From contig NZ_QXFO01000024.1 of NCBI RefSeq assembly GCF_003584105.1, positions 62,001 to 126,000 of the forward strand: 64,000 nt of DNA, in the 5' to 3' direction. The notes beneath the pieces were generated by a model. The model was given only the letters and a program-made list of their open reading frames with translations. It did no database searches and was not told the DNA's origin. The DNA comes from Flagellimonas taeanensis (GTDB lineage: Bacteria; Bacteroidota; Bacteroidia; Flavobacteriales; Flavobacteriaceae). Both the position numbers and the translations under genes were made by a program. Shown piece after piece: positions 1 to 64,000 of this stretch. Each line of letters opens with the position of its first letter. Position 1 is the first letter of the stretch.

Positions 1-1286
1 TGGAAAACCTGAACGATGATGAGTCCGGGATCTTCAAATTGCTGGACACTTTGAAGACCGTACCCAAATTCAGGACCTATTATGACATTGTCAGCATCTT
101 GGGTTCGGGCTATGTCGAAATAGACAAATGGAACATCGACATCGGGGACATCTACAGCACTTTTGGGTATAACGATGCCGAAGGAATCCGGTTGAGGGGC
201 GGTGCACGGACCTATTTTGGCCAAAATGACACTTGGCGTCTGGAAGGCTACATGGCCTATGGCTTTGATGACAAGAAGTTCAAGCACGGATTTTCGGGCA
301 AGTTTCTGCTGGACCGAAAGAACAGGCTCATCATTTCGGGAGGTAACCGAAGGGACATTGAGCAGTTGGGCCTCAGTCTCACCAGTACCAACGACGTCTT
401 GGGGAGGAGCATTGCATCGTCTTCCTTGGTCACGGTCGGTTCCAACAATAGGCTGACCAACATCAACCTGTCCACCTTCAATGTGGAGATGGAGCCCGTG
501 AAAAACTTTAGGATCAGTGTGGGCAGCTCGTTCCGGACCCTGAGTTCCGCATTGCCCGAAGCCTTCAATCTGGATTATGTGGACCCTAGCTCCCCAACGG
601 GTATATCATCCGAAGTAAAACAGCTGGACCTGAACACGACATTGATCTATACCCCGGGCAAACGGACCATTGGGTATGGGGTGGAAAGGGCCAACATCAA
701 TGACGATTACAGCACCCTGGTGCTCAACTATACCAAAGGTATCAGCGGTTTTCTGGAAAGCGACTTCGATTACGAACGATTACAGTTTTCATACAGGCAG
801 CCCTGGCAGATTGGGGGATTGGGCCGTTTGACGAGTAGTGTGGAACTGGGCAAGACCTTTGGCGAGGTCCCTTTGAGTCTATTGAGCGTCATTCCCGGTA
901 ACCAGACCCTTTTTTCACTGTACAATGTGTTTCCCAACCTCGATTTTTATGAGTTTGTGACCGACACCTATGCCACCGTGCACTTGGAACATAATTTCAA
1001 TGGGCGCCTATTTTCTCGGGTTCCCTTGTTGCGCAAGTTCAACCTACGGGAGATTGTGGGGCTCAGGGGGGCTTGGGGACAATTGTCCGATGAGAACATC
1101 GCACTTAGTGCACCCACCAATATCCCATTAATGGCCCCAGAAGACCAGATCTATTGGGAATATTCCATCGGGGTGGGGAACATTTTCAAGATATTGCGGA
1201 TCGACTTTAATTTTAGGGGCAATTATTTGGACAATCCCGATGCACGTCGCTTCGGAATCACGGGAACCTTCGGATTTAACTTTTAA
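1..1286 (+). CDS. DUF5686 family outer-membrane protein, C-terminal part
   Basis: The frame is open from base 3 at the window edge, so only the last 428 or so residues are visible and the true start lies upstream. The visible part is rich in alternating hydrophobic/aromatic strands and glycines (for example GGARTYFGQNDTWRLEGYMA) and ends in the aromatic GTFGFNF, the typical C-terminal strand of an outer-membrane beta-barrel. The pattern matches the barrel part of DUF5686 proteins, which normally carry an N-terminal carboxypeptidase-regulatory-like domain; that domain would be outside the window. Role unknown. Stop TAA at 1284-1286. Family assignment is by recognition of the conserved SGYVEIDKW...Y.FGYN..EGIRLR block. 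Confidence 0.8.
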   Translation, partial: ENLNDDESGIFKLLDTLKTVPKFRTYYDIVSILGSGYVEIDKWNIDIGDIYSTFGYNDAEGIRLRGGARTYFGQNDTWRLEGYMAYGFDDKKFKHGFSGKFLLDRKNRLIISGGNRRDIEQLGLSLTSTNDVLGRSIASSSLVTVGSNNRLTNINLSTFNVEMEPVKNFRISVGSSFRTLSSALPEAFNLDYVDPSSPTGISSEVKQLDLNTTLIYTPGKRTIGYGVERANINDDYSTLVLNYTKGISGFLESDFDYERLQFSYRQPWQIGGLGRLTSSVELGKTFGEVPLSLLSVIPGNQTLFSLYNVFPNLDFYEFVTDTYATVHLEHNFNGRLFSRVPLLRKFNLREIVGLRGAWGQLSDENIALSAPTNIPLMAPEDQIYWEYSIGVGNIFKILRIDFNFRGNYLDNPDARRFGITGTFGFNF

Positions 1287-1308
1287 TTGATGCGAATACA
1301 GCAATTTA

Positions 1309-1341
1309 TTTGCCCTATTCCAGCTATACTGGTTATTTTTG
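1309..1341 (+). promoter_or_regulatory. Bacteroidota-type promoter of ppa
   Basis: TTTG at 1309-1312 and TATTTTTG at 1334-1341 match the -33 TTTG and -7 TAnnTTTG elements with a 21-base spacer. The start site would fall near 1348, about 15 bases before the ATG at 1363. It also argues against the in-frame TTG at 1339, which lies inside the -7 element. Confidence 0.65.
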
Positions 1342-1362
1342 CACCAAATTAAAACTTCAAGA

Positions 1363-1890
1363 ATGTCCAAAAAACAAACAGTCACCTTTGACGTGCTCAT
1401 CGAAATTCCAAAGGGGAGCAGAAACAAATACGAATACGATTTCACTTTACATAAAATACGGTTCGATCGTACCCTGTTTTCTTCCATGATGTATCCCGGC
1501 GATTATGGTTTTGTGCCAGAGACCTTGGCCCTGGACCACGATCCCTTGGATGTCCTCGTGCTGGGAACGGAGCCTACCTACCCTATGGTGGTGATGGAGG
1601 TGAAGCCCGTTGGGGTCTTTCACATGACCGATGAAAAAGGACCCGATGAAAAATTGATCTGTGTGCCCGTGTCCGATCCCATCTGGAGCAAGAGGGACGA
1701 TATCAGTGAGCTTAACCCGCACAGGTTGAAGGAAATAGAGCACTTTTTTCAAGTGTATAAGGACCTTGAAAAAAAGAAAGTGGACACCGGTGGCTGGGGT
1801 GGTGTGGAAGAGGCCATCCAGATTTACCACGAATGTGTGAAACGCTACGATGAAAGTGAGCACAAAAAGAAACGAACCTATACCATATAG
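1363..1890 (+). CDS. ppa: Soluble family I inorganic pyrophosphatase
   Basis: A 175-residue cytosolic enzyme that hydrolyses pyrophosphate to phosphate and pulls biosynthetic reactions forward. It carries the family I signature DHDPLDVLVLG, with the metal-binding aspartates, preceded by MYPGDYGFVPETLA, and the usual ERGSxxKYE-like entry (GSRNKYEYD) near the N-terminus. ATG 1363 is chosen because the longer frame begins at a TTG within the promoter -7 box. The next gene is the membrane-bound pyrophosphatase, so both kinds of pyrophosphatase are neighbours, each with its own terminator. Length is normal for the family. Confidence 0.95.
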   Translation: MSKKQTVTFDVLIEIPKGSRNKYEYDFTLHKIRFDRTLFSSMMYPGDYGFVPETLALDHDPLDVLVLGTEPTYPMVVMEVKPVGVFHMTDEKGPDEKLICVPVSDPIWSKRDDISELNPHRLKEIEHFFQVYKDLEKKKVDTGGWGGVEEAIQIYHECVKRYDESEHKKKRTYTI

Positions 1891-1908
1891 ATAATAATAG
1901 AGATAAAA

Positions 1909-1944
1909 AAATACGCCATTTATAAACAATGGCGTATTTTTTTT
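1909..1944 (+). terminator. Rho-independent terminator after ppa
   Basis: Inverted repeat ATACGCCATT (1911-1920) and AATGGCGTAT (1928-1937) with a 7-base loop, preceded by A residues and followed by a T run. Confidence 0.85.
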
Positions 1945-2002
1945 ATTACTTCGTATTTTACTACTTTAGCAGCCGTTAAAAATTTCTTAAACAACTCAAA
2001 TT

Positions 2003-4396
2003 ATGGATTTGATCGTAAAATTTCTGCCCGTGTTCGGTGTCTTGGGCCTGTTGTACGTTTTCATTAAAAACGTATGGATTTCCAAACAAGAGGTCGGGAA
2101 CGAAAAAATGGCACGGATTGCCAAGAACATTGCCGATGGTGCCATGTCATTTCTAAAAGCGGAATATAAGATACTCGGCATTTTTGTGGTTGCCGTCGCC
2201 ATTCTTTTGTATTTCAAGGGAAGCAATGAGGCAGGTTCCAATGGTATGGTGGCCGTTTCCTTTATTGTGGGCGCCATCTGTTCAGCCTTGGCAGGATTTA
2301 TCGGGATGAAGGTGGCCACAAAGGCCAATGTCAGGACCACAAATGCCGCAAGGACCTCTTTGGGCAAGGCCCTGGAAGTTGCCTTTGCCGGAGGTGCCGT
2401 CATGGGCCTTGGAGTTGTAGGTCTTGGTGTTTTGGGATTGAGTACCTTATTCTGGTTGTACCAGGAAATGTGGCCGGGAGCAGATAATCTGTCAATGGTC
2501 TTGAATGTGCTTACAGGATTTTCCATGGGAGCATCCTCGATAGCCTTGTTTGCCCGCGTTGGTGGAGGTATTTATACCAAAGCGGCCGATGTAGGAGCAG
2601 ATTTGGTCGGAAAAGTGGAAGCGGGAATCCCCGAAGATCATCCTTTGAACCCTGCTACCATTGCGGATAACGTAGGAGATAACGTCGGTGACGTTGCAGG
2701 GATGGGAGCGGACCTGTTCGAATCGTATGTGGGATCTATCATTGGTACAATGGTTTTGGGAGCGTTTATCATAACTCCGGATTTTGAAGGATTGGGTGCG
2801 GTTTACCTTCCATTGGTATTGGCCGCGGTGGGTATCGTGATGTCGATCATTGGAACCTTCTTTGTAAAAGTAAAAGATGGGGGAAATCCACAAACAGCAT
2901 TGAACATTGGCGAGTTTGGCTCGGCCATTTTGATGGTGATAGTTTCCTATTTTATAATAAATGCCATGATTCCAGAATCGGTTGAGGGTCTGCCATACGG
3001 AGCGATGGGAATTTTTTGGGCCACCATAGCAGGTCTTATTGCCGGTTTGGGCGTTGGTAAGATAACAGAATATTATACAGGTACCGGGACCAAACCGGTG
3101 AGCTCGATCGTGCGTCAATCCGAAACGGGTGCCGCAACAAATATCATTGCAGGTCTTGGGGTAGGTATGATGTCGACCATGGTTCCAATTTTGTTGATTG
3201 CAATTGCCATTTTGGTTTCGCACCATTTTGCGGGACTTTATGGAATTGCGATTGCCGCCGTGGGAATGTTGGCCAACACAGGTATCCAATTGGCCGTTGA
3301 TGCTTATGGGCCTATTTCCGATAATGCAGGGGGAATTGCTGAAATGGCAGAATTACCACATGAAGTCCGTGAACGTACGGATAAATTGGACGCTGTTGGG
3401 AATACTACGGCTGCTATTGGTAAAGGTTTTGCCATTGCTTCGGCCGCTTTGACCGCTTTGGCACTATTTGCTGCATTTATGCAGGTTGCGAATGTTACGT
3501 CCATTGATGTTTCAAAACCGAAGGTGATGGCCGGTCTTTTGATCGGGGGAATGCTGCCCTTTGTGTTTTCTGCCCTTTCCATGAATGCGGTAGGGCGTGC
3601 TGCGATGGCCATGATTGAAGAAGTTCGTCGCCAGTTTAAGGATATTCCACAGCTCAACGCAGCTTTGGCCGTGATGCGGAAATATGACTCCGATATGTCC
3701 AAGGCATCTGCCGAGGACAGGGCTATTTTTGATGCTGCCGATGGCCATGCCGATTACCAGAAATGTGTGGCCATTTCTACAAAAGCTTCAATCAAGGAAA
3801 TGGTATTGCCAGGATTGTTGGCAATAGCGGTGCCCGTGGCCGTTGGTTTTATAGGACATGCCGAAATGCTTGGGGGTCTCTTGGCCGGAGTGACCACTTG
3901 CGGGGTATTGATGGCGATATTCCAATCCAATGCAGGGGGAGCCTGGGACAACGCAAAGAAAATGATTGAGGCAGATGGACGAAAAGGAACCGATGCCCAC
4001 AAGGCCGCCGTAGTTGGGGATACCGTGGGAGATCCCTTCAAGGATACCTCGGGTCCATCATTGAACATCTTGTTGAAATTGATGTCCGTTGTGGCCCTCG
4101 TGATAGCTCCCAGTTTGGTGAACCTTTCTTCTGAGGATGGTATCAGTATGACCAAGGGAGATGGAACTACCATTACCATTTCAGAAGATGGTATGAAAGA
4201 GTCCAGAACCATCGAAAAGCAGATCCGTATCGAGATGAGCAATACGGCAGAAGGAGCCTACAAAGCTGTTGTTACCTCAAGTACTGAGGTCAATGGTGAG
4301 TTGAAGGAAGAAACCAAGGAATTTGTCGCTGACACCAAGGAAGAAGTGGAAAAATTGGTGGAAGCCTATAAAAACAGTGCTAAGGCAAAGAATTAG
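2003..4396 (+). CDS. hppA: Membrane-bound ion-pumping pyrophosphatase (K+-dependent type)
   Basis: A 797-residue polytopic inner-membrane protein coupling pyrophosphate hydrolysis to Na+ and/or H+ export. It has about 16 membrane segments. The substrate loop [13 protein letters not shown], with following [15 protein letters not shown], lies near residues 195-230, and [15 protein letters not shown] is near the C-terminus. The [10 protein letters not shown] motif has Ala and Gly where K+-independent enzymes have Lys and Thr, so it should need K+. FESYVG in the sixth helix is the style seen in Na+-pumping members, but ion specificity is inferred. A charged tail of about 90 residues follows the last helix ([20 protein letters not shown]), longer than in many homologues. 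ATG 2003 fits the conserved N-terminal helix. Confidence 0.95.
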
Positions 4397-4420
4397 CGCT
4401 CGCTTTACCACAAAGCTGAA

Positions 4421-4447
4421 AAAACCACGCCTAGGCGTGGTTTTTTT
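4421..4447. terminator. Bidirectional terminator between hppA and the tonB-like gene
   Basis: Perfect palindrome CCACGCC-TA-GGCGTGG (4425-4440) with A residues on the left and seven T on the right, so it can serve hppA on the plus strand and the convergent gene on the minus strand. Confidence 0.85.
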
Positions 4448-4483
4448 ATGGGGTGAGTTTTAAGGATATAATCTTAAACATAA

Positions 4484-5200
4484 TTAGTTTAATACAAAAG
4501 TGATGGGAATGGAATAGGGAACCTTCACGGCAGTGCCTCGTTGCTTGCCCGGTGCCATTTTGGGCAGTTTGGAAATGATTCGGGCCGCTTCTGCCTCCAA
4601 GCTCTTGTCCGGTCCGCGCATTTGTACGTTTCCGATGCTGCCATCCTTTTGGATTACAAAAATGACGTTCACCCTGCCCTCTATGCCCATTTCTTGGGCC
4701 AATTCTGGGTAGCGGAAGTTTTTCCGGATATGGTTCTGCATCATTTCCTGAAAACATTCCCTTTTTTCTTTTTCGGTCTTTTCGTTTTCGCACCCTGGAA
4801 AAACAGGGGCGTTTTCGATAAGGATAAAGGGAATCTGATCGGGAATATCTTCTTCGGCTACGGCTATGTCTTCAATTTCGGCAATCTCCTCATTCTGGTC
4901 GGTTTCTGAAGATTCTATGACGGTTTCTATAATTTCCGTGTCATCCTTTTCAATTTTAATTTCTGGAGGGGATTGGATCTTGGGTTTGGGCGGGTCGGGC
5001 AATTTTTGCATGGTGATGGGTGCTTCCTCGATCAATTCGTCTTGGATTTTCAGGGTAGCTCTGTCCCATTCATCACTTGAATAAAAGGTCTTCCACTCCA
5101 AGGCCAAAAAGGCCATGAGTAGCATCATTGTCATTCCCACAAAAAAATAGAGTAGGTTGTTTCGGTTGGGGTCCAGTTTTTGGTTCTTTTTCGGTTCCAT
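4484..5200 (-). CDS. TonB family protein (energy transducer C-terminal domain)
   Basis: A 238-residue protein with a short cytoplasmic N-terminus, one membrane helix (LLYFFVGMTMMLLMAFLAL), a proline- and acid-rich periplasmic linker (PPKPKIQSPPEIKIEKDD), and a TonB C-terminal domain over roughly the last 90 residues (YPELAQEMGIEGRVNVIFVIQKDGSIGNVQMRGPD). TonB proteins carry proton-motive energy to outer-membrane transporters; Bacteroidota have several, and this one stands alone without exbBD. A TTG start at 5209 is possible, but ATG 5200 (MEPKKNQKLDPNRNN) is preferred. It converges on hppA across a shared terminator. Confidence 0.88.
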   Translation of the reverse strand: MEPKKNQKLDPNRNNLLYFFVGMTMMLLMAFLALEWKTFYSSDEWDRATLKIQDELIEEAPITMQKLPDPPKPKIQSPPEIKIEKDDTEIIETVIESSETDQNEEIAEIEDIAVAEEDIPDQIPFILIENAPVFPGCENEKTEKEKRECFQEMMQNHIRKNFRYPELAQEMGIEGRVNVIFVIQKDGSIGNVQMRGPDKSLEAEAARIISKLPKMAPGKQRGTAVKVPYSIPITFVLN

Positions 5201-5342
5201 GATTTTCAAGTTTTTGGCCCAAGGGGCGTAGTTAACAGTTGGTCTAAACTACTTTGAAAATCAACCTATTAAAAGGGGAAATGAGGGAACGGGCCGTTTG
5301 GGTGAGGGAAATGGAACAATTATTTAAAGAAATACGAGTGTA

Positions 5343-6092
5343 TTAGAATCCCAAGGAAATTCCCACGCCCCATTCTTTCCCATTGTAAAAGGGCATGACC
5401 AGTCCATCCATCGTTTCCCCATCCTTGAAAAGGGTCCTTTTGACCCAGGGATGGATCCAATAGGCAATTTTGGTACTGAGCATACCGATTCCCGCACCTG
5501 CGGTCACATCGGTGAGCCAATGGCGGTCGTTGTACATTCTGAAGAAACCGGTGCCGGCAGCCACAACATAACCTGTGATGCCATACCAAACGGATACATC
5601 CTTGTATTCCTGATATAAAAATTCGGCCCCCATGAAAGCCGTGGCGGTATGGCCAGAAGGAAAAGAGTTTTTGGAAGATCCGTCGGGGCGTTCCTCGTTG
5701 GAAACTTTTTTGACAACGTTCACGGTGGTTCCCATAATGAGATAGGCGGTGCCCAAGACCACAGTCCTGTCCTTAAAATTGTTCTTTCCTTTGATGCCAA
5801 TGGCATTTAGGCCATAAACCGATAAAAATGGACTGTACTGTGAGATGTCATCGATGGTAAACTTGGTATCGATGTGTTCGCTGATCTCGTTTTTGATGTC
5901 GGAGTTGATGAATTTCAGTTGATGGCTTTCCAGACCGATGATTCCATAAGTGATCAAGGCTGTCGGGATGATGAGGGATTTGTATTTGAACGGAAGGCTG
6001 GAAGGAGGTAGGGAATCTGTCTTGGTTTTTTGTCCAAATGTGAGGGACGAGACCAGGAACCCTGCAAATAATAATATTTTAATACATTTCAT
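5343..6092 (-). CDS. PAP2 family phosphatase, exported
   Basis: A 249-residue protein with an N-terminal signal peptide (MKCIKILLFAGFLVSSLTFG, cleaved before Q) and the three phosphatidate phosphatase type 2 motifs: K129-x6-RP136 (KVSNEERPDG), PSGHT (145-149) and R185-x5-H191-x3-D195 (RMYNDRHWLTD). It likely removes phosphate from a lipid or polyprenyl phosphate at the periplasmic face; the substrate cannot be read from sequence. It has fewer obvious membrane helices than integral PAP2 enzymes. It is downstream of the deoxynucleoside kinase on the same strand with about 90 bases between them. Confidence 0.88.
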   Translation of the reverse strand: MKCIKILLFAGFLVSSLTFGQKTKTDSLPPSSLPFKYKSLIIPTALITYGIIGLESHQLKFINSDIKNEISEHIDTKFTIDDISQYSPFLSVYGLNAIGIKGKNNFKDRTVVLGTAYLIMGTTVNVVKKVSNEERPDGSSKNSFPSGHTATAFMGAEFLYQEYKDVSVWYGITGYVVAAGTGFFRMYNDRHWLTDVTAGAGIGMLSTKIAYWIHPWVKRTLFKDGETMDGLVMPFYNGKEWGVGISLGF

Positions 6093-6184
6093 TCCAAGTA
6101 GAGCATAGGATGTTCATCATTGCAAAGCAAATAAATACATAAAAAGAGGTTGGGAATAATGGATGGGCGTTGCCCTTAATCGTC

Positions 6185-6799
6185 TTAAAACAACCCATGG
6201 ATCTCTGCGTCGATGCGATTGATAACCTTGCCCAGGTCTTCAGGATCGGATACAAAATCCAGGTCGTCCACATCAAAAATGAGCAATTTGCCTTTGGCAT
6301 AAGTATTGGCCCAAGCCTCGTAGCGCTCGTTCAGGCGGCTGAGGTAATCAATGGAAATGGAATTTTCATAATCCCGGCCACGTTTGTGGATCTGGTTCAC
6401 CAAATTGGGAATGGAACTGCGGAGGTAGATCAATAGGTCCGGTGGCTCAACCAAACTCTCCATCAACTCAAAAAGACTCCTGTAGTTCTCAAAATCACGG
6501 TTGGTCATCAGGCCCATGGCATGGAGGTTGGGTGCAAAGATATGGGCATCCTCATAAATGGTTCGATCTTGGATCACATCCTTCCCACTTTCCCTGATCT
6601 TCAAGATCTGTCGGTAGCGACTGTTCAGGAAGTAAATCTGCAGATTAAAGCTCCAGCGTTCCATCTGGGTATAGAAATCATCCAGATAGGGATTGTCCAC
6701 TACGTCCTCAAAATGGGCGTCCCACTTGTAGTGTTTTGCAAGCAAGTTGGTCAGGGTGGTCTTTCCGGCGCCAATGTTTCCTGCTACTGCAATGTGCAT
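6185..6799 (-). CDS. Deoxynucleoside kinase
   Basis: A 204-residue cytosolic kinase that phosphorylates deoxynucleosides for nucleotide salvage. It has the P-loop GNIGAGKT at residues 7-14, the FEDVVDNPYLDDFY substrate segment, the DRTIYED motif (DRS-type Asp-Arg, near residue 78) and the lid-type LNERYEAWA helix. This is the dNK/dGK-dAK family; deoxyadenosine or deoxyguanosine preference cannot be assigned. Divergent from metK across a 332-base spacer. Confidence 0.9.
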   Translation of the reverse strand: MHIAVAGNIGAGKTTLTNLLAKHYKWDAHFEDVVDNPYLDDFYTQMERWSFNLQIYFLNSRYRQILKIRESGKDVIQDRTIYEDAHIFAPNLHAMGLMTNRDFENYRSLFELMESLVEPPDLLIYLRSSIPNLVNQIHKRGRDYENSISIDYLSRLNERYEAWANTYAKGKLLIFDVDDLDFVSDPEDLGKVINRIDAEIHGLF

Positions 6800-7131
6800 A
6801 AGATATTGGTGTTTATGATGTTGGTGTTCGAGGACTAGGGAAATCTAATCGGCGCAATATACAAAGTATATCCACTTCAAGAAAAAAAACTGGACGAAAT
6901 GGAAAAGGAGCAAACCTCAGGGAACAAAGTTTTGAAATATGATTCAAATACGTACTTTTGCCCATCAGAACGAGGAAAGATTTGACTGATTGCAACCTCC
7001 GTTGCCAAAATGGTTTGGCACAAGAAAAATGCTAAAGCAGTTCGTGTTGGGTTTTGCCCGGCACCACTCTTCAAGGGTCGCGAACTTCTTTATTGGGCAT
7101 CTGTCAGAACAATTCCATATAAATAAGAACA
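6800..7131. other. Spacer between divergent dNK and metK
   Basis: No convincing gene here. It holds a small perfect stem-loop (TGCCAAA 7003-7009, TTTGGCA 7014-7020). I see no SAM-riboswitch core, although metK follows. No clear TAnnTTTG promoter was found on either strand. Confidence 0.5.
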
Positions 7132-8385
7132 ATGCCATATTTGTTTACATCAGAATCTGTTAGTGAGGGCCATCCGGATAAGATCGCGGACCAGATCAGT
7201 GATGCCCTATTGGATAATTTTTTGGCCTTTGACCCTGAGAGCAAAGTGGCCTGCGAGACCTTGGTGACCACGGGTCAGGTGGTCTTGGCCGGCGAGGTGA
7301 AGAGCCATACTTATGTGGACCTGCAGAGCATTGCCAGGGAGGTCATCAACAATATTGGCTATACCAAGGGCGAATATAAGTTCAGTGGCGATTCCTGTGG
7401 GGTGATCTCATTGATCCACGAACAGTCGCAGGACATCAACCAAGGGGTAGACCGGGGCAGTAAGGAAGAGCAAGGTGCCGGTGACCAGGGTATGATGTTC
7501 GGTTATGCTACTAAGGAAACCGATAACTACATGCCTTTGGCGTTGGATATTTCACATAAGATTTTGCAGGTACTTGCCGATTTGCGCAGGGAAGGGAAAC
7601 GGATCAGTTATCTGCGTCCCGATGCCAAGTCCCAGGTAACCATTGAATATTCCGATGACAACGTGCCACAGCGTATCGATACCATAGTAGTTTCTACCCA
7701 GCACGATGAATTTGCTACGGATGAGGTAATGCTCGCCCAGATCAAGGAAGATATCATCAATATTCTTATCCCCGAGGTGAAAAGCCTGTTGCCGGAGGAT
7801 ATCCAAAAACTTTTCAACGATAAGATCAAATACCACATCAACCCTACCGGAAAGTTTGTGATTGGTGGACCACATGGCGATACTGGACTGACCGGTAGAA
7901 AGATCATTGTGGATACCTACGGAGGTAAGGGAGCCCATGGTGGAGGTGCTTTTAGTGGCAAAGACCCGAGCAAGGTGGACCGAAGTGCTGCTTATGCCGC
8001 GCGACACATGGCAAAGAACTTGGTCGCTGCCGGGGTGGCCGATGAAATCTTAGTGCAGGTCAGTTATGCTATCGGGGTGGTGGAACCGACCTCCATTTTT
8101 GTGGAAACCTATGGTTCATCCAACGTAAAACTAAGTGATGGTGAGATTGCCAAGAAGGCAGCTGAGCTTTTCGATATGCGGCCTTTTGCCATTGAGGAAC
8201 GTCTAAAACTGCGCAATCCCATATATCTGGAAACCGCTGCTTATGGACATTTGGGCAAAGAACCCCAAACCTTGACCAAGGTGTTCGAGTCCCCCTACAA
8301 TGGAAGGATCGAAAAAGAAGTGGAGCTCTTCACTTGGGAAAAACTGGATATGGTGGACAAGGTGAAATCAGCATTTGGGTTATAA
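7132..8385 (+). CDS. metK: S-adenosylmethionine synthetase
   Basis: A 417-residue enzyme making SAM from methionine and ATP. The N-terminus [22 protein letters not shown], signature 1 [12 protein letters not shown] (about residues 115-126) and signature 2 GGGAFSGKD are all intact. The product is the ligand of the two SAM-I riboswitches at 10.5 and 27.0 kb, so it closes the regulatory loop of the methionine genes in this window. Monocistronic: a terminator follows at 8411. Confidence 0.97.
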
Positions 8386-8410
8386 TCCAACATTCATTCA
8401 CATAAAAAAG

Positions 8411-8441
8411 AAAGGAGCTCTATGGAAGGGCTCCTTTTTTT
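8411..8441 (+). terminator. Rho-independent terminator after metK
   Basis: AGGAGC (8413-8418) pairs with GCTCCT (8430-8435), flanked by A residues before and a T run after. Confidence 0.8.
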
Positions 8442-8492
8442 ATTGGCATACTCTAGGGAACTTTAGTAGATTTAGGGAATCAAAAATATCCC

Positions 8493-10433
8493 ATGATGAA
8501 AAGTCCAGCCAAAATCCTGATTCTTAGCATTTGTTTGTTGGTTTTTACCGTAAGCTGCAAGAAAACTGTAAAGACCGAAGAGCAGCCAGTTGTTGATACC
8601 TATGTGGCCGATCATTACACCAAGAAAGAGGTGGACATTGAAATGCGGGACGGGATAAAACTGCACACTACCATATATTCCCCAAAGGATACTTCCAAGG
8701 AATATCCCATCATCATGCAACGTACGCCCTATAGCTCACAACCCTATGGGGAAGGCAATTTTAGGACCAAGATCGGGCCCAATGAGCATTTGATGAAGGA
8801 AGGGAACATCATCGTCTATCAAGATGTCCGCGGACGTTGGCTCAGCGAAGGGCACTATGAGAACATGCGGGCCTATATTCCCGACAAGACCTCCAATGAC
8901 CAAGTGGATGAAAGTTCCGATACGTATGACACCATAGAATGGTTGGTCAACAATGTGGAAAACAACAACGGTAATGTAGGTGTCTGGGGTATTTCATATC
9001 CCGGTTATTACGCCACCTATGCCACTGTGGATGCACACCCAGCGTTGAAGGCAGCATCGCCCCAGGCCTGTATCGGGGATTTCTTTTTTGATGATTTCCA
9101 CCATAATGGAGCCTATCTACTGAGCTATTTCAGGGCGACTTCCCTGTTTGGAACCCCTAGGCCCAATGGCGACCAGCCTATCGATACAGCTTGGTATACC
9201 TTGCCAAGTCTGCCCACCGAAGATCAATACCAATTCTTTTTGGATGCAGGTCCGTTGAAGAATCTGGACTACTTTTTTGAATACGAAACAGCAGATACCC
9301 CCACCATGCGTCCGGAAGGCGTCACCGATGATTATTTCTGGAACGAACTCAAGGAACATCCCAATTATGATGAAATGTGGCAGTCCAAAGGACTGATCCA
9401 ACATCTCAAAAATGTGAAGAGCAGCGTGGCCACTATGATCGTGGGCGGTTGGTTCGATGCGGAAGACCTCTACGGACCCTTGGAGACCTATAAGAACATT
9501 GAAAAATACAATGAGGGCAACTACAATACCATGGTCTTTGGTCCATGGGATCACGGCGGCTGGGCCCGAACCGTGGACAGGAACGTAGTGGGCAATTATT
9601 ATTTTGGGGATTCCATTTCATTGTTTTTCCAGAAGGACATTGAAACCAAATTCTTCAATCACTTTCTGAAAGGAGACGGAAGTCCAGATTCAGGCTTGCC
9701 CGAAGCCTATGTTTTCGATACGGGCAAAAAAGAATGGAAGACCTATGATACTTGGCCCCCGGAAAATGCATCGAAGCAGACCATGTATCTTTCCGAGGAC
9801 CAAGAGCTGACCGAAGCACAAAATGGGGCAACGGGTATCCAGTTCATCAGTGACATCAAGAAACCGGTGCCCTACTCCGAAGATATCAAGACCGTGTTCA
9901 CTCCGCGAAAATATATGACAGACGATCAACGTTTTGCGGCCAGACGTTCCGATGTGCTTGTTTTTGAAACCGATATTCTGGAAGATGATCTCACCTTGGC
10001 CGGGGATATCCTTGCCCATTTGAAAGTGGCCACAACAGGTACTGCCGCGGATTGGATTGTAAAGATCATCGATGTGCACCCGGCGGATACCGAGACCAAT
10101 GAAGAAATGCAGAACCACCTCAAGATGAGCAATTACCATTTGATGGTGCGAAGCGAGGTGATGCGTGGGCGGTTCAGGAACAGTTTTTCCGACCCCGAAC
10201 CTTTTACGCCCAACCAAAAAACAAATGTGAACATCAAGTTGCAGGATGTGTTCCATACCTTCAAGAAAGGTCACAAATTGCAGGTGCAGGTACAAAGTAC
10301 CTGGTTCCCGCTCATCGATTTGAACCCGCAGACCTATGTGGAGAATATCTTCAAGGCCGATGAATCGGACTTCAAGACTCAGACCCACACCGTTTTCACG
10401 GATTCGAACATTGAGTTCACGGTATTGAAATAG
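8493..10433 (+). CDS. CocE/NonD family lipoprotein hydrolase (S15-like)
   Basis: A 646-residue predicted lipoprotein: N-terminal hydrophobic segment ending in the lipobox FTVSC, with Cys22. The alpha/beta-hydrolase nucleophile elbow is GISYPG (Ser near 167). GGWFDAEDLYGPLETYKNI holds the expected catalytic Asp, WDHGGWAR the expected His, and a C-terminal jelly-roll domain follows (last 230 or so residues). Relatives include X-Pro dipeptidyl peptidases, cocaine esterase and glutaryl-7-ACA acylase/alpha-amino-acid ester hydrolases; exact substrate unknown. The start could be Met1 or Met2. A second, unrelated-looking member is at 61341-63179. Confidence 0.88.
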   Translation: MMKSPAKILILSICLLVFTVSCKKTVKTEEQPVVDTYVADHYTKKEVDIEMRDGIKLHTTIYSPKDTSKEYPIIMQRTPYSSQPYGEGNFRTKIGPNEHLMKEGNIIVYQDVRGRWLSEGHYENMRAYIPDKTSNDQVDESSDTYDTIEWLVNNVENNNGNVGVWGISYPGYYATYATVDAHPALKAASPQACIGDFFFDDFHHNGAYLLSYFRATSLFGTPRPNGDQPIDTAWYTLPSLPTEDQYQFFLDAGPLKNLDYFFEYETADTPTMRPEGVTDDYFWNELKEHPNYDEMWQSKGLIQHLKNVKSSVATMIVGGWFDAEDLYGPLETYKNIEKYNEGNYNTMVFGPWDHGGWARTVDRNVVGNYYFGDSISLFFQKDIETKFFNHFLKGDGSPDSGLPEAYVFDTGKKEWKTYDTWPPENASKQTMYLSEDQELTEAQNGATGIQFISDIKKPVPYSEDIKTVFTPRKYMTDDQRFAARRSDVLVFETDILEDDLTLAGDILAHLKVATTGTAADWIVKIIDVHPADTETNEEMQNHLKMSNYHLMVRSEVMRGRFRNSFSDPEPFTPNQKTNVNIKLQDVFHTFKKGHKLQVQVQSTWFPLIDLNPQTYVENIFKADESDFKTQTHTVFTDSNIEFTVLK

Positions 10434-10495
10434 AGGGGAAGCTACGTTTTGGTGAATTTTTACCGAAAGATTAGGAAATTCCATCTTTCCATCAG

Positions 10496-10503
10496 TATAT
10501 TTG
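10496..10503 (+). promoter_or_regulatory. -7 element upstream of SAM riboswitch 1
   Basis: TATATTTG fits TAnnTTTG. The start site would be near 10510, about 23 bases before the riboswitch. A weak TTAG at 10471 is the best -33 candidate. Confidence 0.5.
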
Positions 10504-10532
10504 CCCAACAAAGTTCAAACACGTATTGATTA

Positions 10533-10635
10533 GTTATCAAGAAAGGTGGAGGGAATAGACCCTTTGAAGCCTTAGCAACCCTTGGCTCTCGATGTCAAGA
10601 AGGTGCTACATTCTATCCCGATGGGAATAGATAAC
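10533..10635 (+). promoter_or_regulatory. SAM-I riboswitch (S-box) controlling metY and metX-AK-HSD
   Basis: P1 is formed by GTTATC (10533-10538) and GATAAC (10630-10635). Between them lie the S-box core blocks AAGAAAGGTGGAGGGA, GAAGCCTTAGCAACC and AAGGTGCTACATTC. A small hairpin AATCGA/TCGATT (10639-10654) follows, without a convincing T run. GACTTTT (10708-10714) can pair with AAAAGTC just before the ATG (10738-10744). Whether control is by termination or by masking translation is therefore unclear. Expected to shut the genes down when SAM is high. Confidence 0.93.
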
Positions 10636-10744
10636 GACAATCGACTTTTCGATTTCACTTTCTTATAACTTTTTGATTTTTCCATGCTGTACGTACCATG
10701 GGAGTTTGACTTTTTATTTTATAATTTTTAAAAAAACAAAAGTC

Positions 10745-12025
10745 ATGAGTGATCAAAAATTTTCAACCAATGCATTGCATGCTGGCCATGATGTGGCCGC
10801 TAATGGAGGGACACGGGCAGTGCCTATATACCAGACCACGTCCTATGTGTTCAGGGATTCGGACCATGCCGCCAATCTTTTCTCCTTAAGTGAGCCGGGT
10901 TACATCTACACAAGGCTCAACAATCCGACCAACGATATCTTGGAACAGCGGTTGGCCACACTGGAAGGGGGGATAGCCTCTGTGGTGACTTCCTCGGGAA
11001 CGGCTGCCATCAACACGGCCTTGTTGGTCTTGTTGAAGGCGGGGGACCATATCGTATCGTCCAATAGTTTATATGGCGGAACCTACAACCTGTTCAATGT
11101 GACCTTGCCCCGTCTGGGCATTACGACCACCTTTGTGGACCCTTCGGACCCTGCCAATTTTGGCAAAGCGGTTCAGGGCAATACCAAGGCCTTCTTTGTG
11201 GAATCCTTGGGAAATCCAAAGTTGGACGTGCTGGATTTAAAAGTCATTTCGAAGGAAGCCAAGGTGGCCAAGGTGCCACTCATTGTGGACAATACCGTAG
11301 CCTCACCGGCACTGTTGAACCCCATTGCGCACGGCGCCAATATTGTGGTGCACTCCTTGACAAAGTACATCAACGGGAACGGGACCACCATGGGAGGAGT
11401 AATCATTGATGCTGGGACATTTGACTGGGCCAATGGAAAATTCCCTGAATTTACAGAACCTTCGCAAGGATACCATGGATTGGTCTATCACGAAGCCTTG
11501 GGTCCCGCGGCGTTTATTGCCAAAGTGCGAATCGAGGGATTGCGTGACCATGGGGCCTGTTTGAGTCCATACAATGCATTCCAGATCATCCAAGGCTTGG
11601 AAACCTTGGAAATACGTATGAAAAAGCACAGTGAAAATGCTTTGGCCTTGGCCCAATGGTTGGAAAGTAGAGACGAGGTCACTTGGGTGAACTATCCTGG
11701 GCTGGAATCCAGCAAATACAAGACTCTGTCCGATGCGTATTTGCCAAAGGGTCAAAGTGGTATTGTTACCTTTGGGGTGAAGGGCGGATTTGAATCGGCC
11801 AAGAAAATAGCGGATGAAACCAAGATTTTCTCTCTTTTGGCCAATATTGGGGATACCAAATCGCTAATTATCCATCCGGCAAGTACCACACACCAACAAT
11901 TGGATGATGCACAACAGGAATCAACAGGTGTGACCAAGGACTTGATTCGTTTGTCCGTCGGTTTGGAAGATCTGTCCGACCTGAAAGCCGATTTGGAAAG
12001 TGCATTTGCAGGCATAGGAAAATAA
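10745..12025 (+). CDS. metY: O-acetylhomoserine sulfhydrylase
   Basis: A 426-residue PLP enzyme of the Cys/Met metabolism family, joining O-acetylhomoserine with sulfide to form homocysteine. Seen: SGTAAINTALLVLLKAGDHIVSSN, the DNTVASP block, and the PLP lysine in VVHSLTKYINGNGTTMGG (near residue 206). The ATG at 10745 (MSDQKFSTNALHAG) is chosen over the longer frame, whose extra 24 residues are encoded in the AT-rich leader. It sits just downstream of a SAM-I riboswitch, and 41 bases before the gene that makes its substrate. A second sulfhydrylase lies at 15965. Confidence 0.94.
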   Translation: MSDQKFSTNALHAGHDVAANGGTRAVPIYQTTSYVFRDSDHAANLFSLSEPGYIYTRLNNPTNDILEQRLATLEGGIASVVTSSGTAAINTALLVLLKAGDHIVSSNSLYGGTYNLFNVTLPRLGITTTFVDPSDPANFGKAVQGNTKAFFVESLGNPKLDVLDLKVISKEAKVAKVPLIVDNTVASPALLNPIAHGANIVVHSLTKYINGNGTTMGGVIIDAGTFDWANGKFPEFTEPSQGYHGLVYHEALGPAAFIAKVRIEGLRDHGACLSPYNAFQIIQGLETLEIRMKKHSENALALAQWLESRDEVTWVNYPGLESSKYKTLSDAYLPKGQSGIVTFGVKGGFESAKKIADETKIFSLLANIGDTKSLIIHPASTTHQQLDDAQQESTGVTKDLIRLSVGLEDLSDLKADLESAFAGIGK

Positions 12026-12066
12026 TTATTTTTTACACGCAGAAGAATAAATCATAGCATACATAT

Positions 12067-15000
12067 ATGTTACAGTATTTGAAAATCGATCAATTTTCTA
12101 CCCAGAGTGGCAAAGTCCAGGACCTGCAATTGTCCTATCAATTGTTCGGGCAGCCCCTGCACTCGGCCCCGGTGGTGATGGTGAACCATGCCCTTACGGG
12201 CAATTCCGATGTTGCCGGGGAGAATGGCTGGTGGTCCGATCTGATCGGGGAAGGGAAATGTATCAATACCGAAAAGTACACCATTTTGGCCTTCAATATT
12301 CCGGGCAACGGTTATGATGGTTTTGTCATCGAGAACTACAAGGATTTTGTGGCCGGGGATATTGCCAGACTGTTTCTTTTGGGACTGGAACAATTGAAGA
12401 TTGAAAAACTGTACGCCATCATAGGAGGTTCTTTGGGCGGCGGCATCGCTTGGGAGATGGCAGCATTCAACCCCAACATTACAGAACATTTGGTTCCTGT
12501 GGCATCTGATTGGAAATCAACAGATTGGTTAATTGCCAATTGCCAGATCCAGGAACAGTTCTTGGTGAATTCCAAACAGCCGGTGCACGATGCCCGCATG
12601 CATGCGATGCTTTGCTACCGCACACCCGAATCTTTCAAGGAGCGATTCAAACGGAGTACGAACGAAGAACTTCAGGTTTTCAATGTGGAGAGCTGGTTGA
12701 TGCACCACGGGAAAAAACTCCAGGAACGTTTCCAGTTGTCCGCCTACAAGTTGATGAACCAATTGCTAAAGACCATCGACATCACCCGTAATGGGGATGA
12801 GGCCTTCAAGGCATTGCAGGAAAGCGATATGAAGATCCATATCATCGGGGTCAATTCCGATCTGTTCTTCACCGCGGAGGAAAATCGGGAGACCTTCAAA
12901 AGATTGGCCCAAGCCAGTACCAATGTCACCTATGGTGAAGTGCAGTCGCTCCATGGCCACGATGCCTTTTTGATGGAGTTTGAACAATTGGAAAAGTTGT
13001 TGGAGACCGTTTTTCAGAAAAATGGAAAGACAGAGCGCATCAAAGTGTTGAAGTTCGGTGGGAAATCCTTGGCCAACGGCGAAGGCATCGAAAGAGTGCT
13101 GAAAGTGATTGCCAAAAGGGCGGAGAACAAAGAGCACTTTGCCGTGGTGGTATCGGCGCGTGGCAAGGCTACCGATGAGTTGGAAGACTTGTTGGATAAA
13201 GCGGCAAAAGGGAAGGATTTTCAACAGGATCTTGACCATTTCGCGGCCTATCAAAAAAATGACTTTGCAGGGGTCGATATCGAAGAAGAACTAAAAACCA
13301 TCCAAAAAATACTCAATGGGGTTTCCCTGACCGGGGATTATAGCCTCAAGACCAAGGATGAGGTGTTGTCCTACGGCGAGCTGATCTCTGCCAAGGTAGT
13401 GACCACCTTGCTGAATGCCCAAGGGCTTAAGGCACAACTGCTGGACTCCCGAAAATTGATCAAGACCGACGACACCTTTAGCAATGCCGAGGTGGACCAA
13501 CGGACCTCCAAAGAAAATGTGATACGCTATTTCCATAAATTGGATGAGGACACCATAGCCGTGGTCACAGGATTTATTGGGTCGAACGGGGATGGTTCCA
13601 CGACGACTTTGGGGAGAAATGGAAGCAATTATTCCGCAGCATTGCTGGCCAACTTTCTGGATGCCGGGGAGCTGGTCAACTACACCCATGTGGATGGCAT
13701 CTTTACGGCCAATCCCGATTTGGTGAAGGATGCCCGCTTGATCGATGTGATCTCCTATGGGGAAGCCAACGAGCTGGCCAATTTCGGGGCCAATATCCTA
13801 CATGCGAAGACCATCATACCCCTTATCGAAAAGAATATTCCGTTGCGGATCTGCAATACCTTCAATGATGAAAACGAAGGAACGCTTATTGGACCGAAGA
13901 CCGAGAACGGGGGCATCAAATCCTTGTCCGTGCTGGACCATATGGCCCTCATCAATCTAGAGGGTAGGGGGCTGTTGGGCAAAGTGGGTGTGGATATGCG
14001 TATCTTCCGTGCGTTGGGCCAAAATGGCATTAGCGTTGGCATCATTTCGCAAGGATCGTCCGAAAGGGGGATTGGCCTTGTGGTGGATGCATCCAAAGCG
14101 GAAAAGGCCAAAAAAGTACTGGACCAGGAATTCGAGACCGATTATTCCTCTCAGGACATCAACCAGATCACCGTGGTGAAGGATGTATCGGTCATCTCCA
14201 TTGTGGGGATGGATTTGAGTAGTTTCCATAGACCCTTCAATGCCTTGGTCAAAAACCAAGTGATTCCCCTGTTGTTCAATAACACGGTGACAGGAAAGAA
14301 TGTGAGCTTAGTCGTGAAAAAGTCGGATCTGCACAAGGCGGTCAATGTGGTGCACGGACAGATTTTTGGCATCGCAAAGCGAATCAACCTGGCCATTTTT
14401 GGGCATGGCAATGTTGGGGGCACCTTGATCGATCAAATCTTGGATTCGGAAAAGAGCATAGAATCGAGAAAAGGAATAGGTCTTCGTGTGTTTGCGGTCG
14501 CCAATTCCAAAAAAGTATTGTTGGATGCTTCAGGAATTGGTCCCGATTGGAAAAAACGGTTGGAGAAAGAAGGCGAACCCTACCAGATAGAGGATGTCGC
14601 TACTTTTGCCAAACAGCACCATCTGGAAAACCTTATTGCGGTGGACAATACGGCCAGCAGCGCTTTTGTGGAGCACTACGAAACGTTCATCAAGAAAGGT
14701 TTTGACCTGGTCTCTTCCAACAAGATAGCCAACACCTTGAGTTTTGAGAAATACAAGTCCATTCGGAAATCCTTGGACCAAAACCAGAAGCAATACCTGT
14801 ATGAGACCAATGTGGGTGCAGGTCTCCCATTGATCGATACCATTAGACTGTTGCATCTTTCGGGAGAGAACATTACCCGGATCAAAGGTGTGTTCTCTGG
14901 GTCGTTGAGCTATATTTTCAATACCTTTTCGGAAAAGGAGGCCTCGTTTTCGGCCATTGTGAAAGAAGCCATGCAAAGTGGGTACACGGAACCCGATCCA

Positions 15001-15453
15001 AGGGAAGACCTTTCCGGGAACGATGTGGGTAGGAAACTATTGATCTTGGCCCGGGAGTTGGACCTTCAAAATGAGTTTTCCGATATTGAAGTACAGAACC
15101 TGATTCCAAAGGAATTGCAGACCTTGGATTTTGAGGGGTTCATTGATCGGATCGGGGAGATGGACAAGGTGTATGAGGAAGTTAAAAAGAAGCAAGAACC
15201 AGGTCATGTCCTCAGATATGTCGGGGACCTGCACGGCGACCTTCATCAGGATAAGGGGATATTGGAGGTGAAATTGGTTTCCGTGCCCAAACAAAGTGCA
15301 TTGGGACAGGTCAAGGGCTCCGATTCCATTATTGAGATCTATACAGAATCCTATGGTGAAAACCCATTGGTGATCCAAGGTGCCGGAGCAGGTGCCGCTG
15401 TAACGGCAAGAGGTGTTTTTGGCGATATATTGAGAATAGCTGAGAAAATATAA
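12067..15453 (+). CDS. Trifunctional homoserine O-acetyltransferase / aspartokinase / homoserine dehydrogenase
   Basis: A 1128-residue fusion. Residues 1-315 are an alpha/beta-hydrolase of the MetX type: HALTGNSD oxyanion region, nucleophile elbow GGSLGGG (Ser122), Asp265 in NSDLFF, His298 in HGHDAF. Residues from about 326 are an aspartokinase (KVLKFGGKSLA, then TLGRNGSNYSA), with ACT repeats around 625-770. Residues from about 775 are homoserine dehydrogenase (INLAIFGHGNVGGTL, then SNKIANT and GVFSGSLSYI). The polypeptide would cover aspartate phosphorylation, homoserine formation and its acetylation, lacking only aspartate-semialdehyde dehydrogenase. Under the same riboswitch as metY. No frameshift or internal stop is seen, so it is a true fusion. 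Confidence 0.95.
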   Translation: MLQYLKIDQFSTQSGKVQDLQLSYQLFGQPLHSAPVVMVNHALTGNSDVAGENGWWSDLIGEGKCINTEKYTILAFNIPGNGYDGFVIENYKDFVAGDIARLFLLGLEQLKIEKLYAIIGGSLGGGIAWEMAAFNPNITEHLVPVASDWKSTDWLIANCQIQEQFLVNSKQPVHDARMHAMLCYRTPESFKERFKRSTNEELQVFNVESWLMHHGKKLQERFQLSAYKLMNQLLKTIDITRNGDEAFKALQESDMKIHIIGVNSDLFFTAEENRETFKRLAQASTNVTYGEVQSLHGHDAFLMEFEQLEKLLETVFQKNGKTERIKVLKFGGKSLANGEGIERVLKVIAKRAENKEHFAVVVSARGKATDELEDLLDKAAKGKDFQQDLDHFAAYQKNDFAGVDIEEELKTIQKILNGVSLTGDYSLKTKDEVLSYGELISAKVVTTLLNAQGLKAQLLDSRKLIKTDDTFSNAEVDQRTSKENVIRYFHKLDEDTIAVVTGFIGSNGDGSTTTLGRNGSNYSAALLANFLDAGELVNYTHVDGIFTANPDLVKDARLIDVISYGEANELANFGANILHAKTIIPLIEKNIPLRICNTFNDENEGTLIGPKTENGGIKSLSVLDHMALINLEGRGLLGKVGVDMRIFRALGQNGISVGIISQGSSERGIGLVVDASKAEKAKKVLDQEFETDYSSQDINQITVVKDVSVISIVGMDLSSFHRPFNALVKNQVIPLLFNNTVTGKNVSLVVKKSDLHKAVNVVHGQIFGIAKRINLAIFGHGNVGGTLIDQILDSEKSIESRKGIGLRVFAVANSKKVLLDASGIGPDWKKRLEKEGEPYQIEDVATFAKQHHLENLIAVDNTASSAFVEHYETFIKKGFDLVSSNKIANTLSFEKYKSIRKSLDQNQKQYLYETNVGAGLPLIDTIRLLHLSGENITRIKGVFSGSLSYIFNTFSEKEASFSAIVKEAMQSGYTEPDPREDLSGNDVGRKLLILARELDLQNEFSDIEVQNLIPKELQTLDFEGFIDRIGEMDKVYEEVKKKQEPGHVLRYVGDLHGDLHQDKGILEVKLVSVPKQSALGQVKGSDSIIEIYTESYGENPLVIQGAGAGAAVTARGVFGDILRIAEKI

Positions 15454-15474
15454 CTTCGACTACGCTCAGCTACC
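15454..15474 (-). repeat. Dispersed palindromic repeat, copy 1
   Basis: Minus-strand copy of the element with core TGAGCGTAGTCGAA, starting directly after the stop codon of the metX fusion. Confidence 0.8.
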
Positions 15475-15524
15475 TTGTTTAGTCTATTTGGATGGGTATA
15501 GTCGAGATGGTATATGAATTACGG

Positions 15525-15551
15525 TTGGAACGGTGGCTGAGCGTAGTCGAA
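15525..15551 (+). repeat. Dispersed palindromic repeat, copy 2
   Basis: Direct copy of 27 bases, identical to 15569-15595 (period 44). Core GGCTGAGCGTAGTCGAA. Confidence 0.85.
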
Positions 15552-15568
15552 ATATAGAAAGAATATGA

Positions 15569-15600
15569 TTGGAACGGTGGCTGAGCGTAGTCGAAGCCAC
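15569..15600 (+). repeat. Dispersed palindromic repeat, copy 3; left inverted arm of the GIY-YIG unit
   Basis: Bases 15576-15600 are the exact reverse complement of 15926-15950, a perfect 25-bp inverted repeat on either side of the GIY-YIG gene. The arm is itself partly palindromic (GTGGCT...AGCCAC). Confidence 0.92.
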
Positions 15601-15609
15601 AAACTAAAG

Positions 15610-15924
15610 ATGAAAGGTTACATGTACATACTTCAATGTTCGGATGGAAGCTATTATACAGGAAGTACCATAGACTTGGAGAACCGTATCAATGAGCATC
15701 AAGATGGTAGGGGGGCAAACCATACCAAGAAAAGACTGCCCGTGGAGTTGATGTATGTTGAGGAATACCTAAGCATTGCATCGGCTTTTGAGAGGGAGAA
15801 ACAGATTCAGGGTTGGTCAAGAGCAAAGAAGGAAGCACTCATCCAAGGAGAATTTCAAACTCTGCCCTATTTGGCCGAGTGTAAGAACCATACAAATTAT
15901 AGATATTTTAAAGAGGTTAAATGA
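15610..15924 (+). CDS. GIY-YIG nuclease family protein
   Basis: A 104-residue single-domain protein. It has the YMYILQCSDGSYYTGSTID version of the GIY-YIG motif, then LENRINEHQDG, and the YVEEYLSIASAFEREKQIQGW helix with the expected metal-binding Glu and basic residues. Similar to small UvrC-N-like/YhbQ nucleases. A longer frame opens at 15565, but its first residues (VAERSRSHK) are only the translated repeat, so ATG 15610 is chosen. Flanked by perfect 25-bp inverted repeats. It interrupts the methionine gene run between the metX fusion and the second sulfhydrylase. Cleavage specificity unknown. Confidence 0.88.
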   Translation: MKGYMYILQCSDGSYYTGSTIDLENRINEHQDGRGANHTKKRLPVELMYVEEYLSIASAFEREKQIQGWSRAKKEALIQGEFQTLPYLAECKNHTNYRYFKEVK

Positions 15925-15925
15925 A

Positions 15926-15950
15926 GTGGCTTCGACTACGCTCAGCCACC
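15926..15950 (-). repeat. Dispersed palindromic repeat, copy 4; right inverted arm of the GIY-YIG unit
   Basis: Exact reverse complement of 15576-15600, beginning one base after the GIY-YIG stop codon and ending 14 bases before the next start. Confidence 0.92.
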
Positions 15951-15964
15951 CAAAAAATAATACA

Positions 15965-17128
15965 ATGAAAAAGAAATTCGAGACAGAAGCAATACGGACA
16001 CAAATGGAGCGTAGCCAGAACTTGGAACACTCCAGTCCAATTTACATGACATCCAGTTTTGTGTTCGAGGATGCGGAGGATATGCGCGCTTCCTTTGCAG
16101 AGGAAAAGGACAGGAGCATCTATTCCAGATATTCCAATCCCAATTCCTCGGAGTTTATAGACAAGGTGTGCAAAATGGAAGGTGCAGAGAGCGGGTTTGC
16201 CTTTGCCTCTGGCATGGCTGCCGTGTACTCCACCTTGGCCGCTTTGTTGAATGCAGGTGACCATGTGGTCTCGTCCAAGAGTATTTTTGGTTCCACACAC
16301 ACGCTTTTCACCCAGTTTTTTCCCAAATGGAACATCACCACGAGTTATTTTGATGCCACTGATCTGTCGTCCATTGAAGGGTTGATCCAACCCAATACCA
16401 AGATCATTTATGCGGAATCGCCCACCAATCCGGGAGTGGATGTCCTGGATTTGGAAGTGTTGGGGAGCATAGCCAAAAAACATGGACTTATTTTCATTAT
16501 CGACAACTGTTTTGCGACGCCCTATCTCCAACAGCCCATAAAGTTCGGGGCTGATTTGGTAATCCATTCAGGGACCAAGTTGATGGATGGGCAGGGTAGG
16601 GTTTTGGCCGGTATCACCGTGGGAAACAATGAATTGATGGATAAGGTGTACCGTTTTTCACGCATCACGGGTCCAGCGCTTTCCCCTTTCAATGCTTGGG
16701 TATTGTCCAGAAGTTTGGAGACCTTGGCCATTCGGGTGGACAGGCACTGTTCAAATGCGTTGGAATTGGCTACTTTTTTGGAAAACCATCCAAAGATTGA
16801 ATGGGTAAAATACCCCTTCCTGAAATCGCACCCCCAATATGAAATCGCAAAAAAACAGATGAAAGCTGGCGGTTGTGTAGTGGCTTTTGAGGTGAAAGGA
16901 GGATTGGATGCAGGTAGAAAATTCTTCGATAGCATTGAATTGCTGTCTCTTTCCGCCAATTTGGGCGATTCACGAAGTATCGTTACCCACCCGGCATCCA
17001 CAACGCATAGTAAATTATCAAAGGAAGAACGTGAGGCGGTTGGGATTACGGACGGTATGGTACGAGTATCCGTTGGATTGGAACATATTGATGACATCAT
17101 TGCGGACATAGAACAAGCATTGGAATAG
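15965..17128 (+). CDS. metZ: Cys/Met metabolism PLP enzyme, O-succinyl/acetylhomoserine sulfhydrylase type
   Basis: A 387-residue PLP enzyme starting at ATG 15965 (MKKKFETEAIRTQ); the 63-residue longer frame runs back through the repeat and the GIY-YIG gene and is rejected. Motifs: SGMAAVYSTLAALLNAGDHVVSSKSIFG, DNCFATP, PLP lysine in HSGTKLMDGQGR (near 205), NLGDSRSIVTHPASTTH. The PIYMTSSFVFEDAEDM start is typical of MetZ-like sulfhydrylases. It probably also forms homocysteine, so there are two sulfhydrylases within 7 kb. Since the acyl donor made next door is acetylhomoserine, the succinyl part of the MetZ name may not apply. Confidence 0.88.
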   Translation: MKKKFETEAIRTQMERSQNLEHSSPIYMTSSFVFEDAEDMRASFAEEKDRSIYSRYSNPNSSEFIDKVCKMEGAESGFAFASGMAAVYSTLAALLNAGDHVVSSKSIFGSTHTLFTQFFPKWNITTSYFDATDLSSIEGLIQPNTKIIYAESPTNPGVDVLDLEVLGSIAKKHGLIFIIDNCFATPYLQQPIKFGADLVIHSGTKLMDGQGRVLAGITVGNNELMDKVYRFSRITGPALSPFNAWVLSRSLETLAIRVDRHCSNALELATFLENHPKIEWVKYPFLKSHPQYEIAKKQMKAGGCVVAFEVKGGLDAGRKFFDSIELLSLSANLGDSRSIVTHPASTTHSKLSKEEREAVGITDGMVRVSVGLEHIDDIIADIEQALE

Positions 17129-17182
17129 GGCATTCCGGGAATATTTTAAAAGGCGATTGTTAATTTTCGCTATATTCGTGCG

Positions 17183-17590
17183 ATGCTCTCCAAAAAGACA
17201 AAATACGGTTTAAAGGCGCTTACCTATCTCGCAAGGGCAAAAGGTAAGGAACCTGTCCAAATTGCCGAGATTGCCAAGCACGAGAATATTTCCCAGAAAT
17301 TTTTGGAAAGTATCCTACTCACCTTGAGAAGGAACGGTTTTTTAGGTTCCAAAAAGGGAAAAGGAGGAGGCTACTATCTCATCAAAGATCCAGAGGACAT
17401 CCCGATGACCACCGTGATGCGCGTATTGGAAGGACCTATTGCCATGGTGCCCTGCGTCAGCCTTAATTTCTACGAAAAATGCGACGATTGCCCAGATGAG
17501 GCAACCTGTTCCGTACACAAACTGATGCTACAGATCAGGGACAGTGCTTTGGATGTATACAGGAACAATACCTTGGCGGACATCCTCTAA
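17183..17590 (+). CDS. Rrf2 family transcriptional regulator
   Basis: A 135-residue winged-helix repressor: MLSKKTKYGLKALTYLA opening helix, recognition region EIAKHENISQKFLESILLTLRRNGFL, wing SKKGKGGGYYL, and a cysteine cluster CVSLNFYEKCDDC...ATC (four Cys) in the sensor region. Rrf2 members such as CymR and IscR control sulfur or Fe-S genes. Its position directly before the sulfate assimilation operon suggests a cysteine/sulfide-status regulator. A shared palindrome (CCTA-N9-TAGG) lies in front of both downstream transcription units and is the natural operator candidate. The four Cys could bind a cluster or act as a redox switch (inference). Confidence 0.9.
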   Translation: MLSKKTKYGLKALTYLARAKGKEPVQIAEIAKHENISQKFLESILLTLRRNGFLGSKKGKGGGYYLIKDPEDIPMTTVMRVLEGPIAMVPCVSLNFYEKCDDCPDEATCSVHKLMLQIRDSALDVYRNNTLADIL

Positions 17591-17653
17591 ATCCCTTTCT
17601 TTTTATAAAAATAGGATGAGAATATTCTAAAAATCCAATTTGATTTTCGATAA

Positions 17654-17670
17654 TCTACTAAAACTATAGG
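17654..17670 (+). promoter_or_regulatory. Candidate Rrf2 operator, distal site
   Basis: TCTA-N9-TAGG, one mismatch from the CCTA-N9-TAGG pattern at 17734 and 20970. Confidence 0.45.
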
Positions 17671-17693
17671 ATAAAAATAAATTTAAGGAACAT

Positions 17694-17728
17694 TTTGCAT
17701 TCCATTTTAAATAATAATTTTACTTTTG
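17694..17728 (+). promoter_or_regulatory. Promoter of the sulfate assimilation operon
   Basis: TTTG (17694-17697) and TACTTTTG (17721-17728), a perfect TAnnTTTG, separated by 23 bases. The start site would be near 17735, inside the palindrome at 17734-17750, where a repressor would block transcription. Confidence 0.6.
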
Positions 17729-17733
17729 AATTT

Positions 17734-17750
17734 CCTAGTAAATCGATAGG
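17734..17750 (+). promoter_or_regulatory. Candidate Rrf2 operator, proximal site
   Basis: CCTA-N9-TAGG inside a longer palindrome TTTCCTA...TAGGAAA (17731-17753), overlapping the predicted start site. The same spacing recurs upstream of the sulfite reductase gene. Confidence 0.6.
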
Positions 17751-17765
17751 AAAATAATAATACTG

Positions 17766-18029
17766 ATGATCACAGACCAACTGGTAATAAAGAATAGCAA
17801 AGAAGAAACCTCCTATACCAAGGATTTGAGGTCCGAAAGCCCCAAAAGGAGCATAGCAAAATCCATTAGCTGGAGGATTGTGGGTACCATCGATACCATT
17901 ATCATCTCTTGGATCGTGACAGGGACCTTGACGTTGGCCTTCTCCATTGGTATGGTAGAATTGGTCACCAAAATGGTGCTTTATTTTTTTCATGAAAGAA
18001 TATGGAACTCCATCAAGTGGGGTAAATAA
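17766..18029 (+). CDS. DUF2061 domain membrane protein
   Basis: An 87-residue small membrane protein: a charged N-terminal half, then KSISWRIVGTIDTIIISWIVTGTL and ELVTKMVLYFFHERIWNSIKWG, the two hydrophobic segments of DUF2061. In Bacteroidota this family is often found next to sulfate activation genes, as here (11 bases before cysH). A role in sulfate uptake or as an accessory to assimilation is a guess from context only. Confidence 0.85.
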   Translation: MITDQLVIKNSKEETSYTKDLRSESPKRSIAKSISWRIVGTIDTIIISWIVTGTLTLAFSIGMVELVTKMVLYFFHERIWNSIKWGK

Positions 18030-18040
18030 ATAGAACGGAT

Positions 18041-18664
18041 ATGGCATTGACACAAGATGAAATACAGAATCTGAACCGCCAGTTCAAGGGCATCCCGCCA
18101 GAAGAAATTATTTCTTGGGCCATCAAACATGGAAAAAAATCGGTGGTCACCACCAATTTCCGACCTTATGAAGTGGCCATTCTACATGCTGTCACCGAAG
18201 TGGACAGGAGTACCCCGGTCATTTGGTGCGATACGGGCTACAATACACCTCAGACTTACAAACATGCTGAAGAATTGATTGCCCGTTTGGAATTGAACAT
18301 TAAATTGTATGTGCCCAAACAGACCAGCTCACACCGTGATGCTGTCATGGGAATACCACAAATAGATGATCCCCGTCACCAAGAATTTACCGAGCAGGTC
18401 AAATTGGAGCCTTTCCGTAGAGCTATGGATGAGCACAAACCCGACGTTTGGTTCACCAACCTTAGAAAAGGACAGACAGCCCTTAGGGATTCTTTGGACG
18501 TGTTGAGCATGAGCAAGGACGGTGTGCTAAAGGTTAGCCCTTTCTATCATTGGAGCGATGTGCAGTTGGATGCCTACCTTAAGGAACACGGCCTGCCGAA
18601 CGAACACAAATATTTCGACCCCACAAAAGTATTGGCCAACCGCGAATGTGGTTTGCATACCTAA
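18041..18664 (+). CDS. cysH: Phosphoadenylyl-sulfate (or adenylyl-sulfate) reductase
   Basis: A 207-residue thioredoxin-dependent reductase making sulfite. Seen: substrate loop IWCDTGYNTPQTY, the FTNLRKGQTALRD block, and the catalytic C-terminal Cys in ECGLHT. It has only two cysteines, lacking the extra Cys-Cys and Cys-x2-Cys pairs that ligate the 4Fe-4S cluster of typical APS reductases, so by motif it looks like the PAPS-using type. Yet no APS kinase (cysC) is present in this cluster and cysN has no fused kinase domain. Co-transcribed with DUF2061 upstream and cysD downstream. Confidence 0.9.
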   Translation: MALTQDEIQNLNRQFKGIPPEEIISWAIKHGKKSVVTTNFRPYEVAILHAVTEVDRSTPVIWCDTGYNTPQTYKHAEELIARLELNIKLYVPKQTSSHRDAVMGIPQIDDPRHQEFTEQVKLEPFRRAMDEHKPDVWFTNLRKGQTALRDSLDVLSMSKDGVLKVSPFYHWSDVQLDAYLKEHGLPNEHKYFDPTKVLANRECGLHT

Positions 18665-18678
18665 AAATAGTATGAATT

Positions 18679-18703
18679 GTCACCTCGAGCGCAGTCGAGA
18701 GGT
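18679..18703 (+). repeat. Dispersed palindromic repeat variant in the cysH-cysD gap
   Basis: Variant with core CGAGCGCAGTCGAG; the ends ACCTC and GAGGT are inverted. It lies within the operon, 17 bases before the cysD start. Confidence 0.75.
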
Positions 18704-18719
18704 TAAAACATAAAAAGCT

Positions 18720-19667
18720 TTGAGTACACTCGCAGAAGAAATCAAAAAACCGAAAACCATTAGCAGTGCCGGAAGGCCCAATGCCAATGCATTGGAGCAC
18801 GAAGCCATTTACATTCTAAGGGAAGTAGCCGCACAGTTTGAAAAACCTGTGTTGTTGTTTTCCGGCGGAAAGGATTCCATTACCTTGGTTCGATTGGCAC
18901 AAAAGGCATTCTGGCCAGCCAAGATTCCCTTTCCATTGATGCACATTGATACCGGCCACAACTTCCCGGAGACCATAGAGTTCAGGGATAAGTTGGTAGA
19001 GGAATTGGGGGTGGAACTTATTGTGCGCAACGTGCAGGATTCCATCGACCAAGGAAAGGTAGTGGAGGAAACTGGAAAATACGCCAGTAGGAACATGTTG
19101 CAGACCACAACCTTATTGGATGCCATCGAAGAATTCAAGTTCGATGCCTGTATCGGTGGAGCCAGACGTGATGAAGAAAAGGCCAGGGCCAAGGAACGTA
19201 TTTTTTCCGTTCGCGACGATTTTGGCCAGTGGGATGAAAAGAACCAGCGTCCGGAATTGTTCGACATGTTGAACGGACAGATTGAAATGGGCCAGAACGT
19301 GAGGGTGTTCCCGATCAGTAACTGGACTGAGTTGGATGTTTGGAGCTATATCCAAAAAGAAAATATTGAGATTCCATCCATTTACTTCGCCCACAAACGG
19401 AATACCTTCCTTCGTGACGGACTGATCTGGTCTGCTGAGGATGGTGTGGTTTTTAGGGCAGAGGATGAGAAAGTGGAAGAAAGAATCGTGCGATTCCGTA
19501 CCGTAGGGGACATGAGCTGCACTGCTGCCGTGGAATCGCATGCGGATACCATCGACAAAGTGGTTTCCGAAATCAGGGATTCCAAAATATCAGAAAGAGG
19601 GGCCCGTATCGATGACAAGCGTTCCGAGGCGGCCATGGAAAAACGTAAACAACAAGGTTACTTTTAA
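18720..19667 (+). CDS. cysD: Sulfate adenylyltransferase subunit 2
   Basis: A 315-residue catalytic subunit of ATP sulfurylase. It has the PP-loop SGGKDS (residues 48-53), HIDTGHNFPET, and CIGGARRDEEKARAKERIFS. The start is TTG 18720: no in-frame ATG or GTG precedes the conserved N-terminal region and the alternative Met residues lie inside the core. It forms a complex with CysN, encoded 10 bases downstream. Confidence 0.96.
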   Translation: MSTLAEEIKKPKTISSAGRPNANALEHEAIYILREVAAQFEKPVLLFSGGKDSITLVRLAQKAFWPAKIPFPLMHIDTGHNFPETIEFRDKLVEELGVELIVRNVQDSIDQGKVVEETGKYASRNMLQTTTLLDAIEEFKFDACIGGARRDEEKARAKERIFSVRDDFGQWDEKNQRPELFDMLNGQIEMGQNVRVFPISNWTELDVWSYIQKENIEIPSIYFAHKRNTFLRDGLIWSAEDGVVFRAEDEKVEERIVRFRTVGDMSCTAAVESHADTIDKVVSEIRDSKISERGARIDDKRSEAAMEKRKQQGYF

Positions 19668-19677
19668 GAAGACGAAG

Positions 19678-20925
19678 ATGGAAGTATTAAAAATAGCAAC
19701 GGCAGGAAGTGTTGACGACGGTAAAAGTACCTTGATCGGAAGATTGTTGTACGACACCAAATCCTTGACCGACGATAAATTGGAAGCCATTGAACGGACC
19801 AGTAAACAAAAGGGGTACGATTACCTTGATTTTTCACTGGCGACCGATGGTTTGGTGGCCGAAAGGGAGCAGGGCATCACTATAGATGTGGCCCATATTT
19901 ATTTCTCCACGGCAACCAAAAGCTACATCATAGCTGATACCCCTGGGCATGTGGAATATACCCGTAACATGGTTACCGGTGCTTCCACCTCGCAGGCGGC
20001 CATTATTTTGATCGATGCCCGAAAAGGGGTCATAGAGCAGACCAATAGGCACTTTTTCATCAATAACCTGTTGCGTATCAAGGATGTGATCGTGGCCATC
20101 AATAAAATGGACTTGGTAGATTTCTCCGAAGATGCCTACAATGATATCAAGGCCGATTTTGAGGAATTGATGGGCAAAAGGGATTATCAGGACCAGAAAA
20201 TTACCTTTATTCCGGTGAGTGCCCTAAAGGGTGATAACGTGGTGAACCGTTCCCAAAACATGGACTGGTACAAAGGCCAGACCTTGTTAGAACATTTGGA
20301 GGAATTGGATCTGCAGGATATTTACAACGTGGGAACGCCTCGTTTTCCTGTACAATATGTCATTAGACCAAAGACCGAAGAATTCCATGATTTCCGTGGA
20401 TTTGCAGGGAAGGTGTACGGTGGCGAGTTGAGCGTGGGTGATGAAGTGGTGGTGTTGCCATCCATGACCCGATCCAAGATCAAGGCCATTTATTTTTACG
20501 ATACCGAATACCAAACCGCACCACGCCGTTCCTCGGTGACCATTACCTTGGAAGATGAGGTGAATGTGAGCCGTGGCGATATGTTGGTGAAAGTGGGAGA
20601 CCTTCCTATCATCGACAAGCAATTGACGGCAACCATTTCTTGGATGGACTCCAATCAATTGACCATCGGTGGAAAGTATGTGTTGCAACACGGTGTCAAC
20701 AAGGCATTGGCCAAAGTCGATGCCATCGACCATAAGATCCACCCAGATTATTCAGGTATCGAGGAAAATGTGTCCTCTCTTAATATGAACGATATTGCCA
20801 AAGTGCGTTTACGATTGAACAAACCCATTTTTTATGATAGGTTCAAGGAGCACCGCACCAATGGTTCCTTTATCATTATCGATAGCAGGACGAATCATAC
20901 AGCAGGCGTAGGTTTCATAGAATAA
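19678..20925 (+). CDS. cysN: Sulfate adenylyltransferase subunit 1 (GTPase)
   Basis: A 415-residue translation-factor-like GTPase that drives APS synthesis by CysD. G1 is GSVDDGKST, and the switch region carries EREQGITIDVAHIYF, DTPGHVEYTRNM and INKMDLVD. The length is that of CysN alone: no C-terminal APS kinase domain is fused. ATG 19678 begins the conserved MEVLKIATAGSVDDG; the longer frame overlaps cysD and is rejected. Confidence 0.96.
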   Translation: MEVLKIATAGSVDDGKSTLIGRLLYDTKSLTDDKLEAIERTSKQKGYDYLDFSLATDGLVAEREQGITIDVAHIYFSTATKSYIIADTPGHVEYTRNMVTGASTSQAAIILIDARKGVIEQTNRHFFINNLLRIKDVIVAINKMDLVDFSEDAYNDIKADFEELMGKRDYQDQKITFIPVSALKGDNVVNRSQNMDWYKGQTLLEHLEELDLQDIYNVGTPRFPVQYVIRPKTEEFHDFRGFAGKVYGGELSVGDEVVVLPSMTRSKIKAIYFYDTEYQTAPRRSSVTITLEDEVNVSRGDMLVKVGDLPIIDKQLTATISWMDSNQLTIGGKYVLQHGVNKALAKVDAIDHKIHPDYSGIEENVSSLNMNDIAKVRLRLNKPIFYDRFKEHRTNGSFIIIDSRTNHTAGVGFIE

Positions 20926-20934
20926 CAGGTAATG

Positions 20935-20951
20935 CCCAATTGAACAATAGG
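20935..20951 (+). promoter_or_regulatory. Candidate Rrf2 operator, distal site before sulfite reductase
   Basis: CCCA-N9-TAGG, one mismatch from the CCTA-N9-TAGG pattern, 35 bases before the better site at 20970. This mirrors the pair upstream of DUF2061. Confidence 0.4.
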
Positions 20952-20969
20952 AAAGATTTTTATTATAAA

Positions 20970-20986
20970 CCTATAAAAGTGATAGG
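20970..20986 (+). promoter_or_regulatory. Candidate Rrf2 operator, proximal site before sulfite reductase
   Basis: CCTA-N9-TAGG with the same spacing as at 17734-17750, followed by AAA in both. It ends 12 bases before the sulfite reductase ATG. Confidence 0.55.
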
Positions 20987-20998
20987 AAAAATAGGATA

Positions 20999-23089
20999 AT
21001 GAAAAGTTTTAGAACAGAAATAGAGAACCCGGTAGTAGAAAAGGATATCATTGATTTGGAGAAAAAAATTCGCCAGTTCAAGGATGGCAACATCGATGAA
21101 GAAAAATTCCGAAGCCTTCGTTTGGCGCGTGGGGTCTATGGCCAGCGTCAACCTGGGGTGCAGATGATCCGTATCAAATTGCCCTATGGTAAAGTCACTT
21201 CCAAGCAGTTACTTCGCATAGCCGATGTTTCCGACGAATATTCCCGAGGGCGTCTGCACATCACCACCCGTCAGGATATCCAAATCCACTATGTGGATTT
21301 GGAACGGACACCAGAATTGTGGGCTGAACTGGAAAAAGATGAAGTGACCATCCGCGAGGCATGTGGGAATACCGTTCGTAACGTAACGGCCAGTGAAACA
21401 GCAGGTATCGATGTGGATGAGCCATTCGATGTATCGCCCTATGCACAGGCCTTGTTCGAATACTTTTTAAGAAACCCCATCGGTCAGGAAATGGGACGAA
21501 AGTTCAAAGTTTCTTTTTCTGCCAGCGATGCCGATACCGGATTGTCCTACATGCACGATCTAGGTTTTATCGCCAAAATTGAAAATGGGGTAAGAGGGTT
21601 CAAAGTAATGTTGGCCGGTGGTTTGGGCTCCCAACCTCGCCATGCCGATGAACTGTACAGCTTTTTGCCTACGGATAAGATCATCCCGATGATGGAAGGC
21701 GTGGTTCGTGTGTTCGACCGTTACGGGGAACGCAAGAGTAGGGCCAAGGCACGTATGAAATTTTTGTTGAAGGATATCGGTTTGGATGGTTTCAAACAAC
21801 TATTGGAAGAAGAACAGACAGCCATTCCTATTCAATCCTATCCTATCGATTTTGAAAGTTATCCGCAGGTACAAGTGGCCGAGGTGGAAACGCCCAAGGT
21901 TGAAATTGAGGATACCAAAGCATTTGAACAGTGGAAATCCACCAACTTGGTGCCCCAAAAACAAGAAGGCTATGTGGCCATCGGTATTAAGGTGCTATTG
22001 GGTGATTTTTATACCGATAAAGCAAGGGAATTGGCCCGTTTGGTGCAGGATTATGCAGCAGGTGAGCTTCGCCTCTCCTTGCGACAAAATATATTGATAC
22101 CCTTCGTAAAGGAGGAATTGGTTCCTTTCTTCTATCAGGAACTAAAGAAATTAGGCTTTGCCGAAGCAGGTTACAACAAAGCTTTGGACATCACCGCCTG
22201 TCCAGGAACGGATACCTGTAATTTGGGTATTGCGAGCAGTACCGGTATCGCCGATGAATTGGAAAGAGTGATCAAGGCCGAATACCCACAATACATCAAC
22301 AATGCTGATGTAGTGATCAAGATCAGTGGATGTATGAACGCATGTGGACAACACAACATGGCCCACATCGGGTTCCAGGGAATGTCCATCCGTACCAAGG
22401 ATAAATTGGTGGCACCAGCCCTTCAGGTGTTGTTGGGCGGTGGCAACTTGGGCAACGGAAACGGAAAGTTCGCGGACAAAGTGGCCAAAATCCCAAGTAA
22501 AAGAGGACCTCAGGCCCTCCGTTTGATCTTGGATGATTTTGAGGCCAACGGAAACGGGGCCAACTTCACCGAGTATTATGAAGAAAAAGGACAGCTTTAT
22601 TTCTATGATTTCTTAAAACCATTGACCGATGTGGACAACCTTACCCAAGAAGATTTTATCGATTGGGGCAACGAGGAAAAATACGTTCAGGAAATCGGGG
22701 TGGGGGAATGTGCCGGAGTCATCGTGGACTTGGTGGCAACCCTGTTCTTTGAAAGCCAAGAAAAAATAGAAAGTGCCGAGGAGGCCTTAGAAGAAGGTAA
22801 ATGGGCTGCCAGTATTTACTATTCCTATCAATCCATGGTTAACTCTGCCAAGGCATTGTTGACTGCGGAGAAACAAAAAGTGAACACCCATGCGAGTATC
22901 ATCAAGGATTTTGATGAACTCTATGTGGCCGCAGGGAAAATAACATTTGAAGGTGGATTTGAAAGACTTGCTCTTCAACTGAATCAAAATGAGCCTTCCG
23001 AAGCATTTGCGAAAAGCTATTTGGAAGATGCGAAAACCGTATTGGAACGATTGGAAGCCTATAGAAAATTGGAGTTGGAACATGCGTAA
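20999..23089 (+). CDS. Assimilatory sulfite reductase with C-terminal HEPN-like domain
   Basis: A 696-residue siroheme/4Fe-4S reductase turning sulfite into sulfide. Two ferredoxin-like halves each with an NIR/SIR domain; the cluster and siroheme Cys are in ACPGTDTCNLG (near 401-407) and SGCMNACGQHN (near 441-446). After about residue 570 comes an extra all-helical region (VDLVATLFFESQEKIESAEE, then KWAASIYYSYQSMVNSAKALL, ending near 690) that reads as a HEPN domain. It takes electrons probably from the reductase at 23929. The stop overlaps the start of the siroheme methyltransferase. The role of the HEPN part here is unknown. Confidence 0.93.
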   Translation: MKSFRTEIENPVVEKDIIDLEKKIRQFKDGNIDEEKFRSLRLARGVYGQRQPGVQMIRIKLPYGKVTSKQLLRIADVSDEYSRGRLHITTRQDIQIHYVDLERTPELWAELEKDEVTIREACGNTVRNVTASETAGIDVDEPFDVSPYAQALFEYFLRNPIGQEMGRKFKVSFSASDADTGLSYMHDLGFIAKIENGVRGFKVMLAGGLGSQPRHADELYSFLPTDKIIPMMEGVVRVFDRYGERKSRAKARMKFLLKDIGLDGFKQLLEEEQTAIPIQSYPIDFESYPQVQVAEVETPKVEIEDTKAFEQWKSTNLVPQKQEGYVAIGIKVLLGDFYTDKARELARLVQDYAAGELRLSLRQNILIPFVKEELVPFFYQELKKLGFAEAGYNKALDITACPGTDTCNLGIASSTGIADELERVIKAEYPQYINNADVVIKISGCMNACGQHNMAHIGFQGMSIRTKDKLVAPALQVLLGGGNLGNGNGKFADKVAKIPSKRGPQALRLILDDFEANGNGANFTEYYEEKGQLYFYDFLKPLTDVDNLTQEDFIDWGNEEKYVQEIGVGECAGVIVDLVATLFFESQEKIESAEEALEEGKWAASIYYSYQSMVNSAKALLTAEKQKVNTHASIIKDFDELYVAAGKITFEGGFERLALQLNQNEPSEAFAKSYLEDAKTVLERLEAYRKLELEHA

Positions 23090-23858
23090 CGGAAAATTGA
23101 CAGTAGTAGGGGCAGGCCCCGGGGATGTGGATTTGATCACCCTAAAGGGTGTGAAGGCATTGCAGGCCGCGGATGTGGTGTTGTACGATGCTTTGGTGTC
23201 CGCAGCATTGTTGGATTATGCTCCCCGTGCCGAAAAAATATTTGTAGGCAAACGCAAAGGTTGCTATGCCTACCAACAGGAACAGATCAATGAACTGATC
23301 GTGCAGCGAGCCGATCAAGGCCTTCATGTGGTCCGACTAAAAGGGGGCGACCCATTTGTATTTGGACGTGGTGCCGAAGAAATGGAATATGCTGCGGAAT
23401 TGGGACTTGAAGTGGCCATGGTTCCTGGGATTTCATCCTCGGTATCGGTTCCTGCTTCCCAAAACATTCCGGTGACCAAACGTGGTGCGGCCGAAAGTTT
23501 TTGGGTGATTACAGGTACCACCAAGGAACATAAACTTTCCAATGATGTAGCCTTGGCCGCGAAATCGAGCGCTACGGTCGTCATCCTTATGGGAATGTCA
23601 AAGTTGGGGGAGATCATGGAACTCTTCAGGCAAGAAGGAAAAGAGAATACGCCAGTGGCCATCATCCAAAATGGGACCACGGAGCATGAAAAAATTGGAA
23701 TTGGCACTGTTGCTTCCATTGAGAACAAGGCAAGGGAGCAGCAGTTGTCCAACCCAGCGATCATCATCATCGGAGAGGTGGTGAACCATCGCCAAAGAAT
23801 ATTGGATATTCAAAAGGAATATCAGAACAAGGGAAAAGAATTGCTAGTTAAAGTTTAA
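23082..23858 (+). CDS. cobA: Uroporphyrinogen-III C-methyltransferase
   Basis: A 258-residue SUMT that puts two SAM-derived methyl groups on uroporphyrinogen III, the first step to siroheme, the cofactor of the preceding gene. Motifs: LTVVGAGPGDVDLITLKG, VVRLKGGDPFVFGRG, VPGISS and the NIPVTKRG region. ATG 23082 overlaps the upstream stop by 8 bases, indicating translational coupling; the longer frame within the sulfite reductase gene is rejected. It lacks the dehydrogenase/chelatase part of CysG, which must be elsewhere. Confidence 0.94.
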   Translation: MRNGKLTVVGAGPGDVDLITLKGVKALQAADVVLYDALVSAALLDYAPRAEKIFVGKRKGCYAYQQEQINELIVQRADQGLHVVRLKGGDPFVFGRGAEEMEYAAELGLEVAMVPGISSSVSVPASQNIPVTKRGAAESFWVITGTTKEHKLSNDVALAAKSSATVVILMGMSKLGEIMELFRQEGKENTPVAIIQNGTTEHEKIGIGTVASIENKAREQQLSNPAIIIIGEVVNHRQRILDIQKEYQNKGKELLVKV

Positions 23859-23883
23859 AAATTGTCAGGTAGAGATGGAAACC

Positions 23884-23902
23884 TGAGCGAAGTCGACGGG
23901 AC
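23884..23902 (+). repeat. Dispersed repeat variant
   Basis: CCTGAGCGAAGTCGACGGGA, a diverged copy of the TGAGCGTAGTCGAA element, in the cobA to reductase gap. Confidence 0.6.
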
Positions 23903-23928
23903 TTTCCAGACTCATTAAAAGCAGTAGT

Positions 23929-24990
23929 ATGATTAAAACAGACATCATTATAATTGGAGCGGGACCAACCGGGTTGTTCACCGTTTTTGAGGCGGGCTTG
24001 TTAAAGTTGAAATGCCATTTGATCGACGCACTTCCACAACCGGGTGGTCAATGTGCCGAAATTTATCCTAAAAAACCGATTTATGATATTCCAGCTTTTC
24101 CGGAAATCCTAGCTGGGGATTTGGTGAGCAACCTGATGGAACAGATTAGGCCTTTTGAGCCGGGGTTTACCTTGGGTGAGCGTGCCGAAACCTTGGATAA
24201 GCAAGAGGACGGTTCTTTTATCGTCACTACCAACAAAGGTACTCAACACCAAGCGCCTGTTGTGGTCATCGCCGGGGGATTGGGATCTTTTGAGCCCAGA
24301 AAGCCATTGATTGCCAATATTGGACTCTTTGAAAGCAAAGGTGTGGAGTATATGGTGAAGGATCCCGAGCAGTTCCGTGACAAGAAAGTGGTCATTTCCG
24401 GTGGAGGGGATTCCGCTTTGGATTGGGCCATTTTCTTGGCCGATGTAGCTTCCGAAGTTTCTTTAGTACACCGTAGAAATGAGTTCCGTGGGGCTTTGGA
24501 TTCCGTGGAAAAGGCAAGGGAATTGGCCAAATTAGGCAAGATTCAATTGTATACCGAAGCAGAAGTACAGGAAATCCATGGTAAGGAAGAGCTACAGGCC
24601 GTGGTGATCAAGTACAACGATGAAGCCAAGGAAGATTCCTATGTGGAGACTGATTTCTTCATTCCTTTGTTCGGATTGTCCCCAAAATTGGGACCTATTG
24701 GCAATTGGGGCTTGGAAATCGAAAAGAATGCCATCAAGGTGAACAATGCCAAGGATTACCAGACCAACATCCCAGGCGTATTTGCCATTGGCGACGTAAA
24801 TACCTACCCAGGTAAACTTAAATTGATCCTGTCCGGTTTCCATGAAGCAGCGGTGATGTGCCAGTTTGCCTATCAGATCATCAATCCCGACAAGCGTTTT
24901 GTGATGAAATATACTACCGTTGGTGGTGTGGAAGGATTCGATGGTTCCAAAAAAGAAGCCAAGAAAGAAGTGGTGCAGAGCATCAACTAG
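23929..24990 (+). CDS. Ferredoxin/flavodoxin--NADP+ reductase, thioredoxin-reductase-like
   Basis: A 353-residue FAD enzyme: FAD-binding GAGPTGLFTVFEAG at the N-terminus, PQPGGQCAEIYPKK, NADPH-binding SGGGDSALDWA, and FAIGDVNTYPGKLKLI. No CxxC redox pair is present where thioredoxin reductase has it, which marks the FNR branch. The likely job is to reduce a ferredoxin for the sulfite reductase encoded 0.8 kb upstream. It ends the sulfur cluster at a strong terminator. Confidence 0.92.
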   Translation: MIKTDIIIIGAGPTGLFTVFEAGLLKLKCHLIDALPQPGGQCAEIYPKKPIYDIPAFPEILAGDLVSNLMEQIRPFEPGFTLGERAETLDKQEDGSFIVTTNKGTQHQAPVVVIAGGLGSFEPRKPLIANIGLFESKGVEYMVKDPEQFRDKKVVISGGGDSALDWAIFLADVASEVSLVHRRNEFRGALDSVEKARELAKLGKIQLYTEAEVQEIHGKEELQAVVIKYNDEAKEDSYVETDFFIPLFGLSPKLGPIGNWGLEIEKNAIKVNNAKDYQTNIPGVFAIGDVNTYPGKLKLILSGFHEAAVMCQFAYQIINPDKRFVMKYTTVGGVEGFDGSKKEAKKEVVQSIN

Positions 24991-25016
24991 AACTAATTAT
25001 ATTAGCAGGGTAAGCA

Positions 25017-25057
25017 CCTTCCAAAAGCAATTTTTGGAGGGCTTTTCTTTTTTTTTG
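25017..25057 (+). terminator. Rho-independent terminator at the end of the sulfur cluster
   Basis: CCTTCCAAAA (25017-25026) pairs with TTTTGGAGGG (25032-25041), followed by a long T run. Confidence 0.85.
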
Positions 25058-25060
25058 GAC

Positions 25061-25068
25061 TATATTTG
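25061..25068 (+). promoter_or_regulatory. -7 element of the AraC regulator gene
   Basis: TATATTTG, a perfect TAnnTTTG, 14 bases before the ATG at 25082. The -33 TTTG candidate overlaps the terminator stem, 24 bases away. Confidence 0.5.
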
Positions 25069-25081
25069 AATTTTACAAGAA

Positions 25082-25999
25082 ATGTCCGGTCCATTTACAC
25101 TTACGGATTTTTATGGCAAGCTCAGTCTGCCCATTCCCGAGAACATTGGGAAGGATATCGGACATTTCAATGTGTTCAATATTGCCGAATACCGTGTCAG
25201 GCTCAATAAAGGAGAGATGCGGTACGATAGGAGATCCTACTTTAAGATCAGCTTGATCAACGGAAAGAACCGCGCCGAATATGCCGATAAGGTCATCGAC
25301 ATTGCCGACAAGGCCCTTTTGTTTGCCTCTCCCCGCATTCCATACCACTACGTGCCACAGGATGAAAACCAATCAGGCTACTTCTGTGTGTTCACTGAGA
25401 ACTTTTTATCTAAAGATAAAAGCGGGATCATTTTGGAAAAACTGCCCCTTTTTCAACCCGGTGGTTTTCCCATCTTCACTATTTCCGAGGAGGATTATGT
25501 CGAATTGGAACAACTTTTTCAAAAGATAGACAGGGAGCTGTCCTCGGAATATCCCTTTAAATTTGACCTGATCCGTGCCTATGTGATGGAGTTGTTGCAC
25601 ATGGGACAAAAGCTGCAACCCGTTCAACCTGTGGACAATGGAAAAAATGCAGCGACCCGGATCACAGACCTTTTTGTGGAACTGCTGGAACGTCAGTTTC
25701 CCATCAACACCCCGGCCCAACGGTTGGTGTTGAAAACGGCGAACGACTTTGCGGAGCGATTGGCCGTACATGCCAACCATCTGAACAAAGTGCTCAAAGA
25801 GACTACCGGAAGTACCACCACGGCCATCATCCATGCCCGTATTTTTGAGGAGGCCAAAATCTTGCTCAACAACACGGATTGGAACATTTCCGAAATCGCG
25901 TTCAGTTTGGGGTTTGAGGAAGTGGCCCACTTTTCCAATTTCTTCAAAAAGTTTTCCCACACTTCCCCATTGAAATATCGAGGCCGTATTGCCATTTGA
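25082..25999 (+). CDS. AraC family transcriptional regulator
   Basis: A 305-residue regulator with an N-terminal cupin-like sensing region (RRSYFKISLINGKNRAEYADK... FASPRIPYHY) and a C-terminal double helix-turn-helix: FAERLAVHANHLNKVLKETTG, then WNISEIAFSLGFEEVAHFSNFFKKFSHTSPLKYR. The next gene in the same direction is an SDR oxidoreductase, with an 8-bp-arm inverted repeat in between. This AraC-SDR pairing is common in Bacteroidota and suggests local control. Ligand unknown. Confidence 0.9.
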   Translation: MSGPFTLTDFYGKLSLPIPENIGKDIGHFNVFNIAEYRVRLNKGEMRYDRRSYFKISLINGKNRAEYADKVIDIADKALLFASPRIPYHYVPQDENQSGYFCVFTENFLSKDKSGIILEKLPLFQPGGFPIFTISEEDYVELEQLFQKIDRELSSEYPFKFDLIRAYVMELLHMGQKLQPVQPVDNGKNAATRITDLFVELLERQFPINTPAQRLVLKTANDFAERLAVHANHLNKVLKETTGSTTTAIIHARIFEEAKILLNNTDWNISEIAFSLGFEEVAHFSNFFKKFSHTSPLKYRGRIAI

Positions 26000-26011
26000 T
26001 TTTCGCAAAAA

Positions 26012-26034
26012 ATGGATTGATGCTCGCAATCCAT
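26012..26034. promoter_or_regulatory. Inverted repeat between the AraC regulator and SDR
   Basis: ATGGATTG (26012-26019) and CAATCCAT (26027-26034), perfect arms with a 7-base centre and no T run. Possible operator for the adjacent regulator. Confidence 0.4.
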
Positions 26035-26083
26035 AAGGGTACTTCGTTTCGGAACTTTGTACCTGAATCAAAAATCAAATAAA

Positions 26084-26845
26084 ATGAGCAAGAACAAAAT
26101 AGCACTGGTAACTGGAGGCAGTAGAGGCCTCGGAGAAAATATGGCCATCAACTTGGCCAAAAAAGGTTTGGATGTTGTGTTGACCTACCAAAGCAATAAG
26201 GTAGAAGCGGACAAAACAGTTCAGGAAATCGAAAGCTTGGGTCAAAAAGCCTATGCGCTGCAATTGGATGTGTCCCAAGTAGACAATTTTGACACTTTTG
26301 TGGATCAGGTCAAAAAAGTGATTGGTTCCCATTTTGAAGCGGACCACATCGATTATTTGATCAATAACGCAGGAATTGGCATCAATGCCATGATCACGGA
26401 TACTACGGAGGAGCAGTTTGATGCTTTGGTGGATATCCATTTCAAAGGGGCATTTTTCCTGACCCAAAAGTTGTTGCCTATTATGGCGGATGGTGGAGGG
26501 ATCGTGAATATTTCCAGCGGATTGGCACGATTCTCTTTTCCTGGGTATTCGGTTTATGGAGCCTTGAAAGCAGCCATGGAAACACTTACCAGATATCAAG
26601 CGAAAGAGCTTGGCGCAAGACAAATCAGGTCCAATGTGGTAGCACCAGGAGCCATAGAGACCGACTTTGGTGGCGGTACCAACAAAACCGATGAGGGCAA
26701 AAGAGCGGCCATTGCCAATTTCACCGCCTTGGGCCGTGTGGGCATACCCAGCGATATAGGTGGTGTGGTCGCCTTTTTGTGCACCGAGGATGCCAAATGG
26801 GTCAACGCACAGCGTATAGAAGTTTCAGGCGGAATGATGATTTAA
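26084..26845 (+). CDS. SDR family NAD(P)-dependent oxidoreductase
   Basis: A 253-residue short-chain dehydrogenase: cofactor loop TGGSRGLGENMA, NNAGIG, catalytic Ser in NISSG, YSVYGALKAA (Tyr-x3-Lys), and the C-terminal SGGMMI. The ATG at 26084 (MSKNKIALVTGG) is preferred over an upstream in-frame start. Substrate not predictable. Probably controlled by the AraC regulator just upstream. A terminator follows. Confidence 0.93.
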   Translation: MSKNKIALVTGGSRGLGENMAINLAKKGLDVVLTYQSNKVEADKTVQEIESLGQKAYALQLDVSQVDNFDTFVDQVKKVIGSHFEADHIDYLINNAGIGINAMITDTTEEQFDALVDIHFKGAFFLTQKLLPIMADGGGIVNISSGLARFSFPGYSVYGALKAAMETLTRYQAKELGARQIRSNVVAPGAIETDFGGGTNKTDEGKRAAIANFTALGRVGIPSDIGGVVAFLCTEDAKWVNAQRIEVSGGMMI

Positions 26846-26867
26846 ACAAAGCATGTGGATCATAGGA

Positions 26868-26897
26868 AACGGGTTGAGCGATCAACCCGTTTTTTTA
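26868..26897 (+). terminator. Rho-independent terminator after SDR
   Basis: AACGGGTTGA (26868-26877), loop GCGA, TCAACCCGTT (26882-26891), then T residues. Confidence 0.88.
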
Positions 26898-26928
26898 TGG
26901 CCGGTTTTCTAAAAATTCAAGCGCTTTT

Positions 26929-26960
26929 TTTGCTTTTCACTACCGAGTGCCGTTTCTTTG
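26929..26960 (+). promoter_or_regulatory. Promoter of the metH/metF operon
   Basis: TTTG (26929-26932), 20-base spacer, TTTCTTTG (26953-26960; one mismatch to TAnnTTTG). The start site near 26967 would leave about 22 bases before the riboswitch. Confidence 0.5.
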
Positions 26961-26988
26961 CAGTTCAGTTCTTTAATAAGTTGAAACT

Positions 26989-27128
26989 GTTATCAAGAAA
27001 GGTGGAGGGATTGGACCCTGCGAAGCCTTAGCAACCCTCGACTTCCGAGAAGGTGCTACATTCTACCCTTATCCTGAATTGTTATCGGGAAGGTACGGCG
27101 CATGATCCTGCCAATGGGGAAGGATAAC
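26989..27128 (+). promoter_or_regulatory. SAM-I riboswitch (S-box) controlling metH and metF, with enlarged 3' half
   Basis: P1 is GTTATC (26989-26994) with GATAAC (27123-27128). The core blocks AAGAAAGGTGGAGGGA, GAAGCCTTAGCAACC and AAGGTGCTACATTC are nearly identical to the first riboswitch. The part after GGTGCTACATTC is about 37 bases longer than in the 10.5-kb copy, and it contains a second GTTATC (27081-27086) able to compete for the same P1 partner. The metH start is 74 bases downstream. Confidence 0.92.
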
Positions 27129-27202
27129 GTAAAGAATACTTCGCAGTATTTTCCAAGCATTTCTTGATTTCGACATATCCTTTTTTGAAGGGAAATTGTA
27201 CT

Positions 27203-28216
27203 ATGGAAAAAATTGAAGATATTTTAGAGAAACGGATTTTGGTGTTGGACGGGGCCATGGGCACCATGTTGCAACGCTATAAATTCAAGGAAGTCGATTT
27301 TAGGGGAGAACGTTTCAAGGATTGGCCATCCGATCTACAGGGCAACAACGACCTTTTGTCCTTGACCCAGCCACAGGCCATTGCCGATGTGCATAGGGCC
27401 TACCTGGAAGCAGGCGCGGATATTTTGGAAACGAATACCTTTTCGGGCACCACCATCGCCATGGCCGATTATGGCATGGAAGCATTGGTGTATGAACTGA
27501 ACTATGAATCTGCGAGGATTGCAAAGCAAGTGGCTGAGGAATTCACCAAAAAGGACCCCAGCAAACCACGGTTTGTGGCAGGAAGCATCGGACCCACCAA
27601 CAAAACGGCAAGCATGTCGCCAGATGTGAACGATCCTGGGTATCGAGCCGTTTCCTTTGACGAGCTCCGTGTCGCCTACAAGCAGCAAGTAGAGGCACTT
27701 TTGGATGGAGGGGCCGATATTCTATTGGTGGAGACCATTTTTGATACACTGAATGCCAAGGCGGCCCTTTTCGCCATTGAGGAAGTAAAGGACGAGCGGA
27801 ATATTGAAGTGCCTATCATGGTCAGCGGTACCATCACCGATGCATCGGGAAGGACATTGTCCGGACAAACAGCGGAGGCTTTCTTGATCTCAATTTCACA
27901 CATTCCGATTTTATCCGTTGGGTTCAATTGTGCCCTAGGTGCCAAACAATTGGTGCCCCATTTGGAGGTGATTTCGGCCAAATCCGGATTTGCCACTTCG
28001 GCCCATCCCAATGCTGGATTGCCCAATGCCTTCGGCGAATATGACGAAACTCCGGAGCAGATGGCCGCCCAGATCAAGGAATATGTGGAAAAGGGGTTGG
28101 TGAACATTGTAGGCGGTTGCTGCGGAACAACACCGGAACACATTAAGGCCATTGCCGATCTTGTCAAAGAATACACACCCAGAAAATTGGAAACCACCCA
28201 TGAAAAAACCATTTAG
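27203..28216 (+). CDS. metH: Methionine synthase, homocysteine-binding subunit (MetH N-terminal module)
   Basis: A 337-residue homocysteine S-methyltransferase domain: [30 protein letters not shown], the first zinc Cys in [10 protein letters not shown], and the Cys pair in [13 protein letters not shown]. In most bacteria this is the first module of a single MetH of about 1200 residues; here it stops and the remaining modules are encoded from 28680. ATG 27203 is used, since the longer frame begins inside the leader. First gene of the riboswitch-controlled operon. Confidence 0.95.
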
Positions 28217-28670
28217 TATATCCGCACTGATCATTGCCATGGTTATTTTTATTTCCTGTGGGGAGAAAGAAAAACCCAAAGAAAAAGAAACTGTAATCGT
28301 TGAAACCAAAAATGAAATCATGGGCAATTGGCTTTTGGTCTATGGGGAAACAAGGACAGCGGATATCATAGAAGTGAAGGATTTATCCAATACCGAATTC
28401 ATAAAGATATTGAACGAGGACCATTTTGCCTTTTTCAACCAAAAGAAAGATACGGCCGAAGGATTTTACGGAGGCGGAGGAACATATGCCCTGAAAGGAA
28501 ATGTATACACAGAACGGTTGGACTACATCGGCGTGAAGGAATTACGCGGACATGAATTTACTTTTGATATAGAGGTCAAAGGGGATACACTCATCCAATC
28601 AGGAATAGAGGATGTGCCCGAGGCAGGCATCAAGAGGCATATTGTGGAGAAATACGTAAGAATCAAGTAA
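28200..28670 (+). CDS. Conserved lipoprotein of unknown function between the metH halves
   Basis: A 156-residue protein with a hydrophobic start and lipobox (IISC-type, VIFISCGEK), then a Lys/Glu-rich stretch and a mostly beta mature part ([20 protein letters not shown]...). The shape recalls small lipocalin-like lipoproteins, but I do not recognise a family with confidence. The ATG overlaps the end of metH-N by 17 bases and the stop lies 9 bases before metH-C, so it is translated with the operon. A role in methionine metabolism is not evident for an exported protein. Confidence 0.75.
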
Positions 28671-28679
28671 AACCAACGC

Positions 28680-31367
28680 ATGGCTGAAACAAGAGCTTTG
28701 AAATTATCGGGTCTGGAGCCCTTGGTGATTACTCCCGAGAGTAATTTCATCAATGTAGGAGAGCGTACCAATGTTGCTGGTTCCAAACGATTTTTGAGGC
28801 TGATCAAAGAGGAAAAGTTTGATGAGGCCTTGGATGTCGCACGAGATCAAGTGGAAGGAGGTGCCCAGATCATCGATGTGAATATGGATGATGGGTTGAT
28901 AGATGGAAAAGAAGCTATGGTCAGGTTCTTGAACCTGATCGTTTCCGAGCCCGATATTGCCCGTGTGCCCATCATGATCGATAGCTCCAAATGGGAAATC
29001 ATTGAGGCGGGCCTTCAAGTGGTGCAGGGTAAATGTGTGGTGAATTCCATCAGCTTGAAAGAAGGGGAGGAGAGCTTTATACGACAAGCGAAATTGATCA
29101 AGCGCTATGGTGCTGCGGTCATCGTGATGGCATTTGACGAAGTGGGGCAGGCGGACAACTATGAGCGAAGGATTGAAATTGCCAAGCGCTCCTATGATAT
29201 TTTGGTGGGCAAAGTAAAGTTCGCCCCCGAGGACATCATCTTCGATCTCAATATATTTCCAGTGGCCACCGGAATGGAGGAACACAGGCGTAACGCCCTT
29301 GATTTCATAGAGGCCACCCGTTGGGTAAAGGAGAATCTCCCCCATTGCAGCGTCAGTGGAGGGGTCAGCAATGTTTCCTTTTCCTTTCGGGGCAACGACC
29401 CCGTACGCGAGGCCATCAATTCTGCATTTCTGTTCCATGCCATCAAAGCTGGAATGAATATGGGCATTGTGAACCCGACCATGTTAGAGGTGTACGATGA
29501 TATTCCCAAGGATTTATTGGAGCATGTGGAAGATGTGCTGCTCGACAGAAGGGACGATGCCACTGAAAGATTGCTGGAATTTGCAGAGACCGTTGTAGGG
29601 ACCGCAAAAGAAAGCAAGGTCGATCTGTCTTGGAGACAAGAACCCCTTCAGGACCGAATCACCCGTGCGCTGGTCAAGGGGATCGATCAATATATCATCG
29701 AAGATGTGGAAGAGGCCCGTCAACAAGCTGAAAGACCGTTGGAGGTCATCGAGGGGAATCTGATGGCAGGAATGAATGTGGTCGGTGACCTTTTTGGAAG
29801 CGGGAAAATGTTCTTGCCCCAAGTGGTCAAATCCGCTCGTGTTATGAAAAAGGCAGTAGCCTACCTAACTCCCTATATTGAAGCATCCAAAGAAAAGAAT
29901 GCCAAAGCTGCTGGTAAAATATTGATGGCTACGGTAAAAGGAGATGTGCACGATATTGGAAAGAACATTGTGAGCGTAGTGCTTGCCTGCAACAATTATC
30001 AGATTGTGGATCTTGGCGTAATGGTACCCCCGGAAAAGATCATCAACAAGGCCAAGGAAGAGCAAGTAGATATTATCGGTCTAAGCGGATTGATCACGCC
30101 ATCCCTGGACGAAATGGTGTTTTTGGCCAAGGAGATGGAGCGTCAAAACTTCGAGGTACCCCTCTTGATCGGGGGTGCAACGACGAGCAAGGCGCATACC
30201 GCAGTGAAGATCGACCCACAATACAGTCACTCCGTGGTCCATGTAAACGATGCATCCCGTGCAGTGACCGTGGTAGGAGACCTATTGCAGGACAAGACAT
30301 CGGAAGGGTACAAGAAGGCCATCAAATTGGACTATGAAAGTTTTCGGGATAAATTTTTGAGCCGTTCCAAACACAAAGAATATTTGACATTGGCTGAGGC
30401 TCGGAAGAACAAATTCCAGATTGAATGGAACCCTGCCGACATCAAAAAGCCGAACCATTTGGGAATTCAGGTTTGGGAAGATGTTGATCTGACCCGATTG
30501 GAGGAATTCATAGATTGGTCCCCCTTTTTTAGAAGTTGGGACCTGCACGGCAAATACCCCGATATTTTAACCGATGAGGTCGTGGGGGAACAGGCCAAAG
30601 AGCTTTTCAAGGATGCCCGAGTGCTTTTGAAAAAGGTGTTGGATGAAAAATTGTTGAAGGGCAAGGCCATCTTCGGACTGTTTCCTGCCAATCAAATTGA
30701 GGACGATGATATTGAAGTTGTCAGTTCGAGCGCAGTCGAGGACGACACTACAAAAACCAACATTTTTAGGACCCTTCGCCAACAATTGAAAAAGCGTGAG
30801 GGGGTTCCCAATATCGCCTTGGCAGATTTTATCGCGCCTAAAGAATCAGGCATCCAAGATTATATCGGCTGTTTTTGTGTGAGTACCGGCTTTGGGACGC
30901 AAGAACTGGCCGCTGAATTTGAAAGGAACCATGATGATTACAATTCCATCATGATCAAGGCTTTGGCGGATAGGTTGGCAGAAGCCTTTGCGGAATACCT
31001 GCACAAAGAAGTCCGCACCAAATACTGGGGCTATGCCGTTGACGAGGATTTAGGGAACGATGACCTGATCAAAGAAAAGTACCGTGGCATCCGTCCGGCG
31101 CCGGGTTATCCCGCCTGCCCTGACCACTTGGAAAAATTGGCGATTTGGGATTTGTTGGGCGTGGAAGAAAAAATAGGCGTAAAATTGACCGATAGTTTGG
31201 CCATGTGGCCTGCGGCCAGTGTGAGCGGCTACTATTTTGCACACCCGGAGGCAAAGTATTTTGGACTGGGAAAAATAGAACAGGACCAAGTAAAGGATTT
31301 TGCAGAACGAAAGCATATAAAACTGGAGGAAGCCCAAAAATGGCTGGCTCCCAACATAGTTGATTAA
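28680..31367 (+). CDS. metH: Methionine synthase, folate/B12/activation modules (MetH C-terminal part)
   Basis: An 895-residue protein holding the rest of MetH: pterin-binding domain ([14 protein letters not shown], then [11 protein letters not shown]), cobalamin cap, B12 domain with GDVHDIGKN (the lower-ligand His in DxHxxG), [24 protein letters not shown], and the SAM-binding reactivation domain with [12 protein letters not shown] near the C-terminus. It transfers methyl from methyl-tetrahydrofolate to homocysteine held by the separate N-terminal subunit. An in-frame copy of the dispersed repeat (30719-30741) encodes the linker SSSAVED between the B12 and reactivation domains. Confidence 0.96.
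30719..30741 (+). repeat. Dispersed palindromic repeat inside the metH coding sequence
   Basis: Core TCGAGCGCAGTCGAG preceded by TGTCAGT, matching the intergenic variant at 18679. It is in frame and gives an SSSAVED linker. The only copy in the window that lies in a gene. Confidence 0.75.
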
Positions 31368-31372
31368 GACCG

Positions 31373-32326
31373 ATGAAAATTACCGACCATATAAAAAAGG
31401 CCAACGGGCAGACCCTTTTCAGTTTTGAGATAGTACCGCCCGTGAAAGGGAAGAGCATACAGGAGCTGTACAACAATATAGACCCCTTGATGGAGTTCAA
31501 ACCTCCGTTCATTGATGTGACCACTTCCAGGGAAGAATACATCTACAAAGAAAAAGATGGATTGTTGGACAAAAAGCTGACCCGTACCCGACCAGGAACG
31601 TTGGGAATCTGTGCATCCCTGAAGCATAAATACAATGTGGACACCGTGCCACACGTACTGTGCGGAGGGTTCACCAAGGAGGAGACCGAATACCTATTGG
31701 TGGACTGCCAATATTTGGAGATAGAGAACGTGATGGCACTTCGTGGTGATGCACGGAAAGAGGAAAAATATTTTACACCGACCCAAGGAGGCCACCAATA
31801 TGCCACCGAGTTGGTCAAACAGATTCAAGACATCAACGAAGGGAATTACCTGCACGACACCATTGAAACTAGTGATTTGAGTAGTTTCTGTATTGGTGTG
31901 GCCGGCTACCCCGAGAAGCATATGGAAGCACCGTCCCTCCAGTCCGATCTTAAGCGATTGAAGGAAAAAGTGGATTTGGGAGCAGATTATGTGGTCACCC
32001 AGATGTTCTTTGACAACCAAAAATTCTTTGCTTTTGTGGAAGCGGCCAAGGAAATGGGCATCAATGTGCCAATCATACCGGGCATAAAGCCCATTGCAGT
32101 AAAGCAACACCTGCAGTTGTTGCCACAGGTCTTTCGAGTGGACATCCCGCAAGATCTCATCGACGCCGTGGAAGCCTGCAAGACCAATCAAGACGTGCGA
32201 CAAGTTGGGGTGGAGTGGGCCATTCAGCAATCACGTGAACTAAGGGAGTATGGTGTGCCCGTACTGCACTACTATTCCATGGGAAAATCAGATAATGTGG
32301 AGGCCATTGCCAAGGAACTTTTTTAA
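31373..32326 (+). CDS. metF: 5,10-Methylenetetrahydrofolate reductase
   Basis: A 317-residue FAD-dependent TIM-barrel enzyme providing methyl-tetrahydrofolate to MetH, encoded five bases upstream. Seen: FSFEIVPPVKGKS with the catalytic Glu, FIDVTTSRE, ENVMALRGDA, the GYPEKHMEAP motif, and DYVVTQMFFDNQ. Last gene of the SAM-riboswitch operon; a palindromic repeat starts four bases after the stop. Confidence 0.96.
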   Translation: MKITDHIKKANGQTLFSFEIVPPVKGKSIQELYNNIDPLMEFKPPFIDVTTSREEYIYKEKDGLLDKKLTRTRPGTLGICASLKHKYNVDTVPHVLCGGFTKEETEYLLVDCQYLEIENVMALRGDARKEEKYFTPTQGGHQYATELVKQIQDINEGNYLHDTIETSDLSSFCIGVAGYPEKHMEAPSLQSDLKRLKEKVDLGADYVVTQMFFDNQKFFAFVEAAKEMGINVPIIPGIKPIAVKQHLQLLPQVFRVDIPQDLIDAVEACKTNQDVRQVGVEWAIQQSRELREYGVPVLHYYSMGKSDNVEAIAKELF

Positions 32327-32329
32327 GAT

Positions 32330-32429
32330 GTCATTCTGAGGGAACAATGTGACCGAAGAATCTCAAAGAAATCAAATAAGTAGAAGTGCTTTCCTGACAG
32401 GTTGGATTCTTCACTGCGTTCAGAATGAC
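32330..32429. repeat. Hairpin-forming dispersed repeat (GTCATTCTGA type)
   Basis: Ends GTCATTCTGA (32330-32339) and TCAGAATGAC (32420-32429) are inverted. Inner parts AAGAATCTC and GGATTCTTC also pair. The TTCACTGCGTTCAG segment resembles the TTCGACTGCGCTCAG core of the other copies. It likely folds into a long hairpin after metF. Confidence 0.8.
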
Positions 32430-32501
32430 TGGGCAATCTTTTGTATTAATTTTCCAATTCAATGAGTAGGCTGTTTTTTTATTTCCCTACTTTAGCCCTC
32501 C

Positions 32502-33602
32502 ATGAGATACCTACTCTATCCAGTATTTCTGCTGTGTTTTTGCATTGGTTTTTCCCAAGACGGGGATGTTCCAAAAAAATACACATTGGACATGAGCCAG
32601 TTCTATGGTTCCATACTCTTGCACAACACGGACATTTCCCACCTGATTACCAACCATCCAGGTGGTATCATTTTGGGTTTTAACCGTAAGCGTTTTGGAC
32701 ATGAAAATTGGGAGGCTGCCCTCGGCTATCCCGATACCGGCTTTTCCTTTGTGTACCAAGATATGAACAATCCCACCCTTGGTGAACATTTTGGGTTGTA
32801 TGCCCACTACAATTTTTATTTTTTAAAGAGAAACCTTCAACTACGGATTGGTCAGGGAGTCGCCTACAACACCAATCCGTACGACAAAAATGAAAATTTC
32901 AGGAACAACGCCTATGGCAGCCATCTATTGAGTTCCACCATGGTGATGTTCAATTATCAGAAGGAAAATATTGTAGCGGGATTGGGGTTCAAGGCCGGTA
33001 TTTCGATCATTCATTACTCCAATGCCAATTTCAAGGCCCCAAACACATCTACCAACACCATGGCCTTTAATTTTGGCCTGACCTACGATTTGGACCAAGA
33101 TGCCGCCATTGAATATATAGTGCCGGAAGAAAAGGAAAAAATAAAGGAGCCCATTCGCTATAATTTGGTGCTCCGCGGTGGAGCCAACGAAAGTGATGTG
33201 ATCGATATGGGGCGATATGGCTTTGCCATTGTTTCAGCTTATGCCGATAAGCGTTTGGGAAATCGGAGTGCCATTCAACTGGGGACCGATGTCTTCTTCT
33301 CCAATTTTCTGAAGGAATTGATCCGTTACCAGTCAACCTCTTTCCCCGAACTGGATGTGGCTCCCGATACCGATTACAAAAGGGTGGGCGTGTTTTTGGG
33401 ACATGAGCTGTTTGTGAACAAATTGAGTGTGGTGGCCCAACTGGGATATTATGTGTACTATCCGTTTGATTTTGAAGGACGAATGTACAACCGGGTCGGG
33501 TTGAAACGGTATTTTGGGGATAAGATGTTCGGGGCGGTCACCTTAAAGTCGCATGGGGCCAAAGCAGAGGCCATAGAATTTGGAATCGGAGTCAGGTTAT
33601 GA
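32502..33602 (+). CDS. Acyloxyacyl hydrolase / lipid A 3-O-deacylase-like outer-membrane protein
   Basis: A 366-residue protein with a signal peptide (MRYLLYPVFLLCFCIGFSQ) and beta-barrel character. The PagL-like catalytic stretch HYSNANFKAPN is present, His171 and Ser173 being the pair expected to act on lipid A ester bonds. Longer than PagL itself (about 150-180 residues), as is usual for the Bacteroidota members. Likely an outer-membrane esterase. The stop overlaps the start of the next gene (ATGA), so the two are coupled. Confidence 0.82.
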   Translation: MRYLLYPVFLLCFCIGFSQDGDVPKKYTLDMSQFYGSILLHNTDISHLITNHPGGIILGFNRKRFGHENWEAALGYPDTGFSFVYQDMNNPTLGEHFGLYAHYNFYFLKRNLQLRIGQGVAYNTNPYDKNENFRNNAYGSHLLSSTMVMFNYQKENIVAGLGFKAGISIIHYSNANFKAPNTSTNTMAFNFGLTYDLDQDAAIEYIVPEEKEKIKEPIRYNLVLRGGANESDVIDMGRYGFAIVSAYADKRLGNRSAIQLGTDVFFSNFLKELIRYQSTSFPELDVAPDTDYKRVGVFLGHELFVNKLSVVAQLGYYVYYPFDFEGRMYNRVGLKRYFGDKMFGAVTLKSHGAKAEAIEFGIGVRL

Positions 33603-34402
33603 AAGTTGGAAAGCACGAAATACAAAATACAAAGTGTCCCCTTGAGGGGACTTTAGGGGTGTTTTTGATACTGTTCACCTTTTTGATGGTATCCTGCAAT
33701 GGCGAAAAGGTGCCCGATTGTTTTCAAAATGCAGGTGATATGGTCCGCCGACCCGTTGATGTTTCTAATTTCACCACCATTACGGTTTTTGAGAACCTGA
33801 ATGTGGTTCTGAAACAAGGCGATGAACCATTGGTGGAAATTGAAACCGGGGAATACCTGTTGAGCGATGTTTCCGCTGAGGTTGAAGATGGTCGTTTGAT
33901 CTTAAGGAACGAAAACAGTTGCAATTATGTCCGGGAATATGGCTTGACCACGGTATATGTCACCTCACCAAATATCACCGAAATCCGAAGCAGTACGGGA
34001 TTGTTGATTTCCAGTGACGGTGTTTTGGCTTATCCAAGTCTGGCTTTAATTGCCGAAAGTTTCAATAATCCAGAAGCCGAGACCACGGATGGTTCCTTTG
34101 ACCTAAACCTGAATACAACATCGGTCAGCATCGTGGTCAATGGGATAGCATATTTCAAACTACGGGGGACTACGGAAAATTTCAATGTCACCGTAGCTGC
34201 GGGTGATTCCAGAATTGAAGCAGAGAATTTGATTTCAGAAAACGTCACCATCAACCATAGGGGCTCCAACGATGTCCTTGTGAACCCGCAGCAACGATTG
34301 AGCGGGGTCATTCGTGGTACCGGGGATGTAATCAGTGTCAACCGCCCTCCAGAAGTGGACGTGGAGGAGCTGTTCAATGGCCGTTTGATTTTTCAGGAAT
34401 AA
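33599..34402 (+). CDS. DUF2807 (GIN domain) lipoprotein
   Basis: A 267-residue protein. Its start overlaps the preceding stop. A lipobox (LMVSC, Cys near 33) ends the hydrophobic segment, and DUF2807 beta-helix repeats follow (FENLNVVLKQGDEPLVEIETGEYLLSD-type strands, ITEIRSSTGLLIS, then NHRGSNDVLVNP). The family is a putative autotransporter-like surface adhesin domain with no proven role. The N-terminal CPLEGTLGV comes from a small GC-rich palindrome (33636-33651), so the signal region looks altered by a repeat insertion. Confidence 0.82.
   Translation: MKVGKHEIQNTKCPLEGTLGVFLILFTFLMVSCNGEKVPDCFQNAGDMVRRPVDVSNFTTITVFENLNVVLKQGDEPLVEIETGEYLLSDVSAEVEDGRLILRNENSCNYVREYGLTTVYVTSPNITEIRSSTGLLISSDGVLAYPSLALIAESFNNPEAETTDGSFDLNLNTTSVSIVVNGIAYFKLRGTTENFNVTVAAGDSRIEAENLISENVTINHRGSNDVLVNPQQRLSGVIRGTGDVISVNRPPEVDVEELFNGRLIFQE
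33636..33651. repeat. GC-rich palindrome within the DUF2807 signal region
   Basis: GTCCCC-TTGA-GGGGAC, perfect 6-bp arms, followed by a TTTAGGGG tract, in frame near codons 13-18. Confidence 0.6.
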
Positions 34403-34472
34403 GCAGGAGGCCATAACGGCCCAAAACTTCAGGAACTCCCAAGTTTTCTCAGTACTTTTCGGATATCTAAAA

Positions 34473-35567
34473 ATGGCACCTTTGGGCAGATTTGTTCCCT
34501 TTATCAAGCGTTTGTTTTCCTTTGCACCCAAAGTGAGGTCTTTGTATGGGCTCCATGGCCTGGAGAAGGCTGATGCCCTTTTTCACAACCTCGTGGCCGA
34601 AAACAAAGTGCCCGGCTTGGCCGTCACCATCATGGCAAAGGGGAAAGTGCTATGGCAAAAAGGATATGGCCAGGCTGACCTGGAACGAAAAAAACCTGTT
34701 GATCCTAGGCAAACGGTGTTCAGGATAGCCAGTATCTCCAAATGCATCACTGGGTTGGCTTTGGGCAAAATGATGGAAGAGGGGCTTGTGGAGTTGGACA
34801 CCTCATTTCATAGGTATGTCCCGTATTATCCAAAAAAGGACCATGATTTCACGTTGCGCCAACTGGCAAGCCATACGGCAGGGATCAGAGGATATCGCGG
34901 TAAGGAATTCGCACTGAACCAAGGCTTTTCCATCAAGGACAGCATCGGAATCTTTCAACATGACCCTTTGGTTTTCGAACCGGGAAAGGGATACCTGTAC
35001 AATAGTTTTGACTTTGTGCTACTTTCCTTGGCCATGCAAGAGGCCAGTGGAGTCCCGTTTCAAAAATACGTTCGGGAAAAAGTGCTCATCCCTTTAGGGA
35101 TGCAAAGTACCTTTTCACCCCAAGAAATGGATGTCGGTTCGAGCGTAATCGGCAGCACGGCACAATTCTATACCAAAAGCTCGCTGTGTTTCAAGAAATC
35201 GATAGAAGTGGACAATGCCTATAAATTGGCTGGCGGTGGATTTTTATCGACCAGTACCGATATTGCCCAGATGGGGCAGGCCATTTTGGAAGGGAAACTG
35301 CTCAAAAAAGGAACTTACGAACAAATATTGACCTCACAAATGGTGAATGGCAGGCCCACCTACTATGGTCTGGGCTTTCAGGTGAGCCGAGATGCCAATG
35401 GCCGGGAGTTTGTAGGTCATGTGGGCAATAGTGTAGGGGCGTATACCAACTTTTTTGTTTATCCGAAAGAGGAAAAAGTAATTTCCATATTGATCAATTG
35501 TACCGACCCGAAGGTGCAAGAACAACTGGATATGGCCATTTCGTCCATTGTAGGGGACAGGACTTAG
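34473..35567 (+). CDS. Serine hydrolase, class C beta-lactamase-like
   Basis: A 364-residue member of the beta-lactamase/penicillin-binding family. SxxK is Ser87-Ile-Ser-Lys90 (RIASISKC), YxN is in GYLYNSFD (near 174), and HVGNSVG stands in the place of KTG. HTAGIRGYRG and YYGLGFQV are also typical. The N-terminus is basic and only weakly hydrophobic, so export is unsure. Such proteins are mostly esterases or D-aminopeptidases rather than resistance enzymes. It ends 4 bases into the convergent decarboxylase gene. Confidence 0.87.
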   Translation: MAPLGRFVPFIKRLFSFAPKVRSLYGLHGLEKADALFHNLVAENKVPGLAVTIMAKGKVLWQKGYGQADLERKKPVDPRQTVFRIASISKCITGLALGKMMEEGLVELDTSFHRYVPYYPKKDHDFTLRQLASHTAGIRGYRGKEFALNQGFSIKDSIGIFQHDPLVFEPGKGYLYNSFDFVLLSLAMQEASGVPFQKYVREKVLIPLGMQSTFSPQEMDVGSSVIGSTAQFYTKSSLCFKKSIEVDNAYKLAGGGFLSTSTDIAQMGQAILEGKLLKKGTYEQILTSQMVNGRPTYYGLGFQVSRDANGREFVGHVGNSVGAYTNFFVYPKEEKVISILINCTDPKVQEQLDMAISSIVGDRT

Positions 35568-37015
35568 ACTTTGCCCGCTATCAGTTCCTCTTTCTCCAAT
35601 GCGAATTTTTTGCAGAGGTCAAGAGTTTCGGTCACATCCTCCATGCTGGTCCTGGGGTTGATGAGGCACATACGCAACACTACCTGCCCATGGAGCAGGG
35701 TCGTGACCAACAATGCCTTCCGGGAGTCCACCACATGTTTTGAGATGTACTGGTTGATCTCGTCCAATTCTTTCTCCTTATAGTTTTGCTGGATGGGGTT
35801 GTACCTGAAATTGATCACGGCCAAGGTTGCCGGAAAGACCACTTCCCAACTTTTGCTGCCCCGCAATAGATTTTCCACCTCTTCGGCAAGGTCAATGTTG
35901 TAGGTGACGGCATCCCTGAACTCCTTGAGTCCGAAGGTCTTTAAGGACATATAGAACTTGAGTGCCCTGAACCTTCGGGTGAGTTGGATGCCATGGTCAT
36001 AAAAATTGATTTCCGAAGTGTTTCCTTCAATATCACGGAGATACTCCGGTTTTTCAGTGAAGGTATGGCTGAGGTTTTTGTGGTTCCGTACCAACAAACA
36101 ACCCATTTCGTAAGGCTGATAGAACCATTTGTGTGGATCAACGGTCAAGGAATCGGCCTTTTCAATGCCTTTCAACAGTTGTTTGCCCTTGGCGGATAAA
36201 ATGGCCGCACCACCATAAGCGCCATCAATATGGAACCAAATATCTTCTTTCTTGCAAATTTTTGCCAATTCGGACAGTGGGTCAACAGTACCCGTGTTGG
36301 TGGTTCCAGCAGAAGCGATCAAACAAAAGGGTTGCAGGCCTTCCAATCGATCTTTGGCAATACAGTTTTTGAGTTTGTTCACCGCAAACTTGAACTCATT
36401 GTCGGTGGGTATGATCCGGATCTGCTCTTTTTTGAAGCCCAGCACATGGATGGCCTTGATGTTGGAGGAGTGGGCCTGGTCGGACAGGTAGATGACTGCT
36501 TTGGAAAAATCGTCCCCACATTTGATCCTTCGGGCCGTCACCATTGCCGTTAAGTTGGCCATGGAACCGCCACTGGTGAAAATTCCTCCTCCCTTTTTTC
36601 CAGGAAAACCAAAGATCTTCAACAGCCATTGAATGGTCACGATTTCCAGTTCAGCAGCAGCTGGGGAAGCCGACCATCCACCTGAAAAGATATTGTAGCC
36701 TGTGGCAAGTGCATCGGCCATAACACTGACATAGTTGCTGGGACCCGGGACAAAGGAAAAGGACCTTGGGTGGGCCATATTGGCACTGTTGGTCATCACT
36801 TTTTCCAACACAAAATCCAAAACCTTGGAGGCTTCCATGCCCGCTTCTGGGGCTTCTTCCAAAAAGAGGTTGTCCATTTCCTCCCGCGAGCCCCATGCCA
36901 CGGGAAATTTTTGGTGTTGGGTGTGGTGGTGCTCCACGATCGCATCCACAATCTGGTAGCCATACTTTTGCATCTCCTCTTTGGAAAGCTCTAATCTTGC
37001 AGTGTTCTTCTTCAT
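35564..37015 (-). CDS. PLP-dependent decarboxylase (group II, aromatic-amino-acid/glutamate type)
   Basis: A 483-residue fold-type I decarboxylase. Seen: NMAHPRSFSFVPGPSNYVS substrate region, FTSGGSMANLTAM, SDQAHSSNIKA, WFHIDGAYGGAA and the PLP lysine in VDPHKWFYQPYEMG. This is the DOPA/tryptophan/tyrosine/glutamate decarboxylase superfamily; the substrate cannot be fixed from motifs. Possible link to the aromatic amino-acid operon 1.8 kb away is only by proximity. Convergent with the serine hydrolase, overlapping by 4 bases. Confidence 0.9.
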   Translation of the reverse strand: MKKNTARLELSKEEMQKYGYQIVDAIVEHHHTQHQKFPVAWGSREEMDNLFLEEAPEAGMEASKVLDFVLEKVMTNSANMAHPRSFSFVPGPSNYVSVMADALATGYNIFSGGWSASPAAAELEIVTIQWLLKIFGFPGKKGGGIFTSGGSMANLTAMVTARRIKCGDDFSKAVIYLSDQAHSSNIKAIHVLGFKKEQIRIIPTDNEFKFAVNKLKNCIAKDRLEGLQPFCLIASAGTTNTGTVDPLSELAKICKKEDIWFHIDGAYGGAAILSAKGKQLLKGIEKADSLTVDPHKWFYQPYEMGCLLVRNHKNLSHTFTEKPEYLRDIEGNTSEINFYDHGIQLTRRFRALKFYMSLKTFGLKEFRDAVTYNIDLAEEVENLLRGSKSWEVVFPATLAVINFRYNPIQQNYKEKELDEINQYISKHVVDSRKALLVTTLLHGQVVLRMCLINPRTSMEDVTETLDLCKKFALEKEELIAGKV

Positions 37016-37107
37016 GTGCCCTACTTCTGTTGAACTGCAAAAATATCATATTTGGAATGGTCGTAAACGGGAAAAGGCGAGAAATATGTTTTTAGGGCCA
37101 GTAATGC

Positions 37108-37115
37108 TAACTTTG
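37108..37115 (+). promoter_or_regulatory. -7 element of the truncated hemoglobin gene
   Basis: TAACTTTG matches TAnnTTTG, 30 bases before the ATG. No clear -33 box. Confidence 0.45.
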
Positions 37116-37145
37116 CCAATGGAATTGCCCTGAGGCATTTTTGAT

Positions 37146-37547
37146 ATGGAAAAACAGGATATAGCGAACAGAGAGGATGTCTCATTATTGGTGCATCGCT
37201 TTTATGAAAAAGTGCGTGCTGATGCAGAAATTGGCCATTTTTTCAATGAAACCATTACCGATTGGCCGGAACACATGGAAAAGTTGACCGATTTTTGGGA
37301 GATGAACCTGTTCTTCGTCCAAAAATACAAAGGGAACCCCATGCAGGTCCACGCCGAGTTGGACAGGGATATGGGCAGGACCATTGACAATTATCATTTT
37401 GGGATATGGCTCAGACATTGGTTTGCAACCCTGGACACCCATTTTAGTGGTCCAAATGCTGAAAAGGCGAAACAACGGGCCAGAAACATCAGTGTTCGAA
37501 TGTTCTTTGCGATATATGAACAGCGAAAACGGGATGGGGTTCTTTAA
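37146..37547 (+). CDS. Group III truncated hemoglobin
   Basis: A 133-residue heme protein. It has VHRFYEKVRADAEIGHFF at the N-terminus, and the group III hallmark KYKGNPMQVHAELD, with the His expected to bind heme, followed by HFGIWLRHWFATLD with the conserved Trp. Likely handles NO, oxygen or peroxide; the group has no settled role. It ends 11 bases before the convergent gldA. Confidence 0.92.
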   Translation: MEKQDIANREDVSLLVHRFYEKVRADAEIGHFFNETITDWPEHMEKLTDFWEMNLFFVQKYKGNPMQVHAELDRDMGRTIDNYHFGIWLRHWFATLDTHFSGPNAEKAKQRARNISVRMFFAIYEQRKRDGVL

Positions 37548-37558
37548 TATTCCGATAA

Positions 37559-38452
37559 TTAGCGGGTAAGCTCGGTGAAAAGGCTTTCCAAATTTTTGTT
37601 CTTCCTACTCAACTGAAGGGTTTTCAATTGGTTGTCATGCGCAAAATCGAAAACGGCAGGTCGCATGTCCGTAGAGGTGCTGAAGGTGATCTCATAGACG
37701 AAACCGCCAATGTTGGTCACCTTGGACACGTGGGGCAGCTGTTGTAGCAATTGTTCCTCCACCCGGTAATCGAACTCCACTTCAATGATCTGTTCTTCCG
37801 CTTCGCGCAGTTCTTCCAATTTTTTGTCGGCCACCAGTTTTCCTTTGTTAATGATGATGACCCTGTCACAGACAGCTTCCACTTCCTTCATAATATGTGT
37901 GGACAAAAGGATGGTCTTTTCCTTTCCGATATCGCGGATCATTTTTCGTATCTCGATCAATTGGTTGGGGTCAAGTCCTGTGGTGGGCTCATCCAAGATC
38001 AGTACCTCTGGGTTGTGGAGTAGGGCAGCAGCAAGGCCCACACGCTGGCGGTATCCTTTGGATAACTGTCCTATTTTTTTGTGGGCTTCGGGGGTAAGCC
38101 CAGTCTGCTCTATCACTTCCTCGATCTTTGATTTTGGAACCTTGTACACATCTGCGTTGAAGGCCAAATATTCCTTTACATACATCTCCAAATAAAGGGG
38201 GTTGTGTTCGGGGAGATAACCAATGCTCTCCTGAACGGCCCTTTCGGCAGTGAGTACATCATGTCCGTTCACTTCGGCATCACCACTGTCCGCTTTGTAG
38301 TAGGTGGTCAATATCCGCATCATGGTCGACTTTCCTGCCCCATTGGGACCCAAAAAACCAACAATTTCCCCCTTTTTGATGGAGAAGGAAACGTTGTTCA
38401 GAGCTTTTTGCTGACCAAAGGTCTTGGTGATGTTCTTTACGGTGATGGACAT
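37559..38452 (-). CDS. gldA: Gliding motility ABC transporter ATPase
   Basis: A 297-residue ABC ATPase. Walker A GPNGAGKS (35-42), signature LSKGYRQRVGLA, Walker B VLILDEPT, H-loop LSTHIMKEVEAVCD. Full-length similarity in style to GldA, which works with membrane proteins GldF and GldG in Flavobacteria; those are not adjacent here. The C-terminal domain (about residue 215 on) is the GldA-type extension. Its presence supports the Flavobacteriia assignment. Confidence 0.92.
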   Translation of the reverse strand: MSITVKNITKTFGQQKALNNVSFSIKKGEIVGFLGPNGAGKSTMMRILTTYYKADSGDAEVNGHDVLTAERAVQESIGYLPEHNPLYLEMYVKEYLAFNADVYKVPKSKIEEVIEQTGLTPEAHKKIGQLSKGYRQRVGLAAALLHNPEVLILDEPTTGLDPNQLIEIRKMIRDIGKEKTILLSTHIMKEVEAVCDRVIIINKGKLVADKKLEELREAEEQIIEVEFDYRVEEQLLQQLPHVSKVTNIGGFVYEITFSTSTDMRPAVFDFAHDNQLKTLQLSRKNKNLESLFTELTR

Positions 38453-38470
38453 TCAATTGGGTTTGGAAAC

Positions 38471-38478
38471 CAAAAATA
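38471..38478 (-). promoter_or_regulatory. -7 element of gldA
   Basis: Minus-strand TATTTTTG fits TAnnTTTG, 19 bases upstream of the gldA ATG. No clear -33 box. Confidence 0.5.
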
Positions 38479-38694
38479 CACTTTTAGACGCTTCAATCCA
38501 TTCCTTTGTTCGGTCTCAAATGTTGAAACTTTTGGAGAGGTCAAATCGCTATGGGAAATGAATTCTCAAAAAAGGTCGTTTTCTTGGATACAATCTGCAA
38601 TGAAATCGGCTTTTTCAAAAAAAATCAAAAAAAATTTAGGAATGATCGCCACTTTCGGATTGAATACCTAAATTAGCCGGGAATTTACATCGAA

Positions 38695-38766
38695 ATGACA
38701 AACACGTATTTCTGGAACGGTTTCTATTTTTACTTCTTTTTTAAGAGAGGTGCGGGACTGTTGTGA
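38695..38766 (+). CDS. Aromatic-rich leader peptide of the Phe/Tyr operon
   Basis: A 23-codon reading frame, ATG to TGA. Residues 5-16 are YFWNGFYFYFFF: six Phe, three Tyr and one Trp out of 23 residues. It ends 61 bases before the pheA ATG, directly ahead of mutually exclusive RNA hairpins. This is the form of a ribosome-stalling leader peptide like pheL of enterobacteria. It is too short for routine gene finding. No other function is likely. Confidence 0.85.
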   Translation: MTNTYFWNGFYFYFFFKRGAGLL

Positions 38767-38824
38767 ATGCGTTTAAAGTATAACCAATACATGAAGTCCC
38801 GATACAAATCGGGGCTTTTTTTTT
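38753..38824 (+). promoter_or_regulatory. Transcription attenuator of the Phe/Tyr biosynthesis operon
   Basis: Terminator: AAGTCCCGAT (38794-38803), loop ACAA, ATCGGGGCTT (38808-38817), then a T run to 38824, ending 3 bases before the pheA ATG. Antiterminator: CGGGACT (38753-38759), inside the last leader codons, is the exact complement of AGTCCCG (38795-38801), the left arm of the terminator. A ribosome stalled on the Tyr/Phe/Trp codons (38707-38742) leaves 38753-38759 free; one that reaches the stop (38764-38766) covers it. This predicts high expression when charged aromatic tRNA is scarce. Confidence 0.85.
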
Positions 38825-38827
38825 GCC

Positions 38828-39658
38828 ATGGGTTTAAAAATAGCCATACAGGGAATCAAGGGGTCCAACCACCATCAGGTCGCAAAGGATTTTTTTGGGG
38901 AGGACATCGAATTATTGGAATGCATGACCTTTGATGCCATCATCGACCATCTGTTGGATGGGACCGCGGACAAAGGCATCATGGCCATTGAAAATTCCAT
39001 CGCGGGTTCCATTATCCCGAATTATAATCTAGTGTATCACAATAACATACATGTAATTGGGGAGCATTATCTGAGCATCCACCACAACCTTATGGTGCTC
39101 AGGGGAACCACCATGCAAGACGTCAAGGAAGTCCACTCGCATCCCATGGCCCTGCTACAGTGCAAGGAGTTCTTCAAGGACTATCCACATATCAAATTGG
39201 TAGAGAGCGTGGACACTGCCGAAACGGCCAAACGTATCAAAGAAGGCAGATTGGCTAATATTGCTGCAATTGCTCCAAAAATGGCTGCCGATCTCTATGA
39301 TTTGGATATTATTGCTCCTGAAATTCAGACCATAAAGAACAACGCCACGCGATTCATCATCCTTAAAAAGCAGAACAAGGTCCTGCCGAAGGAAGAAATC
39401 AATAAGGCATCGTTGCGTTTTATGACCGATCACAAAAGGGGGAGCTTGGCCACGGTACTGAACGTGATGAGCGATTGTAACATGAACCTGACCAAGATAC
39501 AGTCCCTCCCTGTGATAGAGACTCCATGGAAGTATGCTTTTTTTGTGGATGTGACTTTTGAAGAATACGATCACTTTTCCAAGGCAAAATCCTTGCTAGA
39601 GATCATGGCCGAAGATTTTACGGTCTTGGGTGAATATAAAAACGCATTGTTGATATGA
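38828..39658 (+). CDS. pheA: Prephenate dehydratase
   Basis: A 276-residue enzyme converting prephenate to phenylpyruvate. PDT domain: IAIQGIKGSNHHQVA, GIMAIENSIAGSI, HSHPMALLQC, and the catalytic NNATRFII. An ACT domain follows (RGSLATVLNVMSDCNMNLTKIQSLPV), where the usual phenylalanine-binding ESRP reads QSLP, so feedback may differ. No chorismate mutase is fused here; that activity sits at the end of the operon. It overlaps the next gene by 4 bases. Confidence 0.94.
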   Translation: MGLKIAIQGIKGSNHHQVAKDFFGEDIELLECMTFDAIIDHLLDGTADKGIMAIENSIAGSIIPNYNLVYHNNIHVIGEHYLSIHHNLMVLRGTTMQDVKEVHSHPMALLQCKEFFKDYPHIKLVESVDTAETAKRIKEGRLANIAAIAPKMAADLYDLDIIAPEIQTIKNNATRFIILKKQNKVLPKEEINKASLRFMTDHKRGSLATVLNVMSDCNMNLTKIQSLPVIETPWKYAFFVDVTFEEYDHFSKAKSLLEIMAEDFTVLGEYKNALLI

Positions 39659-40797
39659 TTACAGCTGACAGGCTGCACAGTGTGCAAGAATACTACTTCT
39701 CCAAAAAGTTGAGGGAAGTAAGGGGGTTGATGGATCAGGGGAGGCCCATCATCAACATGGGTATTGGAAGTCCAGATTTGGCGCCATCGCCAAAGGTCAT
39801 GGAAACGTTGAGGGACTGTATTGCCGATGCAGGTGCACACCAATACCAAAGCTATCAGGGACTCCCAGAGCTCAGAAAGGCCATTGCCGATTTTTACCAA
39901 CAAAAATTTAGGGTTACTGTTGACCCTTCCACAGAGATATTGCCCTTGATGGGTTCCAAGGAAGGCATCATGCACATCAGCATGGCGTTCTTGAATGTGG
40001 GGGACGAAGTGTTGTTGCCCAATCCGGGTTATCCGACCTATGCATCGGTCACAAATTTGGTGGGCGGCGTTCCAGTGACCTATGACCTGAACCTGGAAAA
40101 TGGTTGGTTCCCCAATTTGGAAGAACTGTCCCAAAAAGACCTTTCCAAAGTGAAATTGATGTGGGTCAGCTACCCACACATGCCCACAGGGGCCACAGCA
40201 ACAATGGAGCAATTGAAATCTTTGGTGGATTTTGCCAAGGCGAACGATATTTTGCTGGTCAATGACAATCCGTACAGTTTTGTTTTGTCCAACAATCCGA
40301 TGAGTATTTTGTCCATTGATGGCGCAAAGGAATGCACCTTGGAGCTGAACAGTCTCAGCAAGACCTTCAACATGGCCGGTTGGCGTGTGGGGATGGTGCT
40401 TGGTAATGCCGAACACATCAATGCTGTGCTCAAGGTGAAGAGCAATATGGATTCGGGTATGTTCTACGGTATTCAGAAAGGTGCGGTGGCTGCACTACAA
40501 AGTGGCCCCGAATGGTTTGAGGAACTGGATAAAGTGTACACGAAAAGAAGGGAGCTGATGTTCCAATTGGCGGATAAACTGGGCTGTGAATACGACCGAA
40601 ATGCCGTGGGCATGTTCGTCTGGTGCAAACTCCCCGTGGGGTCGCTTTCTTCCGAAGCGTTCATTGACCAAGTTTTGTATGAGAAGTACATCTTCATCGC
40701 GCCGGGGACCATCTTTGGCAGCAATGGCGAAGGATATATTCGGTTTTCCCTTTGTGTGAAGGAAGAAAAAATCAAAGAAGCGATAGAAAGATTTTAA
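39655..40797 (+). CDS. PLP-dependent aminotransferase (aromatic, class I/II)
   Basis: A 380-residue fold-type I aminotransferase: INMGIGSPDLAPSP, YQSYQGLPELRKAIADFY, NPGYPTY, NDNPYSFV, PLP lysine in SLSKTFNMAGWRVG. Given its place between prephenate dehydratase and prephenate dehydrogenase, it most likely aminates phenylpyruvate and hydroxyphenylpyruvate (inference). ATG overlaps the pheA stop. Confidence 0.92.
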   Translation: MITADRLHSVQEYYFSKKLREVRGLMDQGRPIINMGIGSPDLAPSPKVMETLRDCIADAGAHQYQSYQGLPELRKAIADFYQQKFRVTVDPSTEILPLMGSKEGIMHISMAFLNVGDEVLLPNPGYPTYASVTNLVGGVPVTYDLNLENGWFPNLEELSQKDLSKVKLMWVSYPHMPTGATATMEQLKSLVDFAKANDILLVNDNPYSFVLSNNPMSILSIDGAKECTLELNSLSKTFNMAGWRVGMVLGNAEHINAVLKVKSNMDSGMFYGIQKGAVAALQSGPEWFEELDKVYTKRRELMFQLADKLGCEYDRNAVGMFVWCKLPVGSLSSEAFIDQVLYEKYIFIAPGTIFGSNGEGYIRFSLCVKEEKIKEAIERF

Positions 40798-40798
40798 C

Positions 40799-41659
40799 AT
40801 GGACGTAGTCGTAATAGGAATAGGATTGATTGGGGGGTCGTTCGCCAAAGATGTGAAAAAAATGCATCCCCATGCCAAAATCATTGGTGTGGACAAGAAT
40901 GAGGCCCACTTGGAAGAAGCCATGTCCCTTGGGATCATCGACGGGAAAGGAAGCTATGGTTCCTTGGAAACTGCAGATATGGTCTATGTGAGTATTCCTG
41001 TAAATGTTCTGGTCACGGAACTGCCCAAGATTTTGGATGCAGTGGGGGACGAAACCGTGGTGATGGATGCAGGCTCCACCAAACGGTTGATTTGTGAAAG
41101 TGTGGCCGATCATCCCAAGCGAAGGAACTTTATGGCCTGTCACCCCATTGCAGGAACGGAGTTTTCAGGACCATCGGCCGCCTTGGAAGGACTGTATGCG
41201 GAAAAGACGATGATCATTTGTGAGGTGGAGAAAACAGCATTCAAATTGCAGGAAAGGGCCTTGGCCGTTTTTCAGGAAATGGGGATGCGAATCCGGTACA
41301 TGAATCCCGTCGCACACGATAAGCACATCGCCTACGTATCACATTTATCACACATCAGTTCATTTATGTTGGGAAAGACGGTTATTGAGAAAGAAAAAAA
41401 TGAGCGTGATATTTTTGACATGGCGGGAAGTGGTTTTGAGAGCACGGTCCGATTGGCCAAAAGTTCACCTGATATGTGGACACCCATATTTGAACAGAAC
41501 AAGGACAATGTGGTGGAGACCTTGGAGGAATACATCCAAAACCTGACCACCTTCAAACAATTGATCATGGACAACGATTTTGAAAATGTCCATCTGGAAA
41601 TGAGCAATACCAACAAAATAAAACAAATACTTAAAGGAATTCCACTTACAAAAAAATAG
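40799..41659 (+). CDS. tyrA: Prephenate dehydrogenase
   Basis: A 286-residue NAD(P)-dependent enzyme giving 4-hydroxyphenylpyruvate for tyrosine. N-terminal Rossmann motif VVIGIGLIGGSFAKDV, then DAGSTKRLI, ACHPIAGTEFSGP and the helix HDKHIAYVSHLSHI with the catalytic His. Starts one base after the preceding stop. Confidence 0.95.
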   Translation: MDVVVIGIGLIGGSFAKDVKKMHPHAKIIGVDKNEAHLEEAMSLGIIDGKGSYGSLETADMVYVSIPVNVLVTELPKILDAVGDETVVMDAGSTKRLICESVADHPKRRNFMACHPIAGTEFSGPSAALEGLYAEKTMIICEVEKTAFKLQERALAVFQEMGMRIRYMNPVAHDKHIAYVSHLSHISSFMLGKTVIEKEKNERDIFDMAGSGFESTVRLAKSSPDMWTPIFEQNKDNVVETLEEYIQNLTTFKQLIMDNDFENVHLEMSNTNKIKQILKGIPLTKK

Positions 41660-41667
41660 GAAGCATT

Positions 41668-42750
41668 ATGGAAAACAAAAAGGAAATGAGGAAATGGTTG
41701 GATGATATGAACCTGTCACATCCATTGGTAATAGCCGGGCCATGCAGTGCCGAGACAGAAGATCAGGTGCTGAAGATCGCACACGAACTGAAGGATACCG
41801 ATGTAAGCTACTACCGTGCCGGAATCTGGAAACCCAGAACGCGCCCTGGAAATTTTGAGGGAGTGGGGGCCATTGGATTGAAATGGTTACAGAAGGTAAA
41901 AGAAGAAACCGGCCTGAAAACCGCTACCGAGGTGGCCAATAAGGCCCATGTGGACCTTGCCTTGGAATACGATGTGGACCTTTTGTGGATCGGTGCGCGA
42001 TCTACCGTGAGCCCTTTTATCATCCAAGAAATTGCGGACGCCCTTGAAGGTACCGATAAGATCGTATTGGTGAAAAACCCCGTGAACCCTGACCTATCCT
42101 TGTGGTTGGGCGCTGTAGAGCGTTTGCATACGGCCAATATCAAGAAATTGGGGGTGATCCACCGCGGATTTTCCACTTATGAGAAGACCAAATACCGAAA
42201 CATTCCCGAATGGCAGTTGGCCATCGAACTTCAAACGAAGTTCCCCGACCTGCCCATCATCAACGACCCGAGCCATATTACCGGAAAGCGCGACATGATC
42301 TTTGACGTGTCCCAAACAGCTTTGGATCTGAACTTTGACGGGTTGATGATCGAAACCCACCACGATCCGGACAATGCCTGGAGCGATGCCGCACAGCAGG
42401 TGACCCCTCAGCGATTGGTACAGATCATGAAGGATCTTCGCATCAGAAAGGAAACCGACGAAGAGGCCGAATACAACAGCAAACTGAGCAACCTTAGAGC
42501 ACAGATAGACGTGTTGGACAACCAATTGATCGACCTGCTCGGAAAACGGATGAAGGTTTCCGACGGCATCGGTGAACTGAAAAAACAAAAGAACGTTGCC
42601 GTGTTGCAGAGCAACCGATGGAACGCCATCTTGGGCAATATGATCCTCGAAGGGGAGCAGAGGGGATTGAGCGAGGAGTTCATCCTGAAGATGTTCAAGG
42701 CCATTCACCAAGAATCCATCAACCACCAAGAAAAAATCATCAACGCATAG
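41668..42750 (+). CDS. DAHP synthase / chorismate mutase fusion
   Basis: A 360-residue bifunctional enzyme. Residues 1-260 or so form a type I-beta DAHP synthase (VIAGPCSAETEDQ, AGIWKPRTRPGNFEG, GARSTVSPF, NDPSHITGKR, METHHDPDNAWSDA). From about 270 is an AroQ-type chorismate mutase (LSNLRAQIDVLDNQLIDLLGKRM). It performs the first shikimate step and the branch step towards Phe/Tyr; the mutase part often serves as the feedback sensor in such fusions. Ends the operon at a terminator. Confidence 0.95.
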   Translation: MENKKEMRKWLDDMNLSHPLVIAGPCSAETEDQVLKIAHELKDTDVSYYRAGIWKPRTRPGNFEGVGAIGLKWLQKVKEETGLKTATEVANKAHVDLALEYDVDLLWIGARSTVSPFIIQEIADALEGTDKIVLVKNPVNPDLSLWLGAVERLHTANIKKLGVIHRGFSTYEKTKYRNIPEWQLAIELQTKFPDLPIINDPSHITGKRDMIFDVSQTALDLNFDGLMIETHHDPDNAWSDAAQQVTPQRLVQIMKDLRIRKETDEEAEYNSKLSNLRAQIDVLDNQLIDLLGKRMKVSDGIGELKKQKNVAVLQSNRWNAILGNMILEGEQRGLSEEFILKMFKAIHQESINHQEKIINA

Positions 42751-42775
42751 TCTGATTTTTTCTCGATTCTCATCA

Positions 42776-42824
42776 AAACTATCTGTGGCTTGACCTATTT
42801 ATCAAGATTGCAGATAGTTTTTTT
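42776..42824 (+). terminator. Terminator of the Phe/Tyr operon
   Basis: AAACTATCTG (42776-42785) with CAGATAGTTT (42811-42820), an inner CTTGA/TCAAG pairing, and a T run. Confidence 0.85.
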
Positions 42825-42935
42825 GTTTGGAACTGTAACAATTGGAAGAACCGTTCATCCTTATGGAGTAAAAACACTGTATCACTAAACACCTTCAAAT
42901 TTCAAGACATTCATTTTCAATAACTTAAAAACTTT

Positions 42936-43616
42936 ATGCAGATGAAAAAACTATACACATTGGGGCTTCTATTGCTTCCTTTATTGACGTTCGCCCAACG
43001 GATCATAGACACAGAGGTAGGGGAATTCAAGGAAATCAAGGTCTTTGACCTGATTGAGGTGAACTTGATCCAATCCGATGAGAACAAGATCATGATCAAG
43101 GGGTGGAACGTGGACGATATCATTTGGACCAACAAGAAAGGTGTGTTGAAACTCCGCATGCAATTGGATAAAAAATTCCAGGGCGAGGACACCATGATTG
43201 AGGTGTACTATACCAACCTGGACGTAATCGATGGCAATGAAGGGGCGCAGATCACCTGCAACGAAATGGTGCAGAAGAGCAAAATTGAACTAAGGGTCCA
43301 AGAAGGGGCCAAGATCCATATCGGTATGGATGTGGATTATGCCGATATCCGTGCGGTCACGGGAGGCATCGTAGAGGCTTCCGGATTGGCCAAGAACCAG
43401 ACCGTGGTATTGAATACTGGCGGAATTTTTGACGGCCGCGATCTTAGGACAGCCAATACCGATATCAAAATTTCTGCAGGTGGCGAGGCCGATGTGTTCG
43501 CTTCGGAAGTGGTGGACATCAATGTGAGGGCTGGTGGTGATGTGAACGTATACGGCAAGCCGAAAAAAGTGTACAAAAAGACTTTTGTGGGTGGAAGGAT
43601 CCACATTGTGGATTGA
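42936..43616 (+). CDS. DUF2807 (GIN domain) secreted protein
   Basis: A 226-residue protein with a signal peptide (LYTLGLLLLPLLTFAQ) and DUF2807 repeats (GEFKEIKVFDLIEVNLIQSDENKIMIKG, GAKIHIGMDVDYADIRAVTGG, GGEADVFASEVVDINVRAGG). Start at 42936 or Met3 (42942). Second DUF2807 gene of the window, lacking the lipobox of the one at 33599. Function unknown. Confidence 0.85.
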   Translation: MQMKKLYTLGLLLLPLLTFAQRIIDTEVGEFKEIKVFDLIEVNLIQSDENKIMIKGWNVDDIIWTNKKGVLKLRMQLDKKFQGEDTMIEVYYTNLDVIDGNEGAQITCNEMVQKSKIELRVQEGAKIHIGMDVDYADIRAVTGGIVEASGLAKNQTVVLNTGGIFDGRDLRTANTDIKISAGGEADVFASEVVDINVRAGGDVNVYGKPKKVYKKTFVGGRIHIVD

Positions 43617-43633
43617 CATTGATAATGAAACAG

Positions 43634-43668
43634 AAAGCCCGCCCTGGAGATCCAAGGCGGGCTTTTTA
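43634..43668. terminator. Bidirectional terminator
   Basis: AAAGCCCGCC (43634-43643) and GGCGGGCTTT (43656-43665) between convergent genes, with T on the right and A on the left. Confidence 0.88.
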
Positions 43669-43683
43669 TTTGGGTCCTTTCCC

Positions 43684-44124
43684 TTATTTCTTGAAAATGT
43701 AGCGGGTAATGAAGATACCTTGTCCATCCCCTTTTCCGCCTTCACTTTCCACACCACTTACCACAAAGGCCAGTTCCCATCCGTTGGAGATCATATCGTT
43801 GATCATGGAGGTGATCAGGGCATCGTTGGCAGCGATGTTCTGAAAACGGATACCGCCCAAGTTGTAGAAGTTCAACAGTTTGGTCTCTTCAAAGTTCTTC
43901 ACCCGGATGTCGCCCCTGTCGGCCTTGTTCCTTGTGTTGTCCTCTTCGGTCTGTACGCTGGTGTATTCCTTGTAATCCTTGTCCTCGAGGGCATTGATGA
44001 TCCTAGATCGGCCAAGACCATTGGGAACGATGGATTCCACACTGGTAATTACCTTGTACTGTTGTGCGTTCGCACTGAACGCGGCAGCTAGGGTCATCAC
44101 TGCGATAAAAACGATTTTTTTCAT
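43684..44124 (-). CDS. Small secreted protein of unknown function
   Basis: A 146-residue protein starting at ATG 44124, with a clear signal peptide (KKIVFIAVMTLAAAFSANAQ). The mature part (YKVITSVESIVPNGLGRSRI..., ...DALITSMINDMISNGWELAFVVSGV) looks like a single small alpha/beta domain, similar in character to the DUF4177-type GWELxxV proteins, but I cannot name the family firmly. The longer in-frame start is rejected because it would bury the signal peptide. Confidence 0.75.
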   Translation of the reverse strand: MKKIVFIAVMTLAAAFSANAQQYKVITSVESIVPNGLGRSRIINALEDKDYKEYTSVQTEEDNTRNKADRGDIRVKNFEETKLLNFYNLGGIRFQNIAANDALITSMINDMISNGWELAFVVSGVESEGGKGDGQGIFITRYIFKK

Positions 44125-44218
44125 GATTGATAGATTGTTGATTGTTAAAACTGTTAACAAAGATATGCGCACAAGAAGAAGGATTATTGTTTCTTTGTAA
44201 TGAAAATATGAACAAATC

Positions 44219-45163
44219 GTGAACGGAACTGTTTATAAATCAACAGGGAGCTGGTACACCGTGAAGTCGGAAGATGGTGTTTTTTATGAGTGCAGGATAA
44301 AGGGCAAGTTCCGGACGCAGGGGATCAAAAGTACGAACCCAGTGGCCGTTGGGGACCAAGTGGTCTTTGAACTGGAGGACCATGGGAACGAATCGGTCGG
44401 GGTCATTTCCGAAATTCTCGAAAGGAAAAATTATATCATCCGAAAATCGGTAAAACTGTCCAAACAGACCCATATCATCGCCTCCAACCTAGATCAGGTA
44501 TTTTTGTTGGTGACCCTGAACAATCCGCCCACCTTTACCAGTTTTATAGATCGTTTTTTGGTGACCGCAGAAGCCTATGACATCCCCGTTGTACTCTTGT
44601 TCAACAAAATGGATACCTATAGTGAGGGTGAGAAGGCAGAGGTGGCGTATTTGATGGACCTATACGCACAGATCGGGTACACATGCATACCGATAGAGGC
44701 CAAGGGCGGAAAAAATGTCGATAAGGTAAAACAACTGATGAAGGACAGGACCAGTATGTTCTCGGGACATTCCGGAGTGGGGAAATCCACTTTGGTGAAT
44801 GCCCTGGAAAAGGGACTGCACCTGAAGACAGCCGAAATCTCCGAACAGCACTTACAGGGACAACATACCACCACTTTTGCCGAAATGTATGACCTCTCGT
44901 TCGGGGCAAGGATCATAGACACTCCCGGAATCAAAGGATTTGGTATCGTGGATATGGAGCAGGATGAGATAGGGGATTATTTCCCCGAGTTCTTCCAGTT
45001 GAAATCCAAATGCAAGTTCAACAATTGCCTGCACCTGGACGAGCCCAAATGTGCCGTGAAGGAAGCCTTGGAAAGAGATGAGGTGGCCTGGAGCAGATAC
45101 CGTAGCTATGTGCAAATGTTGACGGGTGAGGAAGAAAACTATCGAACGGACAATTACAGATAA
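44219..45163 (+). CDS. rsgA: Ribosome small subunit-dependent GTPase A
   Basis: A 314-residue circularly permuted GTPase acting late in 30S assembly. OB fold first (GTVYKSTGSWYTVKSEDG), then G4 LLFNKMD, G1 GHSGVGKSTLVNAL, G3 DTPGIKGFG, then the zinc knuckle CKFNNCLHLDEPKCAV. The start is GTG 44219: an upstream stop in frame leaves no other choice, and the ATG at 44208 is out of frame. Followed 6 bases later by dtd. Confidence 0.96.
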   Translation: MNGTVYKSTGSWYTVKSEDGVFYECRIKGKFRTQGIKSTNPVAVGDQVVFELEDHGNESVGVISEILERKNYIIRKSVKLSKQTHIIASNLDQVFLLVTLNNPPTFTSFIDRFLVTAEAYDIPVVLLFNKMDTYSEGEKAEVAYLMDLYAQIGYTCIPIEAKGGKNVDKVKQLMKDRTSMFSGHSGVGKSTLVNALEKGLHLKTAEISEQHLQGQHTTTFAEMYDLSFGARIIDTPGIKGFGIVDMEQDEIGDYFPEFFQLKSKCKFNNCLHLDEPKCAVKEALERDEVAWSRYRSYVQMLTGEEENYRTDNYR

Positions 45164-45169
45164 AGACAG

Positions 45170-45622
45170 ATGAGGGCAGTGATCCAAAGGGTTTCAAGGG
45201 CAAGTGTAACCGTGGAAGGACAAGTGGTCTCCGCCATCGGGCAAGGTTTGTTGGTGCTGTTGGGCATCGAGGATGCCGATGGCAAGGAAGATTCGGATTG
45301 GTTGTCCCAAAAAATCACCAATCTACGGATATTCAATGATGCAGATGGAGTGATGAACCGTTCCGTACTTGACGTGGGCGGGGATATCATCGTGGTAAGC
45401 CAATTTACCCTGCATGCCCAGACCAAAAAAGGCAATAGGCCATCCTACACCAAGGCTTCAAAACCGGACGTGGCCATTCCCATTTATGAAGCATTTGTCC
45501 AAAGGATGGAACAGGACATGGGCAAAAAAGTCGGGACCGGAATATTTGGGGCCGATATGAAAGTGGAACTGCTCAACGATGGTCCTGTGACCATTATGAT
45601 GGACACCAAAAACAAAGAATAA
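45170..45622 (+). CDS. dtd: D-aminoacyl-tRNA deacylase
   Basis: A 150-residue enzyme that removes D-amino acids from mischarged tRNA. Family motifs SQFTLHA (near residue 79) and NDGPVTIMMD (C-terminal) are intact, with the MRAVIQRVSRASVTV start. Probably co-transcribed with rsgA. Confidence 0.96.
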   Translation: MRAVIQRVSRASVTVEGQVVSAIGQGLLVLLGIEDADGKEDSDWLSQKITNLRIFNDADGVMNRSVLDVGGDIIVVSQFTLHAQTKKGNRPSYTKASKPDVAIPIYEAFVQRMEQDMGKKVGTGIFGADMKVELLNDGPVTIMMDTKNKE

Positions 45623-45699
45623 TTGTTTTTTATCGAAAAAGTTATCTATTTTGTAAGAAATCAAGCACTTTAGCCAACCAAGCCTAACCAAATTGCTTA

Positions 45700-47610
45700 A
45701 TGAGATTTCTTGCCATACTTTCCGCGCTCTTATGGTGCAGTTTTTCTTTTTCCCAAGACCATAGTGTAGAATCCATACCAAAAGAGCTTTTGGACAATGC
45801 GGATGCAGTGATCAGACTGGATCATTTGGCCATACAGGTTCATTCCATCAACCAAATGTCCTATCAGGTCAGGCAAATTGTGACGGTGCTGAACAAATCT
45901 GGGGATGGACATGCCGCGGCCAGGGTATTTTACGATGACGATAAAAAAATAAAAAAAATAGAGGCCACCATCTATGACGCATTCGGGAACGAAGTGGAGC
46001 AGGTAAAAAGGCGCGATTTCAAGGAAGTGGCCGCTGCTGATGGTTTTTCACTTTACTTGGATGACAGGTTGTTGTACCATGACTATGTTCCTGTACAATA
46101 TCCCTATACAGTTGAGTTCACCTATGAAATAGAGACCTCCGATACGGGGATGATGCCGCAGTGGTACTTTGTGTCGGGCTATGGGGTAAGTGTTGAAAAT
46201 AGTAATTACACCATTACATATCCATCCAATGATTTAAAACCCATCATCAAGGAGGAAAATCTTCAGGAAATCGATTTTAAAAAAGAGGAGTCCCCGACTA
46301 TGTTGAGCTACACCTCTTCAGGGATTCCGGCTTTTGTCGAGGAGGGTCTTAGTCCACCCTTTCAAACCTTTTCGCCAAGACTGTCTGTTCGGTTGCCCAA
46401 GTTCCATTACAAGGGGATTGATGCGGAAGTGACCGATTGGAAGGGTTTGGGTGGTTGGATCCAAGACGAGCTTTTATCAGGTAGGGACGAATTGGAGGAA
46501 AGCACCATTTCCAAGGCCAAGGAATTGGTCAAGGGTATCGACGATGACTTGGAAAAAGCCAAGATAATCTACAAATATGTCCAAGACAATACCAGATATA
46601 TAAGCGTCCAAATTGGGATAGGAGGGCTACAGCCCATAAGCGCTATTGAGGTGGACAAAGTAAAGTATGGGGACTGTAAAGGGCTCACCAATTATACCAA
46701 GGCATTGTTAAGGGCAGTAGGTGTGGAATCCTACTACACCGTGGTGGAATCTGGGCGGACCAAGGTTGATTTTGAAGAGGATTTTCCCGATTTGCTTCAG
46801 GGAAACCATGTCATCTTGGCCATTCCCTATAAGGGGAAATATTATTGGGTGGACTGTACGTCGCAGATCCATCCCTTCGGATTTATTGGGGACTTTACGG
46901 ACGACCGGATGGTTTTGGTGGTGACTCCCGATGGTGGCGAGCTGGTGAGGACCGATTCCTATTTGGACATTGACAATGCGCAGTACATAAAGGCCAATTA
47001 CAAGATTTTGGACAACCTGTCCATTGATGCACAGGTGGCCATAGAAACCAAGGGCACACAGTACGATAACCGGTTTGTGTTGGAAAGAAGTTCAAAGGAC
47101 GACATCAAAAAATATTATAAGGACTTTTGGGACAACATCAACGGGTTGGAGGTCAGTGACTATTCCTTTGATAACGATAAGGAGAAAGTTTCCTTTACCG
47201 AAACCGTGAATTTGAGTGCCAGAAACTATGTTTCCAAGAACGGAAATGATTACCTGCTCATCTTGAACGCCTTCAACAACAACACCTATGTGCCCCCTAG
47301 GTACCGGGACAGAAAGCTGCCTTTTATGGTACAGAGGGGTTTTTATGACCAGGATGAGACCACGATCGAGATACCTGAAAGCTTCCACTTTACAGATTTG
47401 CCCGATAAGGTCAGCATGGAAACCGAATTTGGGAGTTATGTTGCAGAGGTCGAGAAAAGAAATGACAGGGAGTTGGTATACAAAAGAAAGCTGCTTTTAA
47501 AAGCGGGCGAGTACCCCAAGGAATCGTATGATGAATTCAGATCTTTTTTACGATCTGTAGCTAAAATGGACAACCAAAAAATACTTCTAAAAAATGAACC
47601 TCAGGATTAA
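45700..47610 (+). CDS. DUF3857/transglutaminase-like exported protein, triad intact
   Basis: A 636-residue exported protein: signal peptide FLAILSALLWCSFSFSQ, N-terminal DUF3857 beta domain (about 50-230), transglutaminase-like core with a full triad Cys326 (GDCKGLTN), His370 (GNHVILAI) and Asp385 (WVDCTS), and a C-terminal DUF3858-like beta domain. First of three tandem paralogues. Probably periplasmic; substrate unknown. It overlaps the next gene by 17 bases. Confidence 0.88.
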   Translation: MRFLAILSALLWCSFSFSQDHSVESIPKELLDNADAVIRLDHLAIQVHSINQMSYQVRQIVTVLNKSGDGHAAARVFYDDDKKIKKIEATIYDAFGNEVEQVKRRDFKEVAAADGFSLYLDDRLLYHDYVPVQYPYTVEFTYEIETSDTGMMPQWYFVSGYGVSVENSNYTITYPSNDLKPIIKEENLQEIDFKKEESPTMLSYTSSGIPAFVEEGLSPPFQTFSPRLSVRLPKFHYKGIDAEVTDWKGLGGWIQDELLSGRDELEESTISKAKELVKGIDDDLEKAKIIYKYVQDNTRYISVQIGIGGLQPISAIEVDKVKYGDCKGLTNYTKALLRAVGVESYYTVVESGRTKVDFEEDFPDLLQGNHVILAIPYKGKYYWVDCTSQIHPFGFIGDFTDDRMVLVVTPDGGELVRTDSYLDIDNAQYIKANYKILDNLSIDAQVAIETKGTQYDNRFVLERSSKDDIKKYYKDFWDNINGLEVSDYSFDNDKEKVSFTETVNLSARNYVSKNGNDYLLILNAFNNNTYVPPRYRDRKLPFMVQRGFYDQDETTIEIPESFHFTDLPDKVSMETEFGSYVAEVEKRNDRELVYKRKLLLKAGEYPKESYDEFRSFLRSVAKMDNQKILLKNEPQD

Positions 47611-49546
47611 ACCAATACATCTGATAGTAGCTCTGCTGGCATTGGGAATTACAAATGCCCAAGATTACAAGTTTGGAAAAGTTTCCATGGAAGAGCTCCA
47701 AGAAAAAGTGTACCCGGGTGATTCTTCGGCATCGGCAGCATACCTCTTGAAAAAAAGGACTTCATACTATAGTTATAACAAATCCATAGGTTTAAGACTC
47801 ATCACGGAAGTCCATAACAGGATCAAGATCTATGACAAAGATGGATTTGACTATGCCAGTGAAATCATAAATCTATATGAATCAGGTAGTTCCGATGAAG
47901 GTGTATCCTCTGTCAAAGGGTATACCTATACCTTGGAAGATGGTGAAATTGTGGAGACCAAATTGGACAAAAAGGATATTTTCAAGACAGAGCAGTCCAA
48001 GAATTTGAACCAAGTTAAGTTCACCATGCCCAATGTGAAGGAAGGGTCAGTGGTCGAATATGAGTACAAGATAACCTCCCCATTCGTGCAGAGCATTGAT
48101 GAGTTTGTTTTCCAGCATGGCATCCCCATTAAAAAACTGGAAGCCGAAATGAGGATCTTGGAATATTTCAAGTTCAACCAAAGATCCAAAGGATTTCTTG
48201 CCTTTAGGCCAACGGTCAGGGAGTTTACGGATCATACCATTGGAACAAAGGTCACGGAATTGACCTTTGATCTGGAAAACATACCTGCATTGAAGGATGA
48301 GATCTTCGTATCAAACATCGCAAATTACCGTGCAGGTGTAAAGTTTGAGATAGTTTCTTTGGAAGTTCCGGGTTCCGTTTATGAATCGTATTCCAAAACT
48401 TGGGAAGATGTTGTAAAAACTATATACCAGAGCAGTTCCTTTGGGGACGAACTGAAAAGGAAGAACTATTTTGAAGAAGAATTGGATGCTGTTTTGGCTG
48501 ACACCTCAGACCCATATACAAGAATGGGCAAAGTTCTGTCATTCGTGAAGCAAAAGGTGAAATGGAACTCTTACTTGGGAGTTGGTTCTGATGAAGGAAC
48601 CAGAAAAGCATATAAAGAAGGAGTGGGTAACAGTGCCGATATCAATCTGATGTTGATATCCATGCTCAACCATGCCAATGTGAAGGCATACCCCGTATTG
48701 GTGAGCACACGGGACCATGGTGTGCCGATTTTCCCTACTCTGCAAGGTTTCAATTATGTGGTGGCAGCGGCCAAGATAGAAGACAGGTATTATTTGCTGG
48801 ATGCCACAAACAGTTTCACTGCAATCGATGTTTTGCCCACTAGGGCCCTGAATTGGTTTGGCAGGATCATATCAGAAGATGGCAATTCTGATATCATAGA
48901 CCTGATGCCCAAAGAAAAATCGATGGACATTGTAATGATGAATGTGGATTTGACCGACGATGGCGCCATCACGGCCAAGTTTAGGCAACAGTTTACCAAT
49001 AACAACGCTTTTTTGTTCAGGAACCTATACAATGGTGGTACCGAGGAAAGCTATCTTTCGGATCTGGAAAAAGAGAACGGTGATGTGGAGATAGATGGAT
49101 ACGAACTGAAAAACAACTTTGATTTTGATAAACCCATTATACAGGATTATGAATTTTATAAGGAAGACGCCTATGAGACCATAGGAGGGAAGATCTATTT
49201 TTCGCCACTGTTCCACTTTGCTGTCCAAGAGAACCCGTTCAAAACTGAAAAAAGGGAGTTTCCTGTGGATTATGGTTTTCCTTGGGAAGATAGGCATATG
49301 ATCACCATCAACATTCCCGAAGGTTATAAGGTCGAACATCTTCCAGAACCTATTAGTATGGTACTTCCGGAAAGCCTGGGCAAGTTCACTTATAATATCT
49401 CCACTGTCCAGGACAAGATTTCGGTTAGGGTCGAAATCGAAATGAACACCCCTGTTTTCCCTCCACAATACTATCAAAACCTAAAAGAGTTTTACCGACA
49501 AGTGGTGGAAAAGGAGTCTGAAAAAATAATCCTTGCCAAAACCTAA
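47594..49546 (+). CDS. DUF3857/transglutaminase-like exported protein, triad degenerate
   Basis: A 650-residue paralogue of the preceding gene with a signal peptide (LIVALLALGITNAQ). At the place of the catalytic Cys it reads GNSADINLML instead of GDCKGLTN, and FNYVVAAA replaces the HVILAI His, while LLDAT keeps the Asp. It should therefore be inactive as a transglutaminase/protease and may bind rather than cleave. Seven bases before the third paralogue. Confidence 0.87.
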   Translation: MNLRIKPIHLIVALLALGITNAQDYKFGKVSMEELQEKVYPGDSSASAAYLLKKRTSYYSYNKSIGLRLITEVHNRIKIYDKDGFDYASEIINLYESGSSDEGVSSVKGYTYTLEDGEIVETKLDKKDIFKTEQSKNLNQVKFTMPNVKEGSVVEYEYKITSPFVQSIDEFVFQHGIPIKKLEAEMRILEYFKFNQRSKGFLAFRPTVREFTDHTIGTKVTELTFDLENIPALKDEIFVSNIANYRAGVKFEIVSLEVPGSVYESYSKTWEDVVKTIYQSSSFGDELKRKNYFEEELDAVLADTSDPYTRMGKVLSFVKQKVKWNSYLGVGSDEGTRKAYKEGVGNSADINLMLISMLNHANVKAYPVLVSTRDHGVPIFPTLQGFNYVVAAAKIEDRYYLLDATNSFTAIDVLPTRALNWFGRIISEDGNSDIIDLMPKEKSMDIVMMNVDLTDDGAITAKFRQQFTNNNAFLFRNLYNGGTEESYLSDLEKENGDVEIDGYELKNNFDFDKPIIQDYEFYKEDAYETIGGKIYFSPLFHFAVQENPFKTEKREFPVDYGFPWEDRHMITINIPEGYKVEHLPEPISMVLPESLGKFTYNISTVQDKISVRVEIEMNTPVFPPQYYQNLKEFYRQVVEKESEKIILAKT

Positions 49547-49552
49547 ACCTAT

Positions 49553-51526
49553 ATGAAATCTGTTCTGAAAGTCTTTGTGCTTGCAGTGCTGTTCCACGGT
49601 ACAAAACTGAGGGGACAGCAAAAAGTGGAATTTGGGCTGCTCTCGGCAAGTGAGCAAGCGTTCACTACCTATGCCAAAGATACCACTGCCCATGCTGTTT
49701 ACCTGTACGAAAAAGGGGAAAATTATTTTGAGGTCAGGGGCAATTATGTGTGGTTGATCAAAAAATACCATGCAAAGAAGAAAATTTTGGACAAACAAGG
49801 AATGGATGAGGCCAATATCACCATACCCTATTACCGTTCGGACAAATCAAAGGAAATTGTAAAGGACATAAGGGCACTTACCCACAATGGGGTGGTAAAG
49901 CATAGCCTCAGAAAAGAAAATGTATTCGATGCCGATGTGAGCGAAAGGTGGTCCGTGAAAAAATTTACCTTTCCAGACGTGAAAGAAGGCTCCATTCTGG
50001 AATATTCCTATGAGATACAGTCCCCGTTTTTCTTTAACCTCACTGGATGGAAGTTCCAGGAAGCAATCCCAAAGGTCTATACGGAATACAATGCCAAAAT
50101 TCCTGGAAACTATAGGTACAATAGGGCCTTGATAGGGGAGATTGCCCTGGATGTGAACGAAGCAACCATAAAAAAGGACTGCTTTTCGATACCAAGCGCT
50201 ACGGAAAGTGCCGATTGTGAGGTTTTGAAATATGTGATGAAGGATGTCCCTGCATTTAAGGAGGATGAAAGCTATATGTTGTCCCCAAGCAATTACCGTT
50301 CTGCTTTGGAGTTTGAACTGTCGGAGCTTCTTCGATTTGATGGGACCAAGGAAAGATATACCAAAACATGGAAGGATGTGGACAAAGAGTTCAAAACTGA
50401 TAATGATATTGGAAGACAGCTCAAGAAGGTCAACTTTTTTGAACGGAACATCCCTGTGGACCTGATCAGCGGTCCGGGAGATCCTCTGGAACGCGCGACA
50501 CGGATCTATCAGTTTGTAAAGGACCATTATGTTTGGAACGGGGATTATGGCATTTTTTTGGACAATCGCGTAAAACAGGCCTTTGATGAGCATAAAGGCA
50601 ATGTTGCGGAAATCAACATCACCTTGATCAACCTGCTCAATGCAGCGGGAATAGATACCGATATGATGGTGCTCTCCACCCGAGATAACGGATTGCCCAA
50701 AAAATCCCATCCCGTCATGTCGGATTTCAATTACCTCATTGCAAAGACGGAGATAGACGGGACCACCTATTTGTTGGACGCAACGGAAAAGCAATTGCCC
50801 TTCGGGATGTTGCCCTATCGCTGCCTGAATTATCATGGAAGGGTAATGGACCTGGAAGAGGAGAGCTATTGGTATGACATTGTCCCCATAGAACCCAATA
50901 TGAAGACAGTAAGGATAGAAATGTCGCTGGATCCTGAAAACAGTTTGGTGTCAGGTAACTTTCAAGAGATAACAACCGGGTACGAAGCTTTCTTCAAAAG
51001 GGAGCGTTTGGCCTCGTTGTCCGAAGATGAATACCTGGATAAAATAGAGGATAGTTCCAACGGGGACATTTTTATCAAATCCTATGAAGTGGATTCCCTG
51101 CAGTCCGATGATAGAAAATTGGTGGAGAATTTTTTCTTTGAAATGGAGGGGCTGGGCCAAAACAAGAACCTTTTCTTCAATACCTTCCTTGTTCGTTTTT
51201 TTGAAAGCAATCCCTTCATGTCAGAGACCCGTCACTATCCAGTGGACTTTGGGTATTTAAGGTCCTACATGTACTATGCGAAAATTAAGGTTCCAGAAGG
51301 GTATAAGGTCAAGGAAATACCCAAGCCCATCAATCTGGGCCTTCCTGAAAACAGTGGTGTTATGCGGTTCAATTGCAGTGAATCCCAGGGCCAGGTGATG
51401 GTCCAGTTCAGCCTACAACTCCGCTCGACACAATATACAAGTGCGGGATATGCCTATGTAAAGGAGTTTTTTGAAAATGCGGTGACCACACAAAACAACA
51501 GTTATCTGGTTTTGGAAAAGGAATAA
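49553..51526 (+). CDS. DUF3857/transglutaminase-like exported protein, triad degenerate
   Basis: A 657-residue third paralogue. Signal peptide is shorter (SVLKVFVLAVLFHGTKLRGQ). The Cys position reads GNVAEINITL and the His position FNYLIAK; the Asp remains in LLDAT. It shares with the second paralogue the block LSTRDxGxP...FNY, so those two are closer to each other than to the first. The three-gene array likely forms one transcription unit and perhaps one periplasmic complex (inference). Confidence 0.87.
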   Translation: MKSVLKVFVLAVLFHGTKLRGQQKVEFGLLSASEQAFTTYAKDTTAHAVYLYEKGENYFEVRGNYVWLIKKYHAKKKILDKQGMDEANITIPYYRSDKSKEIVKDIRALTHNGVVKHSLRKENVFDADVSERWSVKKFTFPDVKEGSILEYSYEIQSPFFFNLTGWKFQEAIPKVYTEYNAKIPGNYRYNRALIGEIALDVNEATIKKDCFSIPSATESADCEVLKYVMKDVPAFKEDESYMLSPSNYRSALEFELSELLRFDGTKERYTKTWKDVDKEFKTDNDIGRQLKKVNFFERNIPVDLISGPGDPLERATRIYQFVKDHYVWNGDYGIFLDNRVKQAFDEHKGNVAEINITLINLLNAAGIDTDMMVLSTRDNGLPKKSHPVMSDFNYLIAKTEIDGTTYLLDATEKQLPFGMLPYRCLNYHGRVMDLEEESYWYDIVPIEPNMKTVRIEMSLDPENSLVSGNFQEITTGYEAFFKRERLASLSEDEYLDKIEDSSNGDIFIKSYEVDSLQSDDRKLVENFFFEMEGLGQNKNLFFNTFLVRFFESNPFMSETRHYPVDFGYLRSYMYYAKIKVPEGYKVKEIPKPINLGLPENSGVMRFNCSESQGQVMVQFSLQLRSTQYTSAGYAYVKEFFENAVTTQNNSYLVLEKE

Positions 51527-51538
51527 GCAGCTTGTCCT

Positions 51539-51546
51539 TACCTTTG
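51539..51546 (+). promoter_or_regulatory. -7 element of the MazG-like gene
   Basis: TACCTTTG, perfect TAnnTTTG; the start site near 51553 excludes the upstream TTG at 51532 and supports GTG 51571. TTTG at 51511 is a -33 candidate at a long 24-base spacing. Confidence 0.5.
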
Positions 51547-51570
51547 TGGCCAAATCTTAAAATTGAAACG

Positions 51571-51897
51571 GTGGACATAGCAAATGCACAAAAAGCGGTT
51601 GATGAATGGATCCAAAACCATGGGGTCCGTTACTTCAACGAACTGACCAATATGGCGCAGCTCACGGAGGAAGTAGGAGAGGTGGCCCGAATCATTGCCC
51701 GCAGGTACGGCGAACAGAGCGAAAAAGAATCGGACAAGGCCAAGGACCTTGGCGAGGAACTGGCCGATGTGGTCTTTGTGGTACTGTGTTTGGCCAACCA
51801 AACCGGGATCGATCTTCAAAAGGCCTTCGACAAAAAATTGGACCTGAAGACCAAACGCGACCACGACCGGCATCAAAATAACAAAAAGCTCAAATAA
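51571..51897 (+). CDS. MazG-like nucleotide pyrophosphohydrolase
   Basis: A 108-residue protein from GTG 51571 (DIANAQKAVDEWIQ). The MazG-type metal site is seen in LTEEVGEVARIIARRYGE and EELADVVFVVLCLANQTG (ExxE and ExxD pattern). It probably removes abnormal or excess NTPs by cutting off pyrophosphate. The frame can be read from TTG 51532, but that codon lies upstream of the predicted transcription start. Confidence 0.88.
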   Translation: MDIANAQKAVDEWIQNHGVRYFNELTNMAQLTEEVGEVARIIARRYGEQSEKESDKAKDLGEELADVVFVVLCLANQTGIDLQKAFDKKLDLKTKRDHDRHQNNKKLK

Positions 51898-51934
51898 AGT
51901 TGTGTCCCAAAGGGAACATTAGGGCTGTTTTTTC

Positions 51935-51942
51935 TAGTTTTG
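51935..51942 (+). promoter_or_regulatory. -7 element of aroA
   Basis: TAGTTTTG, perfect TAnnTTTG. It covers the candidate start TTG 51940, so translation more likely begins at TTG 51967. No convincing -33 box. Confidence 0.5.
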
Positions 51943-51966
51943 AAGTTTCAATCAAACCATAGAACA

Positions 51967-53196
51967 TTGAGACTCCAGCTTTCTGCACCCTCCACAAAAA
52001 ACATCCAAAAAACAATACAGGTCACGGGCTCCAAAAGTGAGACCAACCGCTCTTTATTGCTACGGGCACTTTTTCCCAATATCAGCATAGAGAACCTGTC
52101 CATTTCGGATGATGGTGAGGTCATGCAAAAGGGACTCCAAATATCTTCTGGCGAGGTGGACATCCACCATGCCGGGACCGCAATGCGGTTCCTGACGGCC
52201 TATTTTGCCTCACAACCCAACAAGGAAGTGGTGCTCACAGGATCTCAACGGATGCAAGAACGACCCATTCAGGTGTTGGTGGAGGCCCTAAGATCCCTTG
52301 GTGCAGACATCCAATACGTCAAGCAAGATGGGTATCCGCCATTGAAGATTTCGGGGAAAAAACTGACCAAGTCCCAAGTGTCCCTTCCGGCAAACATCAG
52401 CAGCCAATATATTTCGGCACTTTTGCTGATCGCCCCAAGTTTGGAGAACGGACTGGAACTGGAGCTCGTGGGCAAAATAACTTCGGTGCCCTATATCAAA
52501 ATGACCTTGGGTCTATTGGCCCAGATTGGGGTACAGACCACCTTTGAGGGAAACAAAATCCGTGTGGAGCCCCAAAAAAAGGTAGATGCCATCAAATTGG
52601 TGGTGGAATCGGATTGGAGCTCTGCCAGTTACTTTTATAGTATTGCCGCTCTTTGTGAGGTGGGGACCAAGATCAAGCTGTCATCATACAAACAAGATTC
52701 ACTGCAAGGCGATAGTGTGTTGAGCAAGATCTACACGGACTTTGGCGTTGTCACCACTTTTTCGGACAATCAGATTACCCTGGAAAAAACCGAAGAGAGC
52801 AGACAGGAAAACGTCTTTTACGACCTTTCCAACGCTCCGGACATTGCCCAGACCATTGCAGTGACCTGTTTGGGATTGGGTATGGGCTGTCATCTCACAG
52901 GACTTCACACCCTTCCAATCAAGGAAACTGATCGTTTGGCAGCACTGCAAACCGAAATGTCCAAATTTGGTGCAAAGGTGACCATTGATAGCGAGAGCCT
53001 TACCCTGCAACCCATAGCTGCCATCAAATCGGGGGTGGATGTGGATACCTACAATGACCACCGGATGGCTATGGCCTTCGGTCCACTTGCGCTAAAGACC
53101 GATTTGATTGTCAATGATGCGGGAGTGGTCTCCAAATCCTATCCTGACTTTTGGAAGGATCTCAATACCCTCGGATTTGACGTGTCCGAAATGTAA
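51967..53196 (+). CDS. aroA: 3-Phosphoshikimate 1-carboxyvinyltransferase (EPSP synthase)
   Basis: A 409-residue enzyme of the shikimate pathway joining phosphoenolpyruvate to shikimate 3-phosphate. It has TGSKSETNRSLLLRAL, HHAGTAMRFLTAYFA, SQYISALLL, LPIKETDRLAAL and YNDHRMAMAF. Length is slightly short but complete. TTG 51967 is preferred: the longer frame starts at TTG 51940, within the predicted -7 element, and the family N-terminus aligns with RLQLSAPS. It supplies chorismate for the Phe/Tyr operon 10 kb upstream but is not attached to it. Confidence 0.93.
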   Translation: MRLQLSAPSTKNIQKTIQVTGSKSETNRSLLLRALFPNISIENLSISDDGEVMQKGLQISSGEVDIHHAGTAMRFLTAYFASQPNKEVVLTGSQRMQERPIQVLVEALRSLGADIQYVKQDGYPPLKISGKKLTKSQVSLPANISSQYISALLLIAPSLENGLELELVGKITSVPYIKMTLGLLAQIGVQTTFEGNKIRVEPQKKVDAIKLVVESDWSSASYFYSIAALCEVGTKIKLSSYKQDSLQGDSVLSKIYTDFGVVTTFSDNQITLEKTEESRQENVFYDLSNAPDIAQTIAVTCLGLGMGCHLTGLHTLPIKETDRLAALQTEMSKFGAKVTIDSESLTLQPIAAIKSGVDVDTYNDHRMAMAFGPLALKTDLIVNDAGVVSKSYPDFWKDLNTLGFDVSEM

Positions 53197-53219
53197 CAGA
53201 CATTTAATCATCAAATTAC

Positions 53220-53251
53220 TTGACATCCGCTATCACGAGGTCGTATATTTG
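53220..53251 (+). promoter_or_regulatory. Promoter of queA
   Basis: TTG (53220-53222), 21-base spacer, TATATTTG (53244-53251), a perfect -7 element; ATG follows at 53284. Confidence 0.65.
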
Positions 53252-53283
53252 CCCCTCTTTAAAAAAATCCAAAAAAAGTCTAG

Positions 53284-54333
53284 ATGAAATTATCCAACTT
53301 CAATTTTGAATTGCCCAAGGAACTATTGGCCGAATACCCCGCTGAAAACAGGGATGAATCCAAACTGATGGTGATTCATAGGGATTCTGGAAAAATCGAA
53401 CATAGAATGTTCAAGGACCTTATCGAATATTTTGATGAAGGTGATGTGATGGTCCTGAACAACACCAAGGTATTCCCTGCGAGACTGTTTGGGAACAAGG
53501 AAAAAACTGGGGCTCGCATAGAAGTGTTCTTGCTTCGGGAACTGAACCAGGAACAACGCCTTTGGGACGTTTTGGTGGACCCGGCCAGGAAGATAAGGAT
53601 AGGGAACAAGCTCTATTTTGGGGATGATGAAAGTTTGGTGGCTGAAGTAATCGACAACACCACATCCAGAGGGAGGACCCTTCGTTTCCTTTATGACGGT
53701 TCCTATACTGATTTTAGGAGAAAGCTACGGGAATTGGGAGAAACACCACTTCCCAAATACATCAAAAGGAATGTAGAGCCCGAAGATGAGGAGCGTTACC
53801 AGACCATTTATGCAAAACATGAAGGAGCTGTGGCGGCCCCGACTGCGGGATTGCATTTTTCAAAACATTTGTTGAAGCGCTTGGAAATCAAGGGCATCGA
53901 TTTTGCAGAAGTGACCTTACATGTGGGCTTGGGAACCTTTAACCCTGTGGAGGTAGAGGACCTTTCCAAGCATAAAATGGACAGTGAGGAGCTGGTCATC
54001 GATGAAAAGGCAACAGAAATTGTGAACAGGGCCAAAGTCAAGAAAAAAAGGGTCTGTGCCGTGGGTACCACTGTGATGAGGGGTCTTGAAAGTGCCGTAT
54101 CTTCAGAGCATACCCTAAATACCTACGAAGGGTGGACCAACAAGTTCATCTTCCCTCCATACGATTTCAGCATCGCCAATTGTATGGTCACCAATTTCCA
54201 TTTGCCCAAATCAACTTTGTTGATGATGGTATCCGCATTTGCGGGTCATGACCTTATCAAAAAAGCCTACAAACAGGCCATTTTGGAAGGATATCGCTTT
54301 TACTCCTATGGGGATGCGATGTTGATTCTATAA
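53284..54333 (+). CDS. queA: S-adenosylmethionine:tRNA ribosyltransferase-isomerase
   Basis: A 349-residue enzyme that transfers and rearranges the ribose of SAM onto preQ1 in tRNA, giving epoxyqueuosine. Typical start [28 protein letters not shown], then [35 protein letters not shown] and [16 protein letters not shown]. Single gene with its own promoter and terminator. Confidence 0.96.
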
Positions 54334-54356
54334 ATGCATAAAATGAACAAACCTAG

Positions 54357-54391
54357 AATCCCGTTCGGTTCCGCGACCAACGGGATTTTTT
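54357..54391 (+). terminator. Rho-independent terminator after queA
   Basis: AATCCCGTT (54357-54365) and AACGGGATT (54379-54387) with a GGT/ACC inner pair, then T residues. Confidence 0.88.
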
Positions 54392-54409
54392 CTTGATTAT
54401 CTTTATCCT

Positions 54410-55450
54410 GTGGAAACCAAAAAGAAGGACATACGGGCATTGACCAAGGAACAGCTTCGGCAGTTCTTTGTGGAGCATGGGGACAAGGCCTTTCGGGGCA
54501 ACCAAGTCTATGAATGGCTTTGGCAGAAATCGGCCCATACCTTTGATGCCATGACCAATGTTTCCAAGGAAACCCGACAAATGTTGGAAGAGAACTTCGT
54601 GATCAACCACATACGGGTGGACCAAATGCAGCGCAGTTCCGATGGAACCATCAAAAATGCGGTGCGCTTGCACGATGGACTTGTGGTGGAATCCGTTTTG
54701 ATCCCGACCGAGACCCGGACCACCGCCTGCGTTTCCAGTCAGGTGGGTTGTAGTCTGGATTGCCGGTTCTGTGCCACTGCCCGCATGAAACGGATGCGAA
54801 ACCTGAACCCGGATGAGATCTACGATCAGGTAGTGGCCATAGACAACGAAAGCAGGCTCTATTTTGACCGTCCTCTGAGCAATATTGTGTTCATGGGCAT
54901 GGGCGAACCCCTGATGAATTATAACAACGTGCTTAAGGCCATTGAAATGATTACCTCGCCCGAAGGATTGGGCATGTCCCCAAGACGGATCACGGTATCC
55001 ACTTCCGGGGTGCCCAAAATGATCAAGAAAATGGCCGATGAAGAAGTCAAGTTTCGTTTGGCGGTCTCCCTACATTCCGCTATTGATGAGGTGCGGACCT
55101 CCATCATGCCCTTCAATGCCACCTTCCCCTTGAAAGATCTTCGGGAGGCATTGGAATATTGGTACAGCAAGACCAAAAACAGGATTACCTACGAATATGT
55201 GGTCTGGAAAGGCATAAACGATACCAGGGAAGCGGTGGATGCCCTGGTCAAATTCTGCAAGTTCGCTCCGTCCAAGGTCAATTTGATCGAGTATAACCCC
55301 ATAGACGATGGCGAGTTCCAACAAGCCTCCATGGATGCGGTCGAAATGTACCGAAGCATTCTGGAGAGCAATGGCATTACGGTTACCGTTCGTAGGTCCA
55401 GAGGAAAGGATATCGATGCCGCATGTGGGCAGCTGGCCAATAAAAGTTAG
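54410..55450 (+). CDS. rlmN: 23S rRNA/tRNA adenine C2-methyltransferase (radical SAM)
   Basis: A 346-residue enzyme methylating A2503 of 23S rRNA and A37 of tRNA. The radical-SAM cluster motif is Cys114-x3-Cys118-x2-Cys121 (GCSLDCRFC), with FMGMGEPLMNY after it and a catalytic Cys near the C-terminus (DAACGQL). Start GTG 54410 (ETKKKDIRALTKEQL); no ATG is available before the conserved part. Confidence 0.95.
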   Translation: METKKKDIRALTKEQLRQFFVEHGDKAFRGNQVYEWLWQKSAHTFDAMTNVSKETRQMLEENFVINHIRVDQMQRSSDGTIKNAVRLHDGLVVESVLIPTETRTTACVSSQVGCSLDCRFCATARMKRMRNLNPDEIYDQVVAIDNESRLYFDRPLSNIVFMGMGEPLMNYNNVLKAIEMITSPEGLGMSPRRITVSTSGVPKMIKKMADEEVKFRLAVSLHSAIDEVRTSIMPFNATFPLKDLREALEYWYSKTKNRITYEYVVWKGINDTREAVDALVKFCKFAPSKVNLIEYNPIDDGEFQQASMDAVEMYRSILESNGITVTVRRSRGKDIDAACGQLANKS

Positions 55451-55453
55451 TTT

Positions 55454-55486
<33 letters not shown>

Positions 55487-55522
55487 ATTGTCACGTGAGC
55501 TGTCACCCTGGGCATTGGTTAC

Positions 55523-55536
55523 TGAGCGTAGTCGAA
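55523..55536 (+). repeat. Dispersed palindromic repeat core copy
   Basis: TGAGCGTAGTCGAA, identical to the core of the copies around the GIY-YIG gene, here between the two heptamer arrays. Confidence 0.8.
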
Positions 55537-55634
55537 GTAAGTCGATGGGGCAGTCGAAACGCAGAAAGTCGGCAAATACCAATTTTAAAATCCCAAATTC
55601 CAATAACCAAGTAAACAGAAATTTTGTTTCTTCC

Positions 55635-55739
55635 TTAACCCTTAACCCTTAACCCTTAACCCTTAACCCTTAACCCTTAACCCTTAACCCTTAACCCTTA
55701 ACCCTTAACCCTCAACCCTCAACCCTCAACCCTCAACCC
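55635..55739 (+). repeat. Tandem repeat, TTAACCC x 11 followed by TCAACCC x 4
   Basis: A 105-base perfect heptamer array. The first 11 units are TTAACCC, the last 4 carry one substitution (TCAACCC), so the variant unit was amplified as a block. Confidence 0.95.
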
Positions 55740-55859
55740 TGAAACCCCTCAAATCATCGATACTTTCGCCCCTCGAGCTTAAATCTTTGCGCATCTTTAT
55801 ACCAACTCTTTCATTTTCCCTACTTTTAAGGCTTCAAAATCAAACGCACCAAACTGTTG

Positions 55860-56834
55860 TTGAAAATAGTATCTCAGATCAGGGAGCCCATAGAGGATGA
55901 AATGGAACTTTTTGAGGAAAAATTCCTTAAATCCATGTCGTCCAAAGTGGCATTGTTCAATAGGATCACCTACTATATTGTCAACAGAAAGGGCAAACAG
56001 ATGCGGCCCATGTTCGTTTTCCTTACCGCTAAATTATTGAATGGCAAGGTGAACGAAAGGACCTATACCGGGGCTTCAATCATCGAATTGATCCACACGG
56101 CCAGCCTGGTCCATGACGATGTGGTGGACGACAGCAACAAACGAAGGGGATTTTTTTCCATCAATGCCCTTTGGAAGAATAAAATTGCCGTTTTGGTGGG
56201 TGATTTTCTTTTTTCGAAAGGCCTATTGGTCTCCTTGGAAAGCAAGGACTACGATTTGCTCCATATCATTTCCAATGCCGTTCGGGATATGAGCGAAGGT
56301 GAGTTGTTGCAGATTGAGAAGGCTCGTCTCCTCGACATTACCGAAGAGGTATATTATGATATTATCCGCCAAAAAACAGCGACCCTCATTGCGGCCTGTT
56401 GCAGCATGGGCGCCTGTTCCGTCCGGCCCGATTCCGAAGAGGTGGAGACCTTTAGAAAGTTTGGGGAACTCTGTGGCATGGCCTTCCAGATAAAGGATGA
56501 CCTTTTTGACTATGGTGCCGAACAGATCGGAAAGCCCACGGGCATCGACATCAAAGAGCAGAAGATGACCCTTCCCTTGATCTATGTTTTGAACCAAAGC
56601 GACAAGGAAAGAAAAAAATGGCTGATCAATTCCATCAAAAACCACAACAAGAACAAGAAAAGGGTAAAGGAGGTCATCGCCTATGTGAAGGAAATGGGCG
56701 GGTTGGAATATGCCGTGTCCAAAATGTTGGAATTTAAGGACGAGGCCCTTGCCATCTTGGACAATTACCCCGATTCCGAATACAAAAGTGCCCTCACACT
56801 GATGGTCAACTATGTGGTTGATCGAAAAAAATAA
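55860..56834 (+). CDS. Polyprenyl (isoprenyl) diphosphate synthase
   Basis: A 324-residue all-helical prenyltransferase. First Asp-rich motif HDDVVDD (LVHDDVVDDSNKRRG), second KDDLFDY, with GKQMRPMFVFL before them. Likely makes the octaprenyl-type side chain of menaquinone, by analogy with the long-chain class. The start is one of two adjacent TTG codons (55857, 55860); the second gives MKIVSQIREP, the usual beginning. No ATG lies before the conserved region. Confidence 0.93.
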   Translation: MKIVSQIREPIEDEMELFEEKFLKSMSSKVALFNRITYYIVNRKGKQMRPMFVFLTAKLLNGKVNERTYTGASIIELIHTASLVHDDVVDDSNKRRGFFSINALWKNKIAVLVGDFLFSKGLLVSLESKDYDLLHIISNAVRDMSEGELLQIEKARLLDITEEVYYDIIRQKTATLIAACCSMGACSVRPDSEEVETFRKFGELCGMAFQIKDDLFDYGAEQIGKPTGIDIKEQKMTLPLIYVLNQSDKERKKWLINSIKNHNKNKKRVKEVIAYVKEMGGLEYAVSKMLEFKDEALAILDNYPDSEYKSALTLMVNYVVDRKK

Positions 56835-56944
56835 AATATAAATAATTGATTTTCAGTTTTTAATGAAAAAATTTATTTTTTCAGGCAACTCCTATTGTAC
56901 ATTATCCGTCTATCTAAATAGAACCGCTTTTTGAAACCAAACTT

Positions 56945-57514
56945 TTGAAGATCATTTCGCTATATAACAATGAAGGCCAATTGATAAAAAAGGCTGTGAA
57001 AGGTGACCAGCAGGCCCAAAAGGTACTGTATGGGAAGTATGCGCCAAAAATGTTGGGCGTGTGCAGACAGTACATCAAGGACCAGCATTTTGCGGAGGAC
57101 GTCATGATCAATGGTTTCATCAAGGTGTTCAAAAACCTGGACACATTTGCGCACAAGGGAAGTTTTGAGGGGTGGATCAGAGCCATTATGGTGAGGGAGA
57201 GCATTTCCCATCTGCGGAAAAAGCAGTTTGTGGTCTATGACGATGAAGTGTTTGATGCCCAGCCCAAAGAAACGGTCAGTGGTGATGGATTGTTGGATGT
57301 GGAATACGTGCAGCAGCTTATCGATTCACTCCCAGAAGGGTACAAAACTGTTTTCCTGCTCCATGCCATAGAGGGGTATGGCCACCAAGAGATAGCCGAA
57401 ATGCTGGAAATCTCGGAAGGGACCTCCAAATCGCAGCTGTTCAAGGCGAGAAAGATGCTTCAGGAAAATTTGACTTTAAAAGGAATGTCGCCCAAAACAA
57501 GGTTGGGCAAGTAA
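56945..57514 (+). CDS. ECF-type RNA polymerase sigma factor
   Basis: A 189-residue sigma factor. Region 2 is VLYGKYAPKMLGVCRQYIKDQHFAEDV with FIKVFKNLDTF, and region 4 LPEGYKTVFLLHAIEGYGHQEIAEMLEISEGTSKSQLFKARKML. The start is TTG 56945, as no ATG precedes region 2. Followed 10 bases later by a single-pass membrane protein that looks like its anti-sigma factor. Confidence 0.93.
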   Translation: MKIISLYNNEGQLIKKAVKGDQQAQKVLYGKYAPKMLGVCRQYIKDQHFAEDVMINGFIKVFKNLDTFAHKGSFEGWIRAIMVRESISHLRKKQFVVYDDEVFDAQPKETVSGDGLLDVEYVQQLIDSLPEGYKTVFLLHAIEGYGHQEIAEMLEISEGTSKSQLFKARKMLQENLTLKGMSPKTRLGK

Positions 57515-57524
57515 AGCATAGGAT

Positions 57525-58265
57525 ATGGATAAATTGGAAAAGCATATCAAGGAAAAGCTGGAGGAGCGTACCATAACTCCTTCACCCGGGGCCTGGGACA
57601 AAATTGCGTCGCAATTGGATGCCGCACCCAAGAAGAAAGGCAAAAAATGGCAAGTGTATGCCATGGCCGCAAGTTTTGTGGGCATTTTGCTGCTGTCCCT
57701 ATTGTTTGTGAACAAAGGGAAAACCATCCCGGAAATCCAAGTCGTGGAAGAAAAAGTGGATCAAATCGATATGGAAAAGAAAAACGAAACCCAATCCCCT
57801 CGACAGGAGCTTACCAAAACCCTTCCGGTACAAGAGGAGACCAAGGTGGTCAACAACGGTCTGGAACCGATGCCCGAAGAAAACCCAAAGGGTTTTACCG
57901 ACGAGCTCCCGATTTCGCAACCGGTATTGGCCCAAGAGGAAACAAAACAGTTGGAACGGGACAAGCTGATCAAAGAGTCGGATGCATTGATCACGCAGAA
58001 AGTGGAAGAAGTGGTGGCCCAGGTACAGCATATGGAAGGTTTGAACAGGGGGGTCTCGGATGCTGAGGTGGATTCATTGCTCAGGGAGGCCCAGAAACAG
58101 ATCATGGCCGACAAATTGTTCCCTAAAAACGGGTCTGTGGATGCCATGACCTTGCTCGCCGAAGTAGAGGAGGAACTGGACGAGTCGTTCAGGGACCAAA
58201 TATTCGATGCGCTCAAGGAGGGATATTTCAAACTGCGTACTGCCGTGGCCGACCGAAACAATTAA
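57525..58265 (+). CDS. Probable anti-sigma factor, single-pass membrane protein
   Basis: A 246-residue protein with a cytoplasmic N-terminus (DKLEKHIKEKLEERTITPSPGAWDKI), one membrane helix near 45-63 (VYAMAASFVGILLLSLLFV) and a long acidic periplasmic part with coiled-coil tendency. The PSPGAWDKIASQL motif is common in Bacteroidota proteins paired with ECF sigma factors. The role is inferred from order: sigma, membrane protein, envelope target. Confidence 0.78.
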   Translation: MDKLEKHIKEKLEERTITPSPGAWDKIASQLDAAPKKKGKKWQVYAMAASFVGILLLSLLFVNKGKTIPEIQVVEEKVDQIDMEKKNETQSPRQELTKTLPVQEETKVVNNGLEPMPEENPKGFTDELPISQPVLAQEETKQLERDKLIKESDALITQKVEEVVAQVQHMEGLNRGVSDAEVDSLLREAQKQIMADKLFPKNGSVDAMTLLAEVEEELDESFRDQIFDALKEGYFKLRTAVADRNN

Positions 58266-58299
58266 AATTTTTATTCATCAATCAAAATACCTTTCTATT

Positions 58300-58322
58300 C
58301 CTGCCCAAGCTGTTTGGGCAGG
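58300..58322 (+). other. Intercistronic hairpin without T run
   Basis: CCTGCCCAA (58300-58308), 5-base loop, TTGGGCAGG (58314-58322), between the anti-sigma gene and the barrel gene. No T tract, so more likely an mRNA-stability or processing element than a terminator. Confidence 0.5.
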
Positions 58323-58352
58323 GACAAGGAAGGCTATAATCCAGAAACAATC

Positions 58353-59423
58353 ATGAAAACAATTACATTTTATTTGGCAACACTGGTATTTCTCTTGGTT
58401 TCCCACCAAATCTTGGGGCAGGAAGACTATGAAAAGGAAATCAAGGCCCTGAAAATCGAAAGGGAGCGTATCGTGGAACAGGAAAAAGAAGCTCTCAAAG
58501 TAGAGGTGAAGGACATCAATAGGCGTTTGGAACGGGGAGATATTTCCGAAGCCGAAGCAAAGGTGCTAAAAGAGGAAGTGGCCAAACGTAGGGCCATGAA
58601 CATTGAAGAAAGGGTTGCCATTGTGGACAACAGGATCTCCCTTTTGGAGCGCAACGAAGGGCAGGTGCTTACCTTGTCCGAACTGGATACCTTGGATAAC
58701 GACCGGACCCACATCGGCATCATGATCGATGGAAAACCTGCAATCTGGTTCAATTCGAACAGATGGAAAAAGGACATCAAATACGACAGACGGACCTACT
58801 CTGACTTTGTCATGGCCATAGGTCTCAATAATGCCCTGATTGAGGGGCAATCATTGGACGATTCCCCGTACAAAATCGGTGGGAGCCGATTTTTTGAAAT
58901 GGGTTGGCAGTGGCGCACCCGTGTTTTTGAAAATTCGAACTGGCTGCGGCTCAACTATGGGTTTTCATTCCAGTTCAACGGTCTGAAACCAAAGGACAAC
59001 CAGATTTTTGTCAAAAATGGCGATCAGACTGTTTTGGAGGAGTTCGAATACGACTTGGACAAATCCAAACTGCGAATGGACAACTTGGTCTTCCCGGTAC
59101 ATTTTGAATTTGGCCCTTCCCGGTTTCGAAAAACGGAACGCACCATCCGATATTCCATTCGAGATCAGTTCAGGGTAGGTCTGGGAGGATATGGAGGTTT
59201 CAATTTGGGAACCCGTCAAAAACTCAAGTATAGTAGGGATGGGGAGGATGTCAAGGACAAGCTCAAGAGGGACTACAATACCAGCGACCTGATCTATGGA
59301 GTAAGCGGCTATATGGGATTTGATGGGGTGTTGCTATACGTCAAGTACGACCTGAACCCCATTTTTCAGGATGCAGATATCAAACAGAACAATATTTCCT
59401 TGGGCCTTCGGTTCGATATATGA
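58353..59423 (+). CDS. Outer-membrane barrel protein with N-terminal coiled coil
   Basis: A 356-residue protein from ATG 58353: signal peptide (KTITFYLATLVFLLVSHQILGQ), then about 90 residues of charged coiled coil (EKEIKALKIERERIVEQEKEALKVEVKD...), then a beta-rich domain (MAIGLNNALIEG, FEMGWQWRTRVFENSNWLRLNYGFSFQF) ending NNISLGLRFDI, a barrel-like end. The family is not recognised. Its position after the ECF sigma/anti-sigma pair suggests an envelope-stress target. The longer in-frame start lies in the hairpin and is rejected. Confidence 0.78.
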   Translation: MKTITFYLATLVFLLVSHQILGQEDYEKEIKALKIERERIVEQEKEALKVEVKDINRRLERGDISEAEAKVLKEEVAKRRAMNIEERVAIVDNRISLLERNEGQVLTLSELDTLDNDRTHIGIMIDGKPAIWFNSNRWKKDIKYDRRTYSDFVMAIGLNNALIEGQSLDDSPYKIGGSRFFEMGWQWRTRVFENSNWLRLNYGFSFQFNGLKPKDNQIFVKNGDQTVLEEFEYDLDKSKLRMDNLVFPVHFEFGPSRFRKTERTIRYSIRDQFRVGLGGYGGFNLGTRQKLKYSRDGEDVKDKLKRDYNTSDLIYGVSGYMGFDGVLLYVKYDLNPIFQDADIKQNNISLGLRFDI

Positions 59424-59442
59424 CCGAAACAATGTTGAATGT

Positions 59443-59589
59443 AAAGGTCTAAAAAGTGTCATTCTGAATGAAATGAAGAATCTTATTAAAGTTCAACTCT
59501 TCGATAATTGGTTGAACGAGATTCTTCGACTGTCCCTTCGACTGCGCTCAGGGTGACAGCTCAAAATGACACTTTTTAGACCTTTTTTT
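59443..59589. repeat. Composite hairpin repeat acting as terminator between convergent genes
   Basis: The outer arms 59443-59463 and 59565-59585 are perfect 21-bp inverted repeats (AAAGGTCTAAAAAGTGTCAT...). Nested inside are GAAGAATCT and AGATTCTTC, and a copy of the dispersed element (CTTCGACTGCGCTCAGGGTGAC). A T run follows at 59583-59589. Confidence 0.88.
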
Positions 59590-59590
59590 G

Positions 59591-59833
59591 TTAGGACGAT
59601 AGGGCCCGTTCCATCTCAGGCGTAAACTCTTCCTTGTAATAGACCCGTTTGCAGTGAGAACATTCCGCATGGCGGATAGTATTGAGGGTAAAAATGGGTA
59701 TCCAGAACAAATGGGCATGATTGGGCTGGGAAACTGCTGTCAATGTATCCTTTTGGTGGCAGTGCGGACAGTTGACATTTTTCAAGGTTTTGGTCTCTTT
59801 TTTTCCAGGCCTGGTTCCGAAGAAAAGAATCAT
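59591..59833 (-). CDS. Small zinc-ribbon protein
   Basis: An 80-residue protein with two Cys pairs, CPHC (near 22-25) and CSHC (near 58-61), flanking a hydrophobic middle (HAHLFWIPIFTLNTIRHA). This matches zinc-ribbon-containing small proteins of Bacteroidota. It could bind zinc; function unknown. Begins downstream of the DUF6150-like gene on the same strand. Confidence 0.78.
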   Translation of the reverse strand: MILFFGTRPGKKETKTLKNVNCPHCHQKDTLTAVSQPNHAHLFWIPIFTLNTIRHAECSHCKRVYYKEEFTPEMERALSS

Positions 59834-59869
59834 ATGTTTCGATTTGTATGCAAAGATACAGCCTTGGGA

Positions 59870-60220
59870 TCATTCCAGGATCGGGAATTCGAGTGCCAGT
59901 CTTTTGGCATCGTTCCTCCATCCCGCTTTATGATCCCGGTCCACAAAGAACACCGTAAGATCTGCCTTGTATTCTCGATCTACAAAGAACACCTCAAAAT
60001 CTGCCTTGTAATCACTGTCCGTAAAAAACCATAGGCCCTTATTGTATTTCGCCTTGTATTCCCGGTCCACTTTATGGACAAGGAGGTCGGCTTTGTATTC
60101 GCTATCTACCTCAAAAATCAAATAATCGGCCTTATAGTCGGCATCCACTTCAAAGACACGTTGCGCCGAAAGGGCAGGAGAAAGGAGGGTCAGGATAAGA
60201 ATAGGGAGTATGTTTTTCAT
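59870..60220 (-). CDS. Secreted tandem-repeat protein (DUF6150-like)
   Basis: A 116-residue protein with a signal peptide (KNILPILILTLLSPALSAQ) and then about six copies of a 13-residue unit of the form F-x-V-D-x-E/D-Y-K-A-D-x-x-V (FEVDADYKADYLI, FEVDSEYKADLLV, HKVDREYKA, FTDSDYKADFEV, FFVDREYKADLTV, FFVDRDHKAGW). The alternation suggests short beta hairpins stacked in the periplasm. I recall DUF6150 as the family name. No known activity. Confidence 0.8.
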   Translation of the reverse strand: MKNILPILILTLLSPALSAQRVFEVDADYKADYLIFEVDSEYKADLLVHKVDREYKAKYNKGLWFFTDSDYKADFEVFFVDREYKADLTVFFVDRDHKAGWRNDAKRLALEFPILE

Positions 60221-60302
60221 AATGAAATGATTGGGACAAAATTGGTGCCATGATATATTGGTATAGGTTGAGCATGTCCAAAATAAGAAAAACAGCGGTT
60301 CA

Positions 60303-60971
60303 TTGTTGAATATTCTCTACATTCGCACACATTTTGAACCATTGGAAACCTACCACAGTTTGGAGGATTGGTTGTCTTGGATGGATGACCTCTCCAGTAA
60401 GGATTACGTGATCATTGACCATTTTCTTCGGGATGAACTCTATGCCGAGATCAGGTCTTTTTTTCTGGACATGCTGCCCAAGTTCAATGAGGCGGGGATA
60501 GGTGCCGATACCGAAAAGCAGGTTAACAGCAAGATCAGGGGCGATTTCACCTATTGGCTGGATCGGGAAAGGGACAGTCACCTGAAGACTTATTGGGGAT
60601 TGGTGGATGAAACCATGCAGATGTTCAACCGATATTGCTACCTCAGTCTTTCTGGATATGAGTTCCATTTGGCGCATTACCCTTCGGGTGGGCATTACGA
60701 TAAACATTTGGACCAGTTTGAGCGCAGGAACAACCGGATGATCTCTGTGGTGATTTATCTTAATGAGGGTTGGCAAAGCGGGGACGGTGGGGAACTGGAA
60801 ATCTTTGAAAAGGACGGTTCCAGTTTTTTGGTAGACCCTTTGGCCGCTCGGTGCGTGATGTTCAAAAGTGCGGAAGTGCCACATGCGGTGCTCCAAGCGC
60901 ACAAAAGTAGGTTCAGCCTAACGGGATGGCTGCTCTACCAGCCTTCTGCCTTGGGCCAGTTTTTTGGATGA
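60303..60971 (+). CDS. 2-Oxoglutarate/Fe(II)-dependent oxygenase, prolyl-4-hydroxylase-like
   Basis: A 222-residue frame with the double-stranded beta-helix iron site: His131-x-Asp133 (GGHYDKHLD), distal His194 (VPHAVL) and the 2-oxoglutarate-binding Arg203 (SRFSLTGW). YVIIDHFL begins the domain, and DGGELEIFE fits the P4Hc class. The start is uncertain: TTG 60303, TTG 60342 or ATG 60381 are all possible. Substrate unknown; relatives hydroxylate proteins or small molecules. Ends 2 bases before the convergent small gene. Confidence 0.88.
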   Translation: MLNILYIRTHFEPLETYHSLEDWLSWMDDLSSKDYVIIDHFLRDELYAEIRSFFLDMLPKFNEAGIGADTEKQVNSKIRGDFTYWLDRERDSHLKTYWGLVDETMQMFNRYCYLSLSGYEFHLAHYPSGGHYDKHLDQFERRNNRMISVVIYLNEGWQSGDGGELEIFEKDGSSFLVDPLAARCVMFKSAEVPHAVLQAHKSRFSLTGWLLYQPSALGQFFG

Positions 60972-60973
60972 GC

Positions 60974-61282
60974 CTAGCTTCTTGCCATCGGAATTTTTTT
61001 GATAAGCTCTTCATTTTGGTTGTGTTCCGCACTGTAGGACATCACTAGAGTGCCCTTGGTGCCGTCAGAGGCCTCAATGGTGAACACGGTGGCTTGGTCT
61101 TCAGGGTTGGTCATTCCCTCAAATCGGTAGCTGTTGACAATTTTTAGTGCGTCGGGCTGATATTCCTTTTTGGAATATAGTGCTTTGATGCAGTTGTCCC
61201 CAGCTTCAAAATCTTCCTCATACCCTTCTTGGGTCAAGGTGTTTATGGCTTCGGAAAGCGTGTCAAAATTATGTCTGTCCAT
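60974..61282 (-). CDS. Conserved small cytosolic protein, unknown function
   Basis: A 102-residue protein (DRHNFDTLSEAINTLTQEGYEEDF... ATVFTIEASDGTKGTLVMSYSA). No signal peptide or membrane segment. Such proteins in Bacteroidota are often labelled phosphoribosylpyrophosphate synthetase, but at this size no PRPP synthetase motif is present, so that name is not supported. Confidence 0.75.
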   Translation of the reverse strand: MDRHNFDTLSEAINTLTQEGYEEDFEAGDNCIKALYSKKEYQPDALKIVNSYRFEGMTNPEDQATVFTIEASDGTKGTLVMSYSAEHNQNEELIKKIPMARS

Positions 61283-61340
61283 GGGTCTTCTATTATTTTG
61301 TTTCTACTTCATTGGATAAAAAATTCGATTTTTCTTCCAT

Positions 61341-63179
61341 TTAAGGATTTGTGACGGGGATTTTTCCTCCCACTACAGGAAGAACGAGCTGCGTTCCGTC
61401 CAAGTCCACGGTCAGTTCCGTGCCCGGCTCGGGCCATAGGGTGAATTCCTTGTCACTGGAGAAAATCATCAATCCGATCTGTTGTCCTTTGGGGATGATC
61501 TGGTCATCCGGCATCAACCCAAATTCCATTTCATAGAATTTGTTCGGCACCAATGGCCCACTTTCGGTAAGGGATTTGTGATTCTGGGGATCCGCCCATC
61601 CCCGGGTAATAATGTTGTCCGTGATCTTGGTGTTGCGCCGCTCGGTCCAAGGCAGGGAAACCAACCAAACGGAGAGATTGGCAGCCGGCTTGCTACTGGC
61701 CAGTCTTATCTTGATTTTTGGGATGCCCGAAATGTGCACATCCTCGGAAAGGGGGGGGGTTACATAGATCAACCTATGGTTGGTTATCTCGGCCTGTGCC
61801 AAGCTGGACCCCGAAAAGGAATAATTGTCCACCAACGTCTCCGTTCCCTGTTTTTGTGGTTTGGAGGTGGAGAGCTGTCCTTTTTCCGGTGCCCCTTTGG
61901 TCAAAAACAAGGTGGTCTCGGTAGCTTTCGGATTGGGGTAGTCCTCATAGGATGTCGGGTTTTCCACTTTGTCATCTTCCCGAACAATCCAGGCTTTCGG
62001 GTCGTTTTCCACCCCATTGTCAATGCCGTGTAGGTATTTGGTGAACCAGCGGTTCATCATGGAAATGGGAGGTGGGCCACCGTGTCCATTTTGATGGTAA
62101 TAGATCTGAACCGGCAATCCTTTCTCCCTAGCCTTGTCATAAATGCGGTAGCTGTGTTCGGGCATCACGTTCCAGTCGTTGAACCCATGCGACATCAATA
62201 GGGCAGCCTTCATGGGGCCCATATCGTTGAGGTAGTCCCGTCCGGCCCAAAAATCGTTGTAATCCCCAGTGATACGGTCCTGCCCGTTCTTCATCTCCGT
62301 GTCGCGGACTACTTTGTTGTTCCTGGCTCTTTTGGATTCATCACCACTGTGGATAAAATCGTAGAGTACGTCAATGTCCTCTCCCAAATACCCGCCGGGC
62401 GAGCGTACGAGTCCATTGGAACGGTAGTAATGGTAGTAGGAGGTGTTGGGGGCGATGGGGATGATGGCCTCCAGTCCTTCCACGCCCGTTGTGGCAGCGG
62501 CCAAGGGCAGGGTGCCATTGTACGAAGTGCCGGTCATGCCCACCTTGCCCGTGGACCAATAGGCCTTTACTTCGGTGTTGCCGTTTCGCTCAGTATATCC
62601 TTTTGCCCTGCCACAAAGCCAGTCGATAACGGCTTTGGGTGCCAAGGACTCATTGTCGCCACCAACGGTCGGTGCCCCATCGGAAAGTCCAGTGCCAGGT
62701 GAAGAGGAATGGACCACGACATATCCCCGTGGGACCCATGTATTTATTTGGGAGTTGGATATGATGGGCCGTTCGCCTATCCGGGTCACTTCTGGGTGTT
62801 TTCGGGGTTTTCCGGCTTCACCAAGTTCGTGCCTTACATCCCAGAAAATGCCATCGCCCAACCCGGCAGTGCCGGCATAGTAGGGGCTGGATTCATAGAC
62901 GACGGGAAGTTTCAGGCCTTCGGTCTCGGTCTGCTCTGGACGGGTCACATCCACATGCATCCGATCCAATTTTCCATCCCCATCGGAATCAAACTCGGTT
63001 TCCACCCAAAGATCGTGGCGTATCCATTTGCTGGGGTCGGAAAAAGCATCGACCACTTGGGCTTCCCCATTTTCAAAGATCGGTGCGGCTTTCTCGGCCA
63101 TTTGGGAATGTGCATTGAAGGCTATTCCTAATGAACAAATGGTCAAAACGGCTAACTTCTGTAATCTTTTATGTGTCAT
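61341..63179 (-). CDS. Exported Xaa-Pro dipeptidyl-peptidase-like hydrolase (CocE/NonD, S15)
   Basis: A 612-residue protein with a signal peptide (LAVLTICSLGIAFNAHSQ). Alpha/beta-hydrolase with Ser219 in GKVGMTGTSYNGTL, Asp in SHGFNDWNV, His in QNGHGGPPP, and a C-terminal jelly-roll. The EFDSDGDGKLDRMHVDVTRP entry and GTSYNG elbow are those of S15 X-Pro dipeptidyl peptidases. It likely releases X-Pro dipeptides from peptides in the periplasm. It is longer-looped than, and clearly different from, the CocE-like lipoprotein at 8493. Confidence 0.9.
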   Translation of the reverse strand: MTHKRLQKLAVLTICSLGIAFNAHSQMAEKAAPIFENGEAQVVDAFSDPSKWIRHDLWVETEFDSDGDGKLDRMHVDVTRPEQTETEGLKLPVVYESSPYYAGTAGLGDGIFWDVRHELGEAGKPRKHPEVTRIGERPIISNSQINTWVPRGYVVVHSSSPGTGLSDGAPTVGGDNESLAPKAVIDWLCGRAKGYTERNGNTEVKAYWSTGKVGMTGTSYNGTLPLAAATTGVEGLEAIIPIAPNTSYYHYYRSNGLVRSPGGYLGEDIDVLYDFIHSGDESKRARNNKVVRDTEMKNGQDRITGDYNDFWAGRDYLNDMGPMKAALLMSHGFNDWNVMPEHSYRIYDKAREKGLPVQIYYHQNGHGGPPPISMMNRWFTKYLHGIDNGVENDPKAWIVREDDKVENPTSYEDYPNPKATETTLFLTKGAPEKGQLSTSKPQKQGTETLVDNYSFSGSSLAQAEITNHRLIYVTPPLSEDVHISGIPKIKIRLASSKPAANLSVWLVSLPWTERRNTKITDNIITRGWADPQNHKSLTESGPLVPNKFYEMEFGLMPDDQIIPKGQQIGLMIFSSDKEFTLWPEPGTELTVDLDGTQLVLPVVGGKIPVTNP

Positions 63180-63319
63180 ATTTCCCCTGTATTTTTTAAT
63201 ATCCCAAACGGATAAAGAGTAATGGACTTCTAAGATAAGAAATCTTGGAGGGGAATGTTGGTACCAGATTCACCAAATCTTTGTTTTTATTTACCTTTAA
63301 CAGCTATAAAACATCGTCC

Positions 63320-64000
63320 TTGATTTCAAAAGCCACCATAGACCAAGTATATGAGACCGCCCGATTGGAGGAGGTGATCGGGGATTTTGTGCAGCTGAAG
63401 AAATCGGGCTCCAATTTTAAGGGACTCAGCCCTTTTACGGACGAACGCACCCCAAGTTTCATGGTGTCCCCCGTCAAGCAGATCTGGAAGGATTTCAGCA
63501 GTGGAAAAGGGGGTAATGTGGTGGCCTTTTTGATGGAGCACGAGCATTTTACTTACCCCGAAGCGATCAAATACCTGGCCAAAAAGTACAATATTGAAAT
63601 AGAGGAGACCGAGCAGACCAGCGAGGAAAAGGAACAGGCGAACGAGCGGGAAAGCATGTACCTTGTCTCCGAACATGCACAAAAATATTTTGCGCAGACT
63701 CTCTGGGAGTCGGGCTCCGGAAAGGCTATTGGTCTTACCTATTTCAAAGAGCGTGGTTTTACTGATGGGACTATCAAAAAATTTGGGCTCGGATATAGCT
63801 TGGACGAGTGGGAGGCCTACACACAAACCGCTCTGGACCAAGGGTACCAATTGGAGTTTTTGGAAAAGACCGGGCTCACGATTGTCAAGGAACAAACAGG
63901 CGGGGAGATCAAACGGTTTGACCGTTTCAAGGGAAGGGTCATGTTTCCCATCCATTCCATGAGCGGACGGGTGTTGGGCTTCGGCGGAAGGATTTTGGGC
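63320..64000 (+). CDS. dnaG: DNA primase, N-terminal part, zinc-finger ligands lost
   Basis: Open to the window edge, 227 codons visible. Start TTG 63320 (ISKATIDQVYETARLEEVIGDFV), the usual DnaG beginning. The zinc-ribbon region is recognisable (LSPFTDERTPSFMVSP, then IWKDFSSGKGGNVVAFLM), but all four metal ligands are replaced: Ser37, Thr40, Asp58 and Ser61 stand where E. coli has Cys40, His43, Cys61, Cys64. The RNA polymerase domain begins in the last part (FKGRVMFPIHSMSGRVLGFGGRILG). Essential replication protein, so it is not expected to be a pseudogene. Confidence 0.93.
   Translation, partial: MISKATIDQVYETARLEEVIGDFVQLKKSGSNFKGLSPFTDERTPSFMVSPVKQIWKDFSSGKGGNVVAFLMEHEHFTYPEAIKYLAKKYNIEIEETEQTSEEKEQANERESMYLVSEHAQKYFAQTLWESGSGKAIGLTYFKERGFTDGTIKKFGLGYSLDEWEAYTQTALDQGYQLEFLEKTGLTIVKEQTGGEIKRFDRFKGRVMFPIHSMSGRVLGFGGRILG

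Follow-up and report, generated by a model that had tools for sequence, protein, structure and literature searches.

A single-domain GIY-YIG nuclease of Flagellimonas taeanensis and a hairpin repeat that is probably its cognate element

A small GIY-YIG nuclease gene of Flagellimonas taeanensis lies between two inverted hairpin repeats, and hairpins of the same general form accompany related nuclease genes. The association of hairpin and nuclease is not due to chance. Comparison of the sequences makes it very probable that the hairpin is recognized by the neighbouring nuclease, because this is the only reading we found that explains two matches described below, one between the protein tail and the hairpin loop and the other between the protein body and a tag at the foot of the hairpin. 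It is likely that the nuclease substrate is the hairpin in its DNA form. We favour the view that a hairpin-specific nuclease and its cognate repeat work here like a REP/RAYT pair with a different enzyme, and judging from the anatomy of the locus we lean slightly towards the nuclease being what drives the dispersal of the hairpins. REP-like palindromes are common in bacteria. A short, apparently specificity-setting tail on a nuclease of 104 residues would give the ownerless among such repeats an owner, and would make repeat spread testable in harmless marine bacteria. The enzyme might also be a compact, perhaps reprogrammable nuclease for single-strand hairpins.

The window is a stretch of 64,000 nucleotides (assembly GCF_003584105.1, contig NZ_QXFO01000024.1, positions 62,001 to 126,000 of the forward strand). 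It contains the following features, numbered from the first letter of the window.

15454-15474, minus strand: upstream inverted copy with an exact core (15455-15468); stem mostly broken, 1 paired base
15532-15551, plus strand: upstream direct copy, GGTGGC-TGAGCGTAGTCGAA-atata (exact core 15538-15551), without a matching 3' arm
15576-15600, plus strand: left hairpin, facing the gene, GGTGGC-TGAGCGTAGTCGAA-GCCAC; 5'-tag G at 15576
15610-15924, plus strand: single-domain GIY-YIG nuclease gene, 104 aa, with a UPF0213-like body; stop codon TGA at 15922-15924
15926-15950, minus strand: right hairpin, exact reverse complement of the left one, starting one base past the stop codon
18686-18699, plus strand: variant core CGAGCGCAGTCGAG, three mismatches; T-A pair at the core base replaced by C-G
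23884-23897, plus strand: diverged core TGAGCGAAGTCGAC, two mismatches
30727-30740, plus strand: variant core CGAGCGCAGTCGAG, three mismatches; T-A pair at the core base replaced by C-G
55523-55536, plus strand: dispersed exact core TGAGCGTAGTCGAA; stem ttac/gtaa
59537-59550, minus strand: dispersed core TGAGCGCAGTCGAA, one mismatch; TGTC tag, of the type seen around the group B genes (see below)

The two arms around the gene are 25 nt long, 100% complementary and 325 nt apart, with the GIY-YIG frame alone between them. An earlier note on this DNA had described exact 25-bp inverted arms enclosing just this gene, a stop codon one base from the right arm and two extra copies upstream. Coordinates and complementarity are confirmed (stop at 15922-15924, arm from 15926), as are the two extra copies, with exact cores at 15455-15468 on the minus strand and 15538-15551 on the plus strand. 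The distant copies that it listed are all real, but their quality is mixed: 55523 is exact, 59537 has one mismatch, 23884 two, and 18686 and 30727 three. The stem of the 15454-15474 copy is intact (TAGC/GCTA) in several orthologues. With up to three mismatches allowed, TGAGCGTAGTCGAA has 13 matches in the window versus a mean of 2.17 in shuffled sequences, and 0 of 100 shuffles reach 13. Chance clustering of the cores is ruled out by these shuffles together with a reversed-pattern control and the density near related genes, both given below. Near 59537 (C23:121537), and also at C23:27006, the core is enclosed in a composite palindrome of ~150 bp, whose ends resemble GTCTAAAAAGTGTCATT; in relatives the corresponding site holds a short hairpin that resembles a terminator.

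The encoded protein matches PF01541 of Pfam (E 6.6e-18), and its closest solved structures in a structural search are 1zg2 and 1ywl, both UPF0213. Residues Y6, Y16, G18, R26 and E63 are invariant among 50 aligned GIY-YIG proteins, taken from the 80 best related ones. The C-terminal tail, ECKNHTNYRYF, belongs to a type that we call CxN. The AlphaFold2 model (mean pLDDT 88.7) has high confidence over the domain and low confidence over the last ~15 residues (57 for residues 91-100, 53 for residues 101-104). This low confidence is compatible with a tail that becomes ordered on binding. An in-frame ATG lies further upstream at 15565, and the frame read from there crosses the left hairpin. The C-termini of the nucleases often extend into the adjacent hairpin, which adds FDSAQ, FGSAQ or STSST (L066, L068, L103, L105, L113 and other loci). 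As named from their reading frames, the neighbours of the unit are an aspartokinase/homoserine dehydrogenase fusion gene and a sulfhydrylase-type gene. The genome has 7 GIY-YIG matches in total, and only the gene of the window is adjoined by several cores; the gene at C23:12058 has one core ~100 bp away and that at C27:183356 has one ~1 kb away.

Throughout the genome (4.09 Mb, 28 contigs) the pattern TGAGCGNAGTCGAA has 70 copies, 36 forward and 34 reverse, and the reversed control pattern has 0. Distinct surroundings were found for 65 of the 70 cores. The other 5 are from C4, a contig that duplicates a portion of C23 and thereby inflates some copy counts in the assembly. Three 3-kb pieces of C4 are letter-identical in C23, at offsets of 117,650, 117,650 and 117,887 bases. 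The core is 14 bases long, and its flanking arms vary from copy to copy yet pair with each other: at least 3 paired stem bases adjoin the core in 56 of the 65 distinct copies, versus a mean of 5.9 and a maximum of 15 in controls with re-paired flanks. There are 17 different 3-base arms among the distinct copies.

From sequence comparison, four parts of the repeat can be told apart: the 5' tag, the stem, whose sequence is free, the GAG/CGA box, and the loop, which has a pyrimidine and one inner pair that is conserved. The core has the form TGAG-loop-CGAA within the stem, and some copies have C-G instead of T-A at the core base. GAG opposite CGA could presumably form a tandem G.A mismatch, and we take it that a C-GNA-G loop sets the variable base at its tip. 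In DNA folding, one strand forms a stem-loop in each of the three loop classes introduced below (z from -2.8 to -3.2). The folding parameters do not predict the inner loop pair of classes I and III, and the short-stem type with a GTC tag is no more stable than its shuffles (z 0.09).

A search with one genome per species gave at least 573 stretches related to the nuclease locus, and the best 80 of them were analyzed. In these 80 best of at least 573 loci, the exact core occurs at 205 copies per 100 kb within 200 bp of the genes versus 0.9 at 5-10 kb, and the loci that have no exact core mostly carry relatives of it. For the general form of the hairpin (GAG and CGA around the loop, with a stem of at least 4), copies lie within 400 bp of the gene at 74 of these 80 loci, 279 in number or 455 per 100 kb; more than 2 kb from the gene the same contigs have 66 copies, or 7.1 per 100 kb, and the near density is ~64-fold higher. 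Thirteen altered control boxes gave just 0-6 near-gene copies in the same best 80 loci. No general-form hairpin lies within 400 bp at L072, L076, L081, L094, L106 and L117, of which L072 and L076 are close to contig ends. A search for TGAG/CGAA hairpins with a stem of at least 3 was positive at 72 of the 80 best loci. The host records are mostly Bacteroidota, with some named Calditrichota, Kuenenia, Fibrobacter, Desulfobacterales and Aggregatibacter; many of the records are metagenome bins, and therefore single placements may be wrong. The pairing of nuclease and repeat proposed in the earlier note is thus borne out by an enrichment that extends over records from several named phyla.

The hairpins closest to a gene more often point towards it than away (upstream 39 plus and 12 minus, downstream 41 minus and 22 plus). 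This orientation, and the position of hairpins immediately in front of the start codon and behind the stop codon, would also fit a role of the hairpins as RNA. They would then be structures of the untranslated regions that regulate the nuclease gene or end its transcription, and the nuclease would act on its own mRNA. The covariation of the stems fits this equally, since it cannot separate RNA from DNA. We nevertheless regard an RNA role as very improbable. Among the 44 genes that have a hairpin within 150 bp upstream and another within 150 bp downstream, only 23 show the inward-facing pair. Dispersed copies do not favour either strand (36 forward, 34 reverse), and some copies are inside coding genes, for example leuS, where they are read in different frames.

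Near the genes, the loops of TGAG/CGAA hairpins with a stem of at least 3 have 5 bases in 161 cases and 6 bases in 108. The first base is complementary to base 4 (or 5) in 158 of the 161 five-base loops and in 106 of the 108 six-base loops, and the final base is a pyrimidine in 158 and 105, respectively. The inner pair varies between C-G, G-C and T-A, which amounts to covariation across classes. We distinguish class I (CGNAGY, 102 hairpins), class II (G..CY, 66), class III (C..GY, 85) and class IV (T..AY, 5), with 11 others.

To judge from the sequences, the loop class of the hairpin correlates with the type of C-terminal tail that the protein has. By the first rule that we formulated, a CxN tail is accompanied by class I at 32 of 33 hairpin-bearing loci (4 more CxN loci have no hairpin), an AYRD tail by class II at 16 of 16, and an NYT-like tail by class III at 13 of 16 (1 more has no hairpin). 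Overall, 61 of 65 loci agree in the set from which the rule was derived. Ten loci without a recognized tail comprise five of class III, one of class IV and four that have no hairpin. The first NYT rule was too loose and caught NSS (L039), NST (the frameshifted L060), ASS (L108) and, in the held-out set, SHS (L313); the three NYT misfits of the first rule are due to such false motif matches. With a strict motif the agreement in the first set becomes 13 of 13 for NYT and class III, and 61 of 62 overall. The sole misfit is L044, with a CxN tail and class II hairpins.

As the tail types were defined on the first 80 loci, they were tested on 41 others (L262-L273, L294-L322). No held-out protein is identical to a first-set protein over the first 82 residues, and held-out species may overlap the first set. 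The first rule agrees at 11 of 11 held-out loci (7 CxN with class I, 2 AYRD with II, 2 NYT with III) and the strict rule at 10 of 10 (7, 2 and 1, respectively), which are few for classes II and III. Six held-out CxN proteins were scored as having no hairpin by the TGAG/CGAA search. Five of the held-out loci first scored empty (L271, L272, L319, L320, L321) do bear class I hairpins, and were missed because this search does not find CGAG/CGAG copies. Held-out proteins without a tail type have no hairpin in 18 of 24 cases by the first rule and in 18 of 25 by the strict rule; under the strict rule, proteins without a tail type and yet with hairpins number 9 of 13 in the first set and 7 of 25 in the held-out set. 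Tails of the KKKFQ, KKIWK or KKVFR type were seen without GAG/CGA-box hairpins nearby at L262 and L264-L270, all from the genus, and in part of L299-L304.

Both traits can shift together between close relatives. In Aquimarina, L062, L083 and L056 have AYRD tails and class II loops versus CxN tails and class I loops at L046, L049 and L052. In a tree of the first 82 residues (76 rows; the frameshifted L060 and the short L315 are excluded from the trees), the loop class changes 18 times and the tail type 20 times, and in the tree pairs compared the two never change in opposite directions. The tree is poorly resolved, and the 3 independent pairs on supported branches are too few for significance.

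The 5' tag varies in another way. Among hairpins with a stem of at least 4, G is at position -6 from TGAG in 94 of 97 class I, 57 of 60 class II and 55 of 56 class III copies, and C is opposite this position in only 53, 36 and 26 of them. Over the 80 loci (the best of at least 573), 244 of 262 elements have G at -6 and 4 have GTC. Different tags were found around a set of proteins ~45% identical to that of the window, which also have CxN tails and class I hairpins. This set, group B, consists of nine rows of one tree branch (support 87) and L293, represented by a 1-kb stretch surrounding the gene. At these 10 loci GTC occupies positions -7 to -5 in 23 of 29 elements and G is at -6 in 0 of 29, versus G at -6 in 44 of 46 and GTC in 0 for the 17 genus members of the window's own group. 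The tag thus follows the nuclease body, and the loop follows the tail. Of the 65 distinct copies in the genome of the window, 32 have GTC, 26 have G at -6 and 7 have neither; despite the 32 GTC-tagged copies, the three matches to the window protein in this genome include none of group-B strength.

TGTC is a variant of the tag of a class of REPs. According to PMC3733652, CGTC-tagged REPs form stems of 8-9 bp with loops of 4-5, and in many of them the tag reads TGTC instead of CGTC. They occur in Bacteroidetes among others (those of Neisseriae being dRS3), and they seem to have no dedicated transposase. Our copies may resemble them in the tag, as those near group B genes have (T)GTC at the 5' foot, with GTC in 32 of 65 copies of the own genome and 23 of 29 elements of group B. 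They differ from these REPs in having a free stem of ~3-5 bp, a mismatch box and a loop of 5-6. It is possible, and we put it forward tentatively, that a large superfamily of tagged palindromes, the TGTC/CGTC REPs included, has GIY-YIG nucleases as the dedicated enzymes that had been missing. These enzymes would use a two-part code in which the body reads the tag and an exchangeable tail of ~15 residues reads the loop, and a swap of tails would retarget the enzyme to another class of hairpins, which would then spread.

The mechanism that we propose is as follows. The target of the small site-specific nuclease would be the hairpin formed by one strand of the repeat. The nuclease body may read the 5' tag and cut beside it, and the tail may read the loop when the DNA is single-stranded, i.e., in replication, repair or DNA uptake. 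The nick would let the hairpin, and occasionally the whole gene unit, copy to new sites. The GIY-YIG enzyme would fill the part played by the HUH enzyme in the RAYT/REP pair. We infer the nicking and the spread from the anatomy of the repeat, the RAYT/REP model and the Ssn family, described next.

The Ssn family of Neisseria, reportedly described by Chenal et al. in Nature Communications in 2025, is said to consist of single-domain GIY-YIG nucleases with a cognate palindromic repeat, NTS, in hundreds of copies. Ssn reportedly cuts single strands that bear hairpins and so controls DNA uptake or recombination. By this description, the two systems share a single-domain GIY-YIG nuclease and a cognate repeat both around the gene and through the genome. 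The system described here probably differs from Ssn/NTS in its GAG/CGA box, a stem of free sequence, loop classes linked to the tail, a G(-6)/GTC tag and a gene that is often between facing hairpins. The statement of the earlier note that a nuclease/repeat system of such a kind is undescribed is therefore probably too strong, and what we claim as new is, probably, the variant features and not the kind of system itself. Our literature search, with most subscription papers outside its reach, found no title or abstract that describes a pairing of GIY-YIG and palindromic repeats. The term GIY-YIG is absent from the main text of the HuH survey PMC6006769, as far as it was covered, and the covered part of the GIY-YIG survey PMC1564403 has no word starting with "palindrom".

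The similarity to REP/RAYT systems (REPtrons) includes short tagged palindromes, often in inverted pairs, which flank a nuclease gene, are dispersed and have intragenic copies. The differences are the enzyme, which is GIY-YIG and not an HUH tyrosine nuclease, and the tag, which is G at -6 or GTC at -7 to -5 and not GTAG. The genome of the window has 0 matches to Y1_Tnp/RAYT (PF01797), and among the 60 genomes of the genus 10 have a Y1 match and 50 have none, including G044, G005, G035, G048 and G045, which hold 54-71 copies of the repeat. Mobilization by RAYT was rejected for the own genome on these 0 matches. More generally, a RAYT or IS200-type transposase elsewhere could mobilize the repeat, with the GIY-YIG gene as a passenger at insertion hot spots. 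This mode was proposed for GTAG-tagged REPs in PMC3733652, and one genome with 60 copies (G001) has one weak Y1 match. It is hardly credible here, as Y1_Tnp is absent from the own genome and from 50 of 60 genus genomes, some with 54-71 copies, and as it leaves the tail-loop and body-tag matching unexplained. The RAYT-like role that the earlier note assigned to the nuclease is supported indirectly, by the lack of Y1/RAYT in the own genome and in most repeat-rich relatives, by the 5' tag of the hairpin and by a unit that is present or absent between relatives.

Presence and absence were read at 30 junctions in the 60 genus genomes: 14 have the gene with hairpins, 2 the inverted hairpin pair alone, 11 a spacer of zero and 3 other spacers. 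The pairs without a gene (L133, L137) come from two species (genomes G005 and G045), the gene copy of L130 is broken by an internal stop, and the unit is absent at the junction in the close relatives G007 and G052 (91-93% identity). At G034:C44:125433-129984 a GIY-YIG unit is ~3 kb from the junction of the fusion gene and the sulfhydrylase gene, a possible relocation. A clean empty site for a lone dispersed hairpin was not seen between a 304-kb contig and three related contigs. Several lone-hairpin sites bear the hairpin in one species but not in another, and the exact inserted length is not fixed because the intergenic alignments show larger replacements.

The median number of core copies is 24.5 in the 18 genomes with the window's gene type (matches at E 1e-39 or better, counting broken and partial copies too) versus 8 in the 42 without it (p 8.7e-5, ignoring kinship). 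G005 and G045, both without this gene type, have 62 and 54 cores. The earlier note held that its proposal would be refuted if the repeats were equally abundant in strains without any such gene, and this is partly borne out: of the seven relatives without a protein match (E 1e-5), four hold 3, 8, 17 and 18 copies, and three hold none. Of 50 hairpins lying over 2 kb from the gene, 31 share the class of the gene located on their contig versus 16.7 expected (p 0.0019), a result based on the 21 of the 80 loci that have a class and distant hairpins, with 9 classless distant hairpins excluded.

Repeats that persist in genomes without the gene agree with the main rival to our reading. In this rival nuclease and hairpin are also a cognate pair, but the nuclease cuts hairpin-bearing single strands and so controls DNA uptake or recombination, and the repeats owe their spread to replication slippage, gene conversion or another enzyme. 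The evidence for recognition (density, tail-loop and body-tag matches) fits it equally. The palindromes found inside the hairpin loop at L220 and L229 could likewise arise by replication errors. We consider this explanation less likely, because the copy number and class of dispersed hairpins track the resident gene and because relatives differ at one locus in having or lacking a gene unit with hairpin ends. Spread driven by the nuclease is the reading that we slightly favour.

The loop palindromes just mentioned are at a site within leuS. Many of 30 leuS orthologues (L214-L243; L164:4450-7530) have in-frame hairpins at three positions, and the copies are read in different frames in different species. 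They are of no use for dating insertions, because occupied and empty alleles differ beyond the hairpin. At the first of the three positions in L220 and L229, and as we read the sequence also near 59537 of the window, a CCTGCCTGCCGGACAGGCAGG-like palindrome is between the core halves; such nested palindromes suggest that insertion is favoured at the tips of hairpins or the centres of palindromes. Palindromes within protein genes are also a feature of the Rickettsia palindromic elements, which are inserted in protein genes and for which we know of no linked nuclease. RPE-4 and RPE-6 are named in PMC3733652. Depending on the species, the same three positions of leuS hold varied palindromic elements, which encode the peptides AERSRS, SLSGVE, SSAVEK, QVQHD, LPAGQAG and PLEGGEGG.
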